From Alteromonas sp. LMIT006 (lineage in GTDB: Bacteria > Pseudomonadota > Gammaproteobacteria > Enterobacterales > Alteromonadaceae), in the NCBI RefSeq assembly GCF_024300645.1, contig NZ_CP101291.1:868001-932000 (forward strand): 64,000 nt of DNA, written 5' to 3'. A model generated the notes under the pieces. The model was not told the origin of the DNA and made no database searches. It saw only the letters and a list, made by a program, of their open reading frames with translations. Shown here piece by piece: positions 1 through 64,000 of this stretch. Each line of letters begins with the position of its first letter. The first letter of the stretch is position 1. Made by a program: the position numbers and the translations under genes.

Positions 1-327
1 TGTGGATTGTATTTCAGAGACATTGCCACATTTATCACAGATCAAAAATTGCACCGGGTGTGCGCAACCAAAATGATGGCAAGCAACAAACATGTTGGTC
101 GATTCGACCTTGTGAATCAGACCAAAATCCAACAAAAAGTCCAACGAACGGTATACGGTGGCTGGTTTGGCTGAATCGTTTTCCAATTTGAGCTGATCCA
201 ACAAGTCATAGGCACCGATCGGAGCGTTAGCTTTGACCAATAGCGTATACACTTGTTCGCGCAAAGGAGTGAACCGAGCGCCAGCATTTTCGCAGTGTTT
301 TTTGGCTTTTTCTATTAATATACTCAT
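1..327 (-). CDS. zur: Zinc uptake regulator Zur (Fur family), 3' end cut by window edge
   Basis: The minus strand reads 109 codons from ATG at 327 to the window edge without a stop, so the C-terminus is missing. The visible part is the winged-helix DNA-binding half of a Fur-family repressor: TPLREQVYTLL near residues 20-30, then the recognition-helix signature KPATVYRSLDFLL near 54-66. The phrase HKVESTNMFVACHHF and the first CxxC of the structural zinc site (CDKC) follow. The HKVEST and AYDLLD phrases match Zur rather than Fur or PerR. Zur represses zinc-uptake genes when zinc is plentiful. It is divergent from nudC with a 49-base gap, so both promoters must lie in that short stretch. Confidence 0.85.
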   Translation of the reverse strand, partial: MSILIEKAKKHCENAGARFTPLREQVYTLLVKANAPIGAYDLLDQLKLENDSAKPATVYRSLDFLLDFGLIHKVESTNMFVACHHFGCAHPVQFLICDKCGNVSEIQST

Positions 328-376
328 AACACTTGTAGTATATCGACAAATCGCACTGGAATTAAAGCAATATCTC

Positions 377-1147
377 ATGCATGTCATTATTATCGTTAAA
401 CAACAAGTGCTTGTGCACTCTGAAGGAATGCTTTTGCCACGCTGGCAGGACATTATAGATTCAGACGTTTTTGCATCGTATGTATCTTCAGCCGTGCCGA
501 TGGACGATGGTCTGAAAATTATCGACCTAGGTTCTCAATATATCGAACATACAGAGCTACGGCCGGTAGGTTTGCGTGATTTATTGGCAACATATACAGC
601 GGACGAATTTCAGCCGGTAATGCGCGCCTGGCAATATGCCCTTTTTATGCGTACGCACCAATACTGTGGCCAATGTGGTGACAAAATGCGTCAAATAGGT
701 TGGGAAATGGCGCGACAATGCGATTGTTGTGGTCATCGTGTGTATCCGAGAATTTCACCATGTATCATTGTTGCTATTCGGCACGAACAAAAAATTTTGT
801 TAGCGCAAGGCCCACGACATGTTGATACTAATCTTTATTCTACTTTGGCGGGCTTTGTCGAAAGTGGTGAGACGTTAGAACAAGCAGTGGCTAGAGAGGT
901 ATTTGAGGAGGTTGGAGTTCAAGTTAAAAATATTGAGTACTTTGGTTCACAGCCTTGGCCATTTCCGCACTCACTGATGGTTGGTTTCATTGCTGAATAT
1001 GCAAGTGGTCAAATACGGGTCGACGGCAAAGAGATTATTCAAGCAAAATGGTTTGATGTAAATGATTTGCCTAATGTCCCCCCGAAGTTATCCATCGCTG
1101 GACGCTTGATTGAACACACGCAACAGCTAATCGCAAAACAAGGCTAA
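377..1147 (+). CDS. nudC: NAD-capped RNA hydrolase / NADH pyrophosphatase NudC
   Basis: NudC cleaves NAD(H) and removes NAD caps from RNA 5' ends. The protein is 256 residues. It carries a zinc ribbon with two cysteine pairs (YCGQCGDK and CDCC) and a complete Nudix box (GFVESGETLEQA then AREVFEEVG). The phrase following the box (SQPWPFPHSLM) is the SQPWPFPxS motif that is diagnostic of the NudC branch. A longer open frame begins at 233, but that part is antisense to zur and does not look like NudC. ATG 377 (MHVIIIVKQQ) is the better start. hemE follows 64 bases downstream but has its own promoter-like sequence. Confidence 0.93.
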   Translation: MHVIIIVKQQVLVHSEGMLLPRWQDIIDSDVFASYVSSAVPMDDGLKIIDLGSQYIEHTELRPVGLRDLLATYTADEFQPVMRAWQYALFMRTHQYCGQCGDKMRQIGWEMARQCDCCGHRVYPRISPCIIVAIRHEQKILLAQGPRHVDTNLYSTLAGFVESGETLEQAVAREVFEEVGVQVKNIEYFGSQPWPFPHSLMVGFIAEYASGQIRVDGKEIIQAKWFDVNDLPNVPPKLSIAGRLIEHTQQLIAKQG

Positions 1148-1175
1148 GGTAGACAGTGCAATAAGTGTGTTTTTT

Positions 1176-1184
1176 TGCTAGGAT
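1176..1184 (+). promoter_or_regulatory. Extended -10 promoter candidate for hemE
   Basis: TGCTAGGAT matches the extended -10 form (TGnTAnnnT). It is followed at once by GCGCGCG, a GC-rich discriminator, and lies 28 bases before the hemE ATG. No convincing -35 box is seen, as is common for extended -10 promoters. This is inferred from sequence only. Confidence 0.4.
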
Positions 1185-1211
1185 GCGCGCGTCAAAGCAA
1201 GGATTACTCAC

Positions 1212-2279
1212 ATGTCAGAACTCAAAAACGACCGCTACTTACGCGCATTACTTAAACAAGATGTTGATGTCACTCCAGTCTGGATGATGCGTCAAGCCGG
1301 CCGCTATTTGCCAGAATACAAAGCGACTCGTGCCGAAGCCGGTGATTTTATGTTACTGTGCAAAAATGCAGAATTAGCCTGTGAAGTCACTTTGCAGCCA
1401 TTGCGTCGTTTTGACTTAGACGCAGCGATTTTGTTTTCTGATATTTTGACAATTCCAGATGCGATGGGGTTAGGCTTGTATTTTGAAGCAGGGGAAGGAC
1501 CACGCTTTGAAAGACCAATCACCTGTGCTGCCGATGTGCACAAACTCCCTCACCCAGATCCGGAAGGTGAGTTACAGTATGTGATGAATGCGGTTCGCAC
1601 GATTCGCAAAGGTTTAGACGGTGCCGTACCACTGATCGGGTTCTCCGGTAGTCCTTGGACCTTGGCCACTTATATGGTGGAAGGCGGTTCGAGTAAAGCC
1701 TTTACCAAAATCAAAAAGATGGCTTTTGCAGAACCGCAGACGTTGCATATCTTGCTGGATAAAATAGCGGATTCTGTCATCTCTTATTTGAACGCCCAAA
1801 TCAAAGCTGGCGCTCAGTCTGTTATGGTCTTTGATACATGGGGTGGCGTGCTTTCGCCACGCGATTACAAACTGTTTTCACTGCAGTACATGCACAAAAT
1901 CGTCGACGGACTGATCCGTGAATACGATGGTCGTCGTGTGCCTGTGACGTTATTCACCAAAAATGGTGGCATGTGGTTAGAAGCCATTGCCGATACCGGC
2001 TGTGATGCGGTTGGCTTGGATTGGACAATTGATATTGCTGACGCCAAAGCCCGAGTGGGTGATAGAGTTGCTCTCCAAGGCAATATGGATCCGTCGATGT
2101 TATATGCTCAGCCGGAACGCATTGAAACAGAAGTGCAATCGATATTAGCTGGATTTGGTAACGGTTCCGGCCACGTCTTTAACCTAGGCCACGGCATTCA
2201 TCTGGACGTCCCCCCTGAGCACGCAGGTGTGTTTGTTGAAGCAGTGCACAAATATTCAAAGCAGTACCACACTAAGTAG
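1212..2279 (+). CDS. hemE: Uroporphyrinogen decarboxylase HemE
   Basis: HemE decarboxylates the four acetate side chains of uroporphyrinogen III to give coproporphyrinogen III in cytosolic haem synthesis. The protein is 355 residues, the usual family length. It has both family signatures: [15 protein letters not shown] near residue 22 (with the substrate-binding arginines) and [16 protein letters not shown] near residue 143. The conserved FDTWGG and LGHGI segments follow. An AAGGA sequence precedes the ATG. Ferrochelatase (hemH) for the last step of the pathway lies 13 kb away in the same window but in a separate transcription unit. Confidence 0.97.
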
Positions 2280-2315
2280 TACTGCTCTGCAATCTCCTTG
2301 GAAGATTGATTGTAA

Positions 2316-2354
2316 AATAAGCCGATAATTATTCATTTAATTGGCGGCTTTATT
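2316..2354. terminator. Weak bidirectional terminator between convergent hemE and queG
   Basis: AATAAGCCG (2316-2324) can pair with CGGCTTTATT (2345-2354), with one bulged base and a 20-base loop. The A/T-rich flanks suit termination in both directions between the convergent genes hemE and queG. The stem is short, so this is tentative. Confidence 0.3.
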
Positions 2355-3544
2355 TAGGCGTCGCGTGGTAGCCCTTTTTGGACAATCCTGACTAATCTTT
2401 CTTGTTGACGGTTGCTTGGGCATTGCTGTGGTTGCACACTTTGTGATATTGCCCATGTAAGGTGTTCAATGAGCATGTTTTGCTGTGCTTCTGAAGGCGC
2501 TGAGTTAAAACCGTATTCTAGATACTGGCCAGCTTCCAACATGGTGAGCTTATCTTCTAATATCTGGGTGTATCCATTATCTTGTGATATGTTGCCAAGC
2601 GCAGTTATGAGATTGCGTTGCCATTTGGCATAACCGATTCTCCGTATGGGAGAGCCCTCGGTGTTAGCTAAAAACTCCATTTCACTCCAAGCAAATAAAT
2701 TAAGTAAGCTATTGCCATGCAAATCGGGGCGCGCATGAAAATCGGCTTCGGCTGTAAGCGGAGCGGTTTTATTGAATGGGCAAACGAGTTGACAATCATC
2801 ACAGCCATAAATGCGATTGCCCATCGCTTTGCGATATTGTTCAGGGATTGGGCCATCGTGTTCGATGGTCAGATACGAAATACATTTTCGCGCATCCACA
2901 GTATACGGCGCGACAATGGCGTTCGTTGGGCAAATGCTCATGCATGCTGTGCAGCTGCCACAATCGGCCAAGATTGGTTTATCGACTGGCAGAGGTAAAT
3001 TAATGAATAACTCTCCAAGAAAAAACCAAGAGCCATGCTGAGGGTTAATCGTAAGTGAGTGCTTACCAGTAAAGCCAATGCCGGCTTTTTCGGCCACGGC
3101 ATGCTCTAAAATTGGGGCAGAATCGACAAATGGACGATACTGAGTGCCAGCACAATGTTCAGAAATTTTTTCACCGAGTTGCTTGAGTTTTTTGCGCATA
3201 ACTTTGTGGTAATCCCGACCCAGCGCATATCGGCTTATGTATCCGATTTTAGTATTATCCAGATGTTGTGCAAAGCTCGCATCGGGTGGCAGGTAATCCA
3301 TGCGCACACTAATAATACGGCACGTCCCAGGCACTAATTCATCTGGTCTAGCACGCATCATACCGCGCTCTGGAAAGAATGACATCGTACCGTAATAGTG
3401 CTTGTCTAGCCACGCTTGTAACGGCGCTTCGTGTTTTTCAAGATCGATATCACAAATCCCAATGTCTTGAAACCCTAGCGCTTTGCCCCACTCCTTGATA
3501 AGGTGAGCTAAATGCGACAAATCTAGAGTTTTTTCAAAGGACAT
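2354..3544 (-). CDS. queG: Epoxyqueuosine reductase QueG
   Basis: QueG catalyses the last step of queuosine synthesis in tRNA, reducing epoxyqueuosine to queuosine with a cobalamin cofactor and two 4Fe-4S clusters. The 396-residue protein shows the two ferredoxin-type cysteine sets, CGSCTACMSICPT and CDDCQLVCPFN. It also has the RYALGRDYHKVMRKKL segment and the FVDSAPILE catalytic region (Asp). The open frame extends 81 codons upstream, but MSFEKTLDLSHL at 3544 is the natural start. The start codon is only 2 bases from that of the divergent nnr, so each gene's promoter and ribosome site must lie inside the other gene's first codons. Confidence 0.93.
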   Translation of the reverse strand: MSFEKTLDLSHLAHLIKEWGKALGFQDIGICDIDLEKHEAPLQAWLDKHYYGTMSFFPERGMMRARPDELVPGTCRIISVRMDYLPPDASFAQHLDNTKIGYISRYALGRDYHKVMRKKLKQLGEKISEHCAGTQYRPFVDSAPILEHAVAEKAGIGFTGKHSLTINPQHGSWFFLGELFINLPLPVDKPILADCGSCTACMSICPTNAIVAPYTVDARKCISYLTIEHDGPIPEQYRKAMGNRIYGCDDCQLVCPFNKTAPLTAEADFHARPDLHGNSLLNLFAWSEMEFLANTEGSPIRRIGYAKWQRNLITALGNISQDNGYTQILEDKLTMLEAGQYLEYGFNSAPSEAQQNMLIEHLTWAISQSVQPQQCPSNRQQERLVRIVQKGLPRDA

Positions 3545-3546
3545 AT

Positions 3547-5052
3547 ATGCACATTCAAGTCGAAAAACGAAGCGCCAGTTTAGCACAAAAATTATTTCGC
3601 GCCGATCAAGTCTCACAACGTGAGGAGGAAGCCGCTGAGTTGAGTATGACAACGCTTTACGGGCTGATGCAACGTGCAGGGAAAGCGGTGTATGAAGCGT
3701 GTTTTGAACTTGTACCGAATTGCGAACATTTTTTGTTTGTGGTGGGTTCTGGGAATAATGCTGGGGATGGCTACGTCGCAGCAACACTTGCGTTAGAAGA
3801 CGAACACGATGTAAAAGTCGTTTCGGTGAATCCAGATAAAGCTCTGACTGGAGATGCGCTGAAAGCTCAAGAAGCGTTCCTAGCGGCCGGTGGCAAAGTT
3901 GTTGCGTTTAACGAATCATTGTTATCCCGTGCGGATATCATTGTTGATGCATTGTTTGGTATCGGGGTGCAAGGGTTGATTAGACAAGACTCTTTAGCCG
4001 TGATTAATGCCATTAATGAAGCGAAGGTTCCAGTCTTGAGTGTCGATGTGCCATCTGGACTAAACGCAACGACAGGGGTCGCCTTTTGTGGGTGTGTGCA
4101 AGCAGACATGACGGTCACTTTTGTCGGCATCAAACAAGGCTTGGTCACCGCAGCGGGCAAAGAAGCCTCGGGTATTTTAAAATTCGCCGATCTCGATGTG
4201 GGTAAAGCGTTTGCTGAAGTCTGTCCATCGAACACTCATTTACTTAATTTAGACCAGTTTGAAAAACTCGCTCCACGTCGGGTTAATTCTCACAAAGGTC
4301 GTTTCGGTCGCTTGCTGTGTATCGGTGGAAACGCCGGTATGTCAGGTGCGATCCGTTTAGCGGGTGAGGCAGCCCTTCGAGCTGGGACTGGATTAGTAAA
4401 AATCTATGCTCACCCAGATAGTCGTGTACAAATATCCGCAGGCAGACCTGAACTCATGGTGATCAGTGAAGCGCTAGAAGATGCGCTGGAATGGGCCAAT
4501 ACAATCGTTGTTGGGCCCGGCTTAGGTCAAGATGAGTGGGCTCAAGAAACATTTAAACAAGTCATAGAATATTTACAAAAGAAAGATCTGCCTGTTGTGT
4601 TAGATGCTGATGCGCTAAATATGTTACCGCAGCATGCAACGCGATTTTCACCAGCGGATTGTATTTTAACACCTCATACTGGCGAAGCAGCTCGCTTACT
4701 TGAGACGACCATCGAAGATGTAGACAGCTCTCGCTACAGCAATGCTAGATTATTAGCACAACGCTATGGGGTTGTGACTATTCTAAAAGGGCCAGGTACC
4801 ATCGTTGACAACGGCAAGCGTACTTGGGTCAGTGAACATGGCAACCCAGGCATGGCGACAGCAGGTATGGGCGATGTGTTAAGCGGGATTCTTGGCGCTT
4901 TGATGGCGCAGCGAATGAGTAACGTCGATGCAGCCAAATATGGCGTTTGTGTTCACGGACGGGCAGCTGATATAATTGCACATGAATATGGCGAGCGTGG
5001 CATGTTGGCAAGTGATATTTTTCCAGAGGTCAGGCGCTTAATTAACACTTAA
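3547..5052 (+). CDS. nnr: Bifunctional NAD(P)H-hydrate epimerase / dehydratase Nnr
   Basis: This enzyme repairs hydrated NADH and NADPH. The N-terminal YjeF_N epimerase domain (about residues 20-220) has GSGNNAGDGYVAA and VDALFGIG. The C-terminal carbohydrate-kinase-like dehydratase domain (about 230-500) has HKGRFGRLLCIGG, DADALN, LTPHTGEA and GNPGMATAGMGDVLSG. The protein is 501 residues, close to the 515 of E. coli. AAAGGA lies six bases before the ATG. It heads the nnr-tsaE-amiB-mutL-miaA-hfq-hflX-hflKC superoperon, which is conserved in gammaproteobacteria. Confidence 0.94.
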   Translation: MHIQVEKRSASLAQKLFRADQVSQREEEAAELSMTTLYGLMQRAGKAVYEACFELVPNCEHFLFVVGSGNNAGDGYVAATLALEDEHDVKVVSVNPDKALTGDALKAQEAFLAAGGKVVAFNESLLSRADIIVDALFGIGVQGLIRQDSLAVINAINEAKVPVLSVDVPSGLNATTGVAFCGCVQADMTVTFVGIKQGLVTAAGKEASGILKFADLDVGKAFAEVCPSNTHLLNLDQFEKLAPRRVNSHKGRFGRLLCIGGNAGMSGAIRLAGEAALRAGTGLVKIYAHPDSRVQISAGRPELMVISEALEDALEWANTIVVGPGLGQDEWAQETFKQVIEYLQKKDLPVVLDADALNMLPQHATRFSPADCILTPHTGEAARLLETTIEDVDSSRYSNARLLAQRYGVVTILKGPGTIVDNGKRTWVSEHGNPGMATAGMGDVLSGILGALMAQRMSNVDAAKYGVCVHGRAADIIAHEYGERGMLASDIFPEVRRLINT

Positions 5053-5082
5053 TCACAATCAAATGCTATCTTTTAGTGAGTT

Positions 5083-5553
5083 ATGCAGCAAACAATAACA
5101 ATAAATAGCGAAGCAGAGACCCAACGATTAGCTCAGCAAATTGCTCAGTTCGTCTCTGCGACTCATCAAACAGTCCTTCATCTTGAAGGAGACTTAGGTG
5201 CCGGAAAGACTACATTTTCACGGTATTTACTACAAGCGTTAGGCCATTCAGGTTCTGTTAAAAGCCCGACCTATACGCTGGTCGAACCGTATGCAATTGG
5301 TGAACTGTCGGTGTATCATTTTGATTTGTATCGACTAGCTGATCCAGAAGAACTCGAGTTCATGGGGATACGTGATTATCTGAATGATGCGCATTTGTTA
5401 CTCATAGAGTGGCCATCACAAGGGCAGGGCTTTGTGCCTGAACCTTCTTTGCATATTCAATTAGTACACGGTACAGAGGCGTGTGAACGAGCTGTGACGT
5501 TAACCGCCCACAACTCGCATGGATTGCGCATTATTCAAACCTTACATGAGTGA
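5083..5553 (+). CDS. tsaE: tRNA threonylcarbamoyladenosine synthesis ATPase TsaE
   Basis: TsaE is the P-loop ATPase that cycles the TsaB-TsaD complex making the t6A37 modification on ANN-decoding tRNAs. The Walker A sequence [12 protein letters not shown] lies near residues 38-49. It is followed by [20 protein letters not shown] and [10 protein letters not shown], the order normal for the family. At 156 residues it has typical length. Its stop overlaps a possible GTG start for the next gene, amiB, which suggests coupled translation. Confidence 0.95.
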
Positions 5554-5561
5554 GCGTTAGT

Positions 5562-6869
5562 ATGCGACAGTTGAAAGTGTATGTGTTAGCAAGTGTCTTA
5601 TATTGGTGCTTTTGTCTGACCGCTATCGCGCAAACCACACTGTCAGATGCGACTCTCAAAACGACTTCCCAGGGCACGCGTATTGAGTTCTCATTTTCAG
5701 AGACGGTTAAACACTCCTACTTTACTTTGCAAAAGCCTTATCGGGTAGTCATTGATTTACCCAACACCCAAGGACAGTTTGCGACAATCACTGAACGAAA
5801 CTCAGATAGGCTGGTTCACAAAGTGCGAACGTCCAAACCCAAAAGAGCCTCTGATTTTCGTATTGTTATAGAAACTCGTAGCAAAGAGGATTTTACCCTT
5901 GGGTGGACTGGCACCACACTGTGGGTACAGTTTTCGGACCCTCCTCCTGCGGTACCTAAGTTATCTGTTGGTCAGCAACCAGACCGACCAACAGACATCA
6001 TTATCGCTTTGGATGCCGGTCACGGAGGCCGTGACCCGGGCTCAGTTGGTCCGACGGGCACCTATGAAAAGCATGTTGTATTATCGATTGCCAAGAAGGT
6101 CGCTGAGCGTATCGATGCAACTCCAGGGCTACGGGCCGTGTTAACTCGAACGGATGATTATTATATCAAGCCGTCAAAACGCCCCGAGATTGCAAGGCAA
6201 AAGATGGCGGATTTGTTGATATCAATTCATGCGGATGCGTTCACAACCCCTCAACCATCAGGTGCTTCGGTCTGGCTATTGAATAATCGTCGGGCTAATT
6301 CTGAGCTGGCAAAGTGGCTACGCAACACAGAAAAACATTCTGAATTACTCGGTGGTGCTGGCAAAATTTTGGAAGAAACGGAAGAAGATGAGTTTTTGAT
6401 GCGTACGTTGTTAGACATGCAGACTGAATCATCTCAGCAATCGAGTTATCAAATCAGCAAAAAAATGCTCTTAGAACTCAACAAAGTGACTAAACTTCAT
6501 AAAAAATCGCCACAACACGCGTCACTAGCAGTACTGACTGCACCGGATATTCCTTCGATCTTGGTTGAAGTGGGCTTTATTTCGAACCCTAGAGAAGAAA
6601 AAAACTTAAATTGGTCCGCTCATCGCGAACGTTTAGCGGGCTCAATTTATGACGGGATTGTAAAATATTTCCGCGTGTATCCGCCTGAAGGCACGCTGTG
6701 GGCGATGCAAAAAAACAACCAACCTGTAGAGCATCGTGTTGCCAGCGGCGAATCACTAACTCGCATTGCCCAACGTTATCGGGTCAGCGTGGGGGCAATC
6801 AAACAACACAATGGTCTAACATCGGATGTTATACGAGTCGGACAGCGCATTAAGATCCCTCAAGGATAA
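5562..6869 (+). CDS. amiB: N-acetylmuramoyl-L-alanine amidase AmiB, exported, with AMIN and LysM domains
   Basis: This periplasmic zinc amidase splits the septal cell wall during daughter-cell separation. The order is a signal peptide (hydrophobic stretch ending LTAIAQ), an AMIN targeting domain (about residues 25-125) and an Amidase_3 catalytic domain. The catalytic domain has [13 protein letters not shown], a zinc glutamate after TYEK, SIHADAF and the catalytic glutamate in [10 protein letters not shown]. One LysM peptidoglycan-binding repeat closes the protein. The ATG at 5562 is preferred. A GTG at 5550 in the same frame overlaps the tsaE stop and would add four residues. In E. coli, EnvC activates AmiB; no activator gene is visible here. 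Confidence 0.93.
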
Positions 6870-6871
6870 GC

Positions 6872-8518
6872 ATGGCAATCCAAATATTACCCCCACAGTT
6901 AGCGAACCAGATTGCCGCCGGTGAAGTGGTCGAACGCCCCGCTTCGATTGTCAAAGAATGTGTTGAAAATAGCCTTGATGCTGGTGCTACTCAGATATCC
7001 GTCGACATTGAACAAGGCGGAGCAAAAGTGATTCGCATCCAAGACGATGGTTGTGGTATTGCTAAAGATGAATTGCCGCTCGCGTTAGCCCGTCATGCGA
7101 CAAGCAAAATTTCTGAATTAAATGATTTGGAAAACATTCAATCACTCGGATTTCGTGGCGAAGCATTAGCGAGTATCAGTTCGGTTTCTCGTTTGACATT
7201 ATCGAGCCGTCCGGACCATCAAGAAGAGGCGTGGCTGGTGTTTGCTGAAGGCAAAGAGCAAGCTGTGACTTTTGAACCGGTCGCGCATCCAGTCGGCAGT
7301 ACCGTTGAAATCCGCGATTTGTTTTTTAATACGCCAGCGAGAAGAAAATTCTTAAAAGCCCCTAAAACAGAGTTTCAACATATTCAGACTCTGATAAAAC
7401 GAATTGCTTTGGCGCATTATGATGTAGGCTTTACTTTATCGCATAATCAAAAATCCGTCTTAAAACTGCCAGCGCGAGACTCACTAGAACGACGTATCAA
7501 AGATGTGTGTGGCGAGGCTTTTGCGCAAAATGCGTTACGCGTTGAAACGCAATATCAGGATTATCAGCTGAACGCTTTCGTGAGCAAACCCATGGATGGC
7601 TTTACCGACAACAGTTTGCAGTTTATTTACGTGAACGGACGGATGATGCGAGACAAGTTGATAATGCATGCGATACGGCAAGCTTATGAGGGCATGATCC
7701 CCGCTCAGCAACACGCAGGTTATGTCGTTTTTCTGACCTTACCTACGCAAGGTTTTGATGTTAATGTACATCCAGCTAAGCATGAAGTGCGTTTTGTTGA
7801 AAGTCGCATCGTTCATGATTTTATTTACCAAGCCATTAGCGATGTATTGCAAGGCGGTTTTGTCGACACTCCTGATTATACCCACATTGCTGAGGAATCC
7901 GTACAACACGACTATATTCGGCCACTGCAACAAGATACAAACGCCAACATACAAGCCGCTGCTGGGAAAGAGACATCATTTGAGCCATACTCTGCTCATC
8001 ATCCCAGTCGCCAAGCGCTGCACAATTATGCTGAATTGCTGACGACTTCAAGTCGAACCTCAGAACGTATTGAGACTCACTGGGTGTTATTACCGGATAT
8101 GCGCGTATTGTGGATCAATGATCGTCTCAAAGTCGTTAATGCTGTTGACGTCTTAACGCTGTACTTGCAGATTCAATGTGATGAGAGTGAAGCTTCAACG
8201 CCATTATTACTACCGGTTTCGATAAAGGCGGCCCATGCACCTTCGATTGAATTGGCCGATGGCTTTGATATTCAATATGTACAACAAAAAATCATTATTA
8301 AACGTGTGCCCAGTCGTTTGCGGAGTCTGCCTTGGTCACAAATAGTCGGAGTGTTAGGTGATTGTGAAACAATTAATCTATCCGCCTTGGCACACTCATT
8401 AACGCATAATCACGACCTTTTTACCCCAGTCAACCTTTGGCTACATTCTTTATCAAATGAACACTTAGATGTTTTACAACGAGCCAGTCAGCCTTGTCGC
8501 GTGGTATGCGATGAATAA
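6872..8518 (+). CDS. mutL: DNA mismatch repair protein MutL
   Basis: MutL links MutS mismatch recognition to MutH nicking and UvrD unwinding. The GHKL ATPase N-terminal domain has the motifs [36 protein letters not shown] and [10 protein letters not shown]. The phrase [10 protein letters not shown] and the strand [10 protein letters not shown] follow, then a variable linker and dimerisation domain from about residue 340. At 548 residues it is somewhat shorter than the 615 of E. coli, mainly in the linker. No DQHAxxE(x)4E endonuclease motif is visible, as expected for a MutH-dependent MutL. It starts two bases after amiB ends and overlaps miaA. Confidence 0.96.
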
Positions 8519-9458
8519 ATATCGAGTTGCGAGCCCATCGGATCCTGCGGAAGTCGTATTTATAATGGGGCCAACGGCATCAGGAAAAACCTCGTTAGGG
8601 ATCGAATTAGCCAAGGTGTGCGAGGGTGAAATAATCAGTGTGGATTCAGCCCTCATTTATCGGGGGATGGACATTGGTACGGCAAAACCTGATGCTGCAG
8701 AACAAAGCGGTGTTGTGCACCATTTATTAGACATTCGCGACCCGTCTGAAACGTATTCTGTATCTGAATTTCGCAACGATACATTGCGTCTAATCGAAGA
8801 TATTCGCTCGCGGGGCAAGATGCCTATCTTAGTCGGCGGTACCATGATGTACTTTAACGCCTTGATTAAAGGTATTTCAGCCTTGCCAGCTGCGAACGAG
8901 TGTGTTCGTGCGGACTTGACCGAGCAGGCGGAATTAAAAGGCTGGGAAGCCATGCACAAGCGGCTAGCAGAATGTGATCCAGAGAGTGCGCAGCGCATTC
9001 ACCCCAATGATCCTCAACGCTTATTAAGAGCATTGGAGGTGTTTGAGCTAACAGGTCGACCTTTATCTGAACTGCAACAACAAAACTCACCACCTATTCC
9101 ATACAGTGTTGCCCAATTTGCTATCGCACCTGAAGATCGAGCTGTGTTACATGAGCGAATAAGGCTTCGCTATGAACAAATGTTAGCGTATGGCTTAATC
9201 GAAGAAGTCAAAAAATTGTATAAACGTAAAGATTTGCATCCAGAACTACCAAGTATTCGTTGTGTAGGATATAGACAAACGTGGCAATTTTTGGAAAGTG
9301 AATTGAGTTTTGATGAGGCAAAAGAACGTGGCATCATTGCTACTCGGCAGCTCGCAAAGCGCCAGTTAACGTGGCTCAGAGGATGGGATGATGTGACTTG
9401 GCTCAATACATTTGACGCTGAGAATTTGTCCCTAATACTAAAGTTGATTAAAAATTAG
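8511..9458 (+). CDS. miaA: tRNA dimethylallyltransferase MiaA
   Basis: MiaA transfers a dimethylallyl group to A37 of UNN-decoding tRNAs. The P-loop [11 protein letters not shown] lies near residue 23. It is followed by [36 protein letters not shown] and [10 protein letters not shown], all canonical. The ATG at 8511 overlaps the mutL stop by eight bases and gives 315 residues, matching E. coli (316). An open frame starting at 8469 exists but would place 14 non-conserved residues inside mutL. No strong ribosome site is seen, which fits translational coupling to mutL. Confidence 0.95.
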
Positions 9459-9551
9459 TCGACTTTAATGGTGTACACCTTGTATCTTATTGTGTATTCT
9501 ATTTTCAACTGTTAAACCAGTTACAATTATAAGAAAAGTAAGGAAAAACGC

Positions 9552-9794
9552 ATGGCTAAAGGGCAATCACTTCAAGACCCATTCCTCAATATATTACGCA
9601 AAGAGCGCATTCCTGTGTCGATTTATCTAGTTAACGGTATTAAGTTACAAGGCCAAGTGGAGTCGTTCGATCAGTTTGTTATTTTGCTAAAGAACACAGT
9701 AAGCCAAATGGTCTATAAGCATGCGATTTCAACTGTAGTACCTTCTAAGGCAATTCAAATGCCGACTCAGGATGGTGATTCTCCGAGTGAGTAA
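9552..9794 (+). CDS. hfq: RNA chaperone Hfq
   Basis: Hfq is the hexameric Sm-like RNA chaperone that pairs small RNAs with mRNAs. The 80-residue protein has the Sm1 segment [20 protein letters not shown], then [10 protein letters not shown] and the Sm2 signature [13 protein letters not shown]. The C-terminal tail is short (about 14 residues after the Sm core) compared with the roughly 35-residue tail of E. coli. AAGGAAAAACGC precedes the ATG. A 93-base gap from miaA holds TATAAG (9528-9533) and may carry its own promoter, as in other gammaproteobacteria. Confidence 0.97.
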
Positions 9795-9847
9795 GCCTTT
9801 TTTGATAGCTGTACCATTCTTCGTTTTACAACGAGGTAGTTCTAAGC

Positions 9848-11134
9848 TTGTTTGACCGCTATCAAGGTGGTGAACAAGCTGTGCTTGTCCACGTCGATTT
9901 CGCCGCAGAATCTGCTCAAGAAGATATTCATGAACTCCAGATGTTGGTCAGCTCGGCCGGTGTTGAAAGTTGTGAAATCATTACCGCTTCGCGCAGTGCG
10001 CCTCATCCAAAGTATTTTGTCGGTTCTGGTAAAGCAGATGAAATTGCTGCTATGGTGCAAGCGCATGAAGCCAATGTCGTCATTTTTAACCATTCGCTAT
10101 CGCCTTCTCAAGAGCGTAATTTAGAAGCTATTTGTAAGTGTCGAGTGTTAGACCGAACGGGTTTAATCTTGGATATTTTTGCTCAGCGTGCTCGCACGCA
10201 CGAAGGTAAGCTGCAAGTTGAATTAGCTCAGCTGCGTCATATTTCGACTCGTTTGATCCGAGGTTGGACCCACTTAGAACGACAAAAAGGCGGGATTGGT
10301 CTTCGGGGGCCAGGTGAGACTCAACTTGAAACCGATAGACGTTTATTAAGAGGTCGAATTAAAACCATTTTAAAGCGCCTAGACAAGGTGGCCAAACAGC
10401 GTGAACAAGGCAGACGGTCACGAAAACGTGCTGAAATTCCAACTTTGTCTTTAGTCGGCTATACCAATGCAGGAAAATCAACGTTGTTTAATACGATTAC
10501 TGATGCCGGAGTGTATGCAGCGGATCAGTTGTTTGCGACGCTCGATCCGACTCTGCGCAAGTTAGATCTAAAAGACGTTGGCCCGGTTATATTGGCGGAT
10601 ACGGTTGGTTTTATCAGACACTTGCCACATGATTTGGTCGCAGCGTTTAAAGCGACTTTACAGGAAACTCAAGAAGCGGACTTATTATTGCATGTCGTGG
10701 ATTTTGCCGACGATCAGTATCGCGACAATATGCAACAGGTCAATGATGTCCTCCAAGAAATTGAAGCGGATGAGATTCCGCAACTGATTATTTGTAATAA
10801 AATTGACCGGTTAGAAGGTGTTGAGCCACATATTGATTATAATGAAGAAGGTCGCCCAGAGCGCGTGTGGATATCCGCTCAACAAGGGTTAGGCATTGAA
10901 TTATTAGAAAAAGCCCTTACTGAATGTTTAAGGCAAAGCATGCAAATTTGCCAGTTAGCCATCCCACCATATGCGGGTAAAGTCGCTGCAACGATGCATG
11001 AATATGATTGTATTGTAGAACAACATTACGACGAAAACGGTAACTGGATTGTGAACATACGATTACCAGTAACAGATTGGCACAAATTAAACAAAAGATT
11101 AGATGGGCAATTAGACGTCTTTCTGGTTAAATAA
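9848..11134 (+). CDS. hflX: Ribosome-associated GTPase HflX
   Basis: HflX is a GTPase that splits or rescues stalled 70S ribosomes. The 428-residue protein begins MFDRYQGGEQAVLVHV, has the HflX N-terminal signature SRSAPHPKYFVGSGKADEI, and carries GGIGLRGPGETQLETDRR before the G domain. The G domain has G1 GYTNAGKSTLFN, G3 DTVGF and G4 NKID. The start is TTG at 9848, with GAGG ten bases upstream. No in-frame ATG gives a better fit to the family N-terminus. Confidence 0.95.
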   Translation: MFDRYQGGEQAVLVHVDFAAESAQEDIHELQMLVSSAGVESCEIITASRSAPHPKYFVGSGKADEIAAMVQAHEANVVIFNHSLSPSQERNLEAICKCRVLDRTGLILDIFAQRARTHEGKLQVELAQLRHISTRLIRGWTHLERQKGGIGLRGPGETQLETDRRLLRGRIKTILKRLDKVAKQREQGRRSRKRAEIPTLSLVGYTNAGKSTLFNTITDAGVYAADQLFATLDPTLRKLDLKDVGPVILADTVGFIRHLPHDLVAAFKATLQETQEADLLLHVVDFADDQYRDNMQQVNDVLQEIEADEIPQLIICNKIDRLEGVEPHIDYNEEGRPERVWISAQQGLGIELLEKALTECLRQSMQICQLAIPPYAGKVAATMHEYDCIVEQHYDENGNWIVNIRLPVTDWHKLNKRLDGQLDVFLVK

Positions 11135-11215
11135 ACAAAAAGTAGTCGATATAGTTAGACTATTTAAAGATTTGATACGTATCATTTTAATAACATTGAA
11201 CAACGGAGAGTAGAC

Positions 11216-12385
11216 ATGGCTTGGAATGAGCCGGGCGGTAACAATAACGACCCGTGGAAGAATAAAGGGGGCAATAACCAAGGCCCACCTGATCTTGACG
11301 AAGTATTCAAAAAGCTATTTGGTAAGTTTGGCGGCAACGGCGGTGGCAATCGCGGTGGCTCTAGCTCAATCAATCTTGGCGGTGTGGGGATTTCTATTTT
11401 ATTGGCTATCCTTGTCGTCGTTTGGGTGATAAGTGGCTTTTATACCATTCGCGAAGCAGAGCGTGGTGTGGTATTGCGCTTTGGAGCCTATCACAACCTA
11501 GTTGAACCAGGCTTACAATGGAAACCGACGTTTATTGATCGCGTTATTCCCGTCGACGTGCAAACCATTCGTGATCAGGCTTCAGCGGGATCTATGCTCA
11601 CCGAAGATGAGAACGTGGTGCGTGTTCAGATGGAAATGCAATACCGCGTGGTTGATCCCAAGAAATTTGTGTTTCATGTGGTCAACCCAGAGCAAAGCTT
11701 GTCACAGGCGCTAGATTCAGCGATACGCTATGTGGTCGGCCATTCGACCATGGATGCCGTCTTGACATCAGGCCGTGAAGTCACCCGCCAGCGCGTGTGG
11801 GATGAGCTTCAAGCCATCATTGAGCCGTATGACATGGGCGTTTCGATCATTGACATGAACTTTAAGGACGCTCGTCCTCCTGAAGAAGTAAAAGACGCAT
11901 TCGATGATGCGATTGCAGCCCAAGAAGATGAAATTCGTTTCATTCGTGAAGCCGAGGCCTATGCTCGTGAGATTGAACCTCGTGCACGTGGTCAAGTGAA
12001 TCGTATGAACGAAGAAGCGACGGCTTACAAAACTCGAGTAACGTTAGAAGCTCAAGGTGAGGTGGCGCGCTTTGCGAAGTTATTACCTCAGTACGAGGCG
12101 GCGCCAGAAGTAACACGCCAACGTATCTACATTGAGACGATGGAAGAAGTGTTCTCAAGCACGTCTAAGATCATGGTTGATAATAAAAGCGGCGGTTCAA
12201 TGATGTACTTACCATTGGATAAGATCCTCGAGCGTCAAAATACATCAAATTCGTCACAGTTACCAATGAATGCTACACAAAATGCCCTAGAAGGTTTGCG
12301 TAATGCGGCAACGGTAGACCGTCAAAATGCCTCGTCTCCGAACGGTGGTTTACGTAGCAATAACAACGGACGTACAGGGAGATAA
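11216..12385 (+). CDS. hflK: FtsH protease modulator HflK
   Basis: HflK and HflC form a large membrane cage around the FtsH protease and modulate its action on membrane proteins. HflK has a glycine- and asparagine-rich cytosolic head (residues 1-60), one membrane helix (about 61-83, ISILLAILVVVWVISGF) and an SPFH/prohibitin domain (REAERGVVLRFGAYHNLVEPGL). A helical region rich in Glu, Arg and Ala follows. The C-terminal tail is polar and low in complexity. CGGAGAG precedes the ATG. Confidence 0.95.
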   Translation: MAWNEPGGNNNDPWKNKGGNNQGPPDLDEVFKKLFGKFGGNGGGNRGGSSSINLGGVGISILLAILVVVWVISGFYTIREAERGVVLRFGAYHNLVEPGLQWKPTFIDRVIPVDVQTIRDQASAGSMLTEDENVVRVQMEMQYRVVDPKKFVFHVVNPEQSLSQALDSAIRYVVGHSTMDAVLTSGREVTRQRVWDELQAIIEPYDMGVSIIDMNFKDARPPEEVKDAFDDAIAAQEDEIRFIREAEAYAREIEPRARGQVNRMNEEATAYKTRVTLEAQGEVARFAKLLPQYEAAPEVTRQRIYIETMEEVFSSTSKIMVDNKSGGSMMYLPLDKILERQNTSNSSQLPMNATQNALEGLRNAATVDRQNASSPNGGLRSNNNGRTGR

Positions 12386-12388
12386 TTG

Positions 12389-13285
12389 ATGAAAAATTTA
12401 ATTGTAGCAATTGTTGTTGCAGTGGCACTCATTCTGTCTGGAGCCGTATTTTTTGTTGGCGAAGGAACTCGTGCCATTGTGATCCAATTTGGTAAGGTCA
12501 AAAAGGATAACGATACTGGACTCACTAAGATTTATGAACCGGGTCTACACTTCAAAATGCCATTCATCGATTCAAAACGTGTGTTAGATGCGCGCATTCA
12601 AACGTTGGATGATGCCCCAGACCGTTTTGTTACTAGCGAGAAAAAAGACTTAATTGTTGACTCGTACGTAAAATGGCGCATTGATGACTTCGAGCGTTAC
12701 TATCTATCAACTGGTGGAAACACTTTGCAAGCCGAAGCGCTATTGAAGCAAAAAGTAAACAACGGCTTACGCTCTGAGTTTGGTACCCGCACGATTTCTC
12801 AGATTGTTTCGGGTGAGCGTTCCGAGCTGATGGATGAGGCAATGGCGCAAGCATCAGAAAGCTCTGATGAGTTGGGTATCGAAATTATCGATGTGCGCGT
12901 GAAGCAAATTAACTTACCGTTAGAAGTGTCAAACTCAATCTTCCAACGTATGCGTGCTGAGCGTGCAGCGGTTGCTCGTGAGCACCGTTCTGAAGGTCAA
13001 GAACAAGCGGATATCATTCGTGCTGACATCGATGCTCGAGTCACAGTAATGTTAGCTGATGCAGAACGTAATGCACGTCAACTTCGCGGTGAGGGTGATG
13101 CCGAAGCCGCACGTATTTATGCAGAGGCATATTCACAGAATCCTGAGTTTTACAGTTTCTTACGTTCGATGGATGCATATCGCGGCAGCTTTAACTCAAA
13201 GCAAGACGTGTTGATCGTAGAGCCGAACTCAGACTTCTTCCGTTATCTGAATGCTCAATCAGGCACAGTTAACAGTGTCGAATAA
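12389..13285 (+). CDS. hflC: FtsH protease modulator HflC
   Basis: HflC is the partner of HflK in the FtsH-regulating membrane complex. The protein has one N-terminal membrane helix (LIVAIVVAVALILSGAVFFV), the SPFH domain (EGTRAIVIQFGKVKK, YEPGLHFKMPFID) and a long coiled region (RADIDARVTVMLADAERNAR) ending with FRYLN. The ATG at 12389 follows the hflK stop after three bases. A TTG directly before it (12386) is in frame but unnecessary. It is the last gene of the superoperon; a strong terminator follows. Confidence 0.95.
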   Translation: MKNLIVAIVVAVALILSGAVFFVGEGTRAIVIQFGKVKKDNDTGLTKIYEPGLHFKMPFIDSKRVLDARIQTLDDAPDRFVTSEKKDLIVDSYVKWRIDDFERYYLSTGGNTLQAEALLKQKVNNGLRSEFGTRTISQIVSGERSELMDEAMAQASESSDELGIEIIDVRVKQINLPLEVSNSIFQRMRAERAAVAREHRSEGQEQADIIRADIDARVTVMLADAERNARQLRGEGDAEAARIYAEAYSQNPEFYSFLRSMDAYRGSFNSKQDVLIVEPNSDFFRYLNAQSGTVNSVE

Positions 13286-13306
13286 TACACCTGAGTAGTG
13301 AATCTA

Positions 13307-13338
13307 AACGCCAACCCTTGGGTTGGCGTTTTTGTTTG
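13307..13338 (+). terminator. Rho-independent terminator after hflC
   Basis: AACGCCAACCC pairs perfectly with GGGTTGGCGTT across two bases (13307-13330), followed by TTTGTTTGTT. It lies 21 bases after the hflC stop and closes the nnr-hflC superoperon. Confidence 0.9.
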
Positions 13339-13440
13339 TTTAGAATTTAATTCACCAATCTTAATTACAGTATTAATCTGTGATAACATTTCAAACTCAG
13401 TTCAGACCAAAAAGTATAAGCATAATAATAAGGACTTTTC

Positions 13441-15033
13441 ATGGCCTACCCGACAGACTCTTTTTCCAAACAAGCCAGTACCGGCTTGTTTGCACGATTT
13501 CTCAATGGCGTTGAGCGTCTCGGCAACCTCTTACCTCATCCTGTGACCTTGTTTGCTATCTTATCGATTTTTATCGTGTTGTTGAGTGGGGTATTAGGCT
13601 ATTTTGATATTGCCGTAGCGGATCCCCGTCCAGAAGGGGCTAAAGGCCGTGAAGCGGACGGCATGATTGAGGTAATTTCATTGATGAATGCAGATGGTCT
13701 GGCGCGAATCGTCACGGGTCTGGTGAGTAATTTTACCAATTTTGCCCCCTTAGGAACGGTATTAGTGGCGTTATTAGGAGTCTCAGTGGCAGAGCATTCT
13801 GGTTTATTGTCTGCCACACTTCGCTCACTTGTGGTGGGCGCACCCCGTCAGATGGTCACTTTTATTATTGTGTTTGCTGGGATAATATCAAATACAGCTT
13901 CTGAGCTAGGTTACGTTGTTATTATTCCACTGGCGGCAATGATATTTCATTCCTTGGGCCGACATCCATTGGCCGGCTTAGCTGCGGCATTTGCTGGTGT
14001 GTCGGCAGGTTATTCCGCCAATTTGCTGTTAGGAACAATTGATCCCTTGTTAGCTGGGATCACCACGCCCGCGGCGCAAATGATTGACCCAGGTTATGAA
14101 GTTAGCCCGATTGCTAACCATTGGTTTATGATTGCCAGTACTTTTGTGGTGGCGGCTATGGGGTACTTTGTCACTGAGCACATCGTTGAACCTCGTCTGG
14201 GCAAGTACAATCCCAGTGATGCCCCAGAAAAGCTCGATGCGCCAAAGATCGAAAAACCAACCGCGCTTGAGTATAAAGGGATGCGCAATGCAGGCCTGGC
14301 TTTCTTAGGTTTGTGTGGCTTGTTGGCCTTAACTGTCGTACCAGAATGGGGTATTTTGCGCAACCAAGAGACGGGTATGGTGATGGGGTCGCCCTTCTTA
14401 AAAGGGATTGTGGCCTTTATTTTTGTTACCTTCGCTATCCCCGGTTTTGTGTACGGCAAAACCGTTGGCACCATGAAAAACGACCGCGATGTGATTGAAG
14501 CCATGGGCAAATCGATGAGCTCATTGGGTATTTATATTGTGTTGGTGTTTTTTGCGGCGCAGTTTGTGGCGTTTTTTAAATGGACCAATCTAGGCACCGT
14601 TTTAGCTGTAAATGGCGCCGCAGGCATTCAGGCTGTTGGTTTAAATGGTCCAGAGATCTTTATCTTGTTTATCCTAATGTGTGGTCTGGTCAATTTATCA
14701 TTAGGCAGTGCTTCGGCTCAGTGGGCAGTGACAGCACCGATTTTTGTCCCTATGCTTATGCTGGTTGGCTATTCACCTGAAGTGATTCAAGCGGCTTACC
14801 GTATTGGGGATTCGGTGACAAATGTTATCTCACCTATGATGAGCTACTTTGGACTTATCTTGGCAATGGCTGTGAAATACAAGAAAGACACTGGGATGGG
14901 CACTATGATTGCCATGATGTTGCCTTATTCGATGGTGTTTATGGCTGGCTGGACAATCTTGTTTTATATATGGGTGTTCGTTTTGGGGATCCCCGTGGGT
15001 TTTGGTTCGCCAACCTATTACCCTGCGCCATAA
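13441..15033 (+). CDS. AbgT-family transporter (p-aminobenzoyl-glutamate or drug/antimetabolite efflux type)
   Basis: The 530-residue protein is an inner-membrane transporter with about 11-13 hydrophobic segments. It has the family order N-terminal LPHPVTLFAILSIFIVLLSG, a loop, then LGVSVAEHSGLLSA, IISNTASELGYVVIIPLAA and NLLLGTIDPLLAGIT. Near the C-terminus it has LSLGSASAQWAVTAPIFVPM and SVTNVISPMMSYF. AbgT family members import p-aminobenzoyl-glutamate or export sulfonamides and folate fragments; the substrate here is not determined. AAGGACTTTTC precedes the ATG. The gene appears single, between the hflC terminator and hemH. The 155-base upstream gap holds only the terminator and an A/T-rich stretch. 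Confidence 0.88.
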   Translation: MAYPTDSFSKQASTGLFARFLNGVERLGNLLPHPVTLFAILSIFIVLLSGVLGYFDIAVADPRPEGAKGREADGMIEVISLMNADGLARIVTGLVSNFTNFAPLGTVLVALLGVSVAEHSGLLSATLRSLVVGAPRQMVTFIIVFAGIISNTASELGYVVIIPLAAMIFHSLGRHPLAGLAAAFAGVSAGYSANLLLGTIDPLLAGITTPAAQMIDPGYEVSPIANHWFMIASTFVVAAMGYFVTEHIVEPRLGKYNPSDAPEKLDAPKIEKPTALEYKGMRNAGLAFLGLCGLLALTVVPEWGILRNQETGMVMGSPFLKGIVAFIFVTFAIPGFVYGKTVGTMKNDRDVIEAMGKSMSSLGIYIVLVFFAAQFVAFFKWTNLGTVLAVNGAAGIQAVGLNGPEIFILFILMCGLVNLSLGSASAQWAVTAPIFVPMLMLVGYSPEVIQAAYRIGDSVTNVISPMMSYFGLILAMAVKYKKDTGMGTMIAMMLPYSMVFMAGWTILFYIWVFVLGIPVGFGSPTYYPAP

Positions 15034-15119
15034 TGATTGGCGCATGTGATTTTTGCCAAACAATAAGCTTCTTTACATATTAACACGTATATTAGACATT
15101 CTTTTTGTGGAAACGACTA

Positions 15120-16205
15120 ATGAAGTATACTAAGAACACAGGATTCACTCATGATCAAGGCGATAAGCTAGGCGTATTGATCACTAATTTAGGTACCCCC
15201 GAGGCGCCCACTAAACAGGCACTGAAGCCATATCTCAAGCAGTTTTTATCCGACCCTCGTGTGGTTGAGGTGCCAAAACTCATTTGGTGGTGTGTTTTAA
15301 ATCTCGTCATTTTGAACTTTCGTCCCAAAAAATCGGCTGAGGCCTATGCGACCGTGTGGACAGAAGATGGCTCACCGCTTTTAACGCACACCAAAAATCA
15401 GGCTGCAGCATTACAGGCTAAATTCGATGCTGACCGTCCAGGTGAGGTGCTCGTGGATTTTGCGATGCGCTATGGACAACCTTCGGTGGGGAATGCAATG
15501 GATAGTTTGCTTCAACGCGGGGCGCGTAAAGTAGTCGTTTTACCGCTTTATCCACAATATTGTGCTTCAACTACAGGGTCAACGTTTGATGCACTGGCTG
15601 AAGATTTTACCTCACGTCGTTGGTTACCTGAGCTCAGATTTATTAATCAATATCACGATGACGCGCGCTTCATCCAGTGTATTGCAGACAGCATCAAAGC
15701 GCATTGGGATGAACATGGTCGCGCGGATAAGCTTGTTTTTTCTTATCACGGTATCCCCAAGCGTTATTTGCTTAATGGTGACCCGTATCACTGTGAATGT
15801 CACAAAACAACTCGTTTAGTGACAGAGGCACTTGGGTTAGCCAAAGACGAATACATGACAACGTTCCAATCACGTTTTGGTCGCGAAGAATGGTTAAAGC
15901 CATATACAGATGAAACATTAAAAGGATTGCCTGAGCAAGGTGTGAAGTCGCTACAAGTCATTTGCCCTGGTTTTAGTGCCGATTGTTTAGAAACCATCGA
16001 AGAAATTGGCGAAGAAAATCGCGAATATTTTATGGAAAACGGTGGCGAACGCTACGAATATATTCCATGCCTAAATGCAACGGATGCCCATATTGATATG
16101 CTCTATGGGTTGTTGCAAGACCACATGCAGGGTTGGACGAATGCGTCAGCAGATGACATTGCGATTCGCGCGAAAGAGGCTAAGGCATTGGATGCCCCAG
16201 TCTAG
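15120..16205 (+). CDS. hemH: Ferrochelatase HemH
   Basis: HemH inserts ferrous iron into protoporphyrin IX, the last step of haem synthesis. The 361-residue protein has GVLITNLGTPEAPT at the N-terminus, then DPRVVEVP, WTEDGSPLL, the active-site LVFSYHGIPKRYL (catalytic His) and CPGFSADCLETIEEI with the metal-binding glutamates. The ATG at 15120 is preferred. A TTG at 15105 is in frame but adds only MWKRL. DUF4112 and a small membrane protein follow within 25 bases and may be co-transcribed. Confidence 0.95.
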   Translation: MKYTKNTGFTHDQGDKLGVLITNLGTPEAPTKQALKPYLKQFLSDPRVVEVPKLIWWCVLNLVILNFRPKKSAEAYATVWTEDGSPLLTHTKNQAAALQAKFDADRPGEVLVDFAMRYGQPSVGNAMDSLLQRGARKVVVLPLYPQYCASTTGSTFDALAEDFTSRRWLPELRFINQYHDDARFIQCIADSIKAHWDEHGRADKLVFSYHGIPKRYLLNGDPYHCECHKTTRLVTEALGLAKDEYMTTFQSRFGREEWLKPYTDETLKGLPEQGVKSLQVICPGFSADCLETIEEIGEENREYFMENGGERYEYIPCLNATDAHIDMLYGLLQDHMQGWTNASADDIAIRAKEAKALDAPV

Positions 16206-16227
16206 TTTTAGATATTAAGGAAGATAC

Positions 16228-16701
16228 ATGCTAGCGCCCAAAGCACTCACAGACGCTCAAGATATTGCGAACACCTTAGATACTGCGGTCAAGATCCCAT
16301 TTATCGGGGTTCGCGTTGGTCTGGATTTTTTAATTGGTTTGATTCCTGGGATTGGCGATGCCATTGTGTTGCTGATGTCTTGGCGCATCGTATACTTGGG
16401 GCGCAAAATGGGTGTACCAAAAACGGTTTTGACACAAATGGTTCGCAACTCGTTACTCGATTTTGGTCTGGGTTTTGTGCCGCTGGTTGGGGATATCGTT
16501 GATATCTTTTATAAAGCCAATACCAAAAATGTCCAGTTAATGGAGCGCTGGTGGATCAGCAATCACAAAGACGACGTGGATGCCTACGCCAAAGAGCAGT
16601 TGGCTTCGTGGGAAGCAGAGCAGGCACGTTTGGATAAAGCAGAGTTGTCAGAAACACAGCAGGCGCTACTGAAAGCGCAGCAAGAAGATAAGGAGTTGTA
16701 A
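16228..16701 (+). CDS. DUF4112 family membrane protein
   Basis: This is a 157-residue protein of the DUF4112 family, whose role is unknown. Two hydrophobic segments (about residues 28-52, VGLDFLIGLIPGIGDAIVLL, and 74-92, LLDFGLGFVPLVGDIVDIFY) each carry the family G-x-G-D turn, giving a repeated hairpin-like design. The C-terminal 50 residues are charged and helical (WEAEQARLDKAELSETQQAL). AAGGAAGATAC precedes the ATG. It sits 22 bases after hemH and is followed after one base by a 46-codon membrane protein gene, suggesting a unit hemH-DUF4112-small protein. Confidence 0.85.
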   Translation: MLAPKALTDAQDIANTLDTAVKIPFIGVRVGLDFLIGLIPGIGDAIVLLMSWRIVYLGRKMGVPKTVLTQMVRNSLLDFGLGFVPLVGDIVDIFYKANTKNVQLMERWWISNHKDDVDAYAKEQLASWEAEQARLDKAELSETQQALLKAQQEDKEL

Positions 16702-16702
16702 A

Positions 16703-16843
16703 ATGGAAATGTGGTATCACATTTTGGGATGGGGTTCCCCCGTGGGACTTGGCATTTTTATATTTTTAATTTGCGCGGGTTTAGGTAGCATGTTCAGTGG
16801 TATTGCGCGGTTGAAAGAGCAAGAGAGAAAGTCCTTACAGTAA
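16703..16843 (+). CDS. Small single-helix membrane protein, 46 residues, unrecognised
   Basis: ATG at 16703 opens 46 codons ending in TAA at 16841. AAGGAG lies 7 bases before the ATG, an excellent ribosome site located inside the DUF4112 3' end. The peptide begins MEMWYHILGWGSPVGLG and has one hydrophobic segment (about residues 15-33, LGIFIFLICAGLGSMFSGI). It ends in a charged tail (ARLKEQERKSLQ), giving an N-out, C-in prediction by the positive-inside rule. It is translationally adjacent to DUF4112 and overlaps the convergent TauE gene by nine bases at the 3' end. Its function is unknown; partnership with DUF4112 is inferred from position only. Confidence 0.72.
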   Translation: MEMWYHILGWGSPVGLGIFIFLICAGLGSMFSGIARLKEQERKSLQ

Positions 16844-17593
16844 CCCTTGTGCACCGCTATATAAGGTGCGCAGCGCCAATACTGTCATGATCCCTTTAAA
16901 TGCCCATTCGAAGGTGTTGGCTGAAAAGCGGTTCAGTAACTTTAACCCGATCCAAGTCCCGATAGCGCCACTCACAATCATGGCGATCACCAACGGCAAC
17001 CAGGGCAAAAAGGCAAATCCCACCACACCAAACACCAGCATTTTCAATCCGTGTTGCAAGCTCATGCAGGTGGAGAAGGTGGCGACGATTTGATGTTTAT
17101 CCGCGCGTTGTGAATGAATGATTGCTGCAACTAATGGCCCAGTCGCGCCAATGAACATGGATAAGAAGGTCGTTACACTGCCAGCCAAAATGCGCAAAGG
17201 CTTGGGTAAATCTCGTTTTTGCGGCTTTATTCCCCACACCATGGCTAACACAAATATGCCAATTGCTAACTCAATCAGCGATAACGGCAACTGCACGATC
17301 ACAAAACTCGCAACGAGTGCCGCAATCACTGCGCCTATCGCAAAGTACCCTACAATACTCATTTGAATATGCTGCCTGGTCATCACCATCCGATTGACGT
17401 TGGAGCCAAGCTGTACCAAACCATGCACAGGGATTAATGCGGCTAATGGCATGATATTAGCCATAATGATGAGGAGCAATAAGCCACCACCAATCCCCAT
17501 AGACGCAGACACAAAAGACGTAAATCCTGCGCTGAGAATAAGAATAATAGCGTTAGTCAGTGCAAATTCTGCGGGAAGAAGCCATTCCAACAT
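16835..17593 (-). CDS. TauE/SafE family sulfite or organic-anion exporter-like membrane protein
   Basis: The 252-residue inner-membrane protein has eight predicted hydrophobic segments. It has the TSUP (TauE/SafE) family features: an N-terminal half with GFTSFVSASMGIGGGLLLL and VHGLVQLGSNVNR, and a C-terminal half repeat with FIGATGPLVAAI and GAIGTWIGLKLLNRF. Family members move sulfite, sulfoacetate, thiosulfate or other small anions; the substrate here cannot be read. It starts two bases after the stop of the DUF2237 gene, so the two form an operon. Confidence 0.85.
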   Translation of the reverse strand: MLEWLLPAEFALTNAIILILSAGFTSFVSASMGIGGGLLLLIIMANIMPLAALIPVHGLVQLGSNVNRMVMTRQHIQMSIVGYFAIGAVIAALVASFVIVQLPLSLIELAIGIFVLAMVWGIKPQKRDLPKPLRILAGSVTTFLSMFIGATGPLVAAIIHSQRADKHQIVATFSTCMSLQHGLKMLVFGVVGFAFLPWLPLVIAMIVSGAIGTWIGLKLLNRFSANTFEWAFKGIMTVLALRTLYSGAQGLL

Positions 17594-17595
17594 GG

Positions 17596-17958
17596 TTATT
17601 GTGGGTCTATTGCATGAGCTTTAAGTGCGTCGAGAGTCACAATTTGCAGTGCAGCTTCACTCGTTGCATGCAAATCAACTTGCGGTGCAATCCCATAGTC
17701 ATAGGCTTGTTTCCAGCGTGAGGCACATAAACACCAACGGTCGCCAGCTTTAAGGCCAGGAAATTGATAGGCGGGAATGGGTGTGATCAAATCGTTGCCT
17801 AACCGTGCTTGCATTTGCAGAAACTCATCGGTGACAATCGAGCATACTGAATGATTACCACGGTCGCTAAATGGCACTTGACAGTAACCATTACGCATAA
17901 AACCAGTGCCATCGCAACAAGGTTGTAATGGCTCGCTAAGTACATTGCGTTCGGTCAT
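17596..17958 (-). CDS. DUF2237 family cytosolic protein
   Basis: This 120-residue protein belongs to DUF2237, a family of small proteins without known reaction. Conserved phrases seen are VLSEPLQPCCDGTGFMRNGYC near the N-terminus, HSVCSIVTDEFL, FPGLKAGDRWCLCASRWKQA and the closing VDLHATSEAAL. The five conserved cysteines (two adjacent in PCC, then GYC, SVC and WCLC) suggest a metal or redox role. It is the promoter-proximal gene of a two-gene operon with the TauE-like transporter. Confidence 0.85.
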   Translation of the reverse strand: MTERNVLSEPLQPCCDGTGFMRNGYCQVPFSDRGNHSVCSIVTDEFLQMQARLGNDLITPIPAYQFPGLKAGDRWCLCASRWKQAYDYGIAPQVDLHATSEAALQIVTLDALKAHAIDPQ

Positions 17959-18106
17959 GAGCTTTCCTTTGAGTTGATTTAAGCATGGTAGACGTATTGA
18001 ACACGCAGTTTAACACAATCAAAAATTGTGTCCGTATTAAAAATTATGCAAACTTATCGGTATGCCTTTACGTATTAAAATCAAACTCTTTTTTTATATT
18101 ACAAGT

Positions 18107-18910
18107 ATGTTAGACAAAAGCGCCTTAGTCGGTGACCTCAGTACCACCTTAGACCCTTCAGAAGTGGCCAAGTTTGACGAATTGGCTGACCAGTGGTGGG
18201 ACCCAATGGGCAAATATGCCCAAGCGATTGCATTTAATCATGCTCGCTTAGCGTATTTTACTCAAGTTATTGCCACACATTTTGACCGGGAGTTAGCGTT
18301 CGTGCCAAAACCAACTGAGAACCTTTGGCACCTTTATGATTTGGGCCGGGTTTTTGAAGGCTTGTCGATTTTGGATGTTGGTTGCGGTGGAGGCTTAGTG
18401 TCTGAACCTTTGGCCAATTTGGGTGCGACGGTAACAGGAATTGATGCCAGTGCCATGAGTATTAGAGTCGCTCGTCAGCATGCGCATAACACGACAACAC
18501 CGGTGAACTACGAACATGCCATGGCATCAGATTTATTAGCCGATGGCCGTTTGTTCGATGTGGTGATCAATGCCGAAGTGGTAGAACATGTGCATAATCA
18601 ATCCCTGCTCATTGAACAATGCGCTAAGTTGGTCAAGCCGGGTGGAATATTGATTTTGGCGACTCTTAATCGGACGATTAAATCCTTTATGATTGCCATT
18701 GTCGGCGCGGAATATGTCATGAGTTACCTTCCTAAAGGAACCCATAGCTGGCATAAATTTGTGAAACCGGACGAATTATCGGGATGGGCTGAACAATCTG
18801 GATGTGAGATGATTGAGCAAACCGGTATGCAATATAATGTGTTTAAAAGTAAGTGGCGCTTGACGCCTGCAATGCCCGTCAATTATGTTCAGGTCTTTAA
18901 AAAAGCATAA
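18107..18910 (+). CDS. ubiG: Ubiquinone biosynthesis O-methyltransferase, alphaproteobacterial-type UbiG
   Basis: UbiG methylates two hydroxyl groups on the ubiquinone ring using S-adenosylmethionine. The protein (267 residues from ATG 18107) has FDELADQWWDPMGKY, SAM motif I LDVGCGGGL and EVVEHV. It then has LVKPGGILILATLNRT, IVGAEYVMSYLPKGTHSWHK (a membrane-interaction loop) and the closing VNYVQVFKKA. The wording WWDPMGK, GGLVSEPLANLGATVTGID and the TLNRT phrase resemble alphaproteobacterial UbiG more than E. coli UbiG (WWDLEGE, GGILAESMAREGA, TLNRN). An open frame begins at 18062, but its 15 extra residues look like non-coding sequence. A glutathione transferase follows 18 bases downstream. 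Confidence 0.82.
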   Translation: MLDKSALVGDLSTTLDPSEVAKFDELADQWWDPMGKYAQAIAFNHARLAYFTQVIATHFDRELAFVPKPTENLWHLYDLGRVFEGLSILDVGCGGGLVSEPLANLGATVTGIDASAMSIRVARQHAHNTTTPVNYEHAMASDLLADGRLFDVVINAEVVEHVHNQSLLIEQCAKLVKPGGILILATLNRTIKSFMIAIVGAEYVMSYLPKGTHSWHKFVKPDELSGWAEQSGCEMIEQTGMQYNVFKSKWRLTPAMPVNYVQVFKKA

Positions 18911-18928
18911 ACACAAAGGAATACACTC

Positions 18929-19537
18929 TTGAAACTTTACGATACCAAAACTGCTCCAACACCTCGTCGAGTACGAATTTTTATGGCTGAAAAGGGTATT
19001 CATTGTGACGTTGAGCAAGTGGATATTGTGGCAGGTGACAATCTATCTGATGCCATGCGAGCCAAAAATCCGTTGGGTAAAATCCCCATCCTTGAATTAG
19101 ATGACGGAACTTGTATCAGTGAATCCACCGCGATTTGTACTTATTTAGAAGCGTTGTATCCAGAACCGACATTGATGGGAAGCACTCCTTTGGAAAAAGG
19201 CATCATCATGCAATGGCAACAGCGCGCCGAGTTGTACTTGTTTAACCAAGTCGGTATGTGCTTCCAGCATAGCTCTGGCGCGTTTAAAGATCGCATGACG
19301 CCTGTACCAGAGTATGGTCGAGAGGCCGGTATCAATGCAGCAAAGTTTATGCATATGATGGATAAGCATCTAGCGGGGAATACTTACTTGGCAGGTGAGA
19401 GCTATTCTATTGCAGATATTACGGCGTTTTGTGCAATCGAGTTTGCTAGAGTCGTCAAATTAAGGGTGCAGGCTGATCAAGTCCATTTATCAAGGTGGCT
19501 TGATGCGATGCGAGCAAGACCTTCCGCTCAAGCATAA
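18929..19537 (+). CDS. Glutathione S-transferase family protein
   Basis: The 202-residue protein has an N-terminal thioredoxin-like domain (KLYDTKTAPTPRRVRIFMAE, with the glutathione-binding NPLGKIPILELDDG and SESTAICTYLE) and an all-helical C-terminal domain (from about residue 85, ending IADITAFCAIEFARV with the N-capping box). It starts with TTG at 18929, with AAAGGA seven bases upstream. No in-frame ATG fits the start of the fold. The closeness to ubiG suggests co-transcription. The substrate is unknown. Confidence 0.87.
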   Translation: MKLYDTKTAPTPRRVRIFMAEKGIHCDVEQVDIVAGDNLSDAMRAKNPLGKIPILELDDGTCISESTAICTYLEALYPEPTLMGSTPLEKGIIMQWQQRAELYLFNQVGMCFQHSSGAFKDRMTPVPEYGREAGINAAKFMHMMDKHLAGNTYLAGESYSIADITAFCAIEFARVVKLRVQADQVHLSRWLDAMRARPSAQA

Positions 19538-19616
19538 TTTATTGCCGTTTTTTAGACCTTGTTTTTTAAGAGGTGTTTGTTAATATCTTGTTAAGTAGCA
19601 TCAAAGGAGCGCCGAC

Positions 19617-20192
19617 ATGGACATGACAAACTCAACACAGCAAGCCTCGTTTACCCGTATGCAAGACGGTACGAGAGACGACTGGATGAAAATCGCTGCA
19701 GCGCATAAGGCCGATTTTCAAAATACCGCCGACCGTTTCATTGATATGTTGCGTCAACTCGAAGGCATTACCCTCGGATTCAGTTGTGATCAATTGCAAC
19801 ATGCGTTGATGACTGGAACGCTTGCCCGTAGAGCTGGGGCAAGTGATGAAGAAATTGTCGTCGCTCTGTGTCATGACATTGCGAAAGTTATCAACGTGCC
19901 GAACCATGGCGCAATTGCCGCAGAAATGTTCAAACCCTATGTGAACGACCACCTTTATAATGTGCTCAAATATCATCAAGATTTTCAAGGTGAGCATTAC
20001 TACGCATACTTAGATGCACCTACTGATCTGCGCTTACAATACAAAGACGAACCTTGGTATGAGTTAGCTGTGAAATTAGTTGATGAGTGGGATGCGGAAG
20101 GGTTTGACCCAAATTTTGAAGTTGACTCGTTAGAGAGCTTTATTCCGCTCATTCGCAAAGTGGTGCACGCTGAGCCTAAGGCGGTAGGTTAG
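19617..20192 (+). CDS. HD-domain protein of the PhnZ/MIOX-like diiron oxygenase type
   Basis: The 191-residue protein has an HD fold with candidate metal ligands His62 (QHALMTG), His86-Asp87 (CHDIAK), His97 (NHGAI), His120 (KYHQDF) and an Asp near 156-159 (VDEWDAEGFDP). Four histidines plus two aspartates in this spacing resemble the mixed-valence diiron oxygenases PhnZ and inositol oxygenase rather than phosphohydrolases. No phosphonate gene is next to it, so the substrate is open. AAAGGAG precedes the ATG. The last four bases overlap the convergent DNA ligase gene. Confidence 0.78.
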   Translation: MDMTNSTQQASFTRMQDGTRDDWMKIAAAHKADFQNTADRFIDMLRQLEGITLGFSCDQLQHALMTGTLARRAGASDEEIVVALCHDIAKVINVPNHGAIAAEMFKPYVNDHLYNVLKYHQDFQGEHYYAYLDAPTDLRLQYKDEPWYELAVKLVDEWDAEGFDPNFEVDSLESFIPLIRKVVHAEPKAVG

Positions 20193-21781
20193 TTTAAGAA
20201 GCTTCGTTTGAAGCCCTCCAAAGTATCCGCTTCTTCTGCTGGCTTATCCCAGCGTATGCGATGAATGCGAGGAAAGCGCAAGGCGATACCTGATTTGTGC
20301 CGATTTGATTCATGAGCACCATCAAATGCCACCTCAAATACCAGTGCTTTTTCGACCTCTTTTACTGGCCCAAAGTGCCCAATAGTATGCTTTCGCACCC
20401 ATTTGTCGAGCTCTTTAAGCTCGGCATCGGTAAATCCAGAATAAGCTTTGCCAATGGGTAATAAACGCCTCTCGCCTGCTACGTCTGTCCAGACCCCAAA
20501 GGTAAAATCGGAGTAAAATGACGAACGCTTGCCATGCCCACGCTGGGCATACATGATCACGGCATCAACCAGTTTGGGATCGCGTTTGAATTTGTACCAT
20601 GAACCTTTGGGACGCCCTGGTGTGTACATAGTATCGGCTCGTTTAAGCATTAAGCCCTCGACTAAACCATCATGCTCTCGGCAAGCTTGCTCTCTTTGTG
20701 AGTGGAGCGCATCAACATCTTTGATCGTAAATGATTTGGATAACCGAACTCGCTCGTGTGATTCTGAGAATAAACGACGCAATAATAACTGGCGCTCCAG
20801 TAAAGTTGTCTGAGTCACCTCTTGCCCGTTGTGCTCCAATACATCATAAATGACTAACCCACATGGAATGTCGGATTGTAATTGACGCGAGGGTTTTTTC
20901 TTATTCAAGCGCTGCTGTAATTGATTAAACGTACTGATGTTGCCAGCGGCATCAAACGCCAAAAGTTCTGCGTCAAACACGCCATAGACCTCTAGCAACG
21001 GTAATACGTCGGGAAAGCTATGGCTAATATCATCACCAGTACGTGAAAACATGGCTTTGCCTTGAGGCTTGTTTACCACTTGAACGCGGATGCCATCGTA
21101 TTTGTATTCTGCGATGTACTGGGATAAATCGATTTTTGCAATATCATCTGCAAGCAATGGGTGAGCAAGCATGACGGGGTGAAAGACAATTTTGTCACGA
21201 ATATCGGGCTTGTCAGCGTTACCCTCGAGCCAGTCTAGCAATTCTTGATAAGGTGGGCTAAGGCCATGCCACAATTGTTCGATTTCGGCCACATCACAGT
21301 TGCCATATTCGGCTAACACCTGTTTGAGTCGCCGAGCCGAAAGACCAACGCGTAACCCACCGGTCCCCATTTTGATTAAACTCCAGCGCATGGAAGGGCT
21401 AAAATTATTGAGACAGTGCACTAAAAATTCTTCGATATCGGCTTTTTTGTGAGACTCGACGTAGTCGACTACCTCATCAAATGACGGAATAATAAAATCC
21501 TCATCAGGTATTGCTGGCCACAAATGCGCCACCGTCTCACTCATTTCCCCAATGTAGTCGTAGCTTAGTGTAAATAAGGTTTCATCTATGCGTTCGAGCA
21601 TGAGCTGTTTGATCGTATTGCGTTTGAAAAATTTAAAGTGAAGGTCCCCCGCGAGCATGGCAATGACATAACCGCGCTCAGGATCAGGAGCTTGTGTGAG
21701 ATACTCACGCAATAGTCGCGACTTGGCTTTGTGACTTTGCGTAAAATACAACGCATCAAACAGTTCAGCCACGCGCCTCAT
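20189..21781 (-). CDS. ATP-dependent DNA ligase of the DNA-ligase-associated repair cluster
   Basis: The 530-residue enzyme seals nicks using ATP. An N-terminal DNA-binding domain (about 1-200, helical, with GTGGLRVGLSARRLKQ) precedes the nucleotidyltransferase domain. That domain has motif I YKYDGIR (Lys227 takes the AMP), motif Ia MFSRTGDDIS, motif III VFDAELLAF, motif IV EGLMLKRAD and motif V WYKFKRD. The C-terminal OB fold ends RFPRIHRIRWDKPAEEAD. It matches the bacterial ligase family that travels with an exonuclease, an Lhr-type helicase and a metallophosphoesterase. All four are in this window. The ATG overlaps the exonuclease stop by four bases. Confidence 0.92.
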   Translation of the reverse strand: MRRVAELFDALYFTQSHKAKSRLLREYLTQAPDPERGYVIAMLAGDLHFKFFKRNTIKQLMLERIDETLFTLSYDYIGEMSETVAHLWPAIPDEDFIIPSFDEVVDYVESHKKADIEEFLVHCLNNFSPSMRWSLIKMGTGGLRVGLSARRLKQVLAEYGNCDVAEIEQLWHGLSPPYQELLDWLEGNADKPDIRDKIVFHPVMLAHPLLADDIAKIDLSQYIAEYKYDGIRVQVVNKPQGKAMFSRTGDDISHSFPDVLPLLEVYGVFDAELLAFDAAGNISTFNQLQQRLNKKKPSRQLQSDIPCGLVIYDVLEHNGQEVTQTTLLERQLLLRRLFSESHERVRLSKSFTIKDVDALHSQREQACREHDGLVEGLMLKRADTMYTPGRPKGSWYKFKRDPKLVDAVIMYAQRGHGKRSSFYSDFTFGVWTDVAGERRLLPIGKAYSGFTDAELKELDKWVRKHTIGHFGPVKEVEKALVFEVAFDGAHESNRHKSGIALRFPRIHRIRWDKPAEEADTLEGFKRSFLN

Positions 21782-22815
21782 GACTCGCTATCCTCATCAT
21801 AACCAATTAACCTGAGCGCGCGAGCAGTATAACCGAGTTGTTCACAAGCATGAATAAGTGCGTCTTCACGGCCATGGGTTACCCAGACTTCTCTGGGATT
21901 GACTTCTTGAATCGAGTCTAATAATTCTTGCCAATCGCAGTGGTCAGAGATGACCAGTGGCAGTTCTACGTTTTTTTGTTTGGCACGGGCACGTACCTGC
22001 ATCCAGCCCGATGCACCGACAGTCAGTACATCAGGTAGGCGTCTTGACCAGCGATCGTGAAGAGCAGAAGGGGGGGCTAGGACAATTTGACCCCGGAGTG
22101 CATGCTTATCCGCCACTTCCGTGACCGGAATAATCTGGCCAAAATCAAAGCCATACTTGCGATATAACTCAATCAATTTAATCATAGCGCCATGCACATA
22201 AATTGGCGCTTGATAGCCAGCGGCGCGTAAGCCAAGCAGAACACGCTGGCATTTACCCAATGCATACACACCAATCAAATGGCACCGTTCGGGAAAGCGA
22301 TCAAGCGAGGTGAGTAGTCTGTCGATTTGTGATGAGAGTGTCGGATGTTTAAATACTGGTAATGCAAATGTGGCTTCAGTAATAAACACATCGCATGGTA
22401 TTGCTGTGAATGACATACAAGAGGGGTCGGGTGTGCGTTTGTAGTCGCCAGTAATCACCACCCGGGCATCGCGATACTCAAGCAAAACTTGCGCCGAGCC
22501 CAAAATATGACCAGCTGGATAGAAAGTCAAAAAGACGGGTTCAATCACACCAATGTTGATACGTTGACCATATTCTAGTGCAGAAGTGATTACAGCATGG
22601 TCATCGCCATAGCGAACCGCCATGATAGCTAAGGTTTCTGGAGTGGCCCAGACCTGACCATGCCCACCGCGTGCGTGGTCAGCGTGCCCATGCGTCACAA
22701 TGACCCGTGAATGTGGACGCATTGCATCTATATAGGCATCTGCGGGCTGGCAATATAACCCCTCAGGACGGGGTTCAAGCCAAGTTTCTGGATGGTTATT
22801 TGTCGTTAGCATCAT
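21778..22815 (-). CDS. DNA-ligase-associated MBL-fold exonuclease
   Basis: This is a 345-residue metallo-beta-lactamase/beta-CASP-like nuclease. Metal-binding motifs seen are VTHGHADHARGG (HxHxDH) near residue 40, GHILGSAQVLLEY, VITGDYKRTPD and ITEATFALPVF. Near the C-terminus are LVISDHCDW and VWVTHGRED. The related protein of the Pseudomonas putida four-gene cluster is named Exo. The ATG is doubled (22815 and 22812); the first is listed. It is translated first, then the ligase with a four-base overlap, so the two form one operon. Confidence 0.9.
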   Translation of the reverse strand: MMLTTNNHPETWLEPRPEGLYCQPADAYIDAMRPHSRVIVTHGHADHARGGHGQVWATPETLAIMAVRYGDDHAVITSALEYGQRINIGVIEPVFLTFYPAGHILGSAQVLLEYRDARVVITGDYKRTPDPSCMSFTAIPCDVFITEATFALPVFKHPTLSSQIDRLLTSLDRFPERCHLIGVYALGKCQRVLLGLRAAGYQAPIYVHGAMIKLIELYRKYGFDFGQIIPVTEVADKHALRGQIVLAPPSALHDRWSRRLPDVLTVGASGWMQVRARAKQKNVELPLVISDHCDWQELLDSIQEVNPREVWVTHGREDALIHACEQLGYTARALRLIGYDEDSES

Positions 22816-22862
22816 TATGCATACGTTTGTTTGTGGTAGAGGTTTGAAAAGTTGTTAAAATT

Positions 22863-22882
22863 TAACTTAATTGATTAAGTTA
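22863..22882. promoter_or_regulatory. Inverted repeat, operator candidate upstream of the GPH symporter
   Basis: TAACTTAAT and ATTAAGTTA form 9-base arms around a 2-base centre (TG). The site lies in the 139-base divergent gap between the exonuclease and the symporter, 72 bases before the symporter ATG. The size and symmetry fit a dimeric repressor such as a LacI or GntR protein controlling sugar uptake. No regulator gene is adjacent. Confidence 0.5.
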
Positions 22883-22954
22883 ATATAGTGTTAACGCACA
22901 TTATCATGTTATTATCACGGCCTGAAAATAATAAGCGACATCAGGAGCACTAAG

Positions 22955-24358
22955 ATGACCGATCGCAAAGCGGATACCGCACCATTATCGTTTAAAGAAA
23001 AGGCTGGTTACGGCCTAGGCGATATGGCCTCGAACTTTTATTTGGGCTTTTTTGGCCTATATCTATTGTACTATTACACCGACGTTTATGGTCTTGCACC
23101 GGCAGCGGTTGCTACCATGATGTTGATTTCCAAAATCATTGATGCAGTGACAGACCCAGGCATGGGGTTAATTGCTGACCGTACCAATTCACGCTTTGGT
23201 AAGTACCGTCCATATCTGTTATACATGGCGATCCCTTACGGTATTTTAGGGGTGGCGATTTTCTATGGCCCTGAACTATCGGATACCGGTAAACTCATTT
23301 ATGCTTATGTGACCTACATTGGCGTCATGCTTATCTATACCGCAATCAACGTCCCTTACTCTGGTCTATTAGCGGTCATCTCTCCAGTCGCAGAAGAGCG
23401 GACTAAAGCCACCACTTATCGCTTCATCTTTGCTAGTGGTGGTACTTTGCTGGTCGCAATGTTCGCGACCCCATTGGTCAATATGCTTGGCGGTGGCGAT
23501 GATGTGTTTGGTTTTAGAATGACCATCATCTTATTCGCCATCTTGTCTATGTTGTTCTTCTGGACGACGTTTGCCACAACCAAAGAGCGCATCGAGCTTC
23601 CTAAACACAAAACCAAGCCAATGGAAGACTTGAAGGAGCTGATCAAAAACATCTCATGGGTGATTTTGGCACTTGTGTGTATTGTGTTGCTAGTGGCTTA
23701 CGTCACGCGCGTTGCGACAGTCATTTATTACGTCAAATACTATCAAGGACACAGCAGTGAAGCCTTTATTTGGATATTTGACCGCGTCGCTGTGTTCTCC
23801 TCGATTGCCTTGCTCGGCCAATTGATTGGTGCGATGTGTACGCCTTGGTTTACTAAGCGCTACTCAAAGCACATGCTTGTATTATGGTCATCTGTGGCAC
23901 ACGCTGGTTTCTTGGTCTTGAGCTATATGGTGCCAGCTGATAGCTATTGGTTAGCTGTGTTCTTACACACTTGTGGTCTATTTACCTTTGGTTTAACCAT
24001 TACGTTATTGTTTGCGATGTTTACTGACTGTGCTGAATACGGTGAGTGGTTAACTGGTTCGCGCGCTTCAGGGCTCACAGTTTCCGCGTCTATGTTTGCG
24101 CTGAAATTTGGTTCTGCTATTGGTGGCGCCTTACCAGGATTTATCCTTGCTGCTGTTGGTTTTGTCGCCAATACAGAACTGACCGAATCAGCTATGAACG
24201 GTATTCACTGGATGACAACATTATTACCAGCGGTGTTATTTATCGCCGGCGGTGCGTTGATGGTGTTCTACAAACTAGACAAGACGCTACTAGATAAAAT
24301 CGAAGTAGAATTGTTAGAGCGCCGTGAAAAAGGCGATTTTAACTCACAAACTAATTAA
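22955..24358 (+). CDS. GPH-family sugar:cation symporter (MelB-like)
   Basis: The 467-residue inner-membrane protein has 12 predicted helices and the marks of the glycoside-pentoside-hexuronide:cation symporters. These are KAGYGLGDMASNFY at the start, KIIDAVTDPGMGLIADRTNSRFGKYRPYLL (helix 2 and the A-motif-like loop) and INVPYSGLLAVIS. DCAEYGEWLTGSRASGL follows in the second half. The neighbouring GH13 glucosidase suggests an alpha-glucoside such as maltose, isomaltose or a short oligosaccharide. AGGAGCACTAAG precedes the ATG. The pair forms a compact uptake-and-hydrolysis operon. Confidence 0.9.
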   Translation: MTDRKADTAPLSFKEKAGYGLGDMASNFYLGFFGLYLLYYYTDVYGLAPAAVATMMLISKIIDAVTDPGMGLIADRTNSRFGKYRPYLLYMAIPYGILGVAIFYGPELSDTGKLIYAYVTYIGVMLIYTAINVPYSGLLAVISPVAEERTKATTYRFIFASGGTLLVAMFATPLVNMLGGGDDVFGFRMTIILFAILSMLFFWTTFATTKERIELPKHKTKPMEDLKELIKNISWVILALVCIVLLVAYVTRVATVIYYVKYYQGHSSEAFIWIFDRVAVFSSIALLGQLIGAMCTPWFTKRYSKHMLVLWSSVAHAGFLVLSYMVPADSYWLAVFLHTCGLFTFGLTITLLFAMFTDCAEYGEWLTGSRASGLTVSASMFALKFGSAIGGALPGFILAAVGFVANTELTESAMNGIHWMTTLLPAVLFIAGGALMVFYKLDKTLLDKIEVELLERREKGDFNSQTN

Positions 24359-24371
24359 TCTAAGGAAAATA

Positions 24372-26060
24372 ATGCAAGTCATCAGTGATGCTGCCTCGCG
24401 AGGCCATATCCAAAAGTGGTGGAAAGAGCAAATTGTCTATCAAATCTATCCGCGCAGTTTTAAAGACTCAAACGGTGATGGCGTAGGCGATTTACGTGGC
24501 ATCATTGATAAACTGGATTACATCAAAAGCTTGGGCGTGACGTCAGTGTGGATCAATCCCATCTACGCCTCGCCCAATGATGATAATGGCTATGACATTA
24601 GTGATTATCGCGCCATTATGCCGGAGTTTGGCACGATGGCGGATTTTGATGAACTCCTTGAAGGCTTGCACGCACGTGGCATCAAATTCATCATGGATTT
24701 GGTGGTGAATCACTCCTCAGATGAGCACGAATGGTTCAAACAGTCGCGTTCATCGCGCGATAATCCTTACCGCGATTACTATCACTGGTGGCCAGCCGAG
24801 AAGGGTAAACCTAATTGGCGCTGGAGCTATTTTGACGAGCGCGGCGATGCATGGAAATACGACGAGCAAACCGACTCGTATTACTTACACTATTTTGCCG
24901 TTAAACAGCCTGATTTGAACTGGGAAAACCCCAAAGTGCGTCAAGAAGTATATGACATCATGCACTTTTGGGCGCAAAAAGGCGTCGATGGCTTCCGTTT
25001 AGACGCGTTCCAGTTTGTATCCAAAGACACTGATTTTCCTCAGCTGCCAGACGAGTACATGGAGGGTAAACAGCACATCATCAAATACCACGGCATGGGA
25101 CCGAACATTCATGCTTACTTGCGCGAGATGTATGAAGAGGTTTTATCGCAATACGATGTGTTTGCAGTCAGTGAGGGCGCTGGGTCGTCTTTCCAAGATG
25201 CCCATGATTTGGTCGATACTCACCGCAATGAATTGCAAATTGCGTATCATTTTGAAGGGGCTGAATTGGGCAAAAATGTCGATAATCCTCATACGCTGCT
25301 CGAATTCAAACAGCTTTATTCAGCTTGGGATGAGTCGTTTTCGTCAGATGGTTGGTTGTCGATTTTCTTAGCGAACCACGATATGTCTCGAATGGTCTCG
25401 CGCTGGGGCAATGACTCAGACGAACATCGCGAAGCCTCAACTAAGTTACTCAATACGTTTTTGTTGACCATGCGTGGCACACCGTTTACGTATTTTGGGG
25501 ATGAATTGGGCATGACCAATATTCGCTTCCAGACCATCGAAGAATACAAGGACATCGATGCGATTAACGGCTACAAAAAAGCCCAAGCAGATGGCGCGGA
25601 TATGGATACTTTCATGCGCAATTTAATTGAGTATAGCCGTGATAATAGCCGCACGCCGATGCACTGGGATGCATCAACTCAAGCGGGCTTTACCACAGGA
25701 GAGCCCTGGATCAACGTGCATGAAAACCATGCAGTGATTAATGTTGAAGCACAAGAAGCCGATCCACTTTCACCACTCAATCATTTCCGAGCATTAACGG
25801 CGTTGCGTCAACAGCACAAAGTATTGGTGTATGGTGACTATGAGCTGTTGCTCGCTGAGCACGAGGATATCTATGCATATGTGCGTCGCTATGAAGGGCA
25901 GTCGATGTTGGTGTTGATGAATTTCTCAGCGAACACGCACACAGTGAGTTTGGCTGAATTACTAGCTCATACTCAGGTTCTAGTGAATAATACGACAGAC
26001 TGCGTAATAGAAGGTGAGCAAATTACCTTGACGCCATATCAGGCGGTGGTCTTAGGTTAG
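24372..26060 (+). CDS. GH13 alpha-glucosidase (oligo-1,6-glucosidase / alpha-glucosidase type)
   Basis: The 562-residue cytosolic enzyme has the GH13 barrel. It begins WWKEQIVYQIYPRSFKDSNG and has MDLVVNHSSDEH, then the nucleophile Asp211 in GFRLDAFQFV and the acid/base Glu268 in FAVSEGAGS. The transition-state stabiliser is Asp337 in LANHDMSR. RTPMHW marks the exo-alpha-glucosidase subgroup. No signal peptide is present, so it acts after import by the symporter 13 bases upstream. The ATG at 24372 has AAGGAAAATA before it. An open frame from 24324 only overlaps the symporter. Bond preference (alpha-1,4 or alpha-1,6) cannot be settled here. Confidence 0.92.
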   Translation: MQVISDAASRGHIQKWWKEQIVYQIYPRSFKDSNGDGVGDLRGIIDKLDYIKSLGVTSVWINPIYASPNDDNGYDISDYRAIMPEFGTMADFDELLEGLHARGIKFIMDLVVNHSSDEHEWFKQSRSSRDNPYRDYYHWWPAEKGKPNWRWSYFDERGDAWKYDEQTDSYYLHYFAVKQPDLNWENPKVRQEVYDIMHFWAQKGVDGFRLDAFQFVSKDTDFPQLPDEYMEGKQHIIKYHGMGPNIHAYLREMYEEVLSQYDVFAVSEGAGSSFQDAHDLVDTHRNELQIAYHFEGAELGKNVDNPHTLLEFKQLYSAWDESFSSDGWLSIFLANHDMSRMVSRWGNDSDEHREASTKLLNTFLLTMRGTPFTYFGDELGMTNIRFQTIEEYKDIDAINGYKKAQADGADMDTFMRNLIEYSRDNSRTPMHWDASTQAGFTTGEPWINVHENHAVINVEAQEADPLSPLNHFRALTALRQQHKVLVYGDYELLLAEHEDIYAYVRRYEGQSMLVLMNFSANTHTVSLAELLAHTQVLVNNTTDCVIEGEQITLTPYQAVVLG

Positions 26061-26066
26061 ATTTAT

Positions 26067-26092
26067 AGAGGGGATGTTATGTCCCCTTTTTT
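26067..26092 (+). terminator. Rho-independent terminator after the glucosidase gene
   Basis: AGGGGA (26069-26074) pairs with TCCCCT (26082-26087) across a 7-base loop, followed by five more T residues after the stem's final T. It ends the sugar operon on the plus strand. The stop codon of the convergent toxin gene lies inside this hairpin. Confidence 0.75.
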
Positions 26093-26367
26093 ACGTCTCG
26101 ATAAAAGTTTTCATGTGAGCCAAGTGCAATTAACTCTAATGTTAATGTTCCATCTATATAACTGTAACCGAGTAAGGTTAGTTGCTTTGCCATTTTAAAC
26201 TTATACACTCTCAAAAAAGATAAGTCTCCTTTTTTTAGTTCACCTAACAGTGGCTTTGCCATCAAATCTTGTACGGCTTTGTCTAAGTCTTTCTTCTGAT
26301 TGAGGTGTAATTTCTTTACCGCTTTTTTGAAGCTCGGCGTTTGCAGTACCTGAGTAATGTTAGCCAA
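26077..26367 (-). CDS. RelE/ParE-superfamily type II toxin
   Basis: The 96-residue product (start TTG at 26367) has a RelE/ParE-like pattern: an amphipathic N-terminal helix (SFKKAVKKLHLNQKKDLDKAVQDL) and the strand series LRVYKFKMAKQLTLLGYSY, TLTLELIALGSHENFYRDVKK. The LGSHENFYRDxK ending is common in RelE-type mRNA-cleaving toxins. The TTG overlaps the antitoxin stop by eight bases, the usual coupling in such pairs. An open frame extends upstream to 26436, but those codons lie inside the antitoxin gene in another frame. Confidence 0.82.
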   Translation of the reverse strand: MANITQVLQTPSFKKAVKKLHLNQKKDLDKAVQDLMAKPLLGELKKGDLSFLRVYKFKMAKQLTLLGYSYIDGTLTLELIALGSHENFYRDVKKGT

Positions 26368-26581
26368 AATCGTAATTTTCCAATTTACCAGCTTCTTTTT
26401 CAGCTTTAGCAATGATAGCTTGTCTGACAAACTCATAAGGTAAATCAGGATTATCTTCCATTATTTCACCTATCTTTGCCCAATGTTCAATTTGTTTGGG
26501 AGTAGTACGGTTCAGCGCTTTACCCATAATAGATGCCTTTTCAACGAGTTCTTGATCCAGTCTAACACTTGCGGTTGCCAT
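26360..26581 (-). CDS. ParD-like antitoxin
   Basis: The 73-residue protein begins MATASVRLDQELVEKASIMG, a ribbon-helix-helix DNA-binding start typical of ParD-like antitoxins. TPKQIEHWAKIGEIMEDNPDLPYE follows, then a charged tail that would wrap the toxin. It is encoded just upstream of the RelE/ParE toxin. Such proteins neutralise the toxin and repress the shared promoter. The pair sits between the sugar operon and the helicase gene of the repair cluster, so it is probably a later arrival. Confidence 0.85.
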   Translation of the reverse strand: MATASVRLDQELVEKASIMGKALNRTTPKQIEHWAKIGEIMEDNPDLPYEFVRQAIIAKAEKEAGKLENYDFG

Positions 26582-26615
26582 AAAAATGTTCCAAAAAGTA
26601 AAAAATCATGTAAAT

Positions 26616-26642
26616 TGTAGCAACTAGAATCAAATGTAGCAA
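26616..26642. promoter_or_regulatory. Direct repeats upstream of the antitoxin, operator candidate
   Basis: TGTAGCAA occurs at 26616-26623 and 26635-26642, 19 bases apart, about two helical turns. The second copy runs into TTGCAACA. The repeats lie in the 85-base divergent gap between the antitoxin and helicase starts. Ribbon-helix-helix antitoxins bind paired short repeats, so autoregulation of the toxin-antitoxin operon is a reasonable inference. The helicase promoter would share the region. Confidence 0.4.
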
Positions 26643-26666
26643 ATTGCAACATTAAACCTTTTTGTT

Positions 26667-29147
26667 ATGTTTGCTCGTATTACAAACATGCGAAAGACAC
26701 AACTCCCAAGACAACTTCAAGACTGGTTTTCCAGCAAAGGCTGGGCGCTTCGCGACTATCAAGTCCACATGCTTAAGCAAGCGAGTGACAACCGCTCTAC
26801 CTTATTGGTTGCTCCCACTGGTGCGGGTAAGACCTTATCTGGTTTTTTGCCGACTCTGTGCGAACTCATTGAGGCACCGATGCAGGGTTTGCACACTCTT
26901 TATATCTCGCCATTAAAGGCACTCACGCATGATATTCAACGCAACTTATTGGCGCCCATTGATGCGATGGACGTGGATATTACCGTGGAAACGCGCACCG
27001 GCGATACGCCGAGCCACAAACGCCAACGTCAGCGCAAGAAACCGCCCAATATCTTACTCACAACGCCTGAATCCTTGATGTTGCTCTTGTCCTATGCCGA
27101 TGCGAAACAGATGTTTCGCCATTTGCGAACAGTGATCATTGATGAAGCGCATTCACTCGCGGCAAACAAACGCGGTGATTTTACAACGCTTGCGTTGGCC
27201 AGATTATCTGTACTGAAATCAGATTATCGTCGTGTTGGGCTTTCTGCGACGGTGGCAGAAGCAGAAGTGTTAGCGGCTTGGCTTGGGCCAAGTGGTGAGC
27301 CAGTGGATGTGCATCGCGTGGCCAATGTGGTGAAACCACAGGTCAAATTAATGCACACGACCGCTGATATTCCGTATGGCGGGCACATGGCTACGTATGC
27401 GGTGGCCGACATTTATCGAGAAATCAGCCAAGCCAACACATCGTTAGTGTTCGTGAATACGCGAGCTCAAGCGGAGCTGATTTTTCAATCTTTGTGGGAA
27501 ATTAACGAGCAAGGGTTACCTATCGCGATATACCATGGTGCGTTGGCCAAAGAACAACGTCATAAAGTCGAAAATATGATGGGGCAGGGTCTGATTCGCT
27601 CGGTGGTGTGTACCTCAGCCTTGGAGCTTGGCATCGATTGGGGCAATGTGGATTTGGTCTTGCAGGTTGGCGCACCCAAAGGGGTTGCCCGTTTATTGCA
27701 ACGCATTGGTCGATCTAATCATACGTTAGATGAACCAAGTAAAGCGTTATTAGTACCTGGCAATCGATTTGAAGCGCTGGAAGCGTTGAGTGCGATAGAT
27801 GCTATTGAACACAATCAGATGGATCATGAGCCATATCATGAAGGCGCGTTGGATATCATTCCGCAGTTTATCATGAACTGCGCCATTGCTGGCCCCGTTG
27901 CTCCTGAGGAAATCTACCAGCAGGTATTACTAGCGACACCGTATGGTGGCTTAGAACGTCACACCTTCATGCAACTATGGCAATTCACGATTGACGGCGG
28001 TTATGCCCTGAGTCATTACGATCGCTATCATAGGCTTGTAAAGCGCGAGGATGGATTATTTGAGCCAGCGTCAAAGCGCGTCACGTTAAGACATCGGCAA
28101 AATATTGGCACCATCGTCGAGGCGGGGCGTTTGAAAGTTAAACGCTTGCGTCGTGCGCATACTGGCAAAATCATCGGTGAGATTGAGGAGTATTTTGCTC
28201 AACAACTTGTGCCAGGAGATACCTTTTTATTTGCGGGAGAATGCTTGGTCTTCGATACCATCAAAGACATGTGTGTAGAGGCCTATCCGGGCAAAGGCAA
28301 AGAGCCCAAGATTCCAAGTTTTGTGGGTGGACAAATGCCGTTGTCGAGTTTTTTGGCCGATGCGGTGAGGTTGCTATTAGCTGAGCCGCATCGCTGGGTT
28401 GATTTACCCATACAAGTTAGGGAATGGTTGGATTTACAAGCGGAGTTTTCGGCAATTCCACAGCTAGGCAAAATCATGATCGAACATTTTCCTTATCGCC
28501 AAGCCCAGTACACTTTGATTTATACCTTTGAGGGGCGCAAAGCCAATCAAGCGTTAGGCATGCTCATCACTAAGCGCATGGAAAAACTCAAACTGCAACC
28601 TCTGAGTTTCAGTATTAATGATTACGGATTATCTATTTGTTCATTAAAAGTGATTGATGAGGCACAAATGTTATCCTTGTTTCATCCAGATATTTTGGGA
28701 GACGAACTGGCCGATTGGATGCTCTCTTCGCCGATGCTCAAACGCTCGTTTCGCCATGTAGCCATGGTCAGTGGGCTGACTGAACAAAACCATCATGCTA
28801 CGCGCAAAACGATGAAGCAGGTCACATTTTCGACCGATTTGATTTATGACACGCTGCGCGAGCACGATCCAGATCATATTTTGTTAAAAGTCACGCAGCA
28901 AGACGCTGAAAGAGAACTGCTGGATTTACAGCGTCTAACCGATTTGCTCATCCGGTATGTGGGTAAAATTGATTTCATCGAGTTGCCAAAAGTCTCCCCG
29001 ATGGCCATTCCAATTGTGCTCAATGTTCGAGCGGAGATCATCAAAGGTTCAGGCCGAGAGGCCTTGCTAGAACATGCTACCTTATATGATGAAGCAGAGT
29101 CTATGTTAGCAGAAGTGCGAGAAATGCTAGCAAATGCCTCGTTATGA
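26667..29147 (+). CDS. DNA-ligase-associated DEXH-box helicase (Lhr-Core type)
   Basis: The 826-residue superfamily 2 helicase has motif I APTGAGKTLSGFLP, Ia YISPLKALTHDIQ, Ib TTPESLMLLL, II IIDEAHSLA and III LSATVAEAE. It continues with IV SLVFVNTRAQAE, V TSALELGIDWGNVDLV and VI QRIGRSNH. A winged-helix and Lhr-type C-terminal region follows. It lacks the extra 600-residue tail of E. coli Lhr, which marks it as Lhr-Core. Such proteins are 3'-5' DNA translocases that unwind RNA:DNA hybrids. Its usual partners here are the ligase and exonuclease at 20189-22815 and the phosphoesterase at 30631-31347. The start at ATG 26667 is uncertain; a second ATG at 26688 is possible, and neither has a clear ribosome site. 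Confidence 0.92.
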   Translation: MFARITNMRKTQLPRQLQDWFSSKGWALRDYQVHMLKQASDNRSTLLVAPTGAGKTLSGFLPTLCELIEAPMQGLHTLYISPLKALTHDIQRNLLAPIDAMDVDITVETRTGDTPSHKRQRQRKKPPNILLTTPESLMLLLSYADAKQMFRHLRTVIIDEAHSLAANKRGDFTTLALARLSVLKSDYRRVGLSATVAEAEVLAAWLGPSGEPVDVHRVANVVKPQVKLMHTTADIPYGGHMATYAVADIYREISQANTSLVFVNTRAQAELIFQSLWEINEQGLPIAIYHGALAKEQRHKVENMMGQGLIRSVVCTSALELGIDWGNVDLVLQVGAPKGVARLLQRIGRSNHTLDEPSKALLVPGNRFEALEALSAIDAIEHNQMDHEPYHEGALDIIPQFIMNCAIAGPVAPEEIYQQVLLATPYGGLERHTFMQLWQFTIDGGYALSHYDRYHRLVKREDGLFEPASKRVTLRHRQNIGTIVEAGRLKVKRLRRAHTGKIIGEIEEYFAQQLVPGDTFLFAGECLVFDTIKDMCVEAYPGKGKEPKIPSFVGGQMPLSSFLADAVRLLLAEPHRWVDLPIQVREWLDLQAEFSAIPQLGKIMIEHFPYRQAQYTLIYTFEGRKANQALGMLITKRMEKLKLQPLSFSINDYGLSICSLKVIDEAQMLSLFHPDILGDELADWMLSSPMLKRSFRHVAMVSGLTEQNHHATRKTMKQVTFSTDLIYDTLREHDPDHILLKVTQQDAERELLDLQRLTDLLIRYVGKIDFIELPKVSPMAIPIVLNVRAEIIKGSGREALLEHATLYDEAESMLAEVREMLANASL

Positions 29148-29240
29148 TCCCGGTATATTTAGGTTAAATAGGTTATAAGATATGCGTTGCATCCTCTTTC
29201 AGATCCTCTACAATCCGAACAACTATTATTAGACCAAGGT

Positions 29241-30641
29241 ATGAAGTTGGCTATGGCATTTGTGATCCTCAATCTTATTTTATTTGCTGTCGTATGTATG
29301 GTGTTACGTCATTTAGCAAAGTGCGAAGCAAGCTTATCCAAACGCGTATTCACTGCATTAATCGTGGGAGCCTTGGGAGGAGCTTTGATGCAAGCTATCT
29401 TTGGCAACGACAGTACAATAGTAGTCCACACGCTGGAATGGTCAAATGCGGTTGGCAGTGGTTATGTCGCACTCCTCAAAATGATCATCATGCCATTGGT
29501 TTTGATTTCAATGCTTGCTGCCGTCGTAGAGATGGACCGAATCAGCTCCTTAGGCAAATATGGTGGCGTGATTTTATTTGTCCTGATTGGTACCACAGCC
29601 ATCGCTGCATTGGTGGGAATCGGTGTGGCAAATATGTTTGGTTTGTCTGCCGATGGGTTAACACAAGGTGCGCGTGAATTAGCTCGTGTAGATGTGCTGA
29701 TTGAACGGCAAGACGCGGTTTCAGAGCTGTCATTGCCTGCCATTTTGGTCAGTTTTATTCCACAAAATATCTTTGCAGATTTGGCGGGGATGAGAAAAAC
29801 ATCGATCATTGCCGTGGTTATTTTTGGGGTATTATTGGGGATAGCGGGCTTAAAGTTAGTTGCAGAAGATCCAGAGCAAGGCCTTCGTTTTCGCAGTTTT
29901 GTCAAATCCGCTCAGACTTTGATTATGCGTTTAGTCAAAATGGTGATTGAGTTTACGCCTTATGGTGTATTGGCATTGATGTTCAAAGTCGGCGCAAGCT
30001 CCAGTCTGGCAGATATTGTGGACCTGCTCATGTTTATTATCGCCTCCTATGTGGCAATCTTGATCATGTTCTTGATTCACGGTGGTTTGCTATTGCTTAA
30101 CGGCATGAACCCCAAGCTGTTTTTTCAAAAAGTATTGCCGGTATTAACTTTTGCGTTTAGCTCCAGAAGTTCTGCGGCGACTATTCCACTTAATGTTGAG
30201 ACGCAAGTAAACCAACTCAAAGTGAAGCCCGTCATCGCAAATCTGTCTGCGTCACTGGGCGCAACCATCGGTCAAAATGGCTGTGCAGGCATTTATCCAG
30301 CAATGCTTGCGGTGATGATTGCACCAAGTGTCGGCATTGATCCAAGTCAGCCCATGTTTATTTTGAGCCTGGTTGGGATCATCATTGTGAGTTCATTTGG
30401 CGTGGCCGGAGTGGGCGGTGGTGCGACTTTTGCTGCATTAATAGTATTACCAGCGATGGGCTTACCGGTGGCGCTGGCGGCGCTTCTGATATCCATTGAG
30501 CCGTTAATTGATATGGCGCGAACGGCGCTTAATGTGAATGGCGCAATGACTGCAGGAGTGATAACGCACAAACGTACCTCTGATTCAGATGCCCTCAACT
30601 TGCAAGATACAACCAAGCAACCCAATAGATATGACGTCTGA
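29241..30641 (+). CDS. tcyP: L-cystine:cation symporter of the DAACS family (TcyP-like)
   Basis: The protein (466 residues from ATG 29241) is a dicarboxylate/amino acid:cation symporter closely similar in wording to E. coli TcyP (YdjN). It has VGSGYVALLKMIIMPLV, NMFGLSADGLTQGA, SFIPQNIFADL, VLTFAFSSRSSAATIPLNVE, GATIGQNGCAGIYPAMLA, GVGGGATFAALIVLPAMGLP and SIEPLIDMARTALNVNG. TcyP imports L-cystine, a sulfur source. An in-frame TTG at 29187 would add 18 residues; the ATG fits the family N-terminus better. It lies between two genes of the DNA-repair cluster, and its 3' end overlaps the next gene by 11 bases. Confidence 0.88.
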   Translation: MKLAMAFVILNLILFAVVCMVLRHLAKCEASLSKRVFTALIVGALGGALMQAIFGNDSTIVVHTLEWSNAVGSGYVALLKMIIMPLVLISMLAAVVEMDRISSLGKYGGVILFVLIGTTAIAALVGIGVANMFGLSADGLTQGARELARVDVLIERQDAVSELSLPAILVSFIPQNIFADLAGMRKTSIIAVVIFGVLLGIAGLKLVAEDPEQGLRFRSFVKSAQTLIMRLVKMVIEFTPYGVLALMFKVGASSSLADIVDLLMFIIASYVAILIMFLIHGGLLLLNGMNPKLFFQKVLPVLTFAFSSRSSAATIPLNVETQVNQLKVKPVIANLSASLGATIGQNGCAGIYPAMLAVMIAPSVGIDPSQPMFILSLVGIIIVSSFGVAGVGGGATFAALIVLPAMGLPVALAALLISIEPLIDMARTALNVNGAMTAGVITHKRTSDSDALNLQDTTKQPNRYDV

Positions 30642-31347
30642 GAAGATTGAAAGATTACTCAACGATAATACCGCCTCCCTTTTTCGTTTTGCGAATAAGA
30701 TTTGGCTCGCGGATGGTCTTGGCGCTCTGTACTTACCGGAGATCCATTTGTTGGTGGTATCGGATCTGCATTTTGGCAAAGGCAGTTTTCTCAAACAGCA
30801 TGGTCACCCCTTACCGACTTATGACACAATTGCCACCATTGAGTTGATTGAGAAACTGCTAGAGCGCTATCAACCTATCACAGTGTTGTGTTTGGGGGAT
30901 AGCTTTCACGATGTGCGAGTTGGAGAGCGCTTATCTAATGCTGAAGCGATGGCCATTCGCGCCATGATAGAGCAGGTACAACAATGGATCTGGGTGTTGG
31001 GCAATCACGATCCAGACATTCCAGCGGGTTTTGCTGGAGAGCAAGTCAGCATATGGGAATATGAAGATATTGTGTTTACGCATGAGCCTCTCACTGACAC
31101 GGGTTTAGCCAATTATCAGATCATGGGACACTTTCATCCCAAATTAACCCATTCAATAAAGCGTCAGCAAATGACCGGCAAGTGTTTTATCGCAAGTATG
31201 CACGAGCTCATCATGCCGTCATTAGGCGTTTATACTGGGGGGTTATCAGTAGATGATCCGGTATATGAGGAGGTTTTTACCACTTCGGCAAATCAAACCG
31301 TATTGTGCTATCAAGAAAAAGCGTTTTTGTTGCTCTTAAACAAATAA
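30631..31347 (+). CDS. DNA-ligase-associated metallophosphoesterase (MPE/PdeM type)
   Basis: The 238-residue binuclear metallophosphoesterase has all motifs in order: VVSDLHFGKGSFL (DxH), CLGDSFHD (GD), VLGNHDPD (GNHD), FTHEP and MGHFHPK (GHxH). It belongs to the family linked to bacterial ATP-dependent ligases; the P. putida member is a manganese-dependent DNA endonuclease/phosphodiesterase. The ATG at 30631 overlaps the tcyP stop by 11 bases, so it appears translationally coupled to a transport gene rather than to the other repair genes. An earlier in-frame start at 30589 lies inside tcyP. Confidence 0.9.
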   Translation: MTSEKIERLLNDNTASLFRFANKIWLADGLGALYLPEIHLLVVSDLHFGKGSFLKQHGHPLPTYDTIATIELIEKLLERYQPITVLCLGDSFHDVRVGERLSNAEAMAIRAMIEQVQQWIWVLGNHDPDIPAGFAGEQVSIWEYEDIVFTHEPLTDTGLANYQIMGHFHPKLTHSIKRQQMTGKCFIASMHELIMPSLGVYTGGLSVDDPVYEEVFTTSANQTVLCYQEKAFLLLLNK

Positions 31348-31432
31348 TCACTTCAGCAATCTCTCATTTTTCTCAAATCAATACAATTGCGTCAGAGCAT
31401 GCAGGCATTTAAACAGCCTTAGTATAAGAGGT

Positions 31433-31468
31433 CTGACACTTAGCGCCTAGAGTGAAGGCGCTTGTCAG
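31433..31468. repeat. Long imperfect hairpin between MPE and aguB
   Basis: CTGACA, a 3-base bulge, and AGCGCCT (31433-31448) pair with AGGCGCT and TGTCAG (31456-31468) around the 7-base loop AGAGTGA. That is 13 base pairs with one bulge. No T run follows in either direction, so it is not a standard terminator. It lies in the 159-base convergent gap between MPE and aguB, which holds no gene. Confidence 0.55.
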
Positions 31469-31506
31469 GTGATGTTGGTGCGCTGGGGTGAAGCTTGACA
31501 GTAACC

Positions 31507-32397
31507 CTAGTCGCGCCATCTTTTTGTTAGGTCAGCGTAATCATCAATTCTACGGTCACGGAAATACGGCCACCAGCGCTTAACTTGCTCACTGCGAGCG
31601 AGGTCGACTTCAACCAACAAGTTTTCCGGAGTGTCGTGAGAGGCTTTGGCTAAGATTTCGCCTTGAGGTCCGGCGACAAAACTCAATCCCCAAAAATCTA
31701 TGCCGCTTTGACCATGCGGTGCGGTCTCAAATCCGGTTCGGTTTGCTACTACCACCGGTACGTTGTTCGCCACAGCATGGGCACGTTGGATCGTAAACCA
31801 CGCATCCTGTTGTCGAGCTTGCTCATCGGTTGAATCGTTGCGATCCCAACCAATTGCCGTGGGATAGAATAAAATCTGTGCACCAGCCATCGCCATTAAC
31901 CGCGCGGCCTCTGGATACCATTGATCCCAACACACTAGTACTCCAAGTTTACCAATGGAGGTTTCGATTGGAGTGAAGCCAAGATCACCTGGAGTAAAAT
32001 AAAACTTTTCATAAAACCCAGGATCATCTGGGATATGCATTTTGCGATAAATGCCTGCAATGTCAGCACTACAATCGTAAACAACGGCTGTGTTGTGATA
32101 AAGCCCAGTGGCGCGCTTTTCAAACATGGATGTAATCAGCACAATGTTGAGCTCGGCGGCTAAGGCACCAAAAAAAAGATGACCTTCGCCTTCAATCGGC
32201 TCGGCCAAATCAAACACATCCACTTCTTCAGTCTGACAAAAATACAAGGTGCTGTGTAGCTCTTGGAGCAGGATGCATTGTGCCCCGTCTTTGGCAAGTG
32301 CTCTGATCTGCGCGGCAGATTCCGCCCAGTTTTGCTGTTTATCGTTGCCACTGATGGCTTGTTGAACGACGCCGATTTTGACTGTCTGTGCGCTCAT
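31507..32397 (-). CDS. aguB: N-carbamoylputrescine amidase AguB
   Basis: AguB hydrolyses N-carbamoylputrescine to putrescine, carbon dioxide and ammonia. The 296-residue nitrilase-family protein has the Glu-Lys-Cys triad: LLQELHSTLYF, YRKMHIPDDPGFYEKFYF and GVLVCWDQWYPEAARLM. The YEKFYFTPGD and WFTIQRAHAVANNVPVV segments are typical of the AguB branch. It lies 12 bases after aguA, so the two act in sequence: agmatine to N-carbamoylputrescine to putrescine. Confidence 0.95.
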   Translation of the reverse strand: MSAQTVKIGVVQQAISGNDKQQNWAESAAQIRALAKDGAQCILLQELHSTLYFCQTEEVDVFDLAEPIEGEGHLFFGALAAELNIVLITSMFEKRATGLYHNTAVVYDCSADIAGIYRKMHIPDDPGFYEKFYFTPGDLGFTPIETSIGKLGVLVCWDQWYPEAARLMAMAGAQILFYPTAIGWDRNDSTDEQARQQDAWFTIQRAHAVANNVPVVVANRTGFETAPHGQSGIDFWGLSFVAGPQGEILAKASHDTPENLLVEVDLARSEQVKRWWPYFRDRRIDDYADLTKRWRD

Positions 32398-32409
32398 GTT
32401 TTTGATCTC

Positions 32410-33432
32410 TTAAACAAATAGGTTGTTGTGTAATACACCTGTCGGCACTTGCATCGAAATACAATGCAAACTGCCATACTGCTCGACTAATACCAAGCAA
32501 TCAATTGGGACAATATCATAGTTTGGATAGGCTTTGGCTAGTTGTGCTTGAGCCAGTTCATCCTCTGGTTGTTGATACACAGGTGCGAGGACTGCGCCAT
32601 TGAGAATTAAAAAATTCGCATAGGAAGCGGGTAAGCGCTCACCATCTTTGGCACGTACGTCAGGCAGAGGTAAGTCGATAATCTCATGTTTGGGAAAATG
32701 GTGCTGCAATTCAGCGCCAAGAGCATGCAATCCGCTAAAATGAGGGTCAGTTGGACGATTTTCACAGCCTTGATAAATGATCCCTAGATGCGGTGTGAAT
32801 CGAGCCAAGGTATCAATATGACCATCAGTATCATCCCCTGCCAAATGGCCATGCTCAAGTATCACCGTGCGACTGGCACCCAGTACATCAGCAAAATATT
32901 GCTCATACTGTTCCACACTCATATCACCGTTACGCTTTGGGTTACTGAGACAAAACAAGGTACTTAACAAGGTACCATCAGCATCAATTTCTAACGCACC
33001 GCCTTCCACAACACACTGTTCGCTATACAAGGGGATCTGTAACAAATCAGCAAGGTATTTGATGTTAACTTGATTGTCCTGAGTGGCGTTGAATTTTTGC
33101 CCCCAGCCATTAAATTCAAATTCCAATGCGTGTTTGCGCTTGGGATCCTGCGCATCAGCTAGAGTCAAAAAACCATAATCACGCACCCAGGTGTCATTGT
33201 ATTTCGCCACAATGATATGCACGTCTGCATTGTCATGGTATAGGGAATTGACGTGTTCTATCTCACTCGGATCGCACAGTAACAAGACCTTAGCGTTGCG
33301 CTTGATTATCTCAGTAATGATCTCTTGATAGGTTGATTGCGCCCGAGCTAACCATGCCGCCCAATCGGTATCTCGGTGCGGCCAAGCAAGAATGACAGCT
33401 TCTTGTTCGACCCATTCTGGAAGTAATCTCAT
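32410..33432 (-). CDS. aguA: Agmatine deiminase AguA
   Basis: AguA converts agmatine to N-carbamoylputrescine and ammonia. The 340-residue guanidine-group-modifying enzyme has ESVILAWPH-like start QEAVILAWPHRDTDW, NDTWVRDYGFL, VVEGGALEIDADG, the active-site GHLAGDDTDGHIDTLARF and the catalytic cysteine in GSLHCISMQVP near the C-terminus. It begins 15 bases after folM and is followed by aguB 12 bases later, which indicates a folM-aguA-aguB operon on the minus strand. Confidence 0.95.
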   Translation of the reverse strand: MRLLPEWVEQEAVILAWPHRDTDWAAWLARAQSTYQEIITEIIKRNAKVLLLCDPSEIEHVNSLYHDNADVHIIVAKYNDTWVRDYGFLTLADAQDPKRKHALEFEFNGWGQKFNATQDNQVNIKYLADLLQIPLYSEQCVVEGGALEIDADGTLLSTLFCLSNPKRNGDMSVEQYEQYFADVLGASRTVILEHGHLAGDDTDGHIDTLARFTPHLGIIYQGCENRPTDPHFSGLHALGAELQHHFPKHEIIDLPLPDVRAKDGERLPASYANFLILNGAVLAPVYQQPEDELAQAQLAKAYPNYDIVPIDCLVLVEQYGSLHCISMQVPTGVLHNNLFV

Positions 33433-33447
33433 GTGTTATGCAAACCG

Positions 33448-34155
33448 TTATTTTAAATGTCTACCGCCGTCTAGGTGCATAGTTTGACCTGTAACGAAAT
33501 CACTGGCAAATAAAAAATTCATCGCTTTGACCGCCTCACCGGCACCAGGGCAGATTTCGAGTAAAGATTTTTTGAGAGATCGCGCTTTGTACTCATCGCT
33601 ATCGTGTTCGTTAAACATGAGTAATGCAGGTGCAATAGAATTTACTTTTACTTGTGGCGCTAAGGCCTGGGCAAAGGAAAGTGTTAGATTGTGTAACGCG
33701 GCTTTTGAAGCAGAATAGGCGATGTGTTTACTCGACCCTTTGGTTTGCACATAATCCGTCATGTGTATGATATCTGCGCCAGTGGGGTGGGCTAAAAGCA
33801 ATTTTTTAAGGCCTAAGTTGAGCTGATAGGGCGCGCTGACATGCACCTGCATCATCTTGTTTAGCAGTGCTGGATAATCATCCGTATGTTTTTCGGCATC
33901 CCAACCAGAGGCGTTGTGAATAATAGCGCGTAATGACTCACAAGTTTGACTGATGTGCTGAATGAGCGTGGTGATATCTTCGTTGCGAGCAAAATCGCAC
34001 CGTACCGTCTCAGCACCGGCTTGACGCAACTCCTCTAGAGCCGGGCGTTCACTGCGGTATGTAACAATAACTCGAAAACTTTGTGCCAATAAATCAAGGG
34101 CCATGGCAAGTCCCAGCCGTTGCGCACCGCCAGTAATGAGGATTGTGTCTGTCAT
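33448..34155 (-). CDS. folM: Dihydromonapterin reductase FolM (short-chain dehydrogenase)
   Basis: FolM reduces dihydromonapterin to tetrahydromonapterin, the cofactor for phenylalanine hydroxylase in some bacteria, and can act as a second dihydrofolate reductase. The 235-residue protein has the nucleotide-binding start ILITGGAQRLGLAMA, IIHNASGWDAE (NAS motif) and the active-site YSASK (HIAYSASKAAL). It ends with VTGQTMHLDGGRHL. ATG 34155 follows AAAGGAAGTAGAT; the open frame to 34194 has no ribosome site. It is divergent from folE, the first enzyme of pterin synthesis, which supports the FolM assignment over a generic SDR. Confidence 0.83.
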   Translation of the reverse strand: MTDTILITGGAQRLGLAMALDLLAQSFRVIVTYRSERPALEELRQAGAETVRCDFARNEDITTLIQHISQTCESLRAIIHNASGWDAEKHTDDYPALLNKMMQVHVSAPYQLNLGLKKLLLAHPTGADIIHMTDYVQTKGSSKHIAYSASKAALHNLTLSFAQALAPQVKVNSIAPALLMFNEHDSDEYKARSLKKSLLEICPGAGEAVKAMNFLFASDFVTGQTMHLDGGRHLK

Positions 34156-34250
34156 ATCTACTTCCTTTAACTTTATATAATGCGATAAATACACGCCATC
34201 ACATATGATGCGTTATGTAATGGGTTAGTGTATACTATGCAGGTTGCTTG

Positions 34251-34274
34251 TAATATAGATACGTATCTATATTA
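34251..34274. promoter_or_regulatory. Perfect 24-bp palindrome between folM and folE
   Basis: Bases 34251-34262 (TAATATAGATAC) are followed directly by their exact reverse complement (34263-34274). The site is in the 203-base divergent gap between folM (start 34155) and folE (start 34359). Perfect symmetry over 24 bases suggests a dimeric regulator that controls pterin synthesis and perhaps the agmatine operon as well. It does not match the MetJ box (AGACGTCT repeats) or a Zur box that I know. The core GATACGTATC has no assigned regulator from this reading. Confidence 0.7.
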
Positions 34275-34358
34275 ACAAAGGTTATTTTTATTTTTACTAA
34301 ACCAAAATAGCGATTTGTTCCGTATATAGCGGTACAAATACAAAAATGGAACATTCAA

Positions 34359-35045
34359 ATGTTAGCAAAAGAAGCAGTTGTGGTTCGTGATGGAGTAGAA
34401 CTCGCGATTACAAAAGAAGCTGCCCTTGTCAGACAAGCCCTGATTGACGCTGGCCTTGAAACCCCAATGGTTGAAAACGGTTTGTCAGACGAGCAAAAAC
34501 GCACTCAGATTCAACAGCACATGACCCAAATCATGGACGTCCTCGGCTTGGATCTGGAAGACGACAGTTTGTGTGATACGCCTAAACGTATCGCCAAAAT
34601 GTATGTGGATGAGATATTTTCTGGTTTAGACTATCGCAAATTCCCTAAAATCACTCAGATCGAAAACAAGATGTCGATCGAGCAACCTGTGCAAGTAACC
34701 GATATTTCCCTCACCAGCACTTGCGAGCATCATTTTGTGACGATCGATGGCACAGCATCCGTTGCTTACATTCCTAAACAAACTGTCATTGGGTTGTCCA
34801 AAATTAATCGCTTAGTGGCGTTTTTCGCCCAGCGGCCGCAAGTCCAAGAACGTCTGACGCAACAGGTCATGGTGGCCTTGCAAGCACTTACTGGCACACA
34901 AGATGTGGCGGTTTCAATCAATGCCACGCACTATTGCGTGAAAGCTCGTGGTATCAAAGACAGCAACTCATACACTAAAACATCCTCTCTGGGTGGCGTA
35001 TTCTTGTCCGACCCGGAGATGCGTCGAGAGTTCTTTGAAGCGTAA
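34359..35045 (+). CDS. folE: GTP cyclohydrolase I FolE
   Basis: FolE converts GTP to dihydroneopterin triphosphate, the first step toward folate and monapterin. The 228-residue protein has [20 protein letters not shown], the zinc-site [13 protein letters not shown] (Cys and His ligands) and [25 protein letters not shown] and the second zinc cysteine in HYCVKARGI follow. It is the zinc-dependent type IA enzyme. The first 35 residues are an extension. It is divergent from folM with a palindromic site between them. Confidence 0.96.
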
Positions 35046-35063
35046 CACCGTTCAATACAGACG

Positions 35064-35573
35064 ATGCGCTTAATTCCTTTATTATTACTTTTATTTCTTT
35101 CGGCATGCACCAGTGTGCCGGAAGGCATCACGCCGGTGCAAAATTTTGATAAATCTCGGTATCTAGGTACTTGGTATGAGATTGCTCGTCTTGATCATTC
35201 ATTTGAACGGGGGTTAGAGCAAATCAGTGCAACCTACACAGTGCGAGAGGATGGTGGAATCGACGTGCTTAATCGCGGATTTCATGTTGTCGATGGTGTC
35301 TGGAATGAAGCTATTGGCAAAGCGTATTTTGTTGATTCAGAGGATGTGGGGCATCTTAAAGTGTCGTTTTTTGGCCCGTTTTACGCAAGCTACGTCATTA
35401 TGGCACTTGACCCAGATTACCAGTGGGCGCTCGTGACAGGGCCGAATCGTGATTATTTTTGGATTTTGTCGCGTACCCCATCTTTATCAGAAACTACGCT
35501 GATAATGCTACTTGAACAAGCTAAACATAAAGGCTATCCCGTGCAAGAGCTGATATACGTGCACCACGATTGA
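35064..35573 (+). CDS. blc: Outer-membrane lipoprotein lipocalin Blc
   Basis: Blc is a bacterial lipocalin thought to bind lysophospholipids at the outer membrane. The 169-residue precursor has a lipoprotein signal with lipobox LSAC (Cys15). The mature sequence has the lipocalin start YLGTWYEIARLDHSFERGL, then ISATYTVREDGGIDVLNRGF, YVIMALDPDYQWALVTGPNRDYFWILSR and the closing helix. Position +2 after the cysteine is Thr, not Asp, so transport to the outer membrane is expected. The gene starts 18 bases after folE and may be co-transcribed. The nearby OlsF-like lipid gene is on the other strand. Confidence 0.93.
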   Translation: MRLIPLLLLLFLSACTSVPEGITPVQNFDKSRYLGTWYEIARLDHSFERGLEQISATYTVREDGGIDVLNRGFHVVDGVWNEAIGKAYFVDSEDVGHLKVSFFGPFYASYVIMALDPDYQWALVTGPNRDYFWILSRTPSLSETTLIMLLEQAKHKGYPVQELIYVHHD

Positions 35574-35639
35574 AATATTCTTGGCACAAGCAAGGTCTAG
35601 GTGTTAGTCTAAACATGAGACTGATAAATAAGGATTTGC

Positions 35640-36143
35640 ATGCTCAAGAGTCACCTGGAAGTCATTGACCAAGCCATCAGTTTGCTAAACGAACTTGATC
35701 ACAATAGTTTCACCCAAGTGTTATCCCCCTATTTTAGTGGCTCCATCGGTCAACATTTGCGGCATGTGATTGACCACTATGACAATCTTTTTGCAGGACT
35801 AGCGGAAGGATTTGTGAACTACAACCAACGCAAACGCTTTTGCTCTGTGGAAAAGTCACTAGAGGCATGCAGCCAAGCTTTATATAACATTCGGTCCAAA
35901 ATTAACGCGTTAACCTCCACCCAATTGTCTGAAACATTGTCTATTTTGACTGAAATTTCTATCTCTGAGCAAGACGATGCCTTGGTTGAATCAAACTTTG
36001 AACGAGAGTTAGTATTCGCATCTTCTCACGCTATTCATCATTATGCGTTGATCAAGATTATTCGCCAAATGCAACATGCTACTGTGCCCCCTGAGTTTGG
36101 CTATGCCCCCTCCACGTTAACTTACCTAGAACGCAAAATGTAG
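35640..36143 (+). CDS. DinB/YfiT-like putative metalloenzyme
   Basis: The 167-residue protein looks like a four-helix DinB-superfamily member. GQHLRHVIDHYDNLF near residue 37 and FASSHAIHHYALIKII near residue 130 supply a possible His triad for a metal ion. DinB-like proteins include thiol-dependent S-transferases and many of unknown role. AAGGATTTGC precedes the ATG. It is convergent with the OlsF-like gene with only eight bases between their ends and no visible terminator. Confidence 0.7.
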   Translation: MLKSHLEVIDQAISLLNELDHNSFTQVLSPYFSGSIGQHLRHVIDHYDNLFAGLAEGFVNYNQRKRFCSVEKSLEACSQALYNIRSKINALTSTQLSETLSILTEISISEQDDALVESNFERELVFASSHAIHHYALIKIIRQMQHATVPPEFGYAPSTLTYLERKM

Positions 36144-36151
36144 GATAAGCC

Positions 36152-37861
36152 TTAATCGGCCAACACCTTCCCTAAGTATCGTTTTTGGACTCGCTCTGGG
36201 ATTTGTCGTAGATCCACACTGAGCAATAATCCAGGAGTATGATTAAAGCTTGTATCGATGCCCAACGCATGGAACTTTGCTCCCAGTTTCTGATATTGCT
36301 TGGCCAGTACAGGTAAGCCTTTGCCGTCTACCTCGAGGCATTTTAAGAAATCCTCCACCACATCTCGCAGACCATATTTGTCATGATACGCTTTGAGTTG
36401 TGGATGTAACGCAAATGGAAAGTGATTGCGCGGAATCACATGCTCTGGTGCATCAATTAAACCGTGCTCAATGATGCTGACGCTTTGAGGCCGGTAAAGC
36501 TTACTGATACTGACTGTGCCATATAGTACTTGGTATTGAGGAAATGCGTTGGCAAATTCTCCGATACCACGCCAGAGCATAAACAACCCTTGGGGTGAGC
36601 GTTGGTATTCGGGAATGATAAAGGAACGCCCCATTTCTAAACAGGGTTGCTGGCGATTGGCAAAGTCGGGCGCGAACTCAAACATTTTGTGCAGATACAA
36701 TCCCTCAAGCCCTTTATCTGCTTGCAATACATCGGTACGACCCATGCGATACGCGCCAATAATGCGTTGTTCGGTGTTATGCCACACATATAGGTGGGTG
36801 TAAGTCGCATCAAAATCATCGGTATCTCTTGGTTCACCACTGCCTTCGTTGTGCATGCGAAACACACGTTCACGCAACATTGCAATTTCATCTACGATTT
36901 GAGGCGTCTGCGCTTGCATCGACCAATACACCGTAAATTCTCCAACTGTAGCGAGTGCTTGCTCAGATGGCAGCCCTTGTAGTTCTTTGAATAACTGTTC
37001 AGGGGGAGTGGGGGCGGCAAGGGCTTTGTGAGAGGTTACCGTATCTGCTGGCCAAGTGTAGTCCCAACGTGAATCGTTAGCATAGCTCAATGCCCGAGCC
37101 AGCGCAGCGCCTTGTTCTTGATCCGCTAAAGTGGGCAGTTTGATGGCTCTGCCACAGTCAATCTGTATGGTTCTATTGCGATTGGCCAGTAACTCTCTGG
37201 CGAGCATCAGTAAGCGGAAGCGATAGTAAATTCGGCCTAAACGATAAAATAGAGGACGATTAAAGCCCTGAACAAATATCGGCACAAACTGCGCGTTGGC
37301 TTTTTGTGTGAGCGAGTAGACCAGCTTGTTCCAGTCGTGTTCGATAATGCTTTTGTACCTGGATTGATAGTATGACACACGACCGGCTGGAAAAATTAAT
37401 AATGCATTACCTTGTTTCACATGACGCAACGCTTGCCGGATGCTTGGCGCGTTTTTGGGATCGTTCTGTTTAAGTGGATTCGTAAAGATAAAATAATCTT
37501 CTAATTCACTGAATACTTTTAGCGCTCGGTTAGCAAAGACTTGCAAATCAGGGCGTTTTTGACTGATAAGACGTGCCAATATCACCCCCTCGATGCCACC
37601 AAAAGGATGATTGCTGGCGATAACGACAGGGCCTTCAGCGGGAATTTGCTCAAGTAATGTTTCGGCTTGAGCAATATCAATCCCTTGTATCTCAAGCAGT
37701 TTGTCGGCAAACGCTTCTTTACTTAAACCTGCCATTTGGTGTGCTTGATACAGTTTGTCCATCTTAGCAATGCCCAACAGCTTATCCAGTAATGTGAGTA
37801 AGGGTTTATGCCACCAAGCAGGCTTAGATATGAGATTGAGGGAGCTGATACGTTCGGTCAC
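36152..37861 (-). CDS. olsF: OlsF-type bifunctional acyltransferase (PlsC-like plus GNAT-like), ornithine or related aminolipid synthesis
   Basis: The 569-residue protein fuses two acyltransferases. The N-terminal PlsC/LPLAT domain (about 30-290) has the active site in ASNHPFGGIEGVIL, IFPAGRVS and the hydrophobic RLLMLARELL helix. The C-terminal GNAT domain resembles OlsB (about 310-520), with EIAMLRERVFRMHNEGSG, DDFDATYTHLYV, IIGAYRMG, CLEMGRSFI and LFMLWRGIGEFANAFPQY. This domain order matches OlsF, which makes ornithine lipids by two acylations. The N-terminal catalytic His is followed by Glu at the usual Asp position (HPFGGIE), as in hemolysin-like acyltransferases. The amino acid substrate cannot be read from the sequence; ornithine, lysine or glutamine are possible. 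Confidence 0.8.
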   Translation of the reverse strand: MTERISSLNLISKPAWWHKPLLTLLDKLLGIAKMDKLYQAHQMAGLSKEAFADKLLEIQGIDIAQAETLLEQIPAEGPVVIASNHPFGGIEGVILARLISQKRPDLQVFANRALKVFSELEDYFIFTNPLKQNDPKNAPSIRQALRHVKQGNALLIFPAGRVSYYQSRYKSIIEHDWNKLVYSLTQKANAQFVPIFVQGFNRPLFYRLGRIYYRFRLLMLARELLANRNRTIQIDCGRAIKLPTLADQEQGAALARALSYANDSRWDYTWPADTVTSHKALAAPTPPEQLFKELQGLPSEQALATVGEFTVYWSMQAQTPQIVDEIAMLRERVFRMHNEGSGEPRDTDDFDATYTHLYVWHNTEQRIIGAYRMGRTDVLQADKGLEGLYLHKMFEFAPDFANRQQPCLEMGRSFIIPEYQRSPQGLFMLWRGIGEFANAFPQYQVLYGTVSISKLYRPQSVSIIEHGLIDAPEHVIPRNHFPFALHPQLKAYHDKYGLRDVVEDFLKCLEVDGKGLPVLAKQYQKLGAKFHALGIDTSFNHTPGLLLSVDLRQIPERVQKRYLGKVLAD

Positions 37862-37913
37862 GAGTGCAATATATCCTTATTTTTGATAGTAGACCTGCAT
37901 GAGATTTAGATTA

Positions 37914-37930
37914 TTCGTAAACAATACGAA
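37914..37930. promoter_or_regulatory. Inverted repeat upstream of pyrC
   Basis: TTCGTA and TACGAA form 6-base arms around AACAA, in the 136-base divergent gap between olsF and pyrC. A -10-like TACTAT followed by GCGCG lies at 37960-37969, 28 bases before the pyrC ATG. In E. coli PurR helps control pyrC, but this repeat does not match the PurR box well. The regulator is unassigned. Confidence 0.35.
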
Positions 37931-37997
37931 ATTAAAGCAGTTTTTTGAGATTTCTGGCATACTATGCGCGTTTTAGTTTGATGAATAAAGGTTTTGT

Positions 37998-39032
37998 ATG
38001 CAACGTTTAACCATAACCACTCCTGATGATTGGCACTTACATTTTCGTGATGCTGCCATGCTCGAAGAAACGGTACCGGCAACTGCACGCTGTTTTCGTC
38101 GAGCGATTGTCATGCCAAACCTTGTTCCACCTGTAGTAAATGCTGAGCAAGCACTAGCTTACAAAGATCGCATTATGGCGAATGTGGGCGAGTATACTGA
38201 TTTTGAGCCATTGGTGACTTTGTATTTGACGAACACCACAACCCCTGAAGATATCAAAGAAGCTAAAGCTGCAGGCATTGTTGCCTCTAAACTGTATCCA
38301 GCGGGTGCGACCACTAACTCAGATGCTGCTGTGAAAGGTATTGAAGCGTTGTATCCAGTGTTTCAAACCATGAGCGATGTCGGTATGTTGTTACTTATTC
38401 ACGGTGAAGTCACTGAAAATCACATTGATATTTTTGACCGCGAAGCCGAGTTTATCGAACGTCATTTACAACATATTGTGGCAGCGTTCCCAGATTTGAA
38501 AATTGTCTTTGAACACATTACCACTGCTGATGCTGCTGATTTTGTCCTAGCATGTGGTGATAATGTCGCGGCGACTATTACGCCACAACACTTGATGCTC
38601 AATCGCAACGATTTGTTAGTCGGTGGGATTAAGCCGCATAACTATTGTTTACCTGTGCTTAAGCGCAACATTCACCAACAGCGTTTGCGCGAAGTGGTGG
38701 CCTCGGGTTCATCAAAATTTTTCTTAGGCACTGACTCTGCACCACACGAAAAACACAAAAAAGAATCCGCCTGTGGCTGCGCCGGTTGTTACTCAGCTTG
38801 GAGCGCACTAGAGCTCTATGCGCAAGTCTTTGAAGAACTCGATGCATTAGATAAATTGGAAGGCTTCGCCTCACACTACGGCCCAGATTTTTATGGGTTA
38901 CCGCGTAACACCGGCACTGTCACGTTGGTCAAAGATGAATGGCAAATCCCCGCTGAAATCAAATTGCCTACTGGTGATGATATCGTGCCATTCATGGGTG
39001 GTCAGCCTTGCCAATGGCGTTTGGAAAAATAA
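37998..39032 (+). CDS. pyrC: Dihydroorotase PyrC (homodimeric type)
   Basis: PyrC closes carbamoyl-aspartate to dihydroorotate in pyrimidine synthesis. The 344-residue protein has the binuclear zinc site: DDWHLHFRD (HxH), the carbamylated Lys in [25 protein letters not shown] and the catalytic Asp in [25 protein letters not shown] is the flexible-loop region of the E. coli-type enzyme. AAAGGTTTTGT precedes the ATG. dbpA begins directly after its stop codon. Confidence 0.96.
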
Positions 39033-40406
39033 ATGAAATTTAATGCACTGGCCTTGCGCCCTGAATTGTTAGAGGGCGTTGCCCAGTTAGGCTACGAAAC
39101 CGCAACCGACATACAGGCAAGTACATTGCCGCTGATGCTGGATGGCAAAGATGTGTTGGCACAAGCCAAAACGGGCAGTGGTAAAACCGCCGCGTTTGCG
39201 CTTGGCGTTCTAAACGATTTGGATGCAGAATCAACCTATACCCATGCGCTGGTGTTGTGTCCAACCCGAGAGCTCGCCGATCAAGTAGCAGAGCAAATGC
39301 GTTTACTAGCGAAGCGCATCGATAATGTCAAAATCACCTGCCTATATGGCGGTGTGCCGATGCCAGGACAAATCGCTACCCTAAGGCATCGTCCGCACAT
39401 TATCGTGGGCACACCAGGTCGGGTGATGGATCATTTGCTCAAACATCGCGTGCATTTAAAACAGCTCAAGCATCTGGTGTTGGATGAAGCCGATCGTATG
39501 CTCGATATGGGGTTTGCTGATGAATTGGAGGTGATTTTTGGCAAATTGCCCGCCAAACGTCAAACTGCACTGTTCTCGGCAACGTACCCTGATACGATTG
39601 CTGCCATCAGTGAATCGATACAACACAACCCACACAAAGTCGTGGTAGAAACCCACCATCAAGCTCACAAAATAGAACAAGTCGCTTACAAAGTCTTGCC
39701 ACATGTGCGTGACCAAGCAGTAGCGACCATACTGAGTCACTATCAAGCGCAATCGGCTATCGTGTTTTGTGCGACCAAAGCGGAAACCTTTGCTTTGACG
39801 CAATTTTTGCAGGGTAAAAGCATTTCCGCAGTCGCACTCAATGGTGATATTGAGCAGCGCGAACGCACCCAAGTTTTAACGCGTTTTGCGCATCGCTCCG
39901 CTCTGGTTTTAGTGGCCACGGATGTCGCGGCACGTGGCTTGGATATTGATGCAGTCGAGTTAGTGATTAATTATTCGTTAGGTGAAGAGCTTGATACCTA
40001 TATTCACCGAGTTGGACGCACGGGGCGTGGCGATGCGACTGGACGTGCAGTGACATTGGTCACCGATGACGAATTGGGCTTGTTGCGTCGCACCGCGGAT
40101 CATGCTCAAGTGGTGTTAAAGCCCAAAGGTATTGAGTCGTTGCGCTTTCATGCGAATCGCATTGCAGAGCCGGAATATGTCACGTTGAGTATTGATGGCG
40201 GTAAACGGCAAAAACTTCGTCCAGGCGATATCCTAGGATCACTGACCAAAGAAGCTGGCATTCCGGGTGAAGATATTGGCAAAATCAATGTGACCAACCA
40301 AGTATCGTTCATTGCAGTCAAAATACGCAGTGTGAAACGCGCGCTATCTCAGTTGCGAGAAGGCAAAATCAAAGGCAAGAAGTTTCGAGCAAGGCGCTGT
40401 GTGTGA
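39033..40406 (+). CDS. dbpA: ATP-dependent RNA helicase DbpA
   Basis: DbpA is a DEAD-box helicase that remodels 23S rRNA near helix 92 during 50S assembly. The 457-residue protein (same length as in E. coli) has the Q motif TDIQASTLP, motif I AKTGSGKT, Ia PTRELADQV, Ib GTPGRVMDHL and II LDEADRMLDMG. III FSATYP, V VATDVAARGLDI and VI HRVGRTGR follow. The last 75 residues form the DbpA-type RNA-binding domain (VTLSIDGGKRQKLRPGDILGSL). The ATG abuts the pyrC stop, so translation is probably coupled. Confidence 0.94.
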   Translation: MKFNALALRPELLEGVAQLGYETATDIQASTLPLMLDGKDVLAQAKTGSGKTAAFALGVLNDLDAESTYTHALVLCPTRELADQVAEQMRLLAKRIDNVKITCLYGGVPMPGQIATLRHRPHIIVGTPGRVMDHLLKHRVHLKQLKHLVLDEADRMLDMGFADELEVIFGKLPAKRQTALFSATYPDTIAAISESIQHNPHKVVVETHHQAHKIEQVAYKVLPHVRDQAVATILSHYQAQSAIVFCATKAETFALTQFLQGKSISAVALNGDIEQRERTQVLTRFAHRSALVLVATDVAARGLDIDAVELVINYSLGEELDTYIHRVGRTGRGDATGRAVTLVTDDELGLLRRTADHAQVVLKPKGIESLRFHANRIAEPEYVTLSIDGGKRQKLRPGDILGSLTKEAGIPGEDIGKINVTNQVSFIAVKIRSVKRALSQLREGKIKGKKFRARRCV

Positions 40407-40464
40407 AATTTATCTAGCCGATCCCCGTTCAAATACGCTAGCATAAAAGAAAAAAGGAAATCTC

Positions 40465-40872
40465 ATGACTCATACTCACATTGCTTTTTTGACCTACATC
40501 GCCCTAATCCTATTATTTTTACTGGTTTTGGCTGGGTATCGCACTTATCTAGGACTGACCAAACAAGTTAAATCGTTAAGATTTGCTTCCGATGGTTCTG
40601 GTGTACCAGAATTAGGCTATCGTTTAACTCGAGTGCATGCTAATGCAATGGAATGTTTTCCCTTTATCGGTGGGTTGTTGATTTATGCCATTGCCACAGG
40701 GAATACTGACATCACAGACGGATTGGCCATGATAGTGATTTATGCTCGGATAGCGCAGTCGTTGATTTTAGCAATATCCACCAGTAACTTAGCGGTTCAG
40801 TTGCGTTTTGCAACGTTTTTGGTGCAGTTCGGGATCTGTGTTTATTGGACATATATGTTCTTGCATGGGTAG
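40465..40872 (+). CDS. MAPEG family membrane protein
   Basis: The 135-residue protein has four hydrophobic segments and the MAPEG pattern: YIALILLFLLVLAGYRTYLGL at the start, then GYRLTRVHANAMECFPFIGGLLIYA (the RxxxNxxEx(3)F-like signature) and IYARIAQSLILAISTS. MAPEG members are glutathione- or eicosanoid-related membrane enzymes; bacterial members mostly lack defined roles. AAAAGGAAATCTC precedes the ATG. It stands alone, 58 bases after dbpA. Confidence 0.85.
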   Translation: MTHTHIAFLTYIALILLFLLVLAGYRTYLGLTKQVKSLRFASDGSGVPELGYRLTRVHANAMECFPFIGGLLIYAIATGNTDITDGLAMIVIYARIAQSLILAISTSNLAVQLRFATFLVQFGICVYWTYMFLHG

Positions 40873-40899
40873 ATTTGCATAGCTAATCCAAAAGTCTTC

Positions 40900-40927
40900 T
40901 TGCACTTTTCATGTGTAGGCATATATT
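40900..40927 (+). promoter_or_regulatory. Sigma-70 promoter candidate before the small exported protein and nhaD
   Basis: TTGCAC (40900-40905), a 16-base spacer and TATATT (40922-40927) give a good -35/-10 pair. The expected start of transcription is about 40934, which is the A of the next ATG, so the mRNA may be leaderless. The same transcript could continue through the structured leader into nhaD. Confidence 0.5.
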
Positions 40928-40933
40928 AGCTAA

Positions 40934-41215
40934 ATGAAAGCCCCATTAGTTTTACTCCTCCTCATGTTCGGTCTGCTGTCAAATTTGGCGGCAGTTCATT
41001 CGCATGAACAAATAACTCTGCAAAATGACGCTTTTCAGCACACGAATCTGAGCCTCGAACAAACTCACGATGGTGATGATGAACTACACCTCTTAACAAC
41101 ATCTGTTGGGTGCACGCAAGCGCAATTTTGTACTTGCCACTCGTTTGTTACAAAATCACTCTGTTCAGTTACAAAAAAGCTATACCAAGCGCGAGCTCCC
41201 CCTCAAAGCCGTTAG
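40934..41215 (+). CDS. Small exported His/Cys-containing protein, unrecognised
   Basis: The 93-residue frame has a signal peptide (MKAPLVLLLLMFGLLSNLAA, likely cleaved near VHS). A short mature part follows with HSHEQ, HTNLSLEQTHDGDDE and a cysteine cluster (GCTQAQFCTCHSF, SLC). The histidines, acidic residues and CxCH suggest metal binding, as in small periplasmic proteins near cation transporters. No ribosome site is seen; the promoter places the ATG at the transcription start. It precedes the NhaD leader by about 40 bases. The family is not recognised, and it could be non-coding leader sequence. Confidence 0.5.
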   Translation: MKAPLVLLLLMFGLLSNLAAVHSHEQITLQNDAFQHTNLSLEQTHDGDDELHLLTTSVGCTQAQFCTCHSFVTKSLCSVTKKLYQARAPPQSR

Positions 41216-41252
41216 TTTTCGAAGCCATTTATTTTTAACTTAACTTTTTTCG

Positions 41253-41342
41253 AGGTTGGCGTTATGAACAGGCATTAAGCATTCGCTAAATGAAATGTTA
41301 AGACCAACCTAAGGCGCGCTCGATGTCGTTTGGGTAGCGCCT
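41253..41342 (+). ncRNA. Structured 5' leader of nhaD, riboswitch candidate
   Basis: AGGTTGG (41253-41259) pairs exactly with CCAACCT (41304-41310) and encloses about 44 bases. Within them, AACA and TGTT, and CATT and AATG, can pair further. AGGCGC (41312-41317) pairs with GCGCCT (41337-41342) directly after it. Two adjacent domains 28 bases before a cation antiporter start suggest an RNA that controls nhaD, perhaps sensing cations or pH. It does not fit the yybP-ykoY motif. Membership in the known Na+ or Li+ riboswitch families could not be judged by eye. Confidence 0.5.
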
Positions 41343-41370
41343 GTTTACTTCCATATAAGAGAGAACTTTC

Positions 41371-42789
41371 GTGAAACGTTTATTATTACTGGCATGTATT
41401 GGGATGCCATGTGTTGCTATGGCGAGTGAGCCGGGCAGTATCGAATTGACCCATTCAGCCTATGGTCTGATAGCTGTTATTATTTTTGGTTTGGCCTATA
41501 TGCTAGTGATTGCAGAAGAATATCTGCATTTAAGTAAATCCAAACCCGTGTTGGTGGTGGCAGGGGTAATATGGCTGATGCTTGGCTGGGTGTATTCTCA
41601 GCAAGGGCTCGCTGTCGAAGCGCAAGTCGCCTTTAATCACAACCTGCTTGAATACGCTCAACTACTGTTATTTTTGCTAGTCGCGATGACTTATATTAAT
41701 GCATTAGAGGAACGTGGCTTGTTTAATACCCTCAAAGTCTATTTGGAAAACAAAGGCTTGAGTTTGCGAGGTTTATTTTGGGTAACAGGTGTCTTGGCGT
41801 TTGCTATTTCTTCATTTGCTAATAATCTCACCACTGCGATGTTGATGTGTGCCATCGTAATGAATGTGGCGGCTCATGATCGCAAATTCATTGCGTTAGC
41901 TTGTGTCAATATTGTTGTGGCTGCAAACGCGGGTGGAACGTTCAGTCCATTTGGTGATATTACGACTTTGATGATTTGGCAGTCGGGAAAAGTACAGTTT
42001 GCAGAGTTTTTTGTGTTAGTCCTACCGGCAATAGTGAATTTTGTTGTGCCGGCTGTGATTTTGAGTATTTTTATCAACAACACTGCGATTGTTGCGAGTC
42101 ATGAAGTGACATTACCCATGAAGCGTGGCGCAAAACGCATTTTCTTCATGTTCCTACTGACGATTGCTACAGCTGTTATCTGTCACAGTCTATTCGGTAT
42201 GCCCCCAGTGCTTGGCATGATGTTTGGCTTATCCTACCTCAAATTTACAGGGTATTATTTGCGCCAAAGCTTACCCAGATCCTTAGACAAAAAGCGCCAA
42301 AAAGCCACAGAGCAAAACGATTTACAAGCCTTAGAACGATTGGGTAACGTTGTGCCATTTGATGTGTTTTCCAATATTGCGCGCGCTGAATGGGATACGC
42401 TCATGTTTTTTTACGGTATTGTCATGGCGGTCGGTGGACTTGGCTTTATGGGGTATTTACACCTTGTTTCAGAAGTCGTGTATGTCAATTGGGAGCCGAC
42501 GTACGCCAATATTGCCGTCGGTTTGATGTCCGCGATAGTTGATAACATTCCTGTGGTATTTGCGGTGTTGGCGATGAACCCGATGATGGATGTGAACCAA
42601 TGGTTACTCGTGGCATTGACTGCGGGTGTGGGAGGTTCATTACTGTCGATTGGCTCTGCAGCCGGTGTGGCTTTGATGGGACAAACCAAAGGGATATATT
42701 CGTTTGGCTATCATCTAAAGTGGAGTTGGGCGATAGGACTCGGCTACGTGGCATCCATTGTCACACATCTAGTGTTAAATGGAGTCTAA
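41371..42789 (+). CDS. nhaD: Na+/H+ antiporter NhaD
   Basis: NhaD exchanges sodium or lithium for protons and is common in marine and halophilic gammaproteobacteria. The 472-residue protein starts with GTG (41371). It has a signal-like first segment (LLLLACIGMPCVAMA) and about 12 membrane helices. It has the ion-transporter features SSFANNLTTAMLMCAIVM, VAANAGGTFSPFGDITTLMIW, AIVDNIPVVFAVLAM and GGSLLSIGSAAGVALMGQ. A purine-rich AAGAGAGAAC serves as ribosome site. A structured leader precedes it. Confidence 0.93.
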   Translation: MKRLLLLACIGMPCVAMASEPGSIELTHSAYGLIAVIIFGLAYMLVIAEEYLHLSKSKPVLVVAGVIWLMLGWVYSQQGLAVEAQVAFNHNLLEYAQLLLFLLVAMTYINALEERGLFNTLKVYLENKGLSLRGLFWVTGVLAFAISSFANNLTTAMLMCAIVMNVAAHDRKFIALACVNIVVAANAGGTFSPFGDITTLMIWQSGKVQFAEFFVLVLPAIVNFVVPAVILSIFINNTAIVASHEVTLPMKRGAKRIFFMFLLTIATAVICHSLFGMPPVLGMMFGLSYLKFTGYYLRQSLPRSLDKKRQKATEQNDLQALERLGNVVPFDVFSNIARAEWDTLMFFYGIVMAVGGLGFMGYLHLVSEVVYVNWEPTYANIAVGLMSAIVDNIPVVFAVLAMNPMMDVNQWLLVALTAGVGGSLLSIGSAAGVALMGQTKGIYSFGYHLKWSWAIGLGYVASIVTHLVLNGV

Positions 42790-42805
42790 CTTAATTTGTG
42801 GTCTC

Positions 42806-42830
42806 CTCACCCGAAGCAATGTGAGTTTTT
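42806..42830 (+). terminator. Weak terminator after nhaD
   Basis: CTCAC (42806-42810) pairs with GTGAG (42821-42825) over a 10-base loop, followed by TTTTT. The stem has only five pairs. Confidence 0.4.
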
Positions 42831-42856
42831 GATAATACCTAAGTCATATTACCTTT

Positions 42857-42890
42857 AGCGCACTATTTGGTTAGGCTAACCTTTTGCGCT
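42857..42890 (+). repeat. Nested hairpin just upstream of the RraA-like gene
   Basis: AGCGCA (42857-42862) pairs with TGCGCT (42885-42890). Inside lies GGTTAG, one base, then CTAACC (42869-42881), itself a perfect palindrome. The 34-base structure ends 13 bases before the RraA-like ATG, touching the AAGG ribosome-site region, so it could affect translation or serve as a protein-binding site. Confidence 0.45.
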
Positions 42891-42903
42891 CAAGGCACCA
42901 ACA

Positions 42904-43527
42904 ATGACACACCCTACCTATTCCCGATTTACCGATGTATCCACGTGCGACCTGGCGGATGCACTGCCACGCTCTCAGTTTATTGCCTCGCCAATCACTC
43001 CGTTGTGGCCGGATATGCCACGATTTGCAGGGCGAGCTTACACCGTAAAATGCGCTCCGGGCGATCATCTGATGGTGCATGTGGCAATCTATGAAGCACA
43101 ACCTGGCGATATCTTGGTGATCCAAGCCGATCCTGAATTTGCCGTGTCAGGCGGCAATGTGTGCGCGATTGCTCAGCGCAATGGAATCACTGGATTTGTG
43201 GTGGAAGGCGTGGTGCGCGATATCGATGAGGTGCGAGAATTACAATTTCCTATTCACGGTTTGGGGATCTGTCCAAAACCAGGCGCTAAAAAAGTCTATG
43301 AGCCAAATGGTGCGCCAGTCCAGTTACAAGGAGTGACAGTCAATACTGGTGACATCATTGTGGCCGATAATGATGGAGTGGCGGTGATCCCGCAAGCCCG
43401 AGCGGAAGAAGCGTTGGCGATTGCGATAAAGCGCCGAGACAAAGACGCATCTCAGACCTTAGATGAGTGGCAAGCCAATCACAAAGCGAATGTAGACGTA
43501 ATTGTCAGAAACCTCAGGTTAGAATAA
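42904..43527 (+). CDS. RraA / HMG-aldolase family protein
   Basis: The 207-residue protein has the RraA fold signatures: STCDLADAL at the N-terminus, FAGRAYTVKCAPGDH, AQPGDILVIQAD, GFVVEGVVRDIDEVREL (the GGxxRD-like core) and VNTGDIIVADNDGVAVIPQ. The family contains RraA, which inhibits RNase E, and 4-hydroxy-4-methyl-2-oxoglutarate aldolases. The Asp-rich DNDGVAVIP and Arg-Asp pair are compatible with an aldolase/decarboxylase. The C-terminal extension (DEWQANHKANVDVIVRNL) is longer than in E. coli RraA, so I do not assign the rraA symbol. The substrate is unknown. Confidence 0.82.
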   Translation: MTHPTYSRFTDVSTCDLADALPRSQFIASPITPLWPDMPRFAGRAYTVKCAPGDHLMVHVAIYEAQPGDILVIQADPEFAVSGGNVCAIAQRNGITGFVVEGVVRDIDEVRELQFPIHGLGICPKPGAKKVYEPNGAPVQLQGVTVNTGDIIVADNDGVAVIPQARAEEALAIAIKRRDKDASQTLDEWQANHKANVDVIVRNLRLE

Positions 43528-43602
43528 TACGCTACCAAAAACTTGAAGCTTCCATCACTTAACTCCATAATGTGAAACGATTTTTATTCTCTAGGTTATT
43601 GC

Positions 43603-45444
43603 ATGTTTAAGTGGTTCGAGAGCCTCGTCCAACCCTATCCCCAAGACGTCCCAAGTCAACCGCCGACCTCGCTGTATGCCTTTTGTGTGCATTACACCAA
43701 AGGCGTGTGGCCGGTGATTTTTGCCGTGTCTTGTCTGGCCGCTTCGGTGGCTATCTTCGAAGTCATGCTATTTGGCTATATGGGCCAGTTAGTCGATTGG
43801 TTTGCCACGCGCGACCCACAAACCTTTGTACAGGAAGAATCCGAATCTTTGTGGCGGATGGCATTGGTCATATTGTTACTGTTGCCCTGTTTAGTAGTCA
43901 TTCAATCCATGCTGATCCATCAGTCTCTATTGGGCAATTATCCCATGCGCATTCGCTGGTTAGCGCATCGCTATGTGTTGCAACAATCGCTGTCGTATTT
44001 TCAGGATGAGTTTGCCGGACGTGTGGCCACAAAAGTCATGCAAACCGCGCTGGCCGTGCGCGAGACAGTTCTTAAATTACTCGATTTAATGGTGTATATC
44101 AGCGTCTATTTTATTTCGATAGTGGTGTTGGTATTTGCGGTAGATTGGCGTTTGGCCGTGCCTTTTTTGCTCTGGCTGGTGGTATATGTTGGAATCTTGC
44201 GTGTTATTTTACCGCGTCTAAAAGAGGTCTCCAAAAAACAAGCCGATGCGCGTTCGATCATGACCGGACGCATTGTCGATGCCTACACAAATATCTCGAC
44301 GGTTAAGTTATTTTCGCATTCATCGCGAGAGGCAACTTACGCCAAAGAAGGTATGGATGGATTTTTGCAAACGGTGCATCCTCAAATGCGCTTGGTCACG
44401 GTGTTATATGGGTGTGTGTGGTACTCCAATGCGCTATTGGTGTTCGCGGTAACCGCAATTTCTATCTATCTGTGGACAAAGGGGATTGTCACAGGTGGGG
44501 ATGTGGCGATCGGCGTCAGTTTGGCTTTACGCCTAAATGGCATGAGTCAGTGGATCATGTGGGAAGTGTCCTCTATTTTTGAGAATCTCGGCACGGTACA
44601 AGATGGCATTAATTCATTAGCTGTCCCTGTTAACGTAGAAGACAAAGCCGATGCACAACCCCTTGCCATCAAAGGCGGACAAATCAATTTTAAGAATGTA
44701 AATTTTGCGTATCAGGCGCAAAACGGCAATCATATTCAAGTATTTGACAATCTAAATCTCGACATCAAAGCTGGCGAAAAAGTCGGCATCGTTGGTCGTT
44801 CTGGTGCCGGTAAATCGACGTTAGTGAATTTGCTGTTGCGCTTTTACGATATCCAAAACGGCACCATATCGGTAGATGGGCAGTCGGTGACCCAGCTACA
44901 ACAAGAATCGTTACGCGCAAAAATCAGTATGGTCACGCAAGACACGTCGTTAATGCATCGCAGTGTACGCGATAATGTGATTTATGGCAGAGACGATGCA
45001 ACGGAAGAAGACATGATCAAAGCGGTCAAGCAAGCTGAAGCATTTGAGTTTATTCAACAACTTAGCGATGCAAAAGGGCGAACTGGCTTTGATGCACACG
45101 TTGGCGAGCGCGGGGTCAAACTCTCGGGAGGACAACGACAACGCATTGCCATTGCACGGGTGATGTTAAAAGATGCGCCGATTTTGATTTTGGATGAAGC
45201 GACGTCCGCCTTAGACTCCGAAGTGGAAGCGGCCATACAAGAGTGCTTGGATAAAATCATGGAAAACAAGACAGTTCTGGCGATTGCCCACCGCTTATCG
45301 ACGATTGCGCAAATGGATCGTTTAATCGTCCTCGACCAAGGGCGCATTGTCGAGTCCGGTACTCATTCTGAACTTTTGGCATTAGGCGGTATTTATGCCA
45401 AATTATGGGAGCATCAGACAGGTGGGTTCTTGGGGCTAGATTAG
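43603..45444 (+). CDS. ABC exporter, fused membrane and ATPase domains (MsbA/ATM-like)
   Basis: The 613-residue half-transporter has six membrane helices in residues 30-320 (for example VIFAVSCLAASVAIFEVMLF and VYISVYFISIVVLVFAV). A nucleotide-binding domain follows with Walker A VGRSGAGKSTLVNLLL, Q-loop VTQDTSLMH, signature LSGGQRQRIAIARV, Walker B PILILDEATSALDSE and the H-loop IAHRLST. The dimer would export a lipid, peptide or drug; the substrate is unknown. It has its own upstream gap and lies between the RraA-like gene and the tRNA-Trp promoter. Confidence 0.9.
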   Translation: MFKWFESLVQPYPQDVPSQPPTSLYAFCVHYTKGVWPVIFAVSCLAASVAIFEVMLFGYMGQLVDWFATRDPQTFVQEESESLWRMALVILLLLPCLVVIQSMLIHQSLLGNYPMRIRWLAHRYVLQQSLSYFQDEFAGRVATKVMQTALAVRETVLKLLDLMVYISVYFISIVVLVFAVDWRLAVPFLLWLVVYVGILRVILPRLKEVSKKQADARSIMTGRIVDAYTNISTVKLFSHSSREATYAKEGMDGFLQTVHPQMRLVTVLYGCVWYSNALLVFAVTAISIYLWTKGIVTGGDVAIGVSLALRLNGMSQWIMWEVSSIFENLGTVQDGINSLAVPVNVEDKADAQPLAIKGGQINFKNVNFAYQAQNGNHIQVFDNLNLDIKAGEKVGIVGRSGAGKSTLVNLLLRFYDIQNGTISVDGQSVTQLQQESLRAKISMVTQDTSLMHRSVRDNVIYGRDDATEEDMIKAVKQAEAFEFIQQLSDAKGRTGFDAHVGERGVKLSGGQRQRIAIARVMLKDAPILILDEATSALDSEVEAAIQECLDKIMENKTVLAIAHRLSTIAQMDRLIVLDQGRIVESGTHSELLALGGIYAKLWEHQTGGFLGLD

Positions 45445-45462
45445 ATGGAACCAAATTAAAGT

Positions 45463-45490
45463 TTGAAACCTTGCTTCAGATGGGTATAAT
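45463..45490 (+). promoter_or_regulatory. Strong promoter for tRNA-Trp and secE-nusG
   Basis: TTGAAA (45463-45468), 16 bases, TATAAT (45485-45490), then ACGCGTCCCTT. The GC-rich discriminator is shared with the rplK and rpsL promoters and is typical of stringently controlled (ppGpp/DksA) promoters. Confidence 0.8.
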
Positions 45491-45601
45491 ACGCGTCCCT
45501 TCATTGTTCTTCCCCATCTGATTTAACTGGAAAGCGCAATCGAAGTGTATCTGAATTTTGTCGGTTTGCGTCAGTTTATAAGCGGTGCAAACCAAGAATT
45601 T

Positions 45602-45678
45602 AGGGGCGTAGTTCCAATTGGTAGAACAGCGGTCTCCAAAACCGATGGTTGGGGGTTCGAATCCCTCCGCCCCTGCCA
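45602..45678 (+). tRNA. trpT: tRNA-Trp, anticodon CCA
   Basis: The 77-base gene folds as a cloverleaf. The acceptor stem is AGGGGCG with CGCCCCT; the D arm is GTTC/GAAC; the anticodon loop CTCCAAA has CCA at 45636-45638; the T loop is TTCGAAT. The discriminator G and CCA are encoded. The first anticodon-stem pair is a G-A mismatch, which differs from E. coli. It directly precedes secE-nusG, a conserved gammaproteobacterial arrangement. Confidence 0.97.
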
Positions 45679-45726
45679 CTTTTATATGCATAGCGCCGCG
45701 ATGTGAGCGTTATATAAGGGTTTAAC

Positions 45727-46107
45727 ATGAGTGAAACGGTAGAAAATCAATCATCCAGTGCATTGGATACGTTCAAATGGCTAATTGTGTTTGCTTTGTT
45801 AGCAGGCTTGGTTGCTGGTAACCATTATTTTGAGCAAGCATCAGTACTGTATCGTGCGTTAGCAGCAGTTGCTGTTGTGGTTGTGGCAGGCTTTATTGCG
45901 GCGACGACTATGAAGGGAACCCGTTTTTTGGCGTTTGCCAAAGATTCACGTACTGAAGTGCGCAAAGTGGTTTGGCCATCGCGTCAAGAAGCAACGCAGA
46001 CGACCTTAATTGTATTGGTTGCAACGTTAGTTATGGCGCTTATCTTATGGGGACTTGACGGTATCATTGTTCGTCTAGTTGGTTTCGTTACTGGAATTGG
46101 GATCTAA
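45727..46107 (+). CDS. secE: Preprotein translocase subunit SecE
   Basis: SecE clamps SecY in the protein-export channel. The 126-residue protein has three membrane segments (residues about 16-32, 42-60, 95-117), as in E. coli. The conserved cytosolic amphipathic region is FAKDSRTEVRKVVWPSRQEATQTTL. AAGGG precedes the ATG. nusG follows three bases later. Confidence 0.96.
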   Translation: MSETVENQSSSALDTFKWLIVFALLAGLVAGNHYFEQASVLYRALAAVAVVVVAGFIAATTMKGTRFLAFAKDSRTEVRKVVWPSRQEATQTTLIVLVATLVMALILWGLDGIIVRLVGFVTGIGI

Positions 46108-46110
46108 ATC

Positions 46111-46644
46111 ATGGCTAAACGTTGGTACGTCGTTCAAGCGTTCTCAGGTTATGAGCAGCGCGTGCAAAAAACATTATTAGAGCACATCAAGACACATGAG
46201 ATGGAAGAGCACTTTGGCGAAATCCTGGTGCCGACCGAAGAAGTCGTCGAGATGCGCGCAGGCCAAAAGCGTAAATCTGAGCGCAAATTTTTCCCTGGGT
46301 ATGTTCTAGTTGAGATGGACATGAATGAAGATTCATGGCACTTAGTTAAATCAGTGCCTCGCGTATTGGGTTTTATTGGCGGCACCTCTGACCGTCCAAT
46401 GCCAATCAGCAAAAAAGAAGCGGATGCGATTTTGAATCGCTTAGAAGAAAACGTGGATTCGCCGAAACCGAAAACCATGTTCGAGCCTGGCGAAGTGGTT
46501 CGTGTTACCGAAGGCCCGTTTGCCGACTTCGAGGGTACCATCGAAGAGGTGGATTACGAGAAGAGCCGCTTGAAGGTTTCAGTATTGATCTTCGGTCGTT
46601 CAACACCGGTCGAATTAGAGTTTGGTCAAGTCGAAAAGAACTAG
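46111..46644 (+). CDS. nusG: Transcription elongation/termination factor NusG
   Basis: NusG binds RNA polymerase, suppresses pausing and links it to Rho and the ribosome. The 177-residue protein has the NGN domain ([44 protein letters not shown]). The KOW domain near the C-terminus has [22 protein letters not shown] and [20 protein letters not shown]. It ends in a strong terminator. Confidence 0.97.
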
Positions 46645-46663
46645 GCTAAAACCGAGATAAACG

Positions 46664-46687
46664 AAAACCACCTACGGGTGGTTTTTT
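46664..46687 (+). terminator. Rho-independent terminator after nusG
   Basis: ACCACC (46667-46672) pairs with GGTGGT (46677-46682) across TACG, flanked by AAA and TTTTTT. It separates trpT-secE-nusG from the rplK promoter. Confidence 0.85.
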
Positions 46688-46735
46688 GTATACCGCGTTT
46701 TGATCAAAAATAAGTCAATTTTCTGACAATGTGTA

Positions 46736-46764
46736 TTTACATACAGTTAGAGATGGACTATAAT
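46736..46764 (+). promoter_or_regulatory. Promoter of rplK-rplA
   Basis: TTTACA (46736-46741), a 17-base spacer and TATAAT (46759-46764), followed by CCGCGTCCCTT. The expected start lies about 80 bases before the rplK ATG, leaving a leader in which L1-binding regulation, as in E. coli, could act. Confidence 0.8.
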
Positions 46765-46851
46765 CCGCGTCCCTTTATTTGCGTGGGGAGCCTGTGACCT
46801 AGTTATTCTCAATAGCTACGAGGCGCGCAACCCACATACGAGAGAGAAACA

Positions 46852-47280
46852 ATGGCTAAGAAAATTTCTGGCTTAATTAAGCTACAAGTCGGCGCTGGCG
46901 CTGCAAATCCATCACCACCTGTTGGTCCTGCACTAGGTCAGCACGGTGTGAACATCATGGAATTCTGTAAAGCGTTCAACGCTAAAACAGAAAGCCTAGA
47001 AAAAGGCGCTCCAGTTCCTGTTGAAATTACGGTTTATGAAGATCGTTCTTTCACATTCATCACCAAGACTCCTCCTGCGTCATTCTTATTGAAAAAAGCA
47101 GCAGGCATCAAGAGCGGTTCAGGTCGTCCAAATACTGAGAAAGTCGGTACTGTGACACGTGCGCAATTAGAAGAAATTGCAAAAACCAAAGAACCTGATC
47201 TAACTGCAGCAAGCTTAGACGCAGCTGTTAACACCATTGCTGGCTCTGCGCGCAGCATGGGCTTGAATGTAGAGGGCTAA
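46852..47280 (+). CDS. rplK: 50S ribosomal protein L11
   Basis: L11 builds the GTPase-associated centre of the 50S subunit with L10 and 23S rRNA. The 142-residue protein has [29 protein letters not shown], the N-terminal domain with the thiostrepton-region prolines, and the RNA-binding C-terminal domain ([31 protein letters not shown]). GAGAGAGAAACA precedes the ATG. rplA follows after three bases. Confidence 0.98.
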
Positions 47281-47283
47281 GTC

Positions 47284-47982
47284 ATGGCAAAATTATCTAA
47301 GCGCATGCGCGCAATTCGCGAAAAAGTAGACGCGAACAAAGAATACCAACTGAACGAAGCTGTTGCATTATTAAAAGAATTTGCAACCGCAAAATTCGCA
47401 GAAAGTGTTGACGTTGCTGTAAACCTTGGCATCGACGCTCGTAAATCTGACCAAAATGTTCGTGGTGCAACGGTATTACCACACGGTACGGGTAAAGACG
47501 TACGTGTTGCAGTGTTTACTCAAGGCGCTAATGCAGAAGCAGCAAAAGAAGCGGGTGCTGACATTGTGGGTATGGAAGACTTAGCGGAACAAGTTAAGAA
47601 AGGCGAAATGAACTTTGACGTTGTTGTTGCATCTCCTGATGCGATGCGTGTTGTGGGTCAATTAGGTCAAATCTTAGGTCCTCGTGGTCTAATGCCTAAC
47701 CCTAAGACTGGCACGGTTACTCCTGATGTAGCGACTGCGGTTAAGAACGCGAAGTCTGGTCAGGTACAATATCGTAACGACAAGAACGGTATTATCCATG
47801 CAAGCATTGGTAAGATTGCTTTTGAAGAAGCCGCAATTGCTGGCAACTTAGAGGCATTGCTTGAAGCATTGAAGAAAGCGAAGCCTTCTTCTGCAAAAGG
47901 TACATACATCAAGAAAGTTAGCTTATCCACCACTATGGGTGCGGGCGTTACTTTAGACCAAGCGTCTTTAGGCCTTAAATAA
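47284..47982 (+). CDS. rplA: 50S ribosomal protein L1
   Basis: L1 forms the mobile stalk that helps release E-site tRNA and, in E. coli, represses its own rplK-rplA mRNA. The 232-residue protein has [27 protein letters not shown], the conserved [16 protein letters not shown] and [19 protein letters not shown]. No terminator is seen directly after it; the 301-base gap to rplJ holds the L10 leader. Confidence 0.98.
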
Positions 47983-48069
47983 GTTAAGTTTCAACCTGTC
48001 ATCTTCGATGACGTCTCTGAAATAGGTTATGGGTTGGAGCTTTTTATCAACAGTGTTGATATCAAGTTC

Positions 48070-48200
48070 CCGTCCAAGACCGTAGGCGAGGTCAGTGTTA
48101 GAGGTAAGAGACCTAACACATAACTGGCTTCTTAATTCATGCCTACGCAGACGGTGGTACGGACTCAGACTCTCTGGGATAACGAACACCGTAGAGCGGT
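48070..48200 (+). ncRNA. L10 autoregulatory leader of rplJ-rplL
   Basis: CGTAGGC (48081-48087) pairs with GCCTACG (48141-48147), and CCGTC (48070-48074) with GACGG (48150-48154). An inner stem joins GTGTTA and TAACAC with an extra GGT/ACC. This matches the L10-leader design, where the L10-(L7/L12) complex binds and represses translation. A downstream arm around 48155-48200 (ACGGTG with CACCGT) may form the alternative structure. It occupies most of the gap between rplA and rplJ; the remaining 80 bases lead to the GTG start. Confidence 0.85.
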
Positions 48201-48283
48201 ACAAAATACCTTAGGTGTGGCGTATCAATCTGTGAATCCTACAAAGGCTTTCGAGCTGGCGTAGTAACAAAGAGGTGAACTCA

Positions 48284-48802
48284 GTGGCACTAGGTTTAGC
48301 AGCAAAAAAAGAGATTGTAGCAGAAGTATCTGACGTTGCGTCTCAAGCTCTATCCGTTGCCGTCGCTGAATACCGTGGGATGGAAGTAGCTGAGTTAACA
48401 GATTTACGTATTAAAGCTCGTGAACAAGGCGTTTATCTAAAGGTTATTCGTAACACTTTAGCAAAGCGTGCACTTGCTGACAGTAAATTTGCTGACCTAG
48501 ACAGCGCTTTAACTGGTCCTCTAATTTATGGTTTCTCTATCGAAGCACCAGGCGGTGCGGCGCGTCTTTTCAAAGACTACGCTAAGGGTAACGATAAGTT
48601 AAAGGTCACAGCGTTATCGATTGGTAGCGGTTTATTGGGTCCAGAGAAATTGGACGCAGTAGCTTCACTACCGACTCGCGACGAAGCGTTGGCGAAACTT
48701 CTTGCAACCTTCAAAGCACCGGTTGGCAAATTCGTTCAAACTATCAACGAAGTACCTACCAAATTTGTGCGTGTATTGGCGGCGATCAAAGACGAAAAAT
48801 AA
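48284..48802 (+). CDS. rplJ: 50S ribosomal protein L10
   Basis: L10 anchors L7/L12 dimers on the ribosome and, bound to them, represses its own leader. The 172-residue protein starts with GTG at 48284 (read MALGLAAKK), with AGAGGTG six bases upstream. It has [38 protein letters not shown] and [13 protein letters not shown] at 48275 is also in frame but lies too close to the ribosome site. Confidence 0.96.
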
Positions 48803-48855
48803 TTTTCTCTTTGGCAATAATTTATTTTTAACATACAACCCAGGAGTTTAGAGAA

Positions 48856-49230
48856 ATGGCTCTAACTAAAGATGATATCTTAAACGCGATTGCTGAAATG
48901 CCAGTTATGGAATTGGTAGAGTTAATCGAAGCAGCTGAAGAGAAATTCGGCGTAGAAGCTACTGCAGCAGTTGCTGTAGCAGCAGGTCCTGCTGCAGCTG
49001 CTGAAGCAGCTGAAGAGCAAACTGAATTTGACGTTGTCCTAGCGGGCATCGGTGGCAACAAAGTTGCTGTTATCAAAGCAGTTCGCGGCGCAACTGGCCT
49101 TGGCTTGAAAGAAGCTAAAGAGTTAGTTGAGTCTGCTCCAAAAGCAATCAAAGAAGGCGTAAGCAAAGAGGAAGCTGAAGAATTAGCGAACACTCTTAAA
49201 GAAGCTGGCGCTGAAGTTGAAGTTAAGTAA
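48856..49230 (+). CDS. rplL: 50S ribosomal protein L7/L12
   Basis: L7/L12 dimers recruit translation factors to the ribosome. The 124-residue protein has the N-terminal dimer region ([25 protein letters not shown]), an alanine-rich hinge (near residues 35-54) and the C-terminal factor-binding domain ([21 protein letters not shown]). CAGGAG precedes the ATG. The attenuator-type terminator before rpoB follows. Confidence 0.98.
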
Positions 49231-49260
49231 TTAACCTTACTTAGCTTGCCAGAAATGGCA

Positions 49261-49293
49261 AAAGCAGGTGAATATTTGTTCACCTGCTTTTTT
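49261..49293 (+). terminator. Terminator/attenuator between rplL and rpoB
   Basis: AAAGCAGGTGAA (49261-49272) pairs perfectly with TTCACCTGCTTT (49279-49290) over a 6-base loop, followed by TTT. In E. coli a partial terminator at this position lowers rpoBC expression relative to ribosomal proteins; the same role is likely. This one looks strong, so a promoter may lie after it (a TATATAACGGCGC stretch occurs near 49335-49347). Confidence 0.85.
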
Positions 49294-49401
49294 GCGCTAT
49301 AGACATTTGAGATTTTGCTGCTTTTGTCTTAGTCTATATAACGGCGCAACACAATTTTTCTAAGTAGAAAAATATCAATAAAATCAAAAGTCTGGGAGTT
49401 T

Positions 49402-49417
49402 GTTGCGACAACGCAAC
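49402..49417 (+). promoter_or_regulatory. Short hairpin in the rpoB leader
   Basis: GTTGCG and CGCAAC pair perfectly over the loop ACAA, 36 bases before the rpoB ATG. In E. coli RNase III cuts a hairpin between rplL and rpoB. This stem is shorter, so processing or translational control is only a suggestion. Confidence 0.4.
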
Positions 49418-49452
49418 GACAGGTCGGGTCAAAATTAGAGGCTAAGTAACCT

Positions 49453-52400
49453 ATGGTTTACTCTTTTAGCGAGAAGAAACGTATCCGTAAGGATTTTGGC
49501 AAACGCCCTCAGGTATTGGATATTCCATACCTATTATCTATTCAGTTAGATTCATTCAAAAAATTCATTGATGTTCACGGCGACACCAATGTTGGCTTGG
49601 AAGCTGCTTTTAGCTCTGTATTTCCTATCAAGAGTTATTCAGGTAACTCAGAATTACAGTATGTCAGCTACCGCTTAGGCGAGCCAGTATTCGATGTACG
49701 TGAGTGTCAAATTCGCTCTGTAACTTATTCAGCGCCATTGCGCGTGAAGTTGCGCTTGGTGTTGTTTGATAAAGATGCGAATAACGCAGTCAAAGACATC
49801 AAAGAGCAAGAAGTCTACATGGGCGAAATCCCGCTAATGACCGAAAACGGTACATTCGTCATCAACGGTACTGAGCGTGTTATCGTATCTCAGCTACACC
49901 GTTCACCGGGTGTATTCTTTGACCATGATAAAGGTAAAACTCACTCATCAGGAAAAGTATTATATAACGCGCGAGTGATTCCTTATCGTGGTTCATGGTT
50001 AGACTTTGAATTTGATCCGAAAGACAATCTGTTTGTCCGTATTGACCGTCGTCGTAAGCTACCGGCTACTATCATTCTGCGTGCACTTGAGTATACCACT
50101 GAAGAAATCCTAGACATGTTTTATGAAGGTGTACAGGTACGCTTTGAAGGTGACAGCGTTATGATGGAAATTGTAGCGGATCGCCTTCGTGGTGAAATCG
50201 CGCAATTTGACATTATTGATAATGATGGCAACGTTCTAGTTGAAAGCGGCAAGCGTATTTCTGCACGTCATACTCGTGCTCTAGAAAAAGCAAAAATCAC
50301 AGAGCTTGAGGTTCCAGCTGAATACATCATTGGTCGCGTGCTTAAAAACAGCATTGTGGACACCGATTCTGGTGAAGTCATAGCCCAGGCAAATGATGAA
50401 TTAACGGCTGAAATGATTGAAAACATCAAAGCGGCTGGTGTCACTGAGTTCTCAACGCTTTACATTAATGACTTGGATCACGGTTCTTATATTTCTGATA
50501 CCATTCGCATCGATACTACAACTGATCGTTTAACTGCATTAGTAGAAATTTATCGTATGATGCGTCCTGGTGAACCACCAACGAAAGACGCAGCAGAAAC
50601 GTTATTCGACAACTTATTCTTCTCAGATGAGCGCTATGATTTATCTGCCGTTGGTCGTATGAAGTTCAACCGTCGTCTTGGCCGTGAAGAAATCACTGGC
50701 GAAGGCACTTTGTCTAAAGAAGACATCGTTGCGGTAATGCAGCAGTTGATTACGATTCGCGATGGTAAAGACGAAGTCGATGATATTGACCACTTGGGTA
50801 ACCGTCGTATTCGTTCAGTTGGAGAAATGGCTGAAAACCAATTCCGCGTTGGTCTTGTTCGTGTTGAACGTGCCGTAAAAGAGCGTTTATCACTGGGTGA
50901 TTTAGATAACGTCATGCCTCAAGATTTGATCAATGCAAAACCAATTTCAGCAGCGATCAAAGAGTTCTTCGGTTCATCACAGCTCTCCCAGTTTATGGAC
51001 CAGAACAACCCGTTATCAGAAGTCACACACAAGCGTCGTATTTCTGCATTAGGCCCAGGCGGCTTGACTCGTGAACGTGCTGGCTTTGAAGTTCGAGACG
51101 TTCACCCAACGCACTATGGTCGGGTATGTCCAATCGAAACGCCGGAAGGTCCAAACATCGGCCTCATCAATTCATTGGCGTCATTTGCTCGTACCAATGA
51201 CTACGGTTTCCTTGAAACCCCTTATCGCAAAGTGGTAGACGGTAAAGTAACCGACCAAATCGACTACCTTTCTGCGATTGAAGAAACAGCGTATGCAGTT
51301 GCTCAGGCAAACATCGCATTAGATGCTAACGGTGCGATTGTTGATGATCTAGTACCTTGTCGTCACCGTGGTGAAACCACATTGATGCAACGTGAAGACA
51401 TCAGCTATATGGATGTTTCATCACAACAAATCGTATCGATCGCGGCGTCGATCATCCCATTCCTAGAACACGACGATGCGAACCGTGCCTTGATGGGTGC
51501 AAACATGCAACGTCAAGCCGTACCTACTCTGCGAGCTGATAAGCCGCTGGTTGGTACCGGTATGGAAAAAATCGTTGCGGTAGATTCTGGTGTAACGGTT
51601 GTCGCTAAACGCGGTGGTGTGATTGATTACGTCGATGCATCGCGCATTGTTGTAAAAGTCAATACAGATGAGACAGTCGCTGGTGAAGCAGGCATCGATA
51701 TCTATAACCTGACTAAATATACGCGTTCAAACCAGAACACGTGTATCAATCAAAAACCAACGTGTAATGTTGGCGATCCAGTTGTGGTCGGTGACGTCCT
51801 TGCGGATGGCCCTTCGACTGACTTAGGTGAGCTTGCGCTTGGTCAGAACATGCGTATCGCGTTCATGCCTTGGAACGGTTACAACTTCGAAGACTCGATT
51901 CTGATTTCAGAGCGTGTCTCGCAAGAAGATCGTTTCACGACCATCCACATCCAAGAATTATCTTGTGTGGCACGTGATACCAAGCTTGGTCCAGAAGAGA
52001 TTTCAGCCGACATTCCAAACGTGGGTGAATCAGCACTGGGTAAACTTGACGAATCTGGTGTTGTTTACATCGGTGCTGAAGTGAAAGGCGGCGATATCCT
52101 AGTAGGTAAAGTGACACCAAAAGGTGAAACTCAGTTAACGCCAGAAGAGAAGCTATTAAGAGCTATTTTTGGTGAAAAAGCTTCTGATGTAAAAGACACC
52201 TCTTTGCGTGTGCCAAACTCTGTTCACGGAACCGTTATCGACGTACAAGTCTTTACCCGTGACGGTGTCGAAAAAGACGCTCGTGCCAAAGAAATCGAAG
52301 AGATGCAGCTTAAAGAAGTTAAAAAAGACTTATCTGATGAGTTAAAAATCTTAGAAGATGGTATTTTTGCTGGGGCGCGTCGCTTACTTGAAGCAAATGG

Positions 52401-53477
52401 TATTGATAGTGCCAAGCTAGATGATACACCACGTGAAAAATGGTTCGAAATCGCACTGAAAGATGAAGACGCTCAAGCAGAGCTTGAATCTGCAGCCGAA
52501 CAGCACGCAGAAGTACGTTCTACTTTCGATAAGAAATTAGAGCAAAAACGTCAGAAAATCATTCAAGGTGATGATTTACAACCTGGCGTACTTAAAGTTG
52601 TCAAAGTCTATCTTGCCGTTAAGCGTCAGCTGCAGCCTGGTGACAAGATGGCGGGTCGTCACGGTAACAAGGGTGTTATCTCAACTATCCTACCTGTTGA
52701 AGACATGCCTTATGACGAAAATGGCACACCAGTTGATATCGTACTGAATCCACTTGGTGTACCTTCGCGGATGAACATCGGTCAGATCCTTGAGACTCAC
52801 TTGGGTATGGCTGCACATGGTCTTGGTGCGAAGATTGATGCGATGATCAAAGAACAAGCCGAAGTAAACCAACTTCGTGAGTTCTTATCTGAAGTTTACT
52901 CAACAGGTGAATCTCAGCAAAAAGTTGATATTGCGAGTTTCTCTGATGACGAAGTGAAACGTCTTGCGCAAAACTTGCGTAAAGGTGTGCCTGTTGCAAC
53001 ACCGGTGTTCGATGGTGCGACAGAAGCTGAAATTAAGCAATTACTGAAACTTGCAGACATTCCTGAGAGCGGTCAGATCACATTGTTTGATGGTCGTACC
53101 GGTCGTGCATTTGAGCGTCCAGTAACGGTTGGTTACATGTACATGCTCAAGCTCAACCACTTAGTGGATGATAAGATGCACGCACGTTCTACTGGCTCTT
53201 ACTCACTTGTTACGCAGCAACCTCTGGGCGGTAAAGCACAGTTTGGTGGTCAGCGCTTCGGTGAGATGGAAGTATGGGCATTAGAAGCATACGGTGCTGC
53301 CTATACACTACAAGAAATGTTGACAGTGAAATCGGATGACGTGAACGGTCGTACTAAGATGTATAAGAACATCGTTGATGGTAACCACAAGATGGAACCA
53401 GGTATGCCGGAATCATTTAACGTATTGTTAAAAGAAATCCGTTCATTAGGTATCAATATTGAGTTGGAAGAACAATA

Positions 53478-53478
<1 letters not shown>
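49453..53478 (+). CDS. rpoB: RNA polymerase beta subunit
   Basis: RpoB forms the catalytic core of RNA polymerase with beta'. The 1341-residue protein has the rifampicin-binding cluster [20 protein letters not shown] and [11 protein letters not shown]. All residues usually altered in resistance (Ser, Gln, Asp, His, Ser) are wild type. The conserved [20 protein letters not shown] and the C-terminal [20 protein letters not shown] follow. It overlaps rpoC by one base. Antibiotic sensitivity at this site is inferred, not measured. Confidence 0.99.
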
Positions 53479-57659
<4,181 letters not shown>

Positions 57660-57674
57660 CATCGTTAGCAAAGC

Positions 57675-57711
57675 AATAAATATGAAACGCACCTTCGGGT
57701 GCGTTTTTTTT
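57675..57711 (+). terminator. rpoC terminator, copy 1 of a 37-base direct repeat
   Basis: AACGCACC (57686-57693), loop TTCG, GGTGCGTT (57698-57705) and a run of T residues form a strong terminator. The 37 bases from 57675 recur at 59390-59426 with one difference, in the loop (TTCG against TTTG). The two copies bracket an unusual two-gene cassette. Confidence 0.9.
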
Positions 57712-57733
57712 GGTAAATAACGAGGTATTCAAT

Positions 57734-57762
57734 TTGCAGTTTTATGAAAGCTTGTCTATAAC
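57734..57762 (+). promoter_or_regulatory. Promoter candidate of the two-gene cassette
   Basis: TTGCAG (57734-57739), a 17-base spacer and TATAAC (57757-57762). The start would lie about 33 bases before the ATG at 57802, inside the cassette, so it carries its own promoter. It lacks the GC-rich discriminator of the flanking ribosomal promoters. Confidence 0.55.
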
Positions 57763-57801
57763 TAGAATGTAATTGTTAATTTATTCAAAAAAAGGAAAAA
57801 A

Positions 57802-58261
57802 ATGAATAAAATCACTTTCCTTGCCTTGCCTTGCCTTGCTTAGCCTAATCTTCAGCTCTAGCTCATCAGCCCAGTTCGTTGCCTATGACGACTCCAACTA
57901 TTACTTAAGTCATTTGCATCAACAAAATATTTATTACCAGATAGATGGGAATAACGAAGGGTTCAATCAAAACTCAAGAGAATTAGAATTAACCTTAGGA
58001 GAAATTTGTCGCAAAAAAGCTAGGGAGAAGTGGCTAGAGTGCACAAAGCGTGTTAGCGGTGTTTTATTAAATTATACACTTTCAAACTCTGTAATGGCTT
58101 ACGGTGCTACATTAATGCTAACGGGCGTAGGAAGTGCTGTTGGTAGTACAATTGTTGCGTATGGTGCAATTATGACGGGAATTGGAGCTTATTACCACAG
58201 CATAGAAACAAAAAGATGTGATGTAGAAAAAGAAAATATGATAGACGGGTGTTCATCATGA
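57802..58261 (+). CDS. Exported glycine-zipper protein with a frame-breaking CCTTG repeat; possibly phase-variable
   Basis: ATG 57802 has AAGGA at 57792-57796, five bases upstream, but as written reads MNKITFLALPCLA and stops at 57841. The long frame (from TTG 57821 or any other entry) reads on to 58261. Adding one CCTTG unit to the four at 57819-57838 joins the two frames. The result is a complete signal peptide ending SSSSSA before QFVAYDD. The mature part (about 125 residues) has four cysteines (GEIC, LEC, KRC, DGC), a charged helix and a hydrophobic glycine-spaced segment (GATLMLTGVGSAVG, GAIMTGIGAYY) that could form a membrane hairpin. The TTG alone has no ribosome site. No family is recognised. 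An assembly slip is the main alternative. Confidence 0.65.
57819..57839 (+). repeat. Four tandem CCTTG units in a signal-peptide coding region
   Basis: CCTTG is repeated at 57819, 57824, 57829 and 57834, with one more matching base (57839). Reading-frame arithmetic: four units give a stop at 57841; five or two units would bring ATG 57802 into frame with the downstream gene. The location within the leader peptide resembles the CTCTT repeats of neisserial opa genes. Four units is a low number for rapid slippage. Confidence 0.75.
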
Positions 58262-59385
58262 TTAAATCAATAAACATTAGCCTCAAAAATATAATTATAG
58301 TCATTATGCTCCCATTACTGGTTCAAGCAGGCTTTGACATTTTCACTGAAATGGATGCGGCGCATTGGGATACTGGGCGGTATTTTATGGTTTTTGTAGG
58401 AGGCGTGTTTGTATATCTGACCTATGAAAGAATTAAACCCTTTAAAAGTGTTGTTGGAAAAATATGTTTGGAAGTTTTTTTTAAAAACCAAATCCTAATT
58501 ATTGTGATCATGATAAACGTAAGTAATTACATAAGGATGGCAAGCGATGTAAGTTACCATCAAACTGTTCAAGAACCAGATGTTGAAACTGCAAACTCTG
58601 CAAATACGAACACCTCAGGTTTAAATTCGCTGCCACAGTCAGAATTAACCGCCCCTAAAATCATGGAAAAGTCAGATCATGATGCAAAACGATTTTTAGC
58701 ATCCAACACTGTCAGTCAACTTCAATCATTCCATGAAAAAGTAAAAGCTGTAATGGCAAATAATAATGTAAGTACTCAATCTTTGACAAAAGAGCAAGAG
58801 ATGCATTTGATGAACATTGGTATGCAACTTGCCCAATATGCTCAGAGCAAACAATGGGAAGCGTTTGAAAAAGTAGTGCTGGCTGAATCTGGTGATGTTG
58901 ATACCTTAACAGCACTGACCAATGCAGCTATCGCATTAAGTGCGCCAGTTGATATGATCGAAAATTTTGTGAATCAAGGTGCGCAGATATTCCCTACCTC
59001 AACTTTACATGCACTTTCACAAGGAAGGATAGAGTTTGTAAAGCAGTTGGAGAATTTTGGTGTAAACCTAGTGGATGACTCGAGTGAGCTCCACGTACTA
59101 GATATGGCGATGATGATGCCGATGCCAGCAGAAAGTTTTGAGTTTTTGTTGGATAAGTCTTTTGATTTAATGTCATATAAACCCTCCATGGGTATCGACA
59201 CTCTAGGTATTGCTATTGTGAATGCGCCAATAAATCCAACAGCATCTCCACGAATCGTGCAATCTTTATTAACAAAAGGCGCGGAATTGAATAGTCATCA
59301 TATAGAACTATTGCAGAGATTATCTAAGGATAGGCCAGATATACACACAAAAATTGTAAAATTGTTACCAGTTCTGGGGACTTGA
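58258..59385 (+). CDS. Membrane protein with three N-terminal helices and ankyrin-like repeats, unrecognised
   Basis: The 375-residue product starts at ATG 58258, overlapping the previous stop by ATGA, so translation is probably coupled. Residues 11-26, 42-56 and about 78-92 are hydrophobic and likely span the membrane. Residues 95-150 form a polar linker (QEPDVETANSANTNTSG). From about 190 onward helical pairs resemble degenerate ankyrin repeats: APVDMIENFVNQGAQ, GRIEFVKQLENFGVNLV, ESFEFLLDKSFDL, RIVQSLLTKGAELN. A GTG at 58249 is also in frame. Base composition is AT-rich, unlike rpoC and rpsL. By analogy with other ankyrin-repeat neighbours it might protect against or anchor the first product, but there is no direct evidence. 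Confidence 0.72.
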   Translation: MIKSINISLKNIIIVIMLPLLVQAGFDIFTEMDAAHWDTGRYFMVFVGGVFVYLTYERIKPFKSVVGKICLEVFFKNQILIIVIMINVSNYIRMASDVSYHQTVQEPDVETANSANTNTSGLNSLPQSELTAPKIMEKSDHDAKRFLASNTVSQLQSFHEKVKAVMANNNVSTQSLTKEQEMHLMNIGMQLAQYAQSKQWEAFEKVVLAESGDVDTLTALTNAAIALSAPVDMIENFVNQGAQIFPTSTLHALSQGRIEFVKQLENFGVNLVDDSSELHVLDMAMMMPMPAESFEFLLDKSFDLMSYKPSMGIDTLGIAIVNAPINPTASPRIVQSLLTKGAELNSHHIELLQRLSKDRPDIHTKIVKLLPVLGT

Positions 59386-59389
59386 GTTT

Positions 59390-59426
59390 AATAAATATGA
59401 AACGCACCTTTGGGTGCGTTTTTTTT
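59390..59426 (+). terminator. Terminator, copy 2 of the 37-base direct repeat
   Basis: This matches 57675-57711 in 36 of 37 bases: AACGCACC, loop TTTG, GGTGCGTT and eight T residues. It follows the cassette's second gene by four bases. Confidence 0.9.
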
Positions 59427-59460
59427 CGTGTTGATAATCAGGTAAGGATGGTTAAACAAC

Positions 59461-59489
59461 TTGACTTTATTCTCATTCACCTTCATAAT
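59461..59489 (+). promoter_or_regulatory. Promoter of the rpsL-rpsG-fusA-tuf operon
   Basis: TTGACT (59461-59466), a 17-base spacer and CATAAT (59484-59489), followed by TTCGCGTCCTT. The discriminator GCGTCC is shared with the trpT and rplK promoters. The leader to rpsL is about 135 bases and holds no gene. Confidence 0.75.
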
Positions 59490-59628
59490 TTCGCGTCCTT
59501 AAATTAGGCGATGTTCTCGCTAAACCTTAAGAAAGACAGAGTTTTTGCTGGAATACGAGCATATTTCACAAAAACGACACGTTGGTAATGTATAAACATT
59601 GCCGTATTTTTATTTACTCAGGAGCTAG

Positions 59629-60006
<378 letters not shown>

Positions 60007-60082
60007 CGGTTCTCCGTTAGTAAGGCCAAACATTAATATTTAATGAGTTTTGGGAAATCCCTGAATTCTACGGAGAATTAAG

Positions 60083-60553
60083 ATGCCAAGAAGAAGAGTC
60101 GTAGGACAACGCAAAATCCTACCTGATCCTAAGTTCAAATCAGAACTACTTGCAAAATTCATGAACGTCGTCATGTTAGACGGCAAAAAATCAACAGCTG
60201 AGAAAATCGTTTACGGTGCGCTTGATATTGTTGCTGAAAAAACTGGCAAAGCACACTTAGATGTATTTGAAGATGCACTAGAGAACATCCGTCCAACGGT
60301 CGAGGTTAAATCTCGTCGTGTAGGTGGTTCTACGTACCAAGTACCTGTAGAAGTTCGCCCAGTACGTCGTAATGCACTAGGTATGCGTTGGTTAGTAGAA
60401 GCGTCTCGTAAACGCGGTGAGAAATCAATGGCTCAGCGCTTAGCGGCAGAAATGCTCGATGCCTCTGAGAACAAAGGTTCTGCGGTTAAGAAACGTGAAG
60501 ACGTACACCGCATGGCTGAAGCGAACAAAGCGTTCGCACATTACCGCTGGTAA
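60083..60553 (+). CDS. rpsG: 30S ribosomal protein S7
   Basis: S7 nucleates assembly of the 30S head and in E. coli represses the str operon by binding between rpsL and rpsG. The 156-residue protein has [36 protein letters not shown] and [16 protein letters not shown]. The 76-base rpsL-rpsG gap could hold a short S7-binding structure. CGGAGAATTAAG precedes the ATG. Confidence 0.98.
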
Positions 60554-60589
60554 GCTGGTAATAACCAACCTAGGGAATAAGAGGACTAT

Positions 60590-62692
60590 ATGGCTCGTCA
60601 GACTCCGATCGAACGCTATCGTAATATTGGGATTTGTGCGCACGTTGATGCGGGCAAAACCACCACGACTGAGCGTGTTTTGTTCTACACTGGTCTATCT
60701 CATAAAATTGGTGAAGTGCACGATGGTGCCGCTACTATGGATTGGATGGAACAGGAACAAGAGCGGGGCATTACCATTACCTCTGCTGCAACGACTTGCT
60801 TTTGGGCAGGTATGGAGCAGCAGTTCCCACAACACCGCATCAACATTATTGATACGCCAGGGCACGTTGACTTCACCATTGAAGTAGAACGTTCACTGCG
60901 CGTATTAGATGGTGCGGTTGTCGTATTCTGTGGTTCTTCAGGTGTTGAACCACAATCTGAAACGGTATGGCGTCAAGCTGACAAATACGAAGTGCCACGC
61001 ATGGTATTTGTCAACAAGATGGACCGAGCCGGAGCAGACTTTATGCGTGTTGTCGGTCAAATCCGCAAACGCTTAGGCGCGCAATGTGTGCCAATTCAAT
61101 TGAACATGGGCGCAGAAGAAAACTTCGTCGGTGTCATTGATTTGATCAAAATGAAAGCCATCAACTGGAATCCAGATGATCAGGGTATGACCTTTACCTA
61201 TGATGAGATCCCAGAAGAATATCAGCTTGAAGCAGAAGAACTTCGCACTGAATTAGTGGAAGCTGCGGCGGAAGCCAATGAAGAGTTGATGGACAAATAT
61301 CTAGAGGGTGAAGAACTCTCTGAAAGTGAAATCAAAGCGGCGTTAAGACAAAGAACAATTAATAATGAAATCGTCTTAGCTACGTGTGGTTCTGCATTCA
61401 AAAACAAAGGCGTGCAAGCCGTGCTTGATGCCGTCGTCGAATATTTACCTTCACCTACCGAAGTCAAAGCGATTACCGGTATATTGGACGACAAAGACGA
61501 AACTGAAGCGTCTCGCGAATCAGACGACAAAGCGCCTTTCTCTGCGTTGGCGTTCAAAATTGCAACCGATCCGTATGTCGGTACCCTAACCTTTTTCCGC
61601 GTATATTCTGGTGTCGTCAACACTGGTGATACCGTGTATAACCCAGTAAAAGGTAAGCGCGAACGTTTTGGCCGCATTGTACAAATGCATGCAAACGATC
61701 GCGAGGAGCTTAAAGAAGTCCGCGCGGGGGACATCGCAGCAGCGATTGGTCTTAAAGACGTGACCACGGGTGATACCTTATGTGACCCAAGCAATATCAT
61801 TACGCTTGAGCGTATGGAATTCCCTGATCCGGTTATTTCGATTGCAGTAGAACCTCGTTCAAAACCCGACCAAGAAAAGATGGGTATTGCGCTATCGAAA
61901 TTGGCGGCAGAAGATCCGTCGTTCCGCGTGCACACTGATGAAGAATCTGGCCAAACCATCATATCTGGTATGGGTGAATTGCATTTAGACATCATTGTTG
62001 ACCGCATGAAGCGCGAGTTCAGTGTCGAATGTAATGTTGGTAAGCCGCAAGTTGCTTACCGTGAAACCATTCGTTCAACGGTTGAAGTCGAAGGTAAATT
62101 TGTACGTCAATCTGGCGGTAAAGGTCAATTCGGTCATGTGTGGTTGCGTTTAGAGCCACAAGAAGAAGGTGCAGGCTATGAATTCGTTAATGAAATCGTT
62201 GGCGGTGTTGTACCAAAAGAATACATTCCAGCGGTAGATAAAGGTTGCCAAGAACAGATGCAATCGGGCGTATTAGCTGGTTATCCCATGTTAGACGTAA
62301 AAGTCACATTGTATGATGGTTCATATCACGATGTTGACAGTTCTGAGATGGCGTTTAAAATTGCAGGCTCTATGGGCTTCAAAAAAGGTGCACTTGATGC
62401 ATCTCCAGTGCTCCTAGAACCAGTAATGAAAGTCGAAGTAACCACTCCGGAAGAGTGGATGGGCGATGTGGTGGGTGACCTCAACCGTCGTCGCGGCTTG
62501 ATTGAAGGAATGGAAGATGGTGTTGCGGGGATTAAGATTGTCCGTGCTAAAGTGCCTCTTTCTGAAATGTTTGGGTATGCCACTGATTTGCGTTCAGCCA
62601 CGCAAGGACGTGCATCCTATTCGATGGAATTCTTTAATTATTCTGAGGCGGCATCGAATGTTGCTCAGGCGATTATCGAATCTCGTCAATAA
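60590..62692 (+). CDS. fusA: Elongation factor G
   Basis: EF-G drives ribosomal translocation with GTP and, with RRF, ribosome recycling. The 700-residue protein has G1 [14 protein letters not shown]3 DTPGHVDFT and G4 NKMDRAGA, then domains II-V with [18 protein letters not shown] and [25 protein letters not shown] precedes the ATG. It resembles the standard E. coli-type FusA1. Confidence 0.98.
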
Positions 62693-62758
62693 TTTTTATT
62701 AGCAGGTTTGGTCCGGTCTTGTGTGGTCGGGCTTTTCAAAAAATTAGGAAACTTAGCA

Positions 62759-63946
62759 ATGGCAAAAGAAAAGTTTGAACGTACGAAACCGCACGTTAAC
62801 GTAGGTACAATCGGCCACGTTGACCACGGTAAAACGACATTAACCGCAGCGATCACTACTGTACTAGCAAAGACTTACGGTGGTTCAGCGCAAGCATTCG
62901 ATCAAATCGACAACGCTCCAGAAGAGCGTGAGCGTGGTATCACGATCGCAACTTCACACGTAGAATATGACACACCAACACGCCACTACGCGCACGTAGA
63001 CTGCCCAGGACACGCTGACTATGTTAAAAACATGATCACTGGTGCTGCACAGATGGACGGTGCGATTTTGGTGGTTGCGGCGACTGATGGCCCAATGCCA
63101 CAGACTCGTGAGCACATCCTATTAGGTCGTCAGGTTGGCGTACCTTACATCATCGTATTCATGAACAAGTGTGACATGGTTGACGATGAAGAATTATTAG
63201 AATTAGTCGAGATGGAAGTTCGTGAACTTCTTTCTGAATATGAATTCCCAGGTGACGACTTACCAGTTATCCAAGGTTCTGCATTAAAAGCGCTTGAAGG
63301 CGAAGCAGAATGGGAAGCGAAAATCATCGAACTAGGCGAAGCCTTAGATTCATACATCCCAGAGCCAGAGCGTGACATCGATAAGCCGTTCATCTTGCCA
63401 ATCGAAGATGTATTCTCAATCTCTGGTCGTGGTACTGTTGTAACCGGTCGTGTTGAGCAAGGTATCATCAAAGTTGGTGAAGAAGTCGAAATCGTTGGTA
63501 TCAAAGAGACTACGACTACTACTTGTACTGGTGTAGAGATGTTCCGTAAGCTGCTTGACGAAGGTCGTGCAGGTGAGAACGTTGGTGTTCTATTACGTGG
63601 TACTAAGCGTGATGAAGTTGAACGTGGTCAAGTATTGGCGAAACTGGTTGGTTCAATCAACCCACACACTAAGTTTGAAGCAGAAGTATACGTACTAAGC
63701 AAAGACGAAGGTGGCCGTCATACGCCATTCTTCAAAGGCTATCGTCCACAGTTCTACTTCCGTACGACTGACGTAACAGGTGCGGTAGAGCTACCTGAAG
63801 GCGTAGAGATGGTTATGCCAGGCGACAACTTGAAGTTTGTTGTTGAGCTTATTGCACCTATCGCGATGGACGAAGGTTTACGCTTCGCAATCCGTGAAGG
63901 TGGCCGTACAGTAGGTGCGGGCGTTGTTGCCAAGATTATTGACTAA
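62759..63946 (+). CDS. tuf: Elongation factor Tu
   Basis: EF-Tu delivers aminoacyl-tRNA to the ribosome. The 395-residue protein starts [27 protein letters not shown] and has [25 protein letters not shown] and [10 protein letters not shown]. Domains II and III end with GVVAKIID. Frame extends upstream to 62708, but MAKEKFER with TTAGGAAA upstream is the true start. Gammaproteobacteria often carry a second tuf elsewhere; it is not in this window. Confidence 0.98.
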
Positions 63947-63962
63947 TACATGTTAGTTATTG

Positions 63963-63989
63963 AAAAAGCTCGCTTCGGCGAGCTTTTTT
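63963..63989 (+). terminator. Rho-independent terminator after tuf
   Basis: AAAAAGCTCGC (63963-63973), loop TTCG, GCGAGCTTTTT (63978-63988) and a further T. A strong terminator ending the str operon. Confidence 0.93.
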
Positions 63990-64000
63990 GTATCTGGTGG

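What the first reader, a model, noticed from the sequence alone, without database searches (positions are those of the whole stretch)
57802..58261. CCTTG pentanucleotide repeat in a signal-peptide region as a candidate phase switch, in the OFF state here
ATG 57802 has a good ribosome site but hits a stop after 13 codons. Four CCTTG units sit between it and the long downstream frame. Frame arithmetic shows five units (or two) would give one continuous protein with a textbook signal peptide ending SSSSSA. This is the logic of neisserial opa genes. What is seen: the repeat, the frames and the ribosome site. What is inferred: slipped-strand switching. Four units is few, so a fixed frameshift or an assembly error are rivals.
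Basis: partly seen in the sequence, partly recalled or inferred. Interest (0 to 1): 0.88.

Follow-up and report, generated by a model that had tools for sequence, protein, structure and literature searches.

The report
Repeat-switched secreted protein with membrane partner
A short DNA repeat at the start of a gene for a small exported protein looks like a random on/off switch, and three relatives have repeats of their own in the same place, so the switching itself seems to be what is kept, on what may be a bacterial weapon and its immunity protein.

Summary
Confirmed: a CCTTG array of 4.2 units (57819-57839) follows a ribosome site and ATG 57802; that frame stops after 13 codons, while a 151-codon frame is open from 57806 to 58258. 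It is the only perfect array (unit 4-12 nt, at least 3 copies and 15 nt) in 264 kb of this genome. Comparison supports the phase-switch reading. A near relative (G009) has the gene at the same site with exactly 10 nt (two units) more and lies in the other out-of-frame class; G004 and, in another genus, G236 carry unrelated arrays (TCTTC; AATCAGC x9.1) at the same spot. All four array-bearing genes found are out of frame with their ATG, yet their long frames are open, and window versus G009 shows purifying selection (dN/dS 0.25). The product looks exported, glycine-rich, with two cysteine pairs; next to it lies a membrane protein with an ankyrin-like domain. The largest diverged block between window and G009 (59-67% identity) spans the C-terminal half of the small protein and the membrane half of the partner, as expected of a toxin/immunity specificity swap. 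Slipped-strand ON/OFF translation: strong inference. Bacteriocin-like toxin plus immunity: plausible, unproven. No reads and no structure model were available.

The parts
57675..57714 (+). rpoC terminator region, left copy of a 40-nt direct repeat that flanks the gene pair
57791..57796 (+). ribosome binding site AAAGGA, 5 nt before the ATG
   Evidence: read; upstream stretch printed
57802..57843 (+). short frame from ATG, 13 codons then TAG (out-of-frame state in this assembly)
57819..57839 (+). CCTTG tandem array, 4.2 units, inside the leader-coding region
57806..58261 (+). long frame of the small exported protein (open from 57806; stop TGA 58259-58261); the only ATG/GTG/TTG codons of this frame ahead of the predicted mature part are the two in-array TTG (57821, 57836)
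57872..58258 (+). predicted mature part after SSSSSA (cleavage site read by eye); Cys codons at 58007, 58040, 58217, 58250 (two C-x10-C pairs) around a Gly-rich hydrophobic stretch
58049..58640 (+). largest block diverged from G009: C-terminal half of small protein plus N-terminal membrane half of partner (66.5% and 59.4% identity)
58258..59385 (+). partner gene: N-terminal hydrophobic segments (2 here, 3 in three relatives), C-terminal part related to ankyrin-repeat proteins; ATG overlaps the small gene's TGA (ATGA)
59390..59429 (+). second copy of the rpoC terminator (95% identical), right edge of the inserted pair

Best explanation
The locus is a two-gene cassette between rpoC and rpsL. The first gene makes a small exported protein with two cysteine pairs and a glycine-rich hydrophobic stretch. 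Its leader is coded through a CCTTG array whose length changes by slipped-strand mispairing; as the unit is not a multiple of three, each change moves the ATG out of or into register with the rest, so single cells switch the protein on or off. In this assembly it is off. The second gene, whose start overlaps the first gene's stop, makes a membrane protein with an ankyrin-like domain that most likely protects the producer. The pair most likely works as a bacteriocin-like toxin and immunity protein that a part of the cells deploys. Shown here: array, frames, different unit number in one relative, other arrays in two homologues, selection on the long frame, the mosaic. Inferred: slippage in living cells, export, toxicity, protection. 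My separate estimates: phase switch 0.85; toxin/immunity role given the switch 0.6.
For: Array unique and non-random. G009 (the same sequence as record JAAZVZ010000014.1, a Glaciecola sp. MAG): same site, exactly 10 nt more between ATG and shared body, 95.0% identity in the leader region before the ATG and 97.7% in the end of rpoC, also out of frame but in the other class. G004: TCTTC x3.6; G236: AATCAGC x9.1; both lie between ribosome site + ATG and the long frame and are out of frame; in both, the first ATG/GTG/TTG of the long frame lies after the start of (G004) or wholly behind (G236) the hydrophobic leader. The array patterns were found at no other place in 7 genomes. Purifying selection on the long frame downstream of the array: dN/dS 0.25, substitutions by codon position 3/4/15, chi-square p 0.002. 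Shared anatomy in 5 of 5 core homologues: first Cys pair C-x10-C 5/5, second x10 in 4/5 and x12 in G009, hydrophobic stretch between. Partner next door in all 5, ATGA overlap in 4 of 5. Diverged block over both specificity-type halves. Two of four distant partner homologues scanned score Ank_2 above Pfam's cut-off. G100 has a second partner copy without a small gene upstream, like an orphan immunity gene.
Against: No read-level or strain-level data: one assembly per species. Four units is few, and G004's array (3.6) is shorter still. Being out of frame in 4 of 4 is expected by chance at (2/3)^4 = 0.20, so it is no proof of selection for OFF. G100, the fifth core homologue, has no array; its frame breaks at a run of six G. 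Intact distant homologues have no array. No family passes a curated cut-off for the five core small proteins or five core-type partners scanned in Pfam (the G009 partner was not scanned) or the seven proteins scanned in NCBIfam; nothing at E 0.01 in PHROGs or PADLOC for four proteins each; PDB: nothing for the small protein, one ankyrin chain at E 0.62 for the partner. The MccV (E 0.012) and C19orf12 (E 0.0028) matches of one homologue are below cut-off. The mosaic is one pair of genomes, and the leader tail and the right terminator region are diverged too. Toxicity is untested; the ankyrin label of the window's own partner rests on homologues. The codon-position test on the variable part of the small gene is weak alone (p 0.057).
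Confidence: 0.6

Rival explanations
1. The switch is real, but the pair is not toxin and immunity: the small protein is a surface or periplasmic protein (for example a phage- or grazer-facing antigen) and the partner anchors or folds it.
For: The best-known phase-variable gene with leader repeats codes a surface protein (opa, passage of PMC3960869; that such genes are mostly surface genes is recalled). No toxin family is matched above cut-off. Surface proteins can also be mosaic (recalled).
Against: The diverged block runs from one gene into the next and covers the membrane half of the partner, as co-varying specificity would; a second partner without a small gene in G100; ankyrin partners are a described immunity class.
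Confidence: 0.25
2. Translation starts at a TTG inside the array, so the protein is made whatever the unit number, and the array is only a repetitive leader.
For: TTG codons of the array lie in the long frame: 57821 and 57836 here, three in G009.
Against: No ribosome site before those TTG codons and the leader would lack its charged N-terminus (by eye). In G236 the long frame has no ATG/GTG/TTG before the end of the leader, and in G004 the first is a GTG behind most of the hydrophobic leader.
Confidence: 0.1
3. Fixed frameshift or decaying pseudogene.
For: All five core genes found are out of frame; a distant homologue in G169 also breaks, near a G run.
Against: Long frames of 151, 151, 157 and 186 codons stay open in the four array-bearing loci; dN/dS 0.25 and third-position excess; breaks in 4 of 5 core loci fall at tandem arrays.
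Confidence: 0.07
4. Programmed ribosomal frameshifting joins the two frames.
For: Ribosomal frameshifting is named for opa-type genes in E. coli (title of a reference seen), so leaky expression is possible.
Against: The offset differs: 1 in the window, 2 in G009, G004 and G236.
Confidence: 0.04
5. Assembly or sequencing error in the array.
For: One assembly per species; the G runs in G100 and G169 are typical error sites (recalled).
Against: G000 is one contig; the G009 difference is an exact multiple of the unit; three unrelated arrays in four genomes.
Confidence: 0.04

Closest known systems
Neisseria opa genes (CTCTT repeats in the leader-peptide coding region)
   Same: Pentameric coding repeat in the leader, unit number sets the frame, ON/OFF of an exported protein (PMC3960869, two passages seen).
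   Different: Different bacteria, repeat and product; opa codes an outer-membrane adhesin and, as far as I recall, has no paired partner gene. Here the unit differs between homologues (5-mers and a 7-mer), and variation in living cells is not shown.
Polymorphic toxin/immunity systems with ankyrin immunity proteins (Imm-Ank)
   Same: Toxin with a neighbouring ankyrin-type partner and exchange of toxin modules (PMC3482391, passages and start of abstract); an ankyrin self-protection protein is described for Bdellovibrio, Bd3460 (PMC4686830, abstract and passages).
   Different: No large delivery domain and no known toxin domain here; the partner has membrane segments; the toxin role is untested.
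Glycine-zipper bacteriocins such as Caulobacter CdzC/CdzD with CdzI
   Same: Small glycine-rich exported proteins with a small membrane immunity protein (PMC5380434, abstract and section headings).
   Different: Cdz uses type I secretion and two bacteriocin proteins; cysteine pairs and repeats are not mentioned in what I saw. Sequence relation was not tested.
Class II microcins (microcin V)
   Same: Gly-rich hydrophobic region with cysteines (recalled for MccV); one homologue has a sub-cut-off MccV match.
   Different: Below the Pfam cut-off; a signal-peptide-like leader instead of a double-glycine leader (recalled).
MafB toxins of Neisseria
   Same: Secreted toxins with immunity partners in a genus rich in phase variation; came up.
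   Different: In the passages seen (PMC4287609) phase variation is mentioned for the capsule, not for the toxin. Sequence relation was not tested.

Membership tests
SSR-controlled phase-variable (contingency) gene | tandem array whose unit is not a multiple of 3, inside the coding region near the start | tested here: met
SSR-controlled phase-variable (contingency) gene | unit number differs between close relatives by whole units | tested here: met
   window versus G009, exactly 10 nt; one pair only
SSR-controlled phase-variable (contingency) gene | selection maintains the frame beyond the array | tested here: met
   dN/dS 0.25 over 70 codons, one pair of genomes
SSR-controlled phase-variable (contingency) gene | in-frame and out-of-frame variants seen in one population | not testable with these tools
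   no reads; one assembly per species
Opa protein family | homology to the Opa outer-membrane protein | tested here: not met
   no Pfam family above cut-off for five core small proteins
Toxin/immunity pair | adjacent genes with co-varying specificity regions | tested here: met
   block 58049-58640 spans both genes; one pair of genomes, and two smaller diverged stretches lie outside it
Toxin/immunity pair | known toxin or immunity domain | tested here: inconclusive
   no toxin domain; Ank_2 above cut-off in two of four distant partners, in none of five core-type partners scanned
Toxin/immunity pair | toxicity and specific protection | not testable with these tools
   needs experiment
Class II microcin | match to MccV family | tested here: not met
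   E 0.012, 16.6 bits against a cut-off of 27, in one of five core homologues

The most novel reading that the evidence does not exclude
A bacterial weapon-and-immunity pair kept as a stochastic trait: the exported toxin is gated by a slippage switch that has arisen with unrelated repeat units (CCTTG, TCTTC, AATCAGC) in homologues of different species and genera, while the toxin's active half and the membrane half of its immunity protein vary together as one recombination block. Populations would be mixed, with ON cells attacking kin that carry another allele.
Probability: 0.4. Interest if true: 0.85.

Novelty: new variant of a known kind. Interest (0 to 1): 0.66.

Why it matters
Repeat-driven switching is best known from surface genes of host-adapted pathogens (recalled; opa). 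Here it appears in Glaciecola-like bacteria (Alteromonadaceae) on an exported protein that matches no family in the libraries tried, with a dedicated membrane partner, and with different repeat units in homologous genes, which suggests repeated selection for switchability itself. If the pair is a toxin and its immunity protein, it would be a case of phase-variable interbacterial antagonism and a direct test of why costly weapons are made by only some cells.

Tried and rejected
Homologues in viral contigs (11 stretches matched a pattern, 0 confirmed) and of the partner in plasmids (no match): none, so I did not pursue a phage or plasmid origin. Families: nothing above a curated cut-off in Pfam or NCBIfam for the core proteins scanned, nothing at E 0.01 in PHROGs and PADLOC; PDB profiles gave one weak ankyrin match (E 0.62) for the partner and none for the small protein. 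Programmed frameshift was set aside because offsets differ. A search of the genus of G236 (6 of 13 genomes match the partner profile, G236 and G100 of the core type) and of the order (14 of 394 match, of the core type only G000 and G100) added no array-bearing locus; these are draws, not all genomes. Two weak small-protein matches, G126 and G190 (E about 0.004), were not read closely. Structure prediction never started: the machine was busy at all 12 requests.

Literature: ten searches; I opened six of the listed papers (PMC3960869, PMC3482391, PMC4686830, PMC4287609, PMC5380434, PMC11630599), none in full. No title or abstract start in the listings shown names a phase-variable gene of this kind; one search returned no paper, searches returned more papers than were listed. 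This covers only that open-licence library.

Distant homologues: one search scripted 32 loci: 2 core (L012, L013) and 30 others, of which L056 is the same place as L029 and L052 is the second G100 partner; L030 failed to parse and 12 had under 400 nt of DNA before the partner frame, so their upstream gene could not be seen. Cys-containing ORFs with a signal-like start (by eye) were read in L014, L015, L016, L018 and L029/L056; L022 has its signal-like start and body in different frames near a G5 run; L023 shows no leader; L020 is truncated; L028 shows a piece cut by the locus end. No array of at least 3.5 units was seen in this DNA.

Full report
Observation. The sequence shows AAAGGA, ATG 57802, a 13-codon frame ending in TAG 57841, a perfect CCTTG array at 57819-57839 and a second frame, open from 57806 to 58258. 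The two frames are offset by one base. The array is the only perfect tandem array with unit 4-12 nt, at least three copies and at least 15 nt in 264 kb of this genome; 60 simulations of 64 kb gave no 5- or 7-mer array of at least 3.5 units; three CCTTG units in a row occur at this one place in the 2.53 Mb genome.

Setting. Upstream is rpoC, downstream rpsL (named by eye from their translations). The pair of genes sits between two 95% identical 40-nt copies of the rpoC terminator; in G009 the copies are 94% identical over 35 nt. A DNA search with the end of rpoC matched 6 of 10 genomes of the genus; in the four that are neither G000 nor G009, the rpoC-rpsL gap is about 185-190 nt (G001, G002, G006) or about 290 nt (G004), against about 1970 nt here and in G009. 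The other four genomes were not matched and say nothing. The pair is therefore an accessory cassette; these four genomes show the empty site.

Relatives. With the window's small protein as query, 2 of 98 genomes matched, G000 and G009; a scan of genome contigs confirmed 1 of 38 candidate stretches, the same Glaciecola contig. With profiles, 4 of 395 family genomes matched, G236 being missed, and 6 of 274 in a second draw, two of these weakly at E about 0.004. The partner profile matched 32 of 395 family genomes; five of them (G000, G009, G004, G236, G100) have the full-length core type next to a small gene of the core type. The family draws are samples of a larger group.

Arrays. Four of these five core small genes carry an array between ribosome site + ATG and the long frame: window CCTTG x4.2, G009 the same unit x6.8, G004 TCTTC x3.6, G236 AATCAGC x9.1. 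The exact patterns were found at no other place in seven genomes searched. All four are out of frame: short frames of 13, 18, 14 and 29 codons, offsets 1, 2, 2 and 2. The fifth, G100, has no array and its frame breaks at a run of six G. From ATG to a shared anchor, window and G009 differ by exactly 10 nt, two units (the perfect array of G009 is longer than that because a base change extends it at its left end), and they fall into the two different out-of-frame classes. Four of four out of frame has a chance probability of 0.20, so I do not claim selection for OFF.

The frame is alive. Between window and G009, the long frame from the end of the array to 58048 (70 codons; 7 synonymous and 10 non-synonymous codon differences) has dN 0.076 and dS 0.304, with substitutions 3, 4 and 15 at the three codon positions (p 0.002). 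In the diverged part of the small gene dN/dS is also 0.25, with 19, 16 and 31 (p 0.057). Partner: 0.40 in the N part and 0.61 in the C part, the latter on 15 codon differences. A gene that is off in both assemblies but keeps its protein sequence is what a contingency gene predicts.

The proteins. The five core small proteins share two cysteine pairs (first C-x10-C in 5 of 5; second x10 in 4 of 5, x12 in G009) around a hydrophobic glycine-rich stretch; the four array-bearing ones have a hydrophobic signal-like segment coded by or behind the array. The partner has two or three N-terminal hydrophobic segments and a conserved C-terminal part; two of four distant homologues scanned score Ank_2 above Pfam's cut-off. 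Start and stop overlap as ATGA in window, G009, G004 and G100, not in G236, so partner translation is probably coupled to the small gene; what happens to the partner in the OFF state is open.

The mosaic. Window and G009 are 97.7% identical in the end of rpoC, 95.0% in 57660-57802, 78.3% in 57840-57900 (leader tail), 96.6% in 57900-58049, 66.5% in 58049-58258, 59.4% in 58258-58640, 97.6% in 58640-59385, 67.5% in 59385-59480 (right terminator region) and 99.2% in 59480-59720. The largest diverged block thus holds the C-terminal half of the exported protein and the membrane half of the partner; two smaller diverged stretches lie outside it. Such co-variation is what toxin and immunity proteins show; the CDI ionophores with their polymorphic immunity proteins are a documented example (PMC11630599, abstract and headings). 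G100 also has a partner copy with no small gene upstream (L042 4437-5423, minus strand), as orphan immunity genes are.

Wider family. In other genomes of the family, homologues of the ankyrin part lie behind longer proteins with signal-like starts and several cysteines, in L015, L016 and L018 with a separate small membrane ORF between. No array was seen in them, so among the loci read the switch occurs only in the core group.

Known systems. The gate works like opa (PMC3960869, passages), and it meets the sequence criteria of a phase-variable gene except the one that needs reads. The product is not an Opa protein by Pfam. Ankyrin immunity proteins are described (PMC3482391, passages) and one ankyrin self-protection protein was characterised in Bdellovibrio (PMC4686830, abstract and passages); glycine-zipper bacteriocins are described in Caulobacter (PMC5380434, abstract and headings). 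I place the pair near these by how it would work, not as a member.

Verdict. The mechanism of the switch is likely (0.85), the toxin/immunity role plausible (0.6 given the switch). What is missing is read-level unit variation, a structure and a toxicity test.

Noticed in passing
window 57675-57714 and 59390-59429; L003 3845-3879 and 5567-5601: The cassette is flanked by two near-identical copies of the rpoC terminator, which may be how it was inserted or how it is exchanged.
   Followed up: partly
L042 4437-5423 (minus strand): A second partner copy in G100 without a small exported gene upstream, like an orphan immunity gene.
   Followed up: partly
L022 about 690-800; L042 7540-7570: Two further family members have start region and body in different frames near runs of five and six G; homopolymer switch, decay or assembly error cannot be told apart.
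   Followed up: no
L015, L016, L018: A wider gene set in the family: secreted-type protein with several cysteines, a small membrane ORF, and an ankyrin-type protein; no Pfam family at E 0.05 for the secreted-type protein of L018.
   Followed up: partly
L008 300-2900; window 57659-59632: In two species of the genus the pair sits at the edge of a ribosomal/transcription operon (nusG-rplK in G004, rpoC-rpsL here; genes named by eye).
   Followed up: no
window 48962-49015: Imperfect 9- and 15-nt tandem repeats, units a multiple of three, so possibly a repetitive hinge in a coding region.
   Followed up: no
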